Of a DNA stretch of 20,217 bases, positions 1-20,217 are shown piece by piece (within the stretch, counting starts at the first letter, position 1; each line of letters starts with the position of its first letter). A program made the translations under genes and the position numbers. The notes beneath the pieces are model-generated. The model was not told the DNA's origin, ran no database searches, and worked only from the letters and a program-made list of their open reading frames with translations. The DNA is from an uncultured Desulfuromonadales bacterium (GTDB lineage Bacteria > Desulfobacterota > Desulfuromonadia > Desulfuromonadales > Geopsychrobacteraceae): assembly GCA_945787295.1 (NCBI GenBank), contig CALZHQ010000048.1:1-20217 (forward strand), written 5' to 3'.

Positions 1-2182
1 CTTCGTCCAGCACATTATGGTGCGCGATAACATTGGCTGTATAGCCTGAAGTGTACAGAATCTTCAGGCCCGGCAGACGCACCGACAAAGTTTCTGCCAA
101 TTCTCTACCGTTCATTTCCGGCATAACAACATCGGTGATCAATAGATCAATCTTATCTCCCCTTTCAGTGGCAAAGGCAATAGCGTCCGCGGCAGAATCC
201 GCGGCAATGACTTTGTAGCCCAACTCGCTGAGCAGTTCCTCTCCCAACCTGAGGAGATTTGTATCATCCTCTACCAGAAGTACCGTCTGTCCGCTTCCGC
301 TCTGAATGGCGATATTTTCATCCGGCCTCGAAACATCAACCGCACCTAGAGCCCTTGGAAAATAGATTCGGATCGTGGTTCCTCGACCGGGCTCACTGTA
401 GACATTAATAAAGGCATTGTTTTGCTTGACGATGCCATAAACGGTTGACAGTCCTAGACCCGTGCCTTCTCCAAATCCCTTGGTCGTATAAAAGGGGTCG
501 AAAATTCTCTGGACGGTTTCGTCATCCATGCCAACACCATCATCGCTGACTGCAAGCATGCTAAACTCGCCGGGATGAAAGCCCGGATGACGATCGCAAT
601 ATGATTGATCAAAGGTGACCGTCGAAGACTCAATGGTGATTTTGCCGACATCGGCAATTGCATCCCTGGCGTTGATTATCAGATTCGAGAGTATCTGGTC
701 GAGTTGAGTTGGATCGGCCACAATCGGCCAAGGTGAGTTCCCCGGCAACCACAATAGCTCGATATTTTCTCCGATCAACTGCCTGAGCATCTGCAACGTC
801 GATTCGATGGAACTGTTCAAATCCAGAATTTTAGGTGCAACTGTTTGCTTGCGGGCAAAAGCGAGCAACTGTTGCGTTAATCTGGCGGAACGATTGGCAG
901 CATTCTGGATTTCATGCAAGGCCTTATAACTTGCATCCTCGGGGTCAAGCCTCCTCATCCCGAGTTCGGACCGGCCAATTATCAGGCTCAGCATATTGTT
1001 GAAGTCATGCGCCAAACCACCAGCCAACTGCCCGATAGATTCCATCTTTTGCACCTGCAGTAACTGCTGTTCAATCGACAGTTGCTCAGTGATATCACGT
1101 TTGGTGGCTATGAAATTGGTGGTTTTCCCGGCGCTGTCACAGACAGGTGAAATACTGGCATCCTCATGGTACAAACTGCCATCTTTACGCTTGTTGACCA
1201 ACCGCCCCCGCCACGTCTTTCCGGAATTCAGTTCCTGCCACATCTGGCGATAGAAATCGACATCCTGAACACCACTTTTCAGGATGCGCGGCGTCTGCCC
1301 AAGAACAGCGGTGCGCGGATAACCGGTCACAGTTTCAAAGGCCGGATTGACATACTCAATGATCCCATCCGGGTCCGTCATCATCACAACCTCAGCGGAT
1401 TGCTCTATCGCCAGCAGCAGCCTTTCCCGCTCGTTTTCGGCTTGTTTACGCTTGGTAATGTCCTGTGCCATCACAAGCTCTGCAGGGCGATTGTTGAAAG
1501 CGAGTGTATGGGAAGTGATATCGACAAAGATTAAGGAGCCATCCTTTTTCAGGTGCCGCCAGCACCCTGCGATGTCCAGGCCCTGTGTCACCCTCTCCAC
1601 ATTCTCCATCAGCGCCGCGATATCATCCGCAGGACGAATATCCTTAATCGTCATCTGCAGAAATTCATCCTTCGTATAACCGTAATGATGAACGGCGGCA
1701 GTGTTCACTGCTAGGAATTCCAATGTCTCAAGATCGTAAATCCACATCGGCTGCGGATTGTTTTGAAAAATCGAGCGGTATTGATCTTCGCTGTCAATGA
1801 GTTTTTGCTGCAGTTGTTTGCGCTCGGAAATATCTCGGTCGACACCGCGATAGCCGCAAAACCTGCCAGCACCGTCAAAAATTGGCGTTCCGCTCGATTC
1901 AATGACGACTTGGTGACCATCCTTGTGGATATTTATATTTTCAAGATGAGTGAATGGCAGGTATTTTTTTGCGATCGGGTCAAAGTGCTGATGGACCCTT
2001 TTTGCCTCATCTTCATCCATCAAATCAAACGCATTTAGACCGATCAGCTCCCCTGGCTCATAGCCCAATATGCTTTTGATTGCCGGACTGACATAGGTGA
2101 AATTTGCGTGTTCATCGAATTCCCAAAACCAATCTTGGGAAGATTCAACCATTTCCCTGTAGCGTTCGTCCTCTTTTGACAT
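1..2182 (-). CDS. Hybrid PAS sensor histidine kinase with receiver domain (3' end outside window)
   Basis: The reading frame is open from the ATG at 2182-2180 to the window edge (727 codons visible), with an in-frame TAG just upstream of that ATG. The order is PAS at about 5-125, PAS at about 130-250, PAS at about 255-370, a HisKA dimerisation helix with phospho-acceptor His392 (GGLAHDFNN), a HATPase domain (N box around 498, then SDDGVGMD, FDPFYTTK and GTGLGLSTV), and a receiver domain from about 634. The receiver has acidic LVEDD and phospho-acceptor Asp684 in LLITDVVMPEMNG. The conserved receiver Lys lies beyond the edge. No membrane segment is seen, so it should be a soluble sensor that autophosphorylates and passes phosphate to its own receiver. 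Its signal and partner are unknown. It diverges from the MscS/MgtE operon. No convincing Shine-Dalgarno sequence precedes the ATG. Confidence 0.93.
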   Translation of the reverse strand, partial: MSKEDERYREMVESSQDWFWEFDEHANFTYVSPAIKSILGYEPGELIGLNAFDLMDEDEAKRVHQHFDPIAKKYLPFTHLENINIHKDGHQVVIESSGTPIFDGAGRFCGYRGVDRDISERKQLQQKLIDSEDQYRSIFQNNPQPMWIYDLETLEFLAVNTAAVHHYGYTKDEFLQMTIKDIRPADDIAALMENVERVTQGLDIAGCWRHLKKDGSLIFVDITSHTLAFNNRPAELVMAQDITKRKQAENERERLLLAIEQSAEVVMMTDPDGIIEYVNPAFETVTGYPRTAVLGQTPRILKSGVQDVDFYRQMWQELNSGKTWRGRLVNKRKDGSLYHEDASISPVCDSAGKTTNFIATKRDITEQLSIEQQLLQVQKMESIGQLAGGLAHDFNNMLSLIIGRSELGMRRLDPEDASYKALHEIQNAANRSARLTQQLLAFARKQTVAPKILDLNSSIESTLQMLRQLIGENIELLWLPGNSPWPIVADPTQLDQILSNLIINARDAIADVGKITIESSTVTFDQSYCDRHPGFHPGEFSMLAVSDDGVGMDDETVQRIFDPFYTTKGFGEGTGLGLSTVYGIVKQNNAFINVYSEPGRGTTIRIYFPRALGAVDVSRPDENIAIQSGSGQTVLLVEDDTNLLRLGEELLSELGYKVIAADSAADAIAFATERGDKIDLLITDVVMPEMNGRELAETLSVRLPGLKILYTSGYTANVIAHHNVLDE

Positions 2183-2416
2183 GACCGCGGCCTATGGAGT
2201 GAGGGTTGATTTGGAAGGCGTAAGGAGAACCAATTATCATTGAGATACATGATTTTGTCAAAACGCTGGGGCTGATAGACGTTCAGACAGCCTGATCTCC
2301 CGATTTTGAAGCCAGCTCAACCAAACTACCTGCAGATCGATCCGGCCAACTCTCCACCTGGCGATAATCACACGGCTATATCCAACAGATTTGTATCAAT
2401 AAGTTAGATCAAAAGT

Positions 2417-2467
2417 GGCCCTTTTGCTATGTGACTGAAAATAAAGCAAAGCGAAGGGGCCGTTTTT
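2417..2467 (+). terminator. Terminator-like hairpin upstream of MscS operon
   Basis: GGCCCTTTTGCT (2417-2428) pairs with AGCGAAGGGGCC (2450-2461): 12 positions, two of them G-U in RNA, with a 21-nt loop, followed by GTTTTT. No plus-strand gene lies upstream, so it could end a short transcript, end antisense transcription, or act as a leader attenuator for the MscS/MgtE operon. Confidence 0.4.
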
Positions 2468-2525
2468 GTGTTCCATATGTCGGGCCACGAGAGATTTATT
2501 CAAGAGATATGAGACGAAGAAATTG

Positions 2526-2553
2526 TATAGCCCTTGCTTACGCGAGGGCTATA
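2526..2553. repeat. Compact inverted repeat (stem-loop) upstream of MscS operon
   Basis: TATAGCCCTTGC (2526-2537) faces GCGAGGGCTATA (2542-2553), a 12-bp stem with one G-U pair and a 4-nt loop. Nine outer base pairs are perfect. There is only a weak T tract afterwards. It may be a leader structure, a terminator or a protein-binding palindrome. Confidence 0.55.
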
Positions 2554-2742
2554 TTGTTCCTAACTATTCAGATTTGCATAAGTCTATCGACCACCAGCAA
2601 TTCAGGATTTATCCAAGCAGACGAGCAGCGAACACCTGTTGATGATGATATATTCAAGCATGGGGTTCACGATTAAAGCTGTCAAGAAATTGGAATCACA
2701 CTTTACATATATCCATAAATTGAAAAACCAAGGAGAGCACTC

Positions 2743-3624
2743 ATGGATAAAACAACTCTTAGCTGGCAAGAGTCGATCACACATACCTTCGAAGAGTTTA
2801 CGACGCAAATCATCGCATTTGCGCCCCAACTCATCGGTGCTATTGCCTTGCTGGTTGCTGGGTGGATTGTCGCCAAAGTGCTGTGCATTGCCAGCAGAAA
2901 GCTCGTCGGTAGTTTTGACTCTCTCTTCCAGCGAGCGGCACAGACTGACGGTGCTCGTCAGGAAAAAATAAAACGCTCCTACGCTGACATTGTCAGTAAA
3001 GTTGTGTTTTGGACGGTCATGATATTTTTTATCTCTGCTACGGCCAACATGCTTGGCTGGCAAATGTTTTCTAACTGGATGAATAGCGTTGTCACTTATT
3101 TACCGAACTTGATAACTGGTTTGCTTATTATCCTGGGAGGTTTTCTTCTGGGTAACGGTGCCAAAAGTATCGCGATGAGTACGGCAAATTCTGCCGGGAT
3201 TGAGCAAAGCGAGATTTTGGCGGGTGTTGTTAAAATTGTTGTCCTCATAGCCACACTTATTATTGGTATTAAACAAATAGGGATCAACGTCGACTTTCTA
3301 ACGAATGTTTTGGTTGTCACTCTAGGTGTTTTTCTTAGCGGTGCTGCGCTGGCATTTGGCCTGGGAGCTGGAACGTTGGTCGCTAATATTATTGGCGGGC
3401 AATATGTTCGCAAACATTGCCGTGTGGGTGAGCAGATGCAACTGGGTGGGTATGAGGGTAAAGTGGTTGAAGTGACTCAGACCTCTATCATATTGGATAC
3501 TGAATTGGGTCGAACAGTGATTCCTGCGAAACATTTTCAAGAACAGGTAAGTAGTTTTATATCTAGCCGCGATGAAGCAAATGAAAATATAGCTTCCTCC
3601 TCTCCTGAAGGAGGAAAAAAATGA
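2743..3624 (+). CDS. MscS-family mechanosensitive channel with extra N-terminal TM helices
   Basis: This 293-aa integral membrane protein has hydrophobic helices at about 23-47, 87-107, 118-141 and 159-181. A Gly/Ala-rich pore-lining segment follows at about 186-220 (GAALAFGLGAGTLVANIIGG), the hallmark of MscS TM3. After it comes a short beta domain (GEQMQLGGYEGKVVEVTQTSIILDTELGRTVIPAKHF). The four helices before the pore place it in the MscS group with TM-helix repeats rather than the three-helix E. coli MscS. The family opens under membrane tension to release solutes on osmotic downshift. The start follows a good AGGAG. Its stop overlaps the next start (ATGA), so it is co-translated with the MgtE-like genes, which hints at an ion-homeostasis role. 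Channel gating here is inferred from family membership. Confidence 0.88.
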   Translation: MDKTTLSWQESITHTFEEFTTQIIAFAPQLIGAIALLVAGWIVAKVLCIASRKLVGSFDSLFQRAAQTDGARQEKIKRSYADIVSKVVFWTVMIFFISATANMLGWQMFSNWMNSVVTYLPNLITGLLIILGGFLLGNGAKSIAMSTANSAGIEQSEILAGVVKIVVLIATLIIGIKQIGINVDFLTNVLVVTLGVFLSGAALAFGLGAGTLVANIIGGQYVRKHCRVGEQMQLGGYEGKVVEVTQTSIILDTELGRTVIPAKHFQEQVSSFISSRDEANENIASSSPEGGKK

Positions 3625-4463
3625 CCAATCAAAAAATTGACTTAGCCCTGGCATTTTTGCAATCCCAGCCGCGATCAGCAGCAGCTGTGTTAGAACAGCA
3701 ACCTGCTGAGCATGTTTCAGAATTTCTGAAGAACGTTCCTTATACTCATGCTGCAGCGGTCTTAAGTAAAATGCTTCCTCAATATGCCGCAAAAATTTGT
3801 AAAAATCTTGATCCGGCTGTTTCAGCCAGTTTCTTGTCGGAAATGGAAGTTAGTCTTGTCGCTGCTATTCTAAGGCATTCTGACAAGGGGCTGCACAACC
3901 AGATACTTAAACTTCTTCCGGAGAGAACTAAAATCGCCAGTAAGCTGCTACTCAATTACGCTGAGCATGTTGTTGGGGCTTGGATGGTGGCAAATATTTC
4001 GACGCTGCCTGTTGATTGTACGGTTGAAGAAGCCTTATCAAGGCTTGCATCAGAAGATGGAGTCATTAACTCTGATGTAATTCATGTTGTCGATCGCGAA
4101 AAAAAACTGCAGGGGTTGGTTACCGTTGGAAATCTATTGCGCTCTTCGCCTAACACCCCTATCACCAATATCATGAAACAAAAGTGCGCTGCAATATCGG
4201 GTCGGACTGCTCTAGATTCTGCGGCAAATCATGCTGTGTGGACGCATCAGGATACGATTGCCGTCATTAACAGGCACAATCAAATAGTGGGAGTATTACG
4301 TCATGCTGACCTACGCAAAGGGCTGAATGACATGTCATCTACAAACACAATGACTCACCCCATCGGCAGTGGTCCCCTGACAGGCATATATGAAGTTTAT
4401 GGAAGCAGTCTTTTGGCCCTATTTAGCACAATTAGTGAAGTGACCAGCTCAAACAGGCCGTAA
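3621..4463 (+). CDS. MgtE-like cytoplasmic regulator: MgtE N domain plus CBS pair, no membrane domain
   Basis: This 280-aa soluble protein has residues 1-120 as a helical-repeat MgtE N-terminal domain (AVLEQQPAEHVSEFL, AAAVLSKMLP, VSASFLSEM). Two CBS-like repeats follow at about 125-180 and 185-235 (DVIHVVDREKKLQGLVTVGNLL; TIAVINRHNQIVGVLRHADL). In true MgtE these domains sense cytoplasmic Mg2+ and adenine nucleotides and close the pore. Here the channel domain is missing and only about 45 residues follow the second CBS. It starts inside the stop of the channel gene and ends 10 bp before the full MgtE. It may bind either partner as a regulatory subunit, which is an inference. There is no sign of truncation by frameshift, because the next gene begins with its own N domain. 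Confidence 0.82.
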   Translation: MTNQKIDLALAFLQSQPRSAAAVLEQQPAEHVSEFLKNVPYTHAAAVLSKMLPQYAAKICKNLDPAVSASFLSEMEVSLVAAILRHSDKGLHNQILKLLPERTKIASKLLLNYAEHVVGAWMVANISTLPVDCTVEEALSRLASEDGVINSDVIHVVDREKKLQGLVTVGNLLRSSPNTPITNIMKQKCAAISGRTALDSAANHAVWTHQDTIAVINRHNQIVGVLRHADLRKGLNDMSSTNTMTHPIGSGPLTGIYEVYGSSLLALFSTISEVTSSNRP

Positions 4464-4473
4464 GGAGAGAAAA

Positions 4474-5799
4474 ATGACAATACCAGCGATAGAAATCAAT
4501 ACGCCTGTGGAGGCACTTAACAAAGCATTTCTGCTGAATCATCCAAAAGATGCAGCGCGTAAAATTGAAACCATGCGCCCTCAAGACTCAGCAAACCTCT
4601 TGGGTGATCAGCCCGCCTATATATTGCAGCCGGTGTGGAGGAACCTGACTCCAGGTGTGGCGGATAACGTTTTGTTGCACCTGCCGGATAAAACGGTCGC
4701 GGAACTTCTGGAATCCATGGATGCTGGCTTGTGCGCTGCATTGCTCAGCCGTTTCGATGAGAAAGCGCAAGAGAAGTTCTTTGCGCTTTTAGATGATCAC
4801 ATCGTGAAAGAATTGCAAGAGCTGCTGCAATATCCTGATGATAGTGCCGGAGCGTTGATGGAAACCAACATTACGGCATTTAACGAGAACATGACGGTAC
4901 TGGATGCGATAACACAACTTCGTAATCAAAGAATAAGAGACTTGCACCACTTGTTTTTATTAAATGACGATATGTTTTTGAGCGGGCAAATCCCGGTGCA
5001 GCGGCTTGCTCTAGCAGATGGCGAGGAAAAGCTTTCCTCCATTTCTATACCGCTGCAGGCCTACGTCACGGCATTAGACCCCAAAAGCGAAATTATGGAG
5101 AAGTTGGAAAAATACAAAATAGACACCATTCCTGTTATCGATGGCAATGACCGTTTCGTGGGGGTTATTCGTGGAAGAAATCTTCTTGGCGTGTTGAAAA
5201 ATACCCTCGCCACAGAAATGCTGACCATGGTGGGTGTGAGCAAGGATGAGCGTGCACTCTCCAGTTCCTGGTTTGCCGTCAAAAAACGGCTTCCCTGGTT
5301 GCAGATCAACCTTTTGACCGCATTTCTGGCGGCCGCGGTGGTTGGTGTGTTTGAAGAAACCATTGCAAAATATACCGCTCTCGCTATTTTGTTACCTATT
5401 GCTGCAGGACAATCTGGAAACACCGGTGCTCAAGCACTTGCCGTAACAATGCGTGGCCTCACCTTGCGTGAGATTACGTTAAGACACTGGGCTAAGGTGC
5501 TGCTAAAAGAAACCGGAGCTGCGTTGATAAACGGCGTGGCGACTGCCATTACCTGTGGAGCGGGTGTTTATATCTGGAGCCGCAGTGTTGGTTTGGCTCT
5601 CATTATTGCGCTCGCCATGATTTCTTCCATGACGATAGCGGCCGTTTCCGGTGCACTAGTTCCCATCATGCTTAAAAAATTTGGCCAGGACCCAGCCTTG
5701 TCTTCCTCGATTATCCTTACGACCGTCACAGACATTGCCGGCTTTATGTCATTCCTCGGCATCGCGACATTGATGTCTGGCATGTTAGAGGCTGGATAA
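4474..5799 (+). CDS. mgtE: Magnesium transporter MgtE
   Basis: This 441-aa protein has the full MgtE architecture. A helical N domain spans about 1-125, with the linker motif YPDDSAGALME at 120-130. A CBS region spans about 135-250 (IDTIPVIDGNDRFVGVIRG). A five-helix pore domain spans about 275-435. Pore signatures include SGNTGAQALAVTMRGL (314-329) and DPALSS...TTVTDIAGF (406-424), where Asp420 matches the conserved pore aspartate. MgtE is a Mg2+-selective channel of the inner membrane, gated by cytoplasmic Mg2+ through the N and CBS domains. The first CBS repeat looks divergent. TAAGGAG gives a good ribosome site, and an 11-bp hairpin follows 28 bp after the stop. It is the last gene of the three-gene MscS/MgtE operon. 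Confidence 0.92.
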   Translation: MTIPAIEINTPVEALNKAFLLNHPKDAARKIETMRPQDSANLLGDQPAYILQPVWRNLTPGVADNVLLHLPDKTVAELLESMDAGLCAALLSRFDEKAQEKFFALLDDHIVKELQELLQYPDDSAGALMETNITAFNENMTVLDAITQLRNQRIRDLHHLFLLNDDMFLSGQIPVQRLALADGEEKLSSISIPLQAYVTALDPKSEIMEKLEKYKIDTIPVIDGNDRFVGVIRGRNLLGVLKNTLATEMLTMVGVSKDERALSSSWFAVKKRLPWLQINLLTAFLAAAVVGVFEETIAKYTALAILLPIAAGQSGNTGAQALAVTMRGLTLREITLRHWAKVLLKETGAALINGVATAITCGAGVYIWSRSVGLALIIALAMISSMTIAAVSGALVPIMLKKFGQDPALSSSIILTTVTDIAGFMSFLGIATLMSGMLEAG

Positions 5800-5827
5800 G
5801 GTGAAGTCGTCTATGGGGCCTGAATAA

Positions 5828-5855
5828 AGGGCGGAACCGATTTTGGTTCCGCCCT
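5828..5855 (+). terminator. Terminator-type hairpin after mgtE
   Basis: A perfect 11-bp GC-rich stem (AGGGCGGAACC / GGTTCCGCCCT) has a 6-nt loop, 28 bp downstream of the mgtE stop. The T tract is weak on both strands. It also lies just past the end of the minus-strand ORF at 5862-6146, so it may serve both directions. Confidence 0.65.
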
Positions 5856-5861
5856 GATAAG

Positions 5862-6146
5862 TTACTTTGCATTCATCCGGCATTCTGAGTATCTGCCTTG
5901 GCGCAGGTAATTTGGGAGTTCCTTGACCTTCAGATACCTCTTCCGCTTAGTTTTCTTTGGAATCAGCTCTCGCATTAATTCGAGTTTGCCGAAACACAAC
6001 AGCCGGTCTCCGGCTTCAGCATGGGTCATGCATACCAGCCGACTTATGGTAATCCATATCCATCTCAATGAACTGCTGCGGAGATTAACGCAGAATTCGG
6101 AAAAATCGTACGCCAAGCTCGATATGGCAGTCACAATTAGATCCAA
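5862..6146 (-). CDS. Unrecognised basic 94-aa ORF, possibly a gene remnant
   Basis: I do not recognise this frame. It encodes a hydrophobic N-terminal half with several Arg and Trp residues and a very basic C-terminal tail (KKTKRKRYLKVKELPNYL). It has an ATG but no convincing ribosome site. It ends next to the hairpin shared with mgtE. The basic tail and the surrounding AT-rich, gene-poor sequence would fit the decayed 3' end of a transposase or another foreign gene. It could equally be non-coding. The opposite strand also carries an open frame of similar size (5923-6156), which lowers confidence further. Confidence 0.3.
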   Translation of the reverse strand: MDLIVTAISSLAYDFSEFCVNLRSSSLRWIWITISRLVCMTHAEAGDRLLCFGKLELMRELIPKKTKRKRYLKVKELPNYLRQGRYSECRMNAK

Positions 6147-6260
6147 AATACCGTAAAACCGAAAATTAACAGCAATGCCCTTTCAGAAAAATTGACAGGC
6201 CATTGTGTTTGAAGCCCAACGGAACGAAAACCTGCGCTCAGGTTGGATTGATAAAAAGTT

Positions 6261-6326
6261 ACAAATGAGCCTCTTGCAAAAGCATATGCATCTTTTTGAA
6301 TATGCTTTTGCAAGAGGCTCATTTGT
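6261..6326 (-). repeat. 27-bp perfect inverted repeat, likely terminator of hemerythrin operon
   Basis: The arms at 6261-6287 and 6300-6326 are perfect reverse complements over 27 bp with a 12-bp loop. Read on the minus strand it lies 33 bp after the hemerythrin stop and is followed by AACTTTTTATC, so it can act as a Rho-independent terminator there. The stem is much longer than a typical terminator and resembles two insertion-element ends placed head to head, or a small fold-back element. Confidence 0.75.
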
Positions 6327-6359
6327 TAATTCATTTATTCAAGGGTAATTTGGTTAGTT

Positions 6360-6914
6360 TCAGGCCGCAGCCTGCCGTTCATAATCTTCCACCAGCTTGC
6401 GGTACTTCTCTTTCAGTCCCGGGAGCTGCGCCTCTGCATTTTCGTAAGCTTTCAGCATACCGGAACGAACATCTTCTGGCAGCACCCGCTCGGCAAGTGG
6501 ATAAAGGATGTTGTCTTCCTTGTCAATATGGCCGCGGAGCAGTTCGGCGTAACCCTTTGCACTTTCAGCGATCAGGGGAATCTGGCCAGGTTCACCGGCC
6601 AGAGCCTTTTCTGCAGCCTCTTCCAGCGCACGAACAAACTCACGTCCCTGGTCGTGCTCCATGTGCATCGCTTCGATAGGCGACTGCTTTTCCGGCATGC
6701 CGTTTTTGACCAGTTCCATGAAGAGCACATCCTCTTCTTTGGCATGATGGAACCGATCCGCGTAATTGCGGATAAAGTCTATTGCATCGAGAAAAAACTG
6801 CCAGTTGCGGAAATCACCCTGCTCCATCAACCTGGTATTTTTCTCCACCAGCGTGATCATCCGCAGAATCAGTTGATGCTCGTCGCTCATAACCTGGGTG
6901 ACATTGGTCTTCAT
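6360..6914 (-). CDS. Hemerythrin HHE cation-binding domain protein
   Basis: I chose the ATG at 6914 because AAAGGAG precedes it and the upstream gene stops one base earlier. A longer frame reaching 6986 is not needed. The 184-aa product is an all-helical hemerythrin-like bundle. Candidate di-iron ligands are His13 (DEHQ), His56/His57 and Glu61 (FHHAKEE), His84 and His87 (HMEHDQGREF), and His129 with Glu133 (GHIDKEDNILYP). Such proteins bind O2 or NO, or handle iron. In RIC/YtfE/ScdA this domain repairs iron-sulfur centres damaged by NO. It is the last gene of a three-gene coupled operon divergent from the nitrate reductase operon, which supports a nitrosative-stress role (inference). It has no signal peptide, so it is cytoplasmic. 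Confidence 0.9.
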   Translation of the reverse strand: MKTNVTQVMSDEHQLILRMITLVEKNTRLMEQGDFRNWQFFLDAIDFIRNYADRFHHAKEEDVLFMELVKNGMPEKQSPIEAMHMEHDQGREFVRALEEAAEKALAGEPGQIPLIAESAKGYAELLRGHIDKEDNILYPLAERVLPEDVRSGMLKAYENAEAQLPGLKEKYRKLVEDYERQAAA

Positions 6915-6915
6915 C

Positions 6916-7371
6916 TTAACTTCTCCTTTGCCCGTCGACGCCGATGATTGCAACTTCAAGCGGTACCTCTTTTCCTGATTGAGCAATCGCCTGTTGGGCG
7001 AACATCGCCAGACCGCGGCAACAGGGGACTTCCATGATCGTCACGGTGACCGACTGGATATTATTATTTGCGATCATCGCTGCCAGCTTGTCAACGTAAG
7101 GGCTGGTATCGTCCAACTTGGGACAGGCGTTGACCAACACCCGGTCTTTGATGAAGTCACGATGGAATTCAGCATAGGCAAAAGGAGCACAATCGGCGGC
7201 AATAAGTAGATGTGCATCCTGGAGGTAGGGCGCGGTCGGCGGAACCAGATGCAACTGGGTTGGCCATTGGCGAAGTTCAGACTCTACTCGACCAGCCTGG
7301 GCGCTATCGGTGACTTTTTTTTCTACAGTACGGACCTGGGTCCCCGGGCAACCACATGCTAATTTCGTCAT
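6916..7371 (-). CDS. Cys-rich redox protein, stand-alone form of a domain often fused to ferredoxins
   Basis: This 151-aa cytoplasmic protein has six cysteines: Cys6 and Cys8 (ACGCPG), Cys61 (AADCAPFAYAEFHRDF), Cys83 (NACPKLDD) and Cys117-Cys118 (MEVPCCRG). From memory, the pattern WPTQLHLVPPTAPYL...AADC...CPKLDD...MEVPCCRG matches the C-terminal half of 4Fe-4S ferredoxin-type proteins of anaerobes. Here the CxxCxxCxxC ferredoxin part is absent and only this half is encoded. Its biochemical role is not known to me. Metal or cluster binding through the conserved cysteines is an inference. It overlaps the upstream gene by ATGA and is followed after one base by the hemerythrin start, so the three products are probably made together. 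Confidence 0.8.
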   Translation of the reverse strand: MTKLACGCPGTQVRTVEKKVTDSAQAGRVESELRQWPTQLHLVPPTAPYLQDAHLLIAADCAPFAYAEFHRDFIKDRVLVNACPKLDDTSPYVDKLAAMIANNNIQSVTVTIMEVPCCRGLAMFAQQAIAQSGKEVPLEVAIIGVDGQRRS

Positions 7372-7595
7372 CTTTTATGCTCCTTTATTTTCAGATAGTC
7401 GCTGATTTCCTGCTCGATTTTCGCCTCGATCTCATCACCGAGAGCATGAATACTGACCACATCATTGACCAGACAGATACCGACGCCGCAAGTAACACAG
7501 TCGATGTTGTACTTCGTCAGTAATTCGCCGATAAAGGGGTGCTGCTCAATGGTTTTATTGATCGGCTGATCGCCGATTCCGTCAGGAAGTTTCAT
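7368..7595 (-). CDS. DUF1858/ScdA-N-like small CxxC protein
   Basis: This 75-aa protein begins with a short helical region (INKTIEQHPFIGELLTKYNID). A Cys-rich loop CVTCGVGIC follows (Cys33, Cys36, Cys41), then a C-terminal helix. The pattern resembles DUF1858 / prismane-associated redox-disulfide domains and the N-terminal domain of ScdA/RIC, where a conserved Cys motif sits before the hemerythrin domain. It is the first gene of the minus operon, with AAGGAG 7 nt before the ATG. With the hemerythrin encoded two genes later it could make a split RIC-like system, which is an inference from architecture. The exact family assignment is tentative. Confidence 0.78.
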   Translation of the reverse strand: MKLPDGIGDQPINKTIEQHPFIGELLTKYNIDCVTCGVGICLVNDVVSIHALGDEIEAKIEQEISDYLKIKEHKR

Positions 7596-7629
7596 TTATT
7601 CGCTCCTTCGTCCATTGTCTGATGGTCAG

Positions 7630-7635
7630 ACTATA
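7630..7635 (-). promoter_or_regulatory. -10 element of hemerythrin operon promoter
   Basis: On the minus strand this reads TATAGT, five of six matches to TATAAT. It predicts a start near 7623, 28 bp before the first gene. That puts the centre of the operator at 7656-7673 about 41.5 bp upstream, the class II activator geometry. No -35 box is evident, as expected for an activated promoter. Confidence 0.55.
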
Positions 7636-7655
7636 AGCGAGATAAAAAGTACAAA

Positions 7656-7673
7656 ACATGACTTGGGTCAAAA
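7656..7673 (-). promoter_or_regulatory. FNR/HcpR/DNR-like operator, hemerythrin side
   Basis: ACATGACTTGGGTCAAAA shares the core TGAC-TTGG-GTCA and the right arm GTCAAA with the better site at 7754-7771. The left arm is less perfect. Its position relative to the minus-strand -10 suits a CRP/FNR-family activator. Confidence 0.6.
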
Positions 7674-7753
7674 GCTGATTATTTTTGTCAGGTATCTATC
7701 AGGAACTGCGATTATCTGCATGGACCAAACCACAAAAAAGAAAATAAAACAGC

Positions 7754-7771
7754 ATTTGACTTGGGTCAAAT
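7754..7771 (+). promoter_or_regulatory. FNR/HcpR/DNR-like operator, nitrate reductase side
   Basis: ATTTGACTTGGGTCAAAT is a palindrome with two perfect 7-bp arms around TTGG. It differs from the E. coli FNR box (TTGAT-N4-ATCAA) and resembles the TTGAC-N4-GTCAA type recalled for HcpR or DNR-like regulators in deltaproteobacteria. It is centred 41-44 bp upstream of the predicted nar start. Which regulator binds cannot be told from the window. Confidence 0.75.
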
Positions 7772-7791
7772 CCTGGCAATCTAAAAAAGCC

Positions 7792-7800
7792 TAGTATACT
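7792..7800 (+). promoter_or_regulatory. -10 region of nar operon promoter
   Basis: The segment contains overlapping TAGTAT (7792-7797) and TATACT (7795-7800, five of six matches). The predicted start is near 7804-7807, leaving a 5' leader of about 185 nt before the cytochrome gene. A separate perfect TATAAT at 7832-7837 has no fitting -35 box and is less likely. Confidence 0.5.
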
Positions 7801-7880
7801 CATTAGGAGCGATATCCCCCCTTACTACAGTTATAATAAACAAGGAGAGGGGCCCTTCCTACCCAGACTTGCAGTGAAAT

Positions 7881-7901
7881 GCTGTTTTTGTCAAAAACAG
7901 C
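7881..7901 (+). promoter_or_regulatory. Hairpin in nar 5' leader
   Basis: GCTGTTTTT (7881-7889) and AAAAACAGC (7893-7901) form a perfect 9-bp stem with a 3-nt loop, midway in the long predicted leader. It could influence translation, stability or early termination, or be a DNA-level operator. I do not recognise it as a known riboswitch. Confidence 0.4.
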
Positions 7902-7990
7902 TGATTTTAAATAGTTCGTTTATTTATCGGCGTTGCTATCCCGCCACAAATTGAAAAGTCATAACGTCTGCGTTTGAATAAGGAGCAATT

Positions 7991-8521
7991 ATGTCGGGAA
8001 ACAGGTGGTACTGTTTATGTTCGGCTGTATTGGCGCTTTTCCTTTCTCTCCCCATTTCCTTGGCAGCTGCGACGGGTGACGCAGGGCGAGGCAAAGAACT
8101 CTTTGTCGGCAGTACGGCCTTCGAACTTGGCGGTGCTCCCTGCCTGGCTTGCCACAACCTGACTGGTTTCGGCCTATCGACGGGTGCCAATTACGGTCCG
8201 GATCTCAGTATGCTTTACGATAACTACGGCCCAGATGGCGTCGAAGGAGTCCTGCAGTCGCTGGCCTTCCCGAGTATGGAAGCCATCTACAACACCCGTC
8301 CGCTCAACGAAACGGAGCGCGCCGACCTGCTTGCGTTCCTGCAACAAACCTCACAACTATCCGCGACTCCGGAGACAGGAAAACTGGCGCTTCAGGTCCT
8401 TATCGGCGTGATTGTCCTGCTGGGCTTGACCTTCCTGATTGGTAAGAGACGCATGCGCGAGACGCGGCAACCGCTGATCGACCGCCAACGTAACCTCATA
8501 AATAAAGGTGGGCTGCAATGA
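7991..8521 (+). CDS. Membrane-anchored monohaem cytochrome c of the nar operon
   Basis: This 176-aa protein has a signal peptide at about 1-27 ([12 protein letters not shown]). One haem c site, CLACH, lies at 51-55. Met96 (FPSMEA) or Met74 is the possible sixth ligand. One C-terminal membrane helix at about 133-151 is followed by a short basic cytoplasmic tail. The haem domain should therefore face the periplasm, held by the tail anchor. AAGGAG is 6 nt before the ATG, and the stop overlaps the narG start (ATGA). Cytochromes in this position occur in some non-enterobacterial nar operons and may link NarI or the quinol pool to periplasmic electron carriers. That role is inferred. Confidence 0.85.
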
Positions 8522-11500
8522 GTTGGATTAAAGACCTTATCGATCCTAAGGCCAGGGCATGGGAAGAATTCTACCGTAACCGGAATCAGTGCGACAAGGT
8601 GGTGCGCAGTACCCACGGCGTCAACTGTACCGGCAGCTGCTCCTGGAATGTCCATGTCAAAGATGGCATCGTCGGTTGGGAGCTGCAGGCGACCGATTAT
8701 CCACCGCTCGAAGATGGTATTCCGCCTTACGAGCCGCGTGGTTGTCAACGGGGCATCTCCTTCTCCTGGTATCTTTACAGCCCCCTGCGGGTCAAATATC
8801 CCTACGTGCGCGGTATCCTCGTAGATCTCTGGCGGGCCGCCAAGGTTAAACACGAAGATCCGGTCGCCGCCTGGTCCTCGATCATGGAAGACCCGATACA
8901 ACGCAAAAGCTATCAGCAAGCCCGAGGCAAAGGAGGATTTCGCCGTGCCAGCTGGGACGAAGTTGAAGAACTGATCGCAGCCTCTACCATCTACACCATT
9001 AAAAAACATGGCGCCGACCGGCTGATCGGCTTCTCACCGATTCCAGCCATGTCGATGCTCAGCTTCGCGGGTGGCTCACGCTTCATGCAGCTGCTGGGCG
9101 GGGTCAACTTGAGTTTCTATGACTGGTACTGCGACCTGCCGAATGCTTCGCCGGAGATCTGGGGCGAGCAGACCGATGTCTCAGAGAGCGCCGACTGGTA
9201 CAACAGCAAGTACATCGCGGTGATGGGTTCCAACGTCAACATGACCCGGACCCCGGACGCGCACTTTCTGGTGGAAGCACGCCATAACGGCTCAAAGGTC
9301 ACCGTCCTCTCGCCCGACTTCAACATGACCTCGAAACACGCTGACTGGTGGCTCCCGGCCCACGCCGGTCAGGATGGCGCCTTCTGGATGGCGGTCAATC
9401 ATGTCATCCTCAGCGAATTCCACCACAAGACGAAAACGCCCTACTTCATGGACTATCTGAAACGTTTTACCGACACCCCTTTCCTCGTTCAGTTGACGGA
9501 AAAGGATGGCGTTTATCAAGCGGGACGAATGGCGACTGCCGCCAGCACCGAGGCCTACCGGGATGAAGAGAACAGCGGCTTCAAATACCTGGTCTGGGAT
9601 GAAAACCAGAACCAACCGAAAATGCCGCTCGGCACCCTCGGTTTCCGCTGGCAACAGAAAAAAGGTGAGTGGAACCTGCAGATGAAAGATGGAAAGGATG
9701 GCAGTGATATCACCCCAGCCTTGTCGTTGCTCGGCAACCACGCTGAAGAATTGCAGGTTACCTTTGACGATTTTTCCAGCGAAGCCCGAGTAAAACGAGG
9801 AGTACCGGTACACTATTTGGAAACCGCTGCCGGTCGTGTTGCTGTCACCACCGTATTTGATTTATTGATGGCACAATTCGGTGTCAATCGCGACCTCGCT
9901 GGTGATTATCCTAAGAGCTATGATGATGAGTTGCGGGCGTACACTCCGGCCTGGCAGGAAAAGTTTACCGGTATCGACCGCGCCAATGTCATCCAGTTTG
10001 CCCGTGAATGGGCCTCAACTGCGGAAACCACCGAGGGGAAATGTTCGATCATCATCGGCGCCGGCGTCAACCACTGGTACCACGCCAACCTGCTCTATCG
10101 CGCGGGCATCGTTTCACTGATGCTGTGCGGTTGCGTCGGGAAGAACGGCGGCGGTCTCAACCATTACGTCGGTCAGGAAAAACTGGCCCCGATCGCGCCA
10201 TGGGCGACTATCATGGGGGCCCTCGACTGGTCAAAGCCGCCCCGCTTCCAGAATACGCCTTCCTTCCATTATGTCCACAGTGATCAGTGGCGCTATGAGC
10301 GTACCGCTGATGAGATGCGGATCAACGCGGTCGCGGAGAACAACAAAATGACCACGGGGCACACCATGGACCAGCAGGTCCGGGCGGTGCGCAGCGGCTG
10401 GCTGCCGTTTTACCCGCAGTTTGATCGCAGTCCGACCGAGGCGGTCAAACAAGCCGAGGCTTCGGGGGCGAAAAGCAACCAGGAGATTGTCGACTGGACG
10501 GTTGATCAGCTGAAATCGAAACAGATGAAGTTCGCTGTCGAAGATCCGGATGCCCCGGAAAACTGGCCCCGGGTCTGGTTCATCTGGCGCGGCAACGCCC
10601 TGATGTCGAGCGCCAAGGGGCATGAATATTTCCTCAAGCATTATCTCGGCACCCATTCCAGTACCGTTGCCCCGGAAACCGCCGAAGACTCCGTCAAAGA
10701 AGTGGTCTGGCATAAAGAGGCCCCTGAGGGCAAACTCGACCTCATCGTCGACATCAATTTCCGCATGGACACTTCGGCGGTCTATTCCGATATCGTTCTG
10801 CCGACGGCAACCTGGTATGAAAAGGACGATCTGAACACCACCGACATGCATTCCTTCATTCACCCGTTACAGGAAGCGGTGCCCCCTTGCTGGGAATCGA
10901 AGAGTGACTGGAATATCTTCAAAGATCTGGCAAAAAAAGTCAGTCAGCTGGCACAAACTCATCTGCCGGAACCGGTCCGCGACATTGTCTCGGTCCCTTT
11001 GGCTCACGACACCCCGGCGGAAATGGCCCAGCCTGAAATCAAGGACTGGAGCACCGGCGAGTGCGAGGCAATTCCCGGCAAAACTATGCCCGGGCTGGCA
11101 GTGGTTGAAAGGGACTACGTTAACCTTTACAACCGCTTTATCTCCTTCGGTCCCGGCGCCCGCGCCAACGGCATCGGCGCTCATGGCCTGGCCTGGCAAA
11201 TCGAGGATTTTTACGATCAGCTGGTTGAGACCAACCCGACGGAAAACTGGGGAGGCAAGACCTATCCGTCGCTGGATAATGCCAAGGACGCGGCCAATAT
11301 CATCCTGCAACTGGCACCCGAAACCAACGGCGAGCTGGCCTATCGTGCCTTTAAAGTGAAAGAGGAAAAAGTCGGCCTGCCGCTGGTTGATCTGGCCGCC
11401 GATACTCGCGCCGTTCGCACCACCTTTGCCGAACTGGACCGGCAACCGAAACGGCTGCTGACCAGCCCTTGCTGGAGTGGTCTGACCAACAACGGTCGAG

Positions 11501-12141
11501 CCTATGCCGCCTACAGTCTCAATGTAGACCGGCTGGTTCCCTGGCGGACCCTGACCGGGCGGCAGCATTTCTATCTGGACCATGAAGGCTACATCGCCTA
11601 TGGCGAACATCTGCCGACCTACAAAATCAAGCCCGATCCAAGTTCACTGCAGGATCTGATTGTCAGTGAATCGGATGAGCAGAGCATCATGCTCAATTAC
11701 CTGACTCCGCACGGCAAATGGGGCATCCACTCGACCTATGGCGATAATCACCGGATGTTGACCCTGTCTCGCGGCTGCCACCCCTTCTGGATCAATGATC
11801 AGGATGCTGCACAGATCGGCGTGGTCGACAACGACTGGGTTGAGGTTTACAACGATCATGGCGTTGTCGTCACCCGGGCAGTGGTCAGCGCCCGGCTGCC
11901 ACGGGGAATCTCGCTTCTTTACCATGCGCCAGAACGCACCATCGGTGTTCCCAAGTCGCCGTTGCGCGGTAACAAGCGCGCTGGTGGCCATAACAGCCTT
12001 AACCGGATCCGTCTTAAGCCGAACCTGATGCTCGGCGGCTATGGACAGTTTACCTACGGCTGGAACTACTGGGGACCGACCGGCGCCAACCGCGACACTT
12101 TCATCCTGGCCAGAAAACTCAAAGGGGAGCCGAGCTGGTAA
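8518..12141 (+). CDS. narG: Respiratory nitrate reductase alpha subunit NarG
   Basis: This 1207-aa catalytic subunit carries the bis-MGD molybdenum cofactor and the FS0 cluster, and reduces nitrate to nitrite. By comparison with E. coli NarG the FS0 ligands are His33, Cys37, Cys41 and Cys76 ([11 protein letters not shown]...PRGC). Asp206 in FYDWYCDLP matches the Mo-ligating Asp222. Other landmarks are [29 protein letters not shown] and [12 protein letters not shown]. The length is close to the usual 1,200-1,250. The N terminus is short and lacks a twin-arginine motif, so I place it on the cytoplasmic face with NarH and NarI. It is translationally coupled to the cytochrome gene upstream and lies 29 bp before narH. 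Confidence 0.98.
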
Positions 12142-12170
12142 TCCCGGCACGGAATAAAGGAGCGATGACT

Positions 12171-13658
12171 ATGAATATACGTGCACAGGTATCCTCGGTT
12201 TTCCATCTCGATAAGTGTATCGGCTGCCACACCTGCAGCATCGCCTGCAAGAATATCTGGACCGACCGTAAAGGTGCTGAGTACATGTGGTGGAACAATG
12301 TTGAGACCAAACCGGGAACCGGTTACCCGACCAAATGGGAAGATCAACAACAATACAAGGGCGGCTGGGAGAAGGCCGGTTCCGACCTGCAGCTGAAGAT
12401 GGGCAAAAAATCGGCCTTGCTCGGCCGGATTTTTCACAATCCCGATCTGCCGACCATGGACGACTACTATGAGCCGTTCACCTTTAAGTACCAGGACCTG
12501 ACCAACGCTCCGGCCGGTGATGACCAACCGACGGCCCGTCCGGTGTCGATGGTCAGTGGCAAGCCGATGAAGATCGAAGCAGGACCGAACTGGGATGATG
12601 ACCTTTCCGGTTCGAACATCTATGCCGCCAATGATCCGGGAGTGGTGAAACTGAGCGAAGAGGAGCAGCAGCAGATGTTCGCCATCGAGAAGATGGTCAT
12701 GTTCTATCTGCCGCGCATCTGCAACCACTGCCTCAATGCGGGTTGTGTGGCGGGGTGTCCGTCCGGCGCCATCTACAAGCGCGGCGAAGACGGCATCGTG
12801 CTGATCAGTCAGGACAAATGTCGTGGCTGGCGGATGTGTGTTTCGGCCTGCCCCTACAAGAAGACCTACTACGGCTGGAGCAGCGGCAAGTCGGAAAAAT
12901 GCATCCTCTGCTATCCGCGCCAGGAGGCCGGTGAAGCGCCCGGCTGTTTTCATGCCTGCGTCGGCCGCATTCGCTACCTCGGGGTCCTGCTCTACGACGC
13001 CGACCGCATTGAGGACGTCGCGAAACTGGAAGATAAGGAACTGGCGGCAGCGCAGCGTGAGATGATCCTCGATCCCTTCGAACCGCAGGTGATCGATGCC
13101 GCTAAAAAAGCCGGAATTGCAACGGCTGTGATCGATGCCGCACAGAAATCACCGACCTATAAATTCGTCAAGGAGTGGGGCATTGCCCTGCCGTTGCATC
13201 CGGAGTTCCGGACCTTGCCGATGTTGTTTTACGTGCCGCCGTTGTTGCCGATCCTGTCGAAAGAGCAGCAGGGTGTCCAGAAATTGGCCGACGACTTTTT
13301 CACCAGTCTCGAACAGGCCCGGTTGCCGCTGAAATATCTTGCCGGTCTGTTTGCCGGCGGCAATGAAGAGGAAATTAAATCGGTCTATCGCAAACTGATC
13401 GCGGTGCGGATTCAGCGTCGCAGCACGACGGTTGGCGACCTGGACAGCGCAGAAGTCGATAAGGCCCGTGAAACCGCCGGGCTCAACGCTGAAACCATCG
13501 AGGCGATCTTCCGCATGACCTCGCTGACCAGCATCAAGCAGCGGATCGTTATTCCACCGATGCTGCGCGAGCAGGCGATCGAGGCCGGGATGGATCCAGA
13601 GGCCTACAAACAGGAAATGGGCTTCGGTAGCCGCAAAGCTCCTAAAAGGCGGTGGTAG
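12171..13658 (+). CDS. narH: Nitrate reductase beta subunit NarH (iron-sulfur)
   Basis: The frame is open from an ATG at 12165, but AAGGAG is better spaced for the ATG at 12171. That start (MNIRAQV) lines up with E. coli NarH, giving 495 aa. Four ferredoxin-type Cys clusters are visible: DKCIGCHTCSIACKN near the start, CNHCLNAGCVAGCP, DKCRGWRMCVSACPYKK, and CILCYP...CFHACVGRIRYLG. The Trp in CRGWRMC replaces a cysteine and marks the 3Fe-4S site typical of NarH. The protein passes electrons from NarI haems to NarG. It sits between narG and narJ in the standard order. The conserved ALPLHPEFRTLPM segment follows the cluster region. Confidence 0.97.
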   Translation: MNIRAQVSSVFHLDKCIGCHTCSIACKNIWTDRKGAEYMWWNNVETKPGTGYPTKWEDQQQYKGGWEKAGSDLQLKMGKKSALLGRIFHNPDLPTMDDYYEPFTFKYQDLTNAPAGDDQPTARPVSMVSGKPMKIEAGPNWDDDLSGSNIYAANDPGVVKLSEEEQQQMFAIEKMVMFYLPRICNHCLNAGCVAGCPSGAIYKRGEDGIVLISQDKCRGWRMCVSACPYKKTYYGWSSGKSEKCILCYPRQEAGEAPGCFHACVGRIRYLGVLLYDADRIEDVAKLEDKELAAAQREMILDPFEPQVIDAAKKAGIATAVIDAAQKSPTYKFVKEWGIALPLHPEFRTLPMLFYVPPLLPILSKEQQGVQKLADDFFTSLEQARLPLKYLAGLFAGGNEEEIKSVYRKLIAVRIQRRSTTVGDLDSAEVDKARETAGLNAETIEAIFRMTSLTSIKQRIVIPPMLREQAIEAGMDPEAYKQEMGFGSRKAPKRRW

Positions 13659-13660
13659 TC

Positions 13661-14206
13661 ATGACGAATCTACAAACCCACCAGGATATCTGTCGCCATT
13701 TCTCTGCGCTGCTCAGTTACCCGACGACAGAGGCGCAGAGCACCGCCGCTGTCTGCCAGAATCTGCTGCGGGAGCACCAACCGAAGGCGGCTTCGCAACT
13801 GCAGGAGTTCGTCGAGCTGTTAGCGGCGACCGAACCGGCCAAGCTCGAAGAACTGTTCACAGCCACCTTCGATCTGCAGCCGGTCTGTCATCCCTACGTT
13901 GGCTATCAGCTCTGTGGCGAGAGTCAAAAGCGCGGGATGTTTCTTATGAAAATGCAGCAACTCTATCGCGAGCATGATTTTAACCCGGGGACTGAATTAC
14001 CTGACCACTTGGGCGAAATGTTGCGATTTATCGGCACGACCGACGATCAAAGCTGCCGCCAGGAACTGATCAGCGATGGCCTGCTACCGGCACTTGAAAA
14101 AATTATTGCCGGACTGGATAACGCAGAGCATCCCTATCATGGGGTGCTCACTGCACTGCACAGTTTCTTGAATGCAGACAGCGCGGAAAAAGGAGCCCTA
14201 TCATGA
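13661..14206 (+). CDS. narJ: Nitrate reductase chaperone NarJ
   Basis: A GTG start at 13652 is possible, but the ATG at 13661 follows narH by 2 bp and has an AAGGCGG ribosome site, giving 181 aa. The all-helical protein belongs to the TorD/DmsD/NarJ chaperone family. Landmarks are the early LLSYP segment and the central ATFDLQPVCHPYVGYQLCGESQKRG block. NarJ binds apo-NarG, guides molybdenum cofactor and FS0 insertion, and controls docking to NarI. It is not part of the final enzyme. Its stop overlaps the narI start. Sequence conservation in this family is low, so identification relies partly on position. Confidence 0.93.
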   Translation: MTNLQTHQDICRHFSALLSYPTTEAQSTAAVCQNLLREHQPKAASQLQEFVELLAATEPAKLEELFTATFDLQPVCHPYVGYQLCGESQKRGMFLMKMQQLYREHDFNPGTELPDHLGEMLRFIGTTDDQSCRQELISDGLLPALEKIIAGLDNAEHPYHGVLTALHSFLNADSAEKGALS

Positions 14207-14880
14207 TCGACATGATTCTTTTCGGCGTCTTCCCTTATGTAGCAGTTGCGCTGGCGGTCGCCGTCGGTATCTATCGTTACTGTTTCGACCGCTACTCCTA
14301 TTCATCACAGTCCTCTCAGTTTTTGGAGAGTAGAGCGCTTTTCTGGGGCTCGGTCCCTTGGCATTACGCAATCCTGCTGGTGCTGTTGGCCCACCTGTTG
14401 GCATTTCTCTTTCCGACCGCCTGGGGGACATTACTTGGCGCGCCGGGGCGCCTATACCTGCTGGAGGTTTCGGGGATGGTGCTCGGTGTGGTCACCTGCA
14501 TCGCCATGCTAGTGCTGATTTTCCGCCGCGCTGCCAACCACCGGGTCAATGCCGTGACAACCACGGTCGACTGGTTTCTACTGGTCGCTCTGCTGGTTCA
14601 AGTCGCGTCCGGTGTTTACATCGCGATCAGCATGCGCTGGGGCGGTTTCTGGTATGTGCATACGGTTTCGCCCTGGCTCTGGTCGCTCGTCTCTTTCAGC
14701 CCAAACGTCGAATATCTTGCGAGCATGCCGTTTGTTGTCAAACTGCATGCGACCAACGCATTTTTCCTGGTCGCATTGTTCCCCTTTTCGCGGCTTGTCC
14801 ATGTGATCAGCATACCTTTGGCCTACATCGCTCGGCCTTATCAGCTGGTGATCTGGTATCGGCAACGGAAACAGGCCTGA
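14203..14880 (+). CDS. narI: Nitrate reductase gamma subunit NarI (b-type cytochrome)
   Basis: This 225-aa membrane subunit has five hydrophobic helices. Four haem-ligating histidines fit the E. coli pattern: His54 and His64 (10 apart, as E. coli 56/66) and His182 and His200 (18 apart, as 187/205). The subunit oxidises quinol at the periplasmic side and sends electrons through two b haems to NarH, which makes the enzyme proton-motive. AAGGAG precedes the ATG, which overlaps the narJ stop. It ends the narGHJI block, and narK1 follows after 63 bp. Confidence 0.97.
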   Translation: MIDMILFGVFPYVAVALAVAVGIYRYCFDRYSYSSQSSQFLESRALFWGSVPWHYAILLVLLAHLLAFLFPTAWGTLLGAPGRLYLLEVSGMVLGVVTCIAMLVLIFRRAANHRVNAVTTTVDWFLLVALLVQVASGVYIAISMRWGGFWYVHTVSPWLWSLVSFSPNVEYLASMPFVVKLHATNAFFLVALFPFSRLVHVISIPLAYIARPYQLVIWYRQRKQA

Positions 14881-14943
14881 GGAGTTACGCTTGCGGAATG
14901 CGGCAGACTCTGAACGGAGAGCCTAACTTGAAAAGGTGTGAAC

Positions 14944-16446
14944 ATGCTCGAAGTTGCCACCAGTAAATCTCACAAAGTTCTCTTCCTGAACACCCTGGCG
15001 TTTACCGTCTGCTTCGCCGCCTGGATGTTCAATGGTGTGCTGGTGACCTTTCTGGCCGACAACCAGGTTTTTGCCTGGGGACCGGTTGAGATCGGCTGGC
15101 TGATGGGAATTCCGGTTCTGACCGGTTCAGTTTTCCGCCTGCCGGCCGGGATGCTGACCGATAAGTTCGGCGGCAAACCGGTCTATGGAACTCTGCTGCT
15201 GGTCTGTGCTGTCCCGATGTTCCTGCTATCAAAGGCCGATAGTTTTACCAGCTTTGCTCTCTGCAGTTTTGGTTTCGGTCTGGCGGGAGTCAGCTTTTCC
15301 ATCGGTATCGCCTTCACCTCGGTTTGGTACCCACGAAAACGTCAGGGAACCGCACTGGGGATTTTCGGCGCCGGGAACGCCGGTGCGGCTTTGACGACCC
15401 TGTTCGCTCCAACCCTGCTCAACCGACTGACCAATAATGGAACCAACATAGAAGGCTGGCGGGAGCTGCCTGTCTATTACGCGATGATTCTAGCCGGAAT
15501 GGGCATCATTTTTTTTCTTTTTGCCGACAACAAAAAGCCGGCGTCTTCAAACAAATCGTTCACTGAAATGCTTCGCCCTTTGTCGGATATCCGGGTCTGG
15601 CGGTTCGGTCTCTACTATTTTCTGGTCTTCGGCTGCTTCGTCGCCTTCTCCCAGTGGCTGGTTCCCTACTTCGTCAATGTCTACTATCTCCCACTGGTCA
15701 CCGCCGGGATCTTCGCTGCGGCCTTCAGCCTCCCCTCGGGTGTCATCCGGGCACTGGGCGGCTGGCTCTCGGATCTGTTCGGTGGGCGAACCATCATGTA
15801 CTGGGTGTTAGGTGCTTCGGTACTGCTCAGCTTTCTAGTCATCATCCCAAAGATGGACATCTATTCACCGGGGCGCGGCATTATGGCGGCACGAGGTGGC
15901 ACCGTCAATGAGGTCACAACCACCAGGATTATTGTCGGCGATAAAGTCTACCAACTACGGGAAAAGCCGGAAATCGCAAATTATGATACAGAGATGCTGG
16001 TTCTGCCGAACAAACAGACCTGGCAGGAGCCGGCTGTTGAGGTCGGTCAGCAAGTAAAAAAGAAGGAGCTGTTGGCAAAAGGGGTGACGCGGATCTTCTT
16101 CCAGGCCAACGTCTGGATCTTCGCCATCTTCGTTATCCTGCTCGGCAGTATCTGGGGAATCGGTAAAGCAGCCGTGTATAAACTGATACCGGATTATTTT
16201 CCGGAGGAAGTGGGTGTCGTCGGCGGCATGGTCGGGGTACTCGGCGGACTGGGTGGTTTTTTCTGCCCGATCATCTTCGGCTACCTGTTGGAATGGACGG
16301 GCCTCTGGACCAGCTGCTGGATTTTCATGTTCCTGTTGTCGCTAGCGTGTCTGCTCTGGATGCACTGGACGGCTACAAGATATATGAAAGAAAAGCACCC
16401 GACCGATATGCGCAAGATGGAATTGCACAATAATCAAGAAGCTTAG
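14944..16446 (+). CDS. narK1: NarK1-type nitrate transporter (MFS) with a periplasmic insertion
   Basis: I prefer the ATG at 14944 to the GTG at 14938 because AAAAGG lies 7 nt before it. The 500-aa product has 12 predicted membrane helices of the nitrate/nitrite porter family. Family motifs are FRLPAGMLTDKFGG after helix 2, SIGIAFTSVWYPRKRQG at helix 4, and GIGKAAVYKLIPDYFP at helix 10. This subtype is usually a nitrate/proton symporter. About 80 extra residues (304-383) lie between helices 9 and 10, on the periplasmic side if the N terminus is inside. They include IIVGDKVYQL and AVEVGQQVKKKELLAKG, which resemble a barrel-sandwich (biotinyl/lipoyl-like) fold. Without the insertion the length is a normal 420 aa. 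Confidence 0.93.
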   Translation: MLEVATSKSHKVLFLNTLAFTVCFAAWMFNGVLVTFLADNQVFAWGPVEIGWLMGIPVLTGSVFRLPAGMLTDKFGGKPVYGTLLLVCAVPMFLLSKADSFTSFALCSFGFGLAGVSFSIGIAFTSVWYPRKRQGTALGIFGAGNAGAALTTLFAPTLLNRLTNNGTNIEGWRELPVYYAMILAGMGIIFFLFADNKKPASSNKSFTEMLRPLSDIRVWRFGLYYFLVFGCFVAFSQWLVPYFVNVYYLPLVTAGIFAAAFSLPSGVIRALGGWLSDLFGGRTIMYWVLGASVLLSFLVIIPKMDIYSPGRGIMAARGGTVNEVTTTRIIVGDKVYQLREKPEIANYDTEMLVLPNKQTWQEPAVEVGQQVKKKELLAKGVTRIFFQANVWIFAIFVILLGSIWGIGKAAVYKLIPDYFPEEVGVVGGMVGVLGGLGGFFCPIIFGYLLEWTGLWTSCWIFMFLLSLACLLWMHWTATRYMKEKHPTDMRKMELHNNQEA

Positions 16447-16478
16447 CGGCCTCATTGTCTCAGGAGAGGATAGCGATC

Positions 16479-18083
16479 ATGCCAATCAATCTAAATAAAT
16501 GGGATGTCGAAGACGAGCAGTTCTGGAATGCCGAAGGAAAGAAGATTGCCACCCGCAATCTGTGGATTTCGATCCCCAGCCTGCTCTGCGGCTTTGCCGT
16601 CTGGCTCTACTGGAGCATCATCACCGTGCAGATGATCAACCTCGGCTACCCGTTCAGTCAGTCGCAGCTGTTCACCCTCTCGGCGATTGCCGGACTGACC
16701 GGGGCAACCCTGCGCATCCCCAGTTCTTTCCTGATTCGCATCGCCGGAGGGCGCAACACTATCTTCTTCACAACAGCCCTGCTGATGATTCCTGCGATCG
16801 GCACCGGGATCGCCCTGCAAAACAAGGCGACACCGATCGAGATCTATTACCTGCTGGCGCTGCTTTCGGGAATCGGCGGCGGCAACTTTGCTTCGTCGAT
16901 GTCCAACATCAGTTTTTTCTTCCCCAAGCGGGTTCAGGGAACGTCCCTCGGCTTGAATGCGGGGCTGGGTAATTTCGGCGTAACCACCATGCAGGTTCTG
17001 ATTCCGCTGGTGATGACCTTCGGGCTGTTCGGTGGAAATTCGCAGACGCTGATCAATACCAGTGGGACCCTGATCGGCAAGATACCGGCCGGCACCGAAA
17101 CCTATATCCACAACGCTGGCTATATCTGGCTGGTACTGCTAATCCCGTTAGCCTTTGCCGGCTTCTTCGGAATGAACAACATCAAAACCGAGACGGTTTC
17201 ACCAGATGTTGATTCAACAGCCAAAGCTTTCGGCAAAATTACCGGGCTGTTGCTGATCGCCTTTGTCACAGCCAGCATCGGTCTGTACCTGCTGTTGCCG
17301 GCACCGGTCGGTTTGGGATTGTTGAGTAAATGGATCGTCCTGCCACTGGTCATCGCGGCGACCGTCTTTGGGATGAAATACCTGACCCGGGGGGATTTAC
17401 GCGCCAATTTGGAGCGGCAGTACCGGATTTTCAACAATAAGCATACCTGGGCGATGACCGTCATTTACACTATGACCTTCGGCTCCTTTATCGGCTACTC
17501 GGCTGCCTTTGCCCTGTCGATCAAGGTCATTTTCGGATTCTCCCATATCATGGTTGATGGTGTGCTGACCCACAACACGGTTAATGCCAACGGTCCAAGC
17601 GCCCTGATGTTCGCCTGGATGGGGCCGTTTATCGGCGCACTGATCCGTCCGGTCGGCGGCAAAATCGCCGACAAGCTCGGCGGTGCACTGGTAACCCAGT
17701 GGGTCTCGATCGTCATGATCATCTCGGCGCTCGGTTGCGCTTATTTCATGAAGACCGCCTACGCTTCAGCAACCCCGGAGAGTTATTTCTACCCCTTCCT
17801 GCTGCTGTTCATCATCCTTTTTGCGGCCACCGGCGTAGGCAACGGTTCCACCTTTCGCTCCATCGCCATGATCTTCGACAAAGAGCAAGCCGGGCCGGCC
17901 CTCGGTTGGACATCAGCGGTAGCGGCCTATGGCGCCTTTATCATCCCGCAGGTTTTCGGTGAGCAGATCAAAGCAACCACTCCGGAGTATGCGCTGTACG
18001 GATTTGCGGTTTTCTATTTTATTTGTCTGGTACTCAACTGGTGGTTCTATACACGTAAAAACGCCTATATCCAGAATCCGTAA
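16479..18083 (+). CDS. narK2: NarK2-type nitrate/nitrite antiporter (MFS)
   Basis: The start is set at the ATG at 16479, 9 nt after AGGAGAGG. A TTG at 16455 is less likely. The product is 534 aa. Nitrate signatures are GGGNFASSMSNISFFFPKR (about 133-151) and GVGNGSTFRSIAMIF (about 452-466). Arg79 (LRIPSSF) and Arg390 (ALIRPVGG) match the substrate-binding arginines of E. coli NarK. E. coli NarK is about 460 aa with 12 helices. Here two extra hydrophobic helices at about 251-300 lie in the central loop, giving about 14. This subtype exchanges nitrate for nitrite. The first gene of the pair is NarK1-type, so together they cover start-up and steady-state uptake, as in known NarK1/NarK2 pairs. 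Confidence 0.94.
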   Translation: MPINLNKWDVEDEQFWNAEGKKIATRNLWISIPSLLCGFAVWLYWSIITVQMINLGYPFSQSQLFTLSAIAGLTGATLRIPSSFLIRIAGGRNTIFFTTALLMIPAIGTGIALQNKATPIEIYYLLALLSGIGGGNFASSMSNISFFFPKRVQGTSLGLNAGLGNFGVTTMQVLIPLVMTFGLFGGNSQTLINTSGTLIGKIPAGTETYIHNAGYIWLVLLIPLAFAGFFGMNNIKTETVSPDVDSTAKAFGKITGLLLIAFVTASIGLYLLLPAPVGLGLLSKWIVLPLVIAATVFGMKYLTRGDLRANLERQYRIFNNKHTWAMTVIYTMTFGSFIGYSAAFALSIKVIFGFSHIMVDGVLTHNTVNANGPSALMFAWMGPFIGALIRPVGGKIADKLGGALVTQWVSIVMIISALGCAYFMKTAYASATPESYFYPFLLLFIILFAATGVGNGSTFRSIAMIFDKEQAGPALGWTSAVAAYGAFIIPQVFGEQIKATTPEYALYGFAVFYFICLVLNWWFYTRKNAYIQNP

Positions 18084-18097
18084 GCAGGAGTAGATCA

Positions 18098-18535
18098 ATG
18101 AACGAATTGCAAAAAACGGAACTTTATCGGACCATCTGTGAGGAAGCCCCGGACGCCATCCTATTTGCCGACCAACAGAGTATCATCCGGACCTGGAACA
18201 AGGGGGCCGAGCTGATGTTCGGCTATTCAGCGGAAGAAGCGATCGGGCAGTCATTGGATCTGATCATCCCAGAGAACCTCCGCCAGCGTCACAACGATGG
18301 CTATGCGGCGACTATGAAGAGTGGACACAGCAAGTATGGCCACGAACTGCTCTCGGTGCCCGCAGTCCACAAAGACGGCCGGCGACTGTTCTGTGATTTC
18401 TCTATTGTTATGATCAAAGCTGATGATGGAGAAATGCTCGGCGTTGCATCAATCATGCGAGATACGACTGCGCAGAAAACCCGCGAGAAAGAACTGCGGG
18501 AGCGGATCAAAGAATTTGAAGCGAAAGGTTATTGA
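18098..18535 (+). CDS. Stand-alone PAS domain protein
   Basis: This 145-aa protein is one PAS domain (about 10-130) with a short C-terminal helix rich in Lys and Glu (QKTREKELRERIKEFEAKGY), probably a coiled coil. No kinase, cyclase or DNA-binding output domain is present, and no membrane segment. Motifs are PDAILFADQQSIIRTWNKGAELMFGYSAEEAIGQ and HKDGRRLFCDFS. By eye the fold is FixL-like, but the residue matching the FixL haem ligand appears to be Lys, so haem binding is not supported. It starts 14 bp after narK2 with CAGGAG, so it is in the nar operon. It may pass a nitrate, redox or oxygen signal by protein contact. Function unknown. Confidence 0.85.
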   Translation: MNELQKTELYRTICEEAPDAILFADQQSIIRTWNKGAELMFGYSAEEAIGQSLDLIIPENLRQRHNDGYAATMKSGHSKYGHELLSVPAVHKDGRRLFCDFSIVMIKADDGEMLGVASIMRDTTAQKTREKELRERIKEFEAKGY

Positions 18536-18600
18536 CCGGCCATACTAAAAAGGTGGGGCTACGGAACGATCACTTTCTGCTGTGTTTTGCGAACCCGACA

Positions 18601-18618
18601 AAATGACTTTGTTCAAAG
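18601..18618 (+). promoter_or_regulatory. Weak FNR/HcpR-like site before the 51-aa gene
   Basis: AAATGACTTTGTTCAAAG matches 13 of 18 positions of the strong operator at 7754-7771 and keeps TGACTT and TTCAAA. It lies only 12 bp before the ATG, so it would not suit an activator of this gene. It may be chance. Confidence 0.2.
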
Positions 18619-18630
18619 GGGGTAGATATC

Positions 18631-18786
18631 ATGTTGTATTTTGTCAAAGACAACAAACTGCACCGTTATCCCGCACCCAAACGCTGCGGAACTCAGCACG
18701 AAGAAGAAAAACTACGCGACACTATTCCCCGTGAAGTAGAACAATGCATTTACTGTATGAACTACTGGCCGGAAGACAAGGATTAG
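18631..18786 (+). CDS. 51-aa cysteine-containing small protein at the end of the nar operon
   Basis: A short frame starts with ATG 7 nt after an AAGGGGG ribosome site and ends in TAG. The product is hydrophilic and starts MLYFVKDNKLHRYP. It carries Cys19 and a CIYC motif (Cys38, Cys41), with possible His ligands at 11 and 23. This pattern would fit a small zinc- or iron-binding knuckle, which is an inference. It lies 95 bp after the PAS gene on the same strand. A terminator-like hairpin overlaps its stop, so it is probably the last gene of the nitrate operon. I do not recognise the family. Confidence 0.7.
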   Translation: MLYFVKDNKLHRYPAPKRCGTQHEEEKLRDTIPREVEQCIYCMNYWPEDKD

Positions 18787-18805
18787 AGCTGATCCTTTTT
18801 GTTTT
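18778..18805 (+). terminator. Probable terminator of the nar operon
   Basis: AAGGAT (18778-18783) and ATCCTT (18792-18797) form a 6-bp stem with an 8-nt loop, followed by TTTGTTTT. The stem includes the end of the 51-aa gene. The stem is short, so confidence is moderate. Confidence 0.5.
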
Positions 18806-19091
18806 CTGGCTGAAGGAAAGGTCACGGGTCAGCAGTTTAAAAAATTAAATGCTCTTCCTGTGACCCATTGCGAAATTGTTCAGTGCATCAACATTTGTTA
18901 TCTCATCCCGCCAAAGGTACTGTCCAGTTGGCAGGATTCTTTGATAAACGCCAACACTCCGGACAAGCCGGCCAATCCCAGGGAGCCAGCTATTATAAAA
19001 AACACGTTGTAGGTTGAGAAGAATTAAAACTCAACGCAAGAGTATGATTACTTTGGTTCGACACCAAGGTTATTTTAGGAGCGATCGCAAC
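18806..19091. other. Intergenic region after the nar operon
   Basis: This AT-rich spacer has no convincing gene. It must hold the promoter for the 74-aa gene. On the minus strand, 18898-19005 encodes a 35-residue hydrophobic peptide from a GTG (FIIAGSLGLAGLSGVLAFI then a polar tail), without a ribosome site. It could be a tiny membrane protein or the end of a lost gene. A short hairpin, ACTTTGGT/ACCAAGGT, lies near 19050-19070. Confidence 0.45.
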
Positions 19092-19316
19092 ATGAAAAAA
19101 ATCGTTTGTGAGAATTGTTCAAAAAAGCATTTAATAAAATCCCTTAGAAGGAGTTGCGCTAACTGCTTCTTGTGTGCTGGATGTGAGATATATCTATGCC
19201 CCGACTGCAGCAAGGAAATCATCATTACCCCAATGCGCATAAAGGAAATTAATCAGTCTCCGGTAGATTCTGAAGACCCTGAAAATAAGGATTTTACCGA
19301 ATCTTTATTGACATGA
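19092..19316 (+). CDS. Small protein with four CxxC motifs
   Basis: The frame is open from 19014, but the ATG at 19092 follows TAGGAG with 9-nt spacing, giving 74 aa. Eight cysteines form CENC (6-9), a continuous CANCFLCAGC (22-31) and CPDC (36-39). The acidic tail has no cysteines. The arrangement could bind two zinc ions as a treble-clef or RING-like fold. The CxxCxxCxxC stretch is also the first half of a 4Fe-4S ferredoxin motif, but the remote CP ligand of that motif is missing, so zinc seems more likely. I do not recognise the family. It stands alone between the nar operon and the element remnant. Confidence 0.72.
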   Translation: MKKIVCENCSKKHLIKSLRRSCANCFLCAGCEIYLCPDCSKEIIITPMRIKEINQSPVDSEDPENKDFTESLLT

Positions 19317-19411
19317 TTTGCTCTGAAAAATGTACCTATCTGCAATGACATCTCCCCCTTTTGGGCAGGATATTTGAGAAACGAACTGAAGGGACTTGTC
19401 GGTTAAGCTGG

Positions 19412-19591
19412 TCAGTTTCCGCAACTGCTAAATATTGACAATCGTGTACCCCGGTGTTGGATTGCGTCCCCATAGAACACAAACTCTAGCGAATGGCTTG
19501 AACTCGTATTAAGCTCTGATAGAAGTAAACGTGCGTCATACCGCAATCTCTCTGCCAATTCTTCTGTTGTCATGTAAGTTTGCTTTTCCAT
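19412..19591 (-). pseudogene. Frameshifted excisionase/HTH-like gene
   Basis: A 59-codon frame has a good ribosome site (GGAG 7 nt before ATG). It starts MEKQTYMTTEELAERLRYDAR, typical of small helix-turn-helix proteins of phages and islands that begin TTKELAERLRYS-RT. After DAR the encoded sequence stops resembling the family. The other frame continues as RTFTSIRA, a stop, then YEFKPFARVCVLWGR, which looks like the family end YIRPFGGRKxLFxWE. I infer a frameshift plus a nonsense change in a decayed gene. The alternative is a short intact regulator with an unusual C terminus. It is divergent from the XRE gene, as in phage control regions. Confidence 0.5.
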
Positions 19592-19622
19592 TGTTATCTC
19601 CTTTCATGTTGTTTTTTACGGT

Positions 19623-19666
19623 ATGTCATTTTTTATTGACATGCGTTGCAAATAATTGATGTATCT
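19623..19666 (+). promoter_or_regulatory. Candidate promoter/operator between the two HTH genes
   Basis: A perfect -35 box TTGACA lies at 19636-19641, with only a weak -10 around 19659-19666. ATGTCA (19623-19628) and TGACAT (19637-19642) form a 6-bp inverted repeat overlapping the -35, a fitting operator for the XRE protein encoded downstream. Confidence 0.35.
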
Positions 19667-19721
19667 ATTTGAATTTAGAGCACAGTTCTAGTAGTCTGAT
19701 CAGGCAATTGAGGAGGTAAAA

Positions 19722-19952
19722 ATGATCCGATTTAGGCTGCTAGAGTTAATGGCTGACTACCAATATAAGCACGGAAGAAAATTGACATTTGACGAGTTAG
19801 CTGAGAGCACCAATATCCACAGAGCGACTCTTTCAAAAATAGCCAATCAACGAAACGCCCAAACCCGAACCGAAAACATTGACCGCCTATGCAAATTTTT
19901 CAAATGTCAGGTGGGTGACCTTATGGAGTACGTTGAAGAAGATCAAAACTGA
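19722..19952 (+). CDS. Cro/CI-type (XRE family) helix-turn-helix regulator
   Basis: This 76-aa protein is almost entirely one XRE DNA-binding domain. It starts MIRFRLLELMADY. The HTH is LTFDELAESTNIHRATLSKIAN, and the C-terminal part is NIDRLCKFFKCQVGDLMEYV. This is the YozG/Cro-like subgroup common on plasmids, phages and toxin-antitoxin-linked loci. GAGGAGG gives a strong ribosome site. A hairpin follows 9 bp after the stop. It most likely controls its own promoter and the divergent HTH gene, and is probably a survivor of the integrated element next to tRNA-Arg. Confidence 0.85.
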   Translation: MIRFRLLELMADYQYKHGRKLTFDELAESTNIHRATLSKIANQRNAQTRTENIDRLCKFFKCQVGDLMEYVEEDQN

Positions 19953-19961
19953 TCATGGCAC

Positions 19962-19995
19962 TAGGCAAAGATCAAATAATCACGACCTTTGCCTA
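19962..19995 (+). terminator. Hairpin after the XRE gene
   Basis: TAGGCAAAG (19962-19970) and CTTTGCCTA (19987-19995) form a perfect 9-bp stem, extendable inward with one mismatch. It lies 9 bp after the XRE stop. The following sequence is only partly T-rich. Confidence 0.5.
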
Positions 19996-20019
19996 AGGGA
20001 TTTTGCCCGCTTTCTTTAG

Positions 20020-20097
20020 GCAACAGTCAAACCGGGAAATTCGTGGGCACAGCATGGGCACAAGATGGGCACCAACGAAAAACCGGTTAGCGAATAA
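20020..20097 (+). pseudogene. C-terminal tail of a tyrosine integrase (remnant)
   Basis: After an in-frame TAG, one frame reads 25 codons including GNSWAQHGHKMGTN and ends with TAA 22 bp from the tRNA 3' end. This low-complexity tail resembles the extreme C termini of many phage/island tyrosine integrases, which typically sit beside a tRNA attachment site. The catalytic domain is absent. The evidence is from recalled family appearance, so it is tentative. The DNA holds three TGGGCAC copies spaced 11 bp apart. Confidence 0.4.
20044..20072 (+). repeat. Three TGGGCAC repeats with 11-bp period
   Basis: Copies begin at 20044, 20055 and 20066. The 11-bp spacing puts them on one face of the helix, as for protein-binding arm sites. 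They may instead simply reflect the coding tail of an old integrase gene. Confidence 0.6.
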
Positions 20098-20108
20098 TTC
20101 GCTAACCG
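20076..20108 (-). terminator. Terminator of tRNA-Arg
   Basis: An 11-bp perfect stem (CGGTTAGCGAA at 20084-20094, TTCGCTAACCG at 20098-20108) has a 3-nt loop. On the minus strand it is followed by GTTTTTCG, a proper T tract. It lies 11 bp past the tRNA 3' end. Confidence 0.75.
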
Positions 20109-20119
20109 TTTGATATCAA

Positions 20120-20196
<77 letters not shown>

Positions 20197-20217
20197 ATGA
20201 GGCTGTACTATATACTC

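Follow-up and report, generated by a model that had tools for sequence, protein, structure and literature searches.

Positions 7600-7810 of the window, the whole 20,217-nucleotide stretch of DNA from an uncultured Desulfuromonadales bacterium that we analysed, very probably form a divergent control region that contains two distinct class II promoters, both HcpR-dependent, one reading into the nar operon and the other, in the opposite direction, into a hemerythrin operon, with activation by an NO-type signal. In the mechanism that we propose, a DNR-like CRP/FNR homodimer of the HcpR1 type, presumably encoded elsewhere in the same genome, would bind TTGAC-N4-GTCAA at -41.5 of each promoter and, once bound, would contact RNA polymerase. 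It would switch on narCGHJI-narK-narK-PAS on one side and DUF1858-FrdXc-hemerythrin on the other. The trigger would be nitrogen oxides, most likely NO, and nitrate reduction and a putative protection of iron centres against NO would rise together. Comparison with related genomes established the predicted sites, their geometry and conservation, the occurrence of this site at hcp and at frdX-like genes as well, and a fitting regulator in relatives.

Much of this was to be expected. Excerpts of Rodionov et al. (2005; PMC1274295) predict HcpR control of nar in Desulfuromonas/Geobacter, give hcp and frdX as further targets, and name hemerythrin- and cytochrome c-like genes in HcpR regulons. The region therefore joins a known regulon, as a further instance of it and not as a new mechanism. 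New details are the asymmetry of the hemerythrin-operon site and a second dyad at about -60 in a third of those promoters. In Desulfuromonadales, the arrangement would place a three-gene hemerythrin module about which little is known under the same regulator as nitrate respiration, and it provides precise predicted operator and start positions that are open to testing. Among publications on HcpR with Geobacter, nitrate reductase or hemerythrin, titles and abstract openings gave no treatment of the divergent region beyond Rodionov et al.

Predicted operators and -10-like boxes in the divergent region

The sequence-only reading had described two related palindromic sites between positions 7630 and 7800, and both were present as described (Table 1). 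They are of the TTGAC-N4-GTCAA type and exceeded chance in the window: WTGACNNNNGTCAA had three matches, representing two places with the palindrome counted on both strands, against a shuffle expectation of 0.09 (sd 0.40), and none of 100 shuffles reached three. With two mismatches allowed, the signal was weak (16 matches vs 9.6 expected; 3/100 shuffles reached 16). The hemerythrin operator reads ACATGACTTGGGTCAAAA on the plus strand. On the ten fixed bases of a wyTTGACnnnnGTCAArw-type consensus, the nar site scored 10/10 and the hemerythrin site 9/10.

Table 1. Positions of predicted regulatory elements and genes in the window
Feature	Position	Strand	Remarks
HcpR-type operator, nar operon (predicted)	7754-7771	+	ATTTGACTTGGGTCAAAT; core 7756-7769; predicted centre -41.5
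-10-like box, nar promoter	7792-7797	+	TAGTAT; 32 bp from operator centre; predicted start ~7804
Alternative nar -10-like box	7795-7800	+	TATACT; from simple promoter scan; overlaps TAGTAT; 35 bp from operator centre
HcpR-type operator, hemerythrin operon (predicted)	7656-7673	-	TTGACCCAAGTCAT then GTTTT; core 7658-7671; predicted centre -41.5
-10-like box, hemerythrin operon	7635-7630	-	TATAGT; 32 bp from operator centre; predicted start ~7623
Second dyad	7675-7691	-	CTGACAAAAATAATCAG, CTGAC-N7-GTCAG; centre ~-60 of hemerythrin promoter; starts 20 bp before operator
DUF1858-like protein, first gene of hemerythrin operon	7368-7595	-	75 aa; PF08984 15.2 bits, below cut-off 32.2
Protein like FrdX C-terminal half	6916-7371	-	151 aa; without ferredoxin domain (no Fer4 match)
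Hemerythrin-domain protein	6360-6914	-	PF01814 E 3.9e-20; start 6914 chosen, ORF opens at 6986
narC-like cytochrome c, first nar gene	7991-8521	+	Weak cytochrome c matches below cut-off
narG	8518-12141	+	TIGR01580 over cut-off
narH	12165-13658	+	TIGR01660 over cut-off
narJ	13652-14206	+	TIGR00684 over cut-off
narI	14203-14880	+	TIGR00351 over cut-off
NarK-type transporter 1	14938-16446	+	TIGR00886 below cut-off; 95% to M. rubra
NarK/NarU-type transporter 2	16455-18083	+	NarU, TIGR00886 below cut-off; 97% to M. rubra
PAS-domain protein, end of nar cluster	18098-18535	+	PF13426 and others over cut-off

The closest genome found was that of Malonomonas rubra DSM 5091 (Desulfuromonadales), with 96% identity in NarG; a search for plasmid relatives returned none. 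The alignment of window positions 7585-8000 to M. rubra has 414 paired bases, of which 313 (76%) are identical. Each operator core kept 13/14 bases, both -10 boxes 6/6 and the second dyad 17/17; by comparison, 45/64 bases were identical between the dyad and the nar site and 28/60 in 7596-7655. The distance between the operators had been put at 90 bp, a figure that needs correction: we measured 98 bp centre to centre and 80 bp between the 18-mers. As the corresponding distance in M. rubra is 100 bp, strict phasing between the operators is unsupported. The window and M. rubra were the only cases of the mirror-image pairing; in other relatives each operon has its site separately.

Each operator lies 5' of its -10-like hexamer, on opposite strands, at 32 bp centre to centre in both operons, and by the class II activator rule this spacing would put the site at -41.5. 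The earlier placement of the operators about 41-44 bp upstream of the predicted starts agrees with a predicted class II geometry, with both boxes at 32 bp; the range itself probably stems from the alternative hexamer TATACT. Class II spacing to a -10-like box is what an activator needs, and by this rule its presence at both operons argues against HcpR repressing one operon instead of activating both. We regard such repression as improbable, even though negative HcpR regulation of sulfate genes is predicted for Desulfovibrio in excerpts of the 2005 study (PMC1274295) and those of another paper present a model of HcpR2 repressing hcp in D. desulfuricans (PMC5701242).

Both operons and their promoters in related genomes

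Genome-wide checks were run on 60 relatives, M. rubra included; all counts come from related genomes and hence are not independent events. A DUF1858-like gene or operon was found in 30 of the 60. Among these 30 loci (one per genome), a gene for the 151-aa protein lay downstream in 29 and a hemerythrin gene in all 30. An operator scoring at least 8/10 was present upstream of the DUF1858-like gene in 27/30 loci, usually at a distance of 70-83 bp from the start codon; none at this threshold was found upstream in L137 and L149, and the upstream DNA of L139 is only 39 bp long. The module occurs in half of the 60 relatives and has the site upstream in 27/30 loci, and this makes it a promising candidate for a core role in nitrosative stress.

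We then considered 29 hemerythrin promoters, namely those of the 27 relative loci with a site, the window and a second M. rubra copy. Offset 32 was the best position for TATAAT (mean 3.66/6), with T-A in 28/29 promoters; the maximum in 1000 shuffles, which keep single bases only, was 2.55. The operator at this operon is usually asymmetric, TTGACC-N3-RTCATGTTT: the half-site near the promoter ends TCAT, not TCAA, in 25/29 promoters, and TCATGTTT occurs in 21/29. The extended site TTGACCNNNRTCATGTTT was found at 25 places in 20/60 genomes, compared with none for the reversed pattern. As assigned from flanking genes and coordinates, 17 of these places belong to DUF1858 operons, three to hcp and one to a PAS gene; one further place precedes an unannotated 160-aa protein, and three are unassigned. 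The second M. rubra copy of the operon lies at another contig end (L111:1-3000); after it come genes for a PAS protein and a small ferredoxin, which diverge from two more HcpR-type sites 37 bp apart.

The DUF1858/FrdXc/hemerythrin genes perhaps encode a split RIC-like module. As in RIC/YtfE, small cysteine-bearing and hemerythrin domains would be made together, here probably under a nitrosative-stress-type regulator. The cysteine stretch of the DUF1858-like protein looks by eye comparable to the DfCCgG motif, which an excerpt of PMC9268430 places in an N-terminal domain on most bacterial RICs. However, the one-chain ScdA_N + hemerythrin architecture of RIC/YtfE is replaced here by two separate proteins from separate ORFs, with the FrdX-like protein between them. 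The hemerythrin protein is distantly similar to YtfE/RIC, but it has PF01814 alone and lies far below the RIC cut-offs, scoring 26.9 bits against 254 and 24.2 against 204.7 with the RIC/YtfE equivalog profiles. The 151-aa protein likewise departs from the FrdX architecture of an N-terminal ferredoxin plus a C-terminal domain; its alignment to the FrdX-like protein of M. rubra (L112:5121-5891) covers residues 112-256 only, with 51% identity over 145 aa. In a literature search on DUF1858 with hemerythrin, NO or repair, judged by titles and abstract openings, the three-gene module was not treated.

Close NarG relatives occurred in 18/60 genomes. We counted 17 loci with a narG start, leaving out a second copy in G020, and a narC-like relative lay upstream of narG in all 17. 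Twelve of these loci, M. rubra included, carry a site of at least 9/10 in the 1.5 kb before narG; in the other five none was found in this range. Ten of the twelve have T-A at offset 32; L243 and L249 do not, and the L249 site looks doubtful. TAGTAT is for this reason the likelier nar -10 box, ahead of TATACT. The mean TATAAT score in the 12 loci was slightly higher at offset 30 (3.50) than at offset 32 (3.33); in an earlier set of eight nar loci, window included, offset 32 was best (mean 3.62). In L250, a further locus, an 8/10 site is combined with TAGATT at offset 32. Overall, the nar -10 box is less sharp than that of the hemerythrin operon.

A wider nar set of 80 loci was reduced to 75 after five with little upstream DNA (L002, L009, L021, L039 and L067) were dropped. 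Within 1.1 kb upstream of narG, a 9/10 site was present in 7/10 loci of Desulfuromonadales, a membership assigned from titles or likeness, compared with 3/65 of the others; for a 10/10 site upstream of narG the counts were 4/10 and 0/65. The in-gene control gave 0/10 and 1/65, respectively. Exact TTGACTTGGGTCAA matched in five of the 60 relatives, against one match for the reversed control, and the match in G037 lies upstream of nar by coordinates.

A DUF1858-like gene near nar was seen only in M. rubra among the 17 loci, within the stretch examined. Excerpts of work on the Thermus thermophilus narCGHJIKT cluster (PMC6282519) likewise describe a narC-led cluster and a protein with a DUF1858 domain that is linked to nitrate respiration, with DnrT as the master regulator. 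That protein, DrpB, is DUF1858-DUF2249-DUF2249, its operon lies downstream of nar, and the excerpts describe no hemerythrin partner for it (PMC6282519). In the nar leader of the window, a simple scan marked a terminator-like stem-loop (7881-7901), in which, by eye, one pair changes from T-A to C-G on both sides in M. rubra. The leader gave no Rfam match to an RNA family.

The candidate regulator and its other predicted targets

The sequence-only reading had expected an hcpR/dnr homologue, and relatives do encode one: an orthologue of the M. rubra regulator with at least 53% identity was present in 49/60 genomes, in 29 of the 30 that have a DUF1858 operon and in 20 of the 30 that lack one (the count includes two rows with an internal stop and leaves out a contig-end fragment in G030). 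No close HcpR orthologue was found in G012 and G013, which carry the extended site, or in G057, which has the DUF operon; genome completeness is not given for them. In M. rubra, one protein matched HTH_Crp_2 over the cut-off; a second match, below it, is GntR-like by sequence. The gene of the former lies next to genes for YgbA_NO and for a full-length FrdX-like protein, which are preceded by TTGATGCAGGTCAA and TTGACCTCGATCAA, each a 9/10 site. Seven regulator neighbourhoods were read: an FrdX-like gene with a 9/10 or 10/10 site was present in L112, L113, L114 and L120, and L115, L116 and L118 show no such neighbour.

DNR is an NO-responsive protein of the CRP/FNR family. DNR of Pseudomonas aeruginosa (3dkw) was the best PDB match of the M. 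rubra regulator (E 1.9e-33). It has Pro before the recognition Glu, whereas the alignment places Ser there in the M. rubra protein, and the targets here, unlike those of DNR, include hcp and frdX-like genes. The recognition helix read SETLSR in 24 and GETLSR in two of the 26 sequences that a pattern caught in 30 loci; for these sequences we assume the 180/181 numbering of the helix. The pattern missed L212, L213, L228 and L230; the L213 gene, read as L090, has SETLSR. For delta-proteobacteria apart from Desulfovibrio, excerpts of Rodionov et al. (2005; PMC1274295) link Ser/Pro180 with Glu181 to wyTTGACnnnnGTCAArw. The HcpR1 regulon described there shares with ours this motif, the Ser/Pro180-Glu181 pair and the targets hcp, frdX and nar; the hemerythrin site of our set differs from that motif in being mostly asymmetric, often with a neighbouring dyad.

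These data also bear on an oxygen-sensing FNR acting on both sites in place of HcpR, which would make the operons answer to anoxia and not to NO. FNR activates nar in enterics, and some sites in the relatives do read TTGAT or ATCAA/ATCAT. However, in each half the FNR box TTGAT-N4-ATCAA departs from the TTGAC site at base five, a difference already pointed out from the sequence, and the two window sites carry C and G there, as those of M. rubra do. FNR proteins are told by their cluster cysteines, and the sole M. rubra HTH_Crp_2 protein over the cut-off has no CxxC. Moreover, the same site precedes hcp and frdX-like genes. FNR control of the two operons is thus very unlikely.

Among HcpR/DNR/FNR-like candidates, HcpR fits best because of the TTGAC sites, the Ser-Glu helix, the absence of CxxC from the M. 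rubra protein, and the presence of the site at hcp and frdX-like genes. The proposal that a single regulator of this type serves both operons is supported by the geometry in relatives, the operon identities and the orthologue. The regulator family suggests NO or nitrite as the signal; P. gingivalis HcpR is described as a heme regulator that acts upon binding NO.

Other nitrogen-stress genes had also been expected to carry the palindrome, and the scan of relatives bore this out for hcp. We found 11 hcp loci in seven genomes, 10 of them with N-terminal codons (two of the ten being near-identical M. rubra contig ends), and nine of these 10 had a site of at least 9/10 within 200 bp, against a background of about 0.06 per 400 bp; one had no such site in that range. 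T-A was present at offset 32 in only four of the eight hcp sites examined. Immediately downstream of the M. rubra hemerythrin gene there is an hcp start, which has a 10/10 site of its own. For nrf, the site was not seen: none of six nrfA loci had a 9/10 site upstream, and only L162, L164 and L165 include the upstream DNA of the operon, as the DNA of L163, L168 and L169 (all M. rubra) stops short of its promoter. With three informative loci, this result stands against the prediction of nrfHA as an HcpR target in Desulfuromonas/Geobacter found in excerpts of PMC1274295.

In six gyrB control loci, one 9/10 match overlapped the probable start (L173) and one lay inside a neighbouring ORF (L170). 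The bare palindrome was weakly enriched in the M. rubra genome, with nine matches against five for the reversed control. Four of the nine were inside ORFs; the other five were found at nar and at both hcp contig ends, in the PAS/ferredoxin gap, and before a 222-aa protein that had no Pfam match over the cut-off.

A second dyad at the hemerythrin promoter

The dyad CTGAC-N7-GTCAG upstream of the hemerythrin operator suggests that HcpR may not act alone. It scored at least 8/10 at the identical place in 10 of the 27 hemerythrin promoters of relatives, and its mean of 5.33 exceeded that for any other spacer or offset tried (next 3.96; overall mean 2.40, sd 0.48). Upstream of the nar site of the window, the best score for the same pattern was 5, in this one nar promoter.

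Composite control, which is compatible with the HcpR reading, is one possible explanation, and we put it forward tentatively: HcpR would act at -41.5 together with a second factor on the -60 dyad, and nar might receive an extra input through a block in its leader. Besides the recurrence of the dyad, the leader block (7924-7969) keeps 43/46 bases in M. rubra and is weakly recognisable by eye in L239 and L240, two loci showing no HcpR site. However, 12/27 promoters score at most 3 at the dyad place, a few being one base off by eye, the genomes are related, and the consensus of the dyad was picked after inspection of the sequences. Alternatively, the A/T-rich spacer could serve as an alpha-CTD contact, and there is no known factor for the dyad. 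In its stronger form, in which the hemerythrin promoter is a conserved two-factor switch with HcpR on a deliberately asymmetric site at -41.5 and the second factor at about -60, the idea is again conceivable but doubtful. If it were true, two signals would be needed for the DUF1858/FrdXc/hemerythrin module, which may be a RIC-type repair system in split form, and only HcpR for nar.

The rest of the window yielded a few minor observations. A small protein, MLYFVKDNKLHRYP... (18631-18786), follows the PAS gene at the end of the nar cluster, and a relative of it adjoins the PAS gene in L111, too. Another small protein (19722-19952) appears by eye to contain an Xre-type HTH, and a tRNA gene lies at 20123-20196 on the minus strand.
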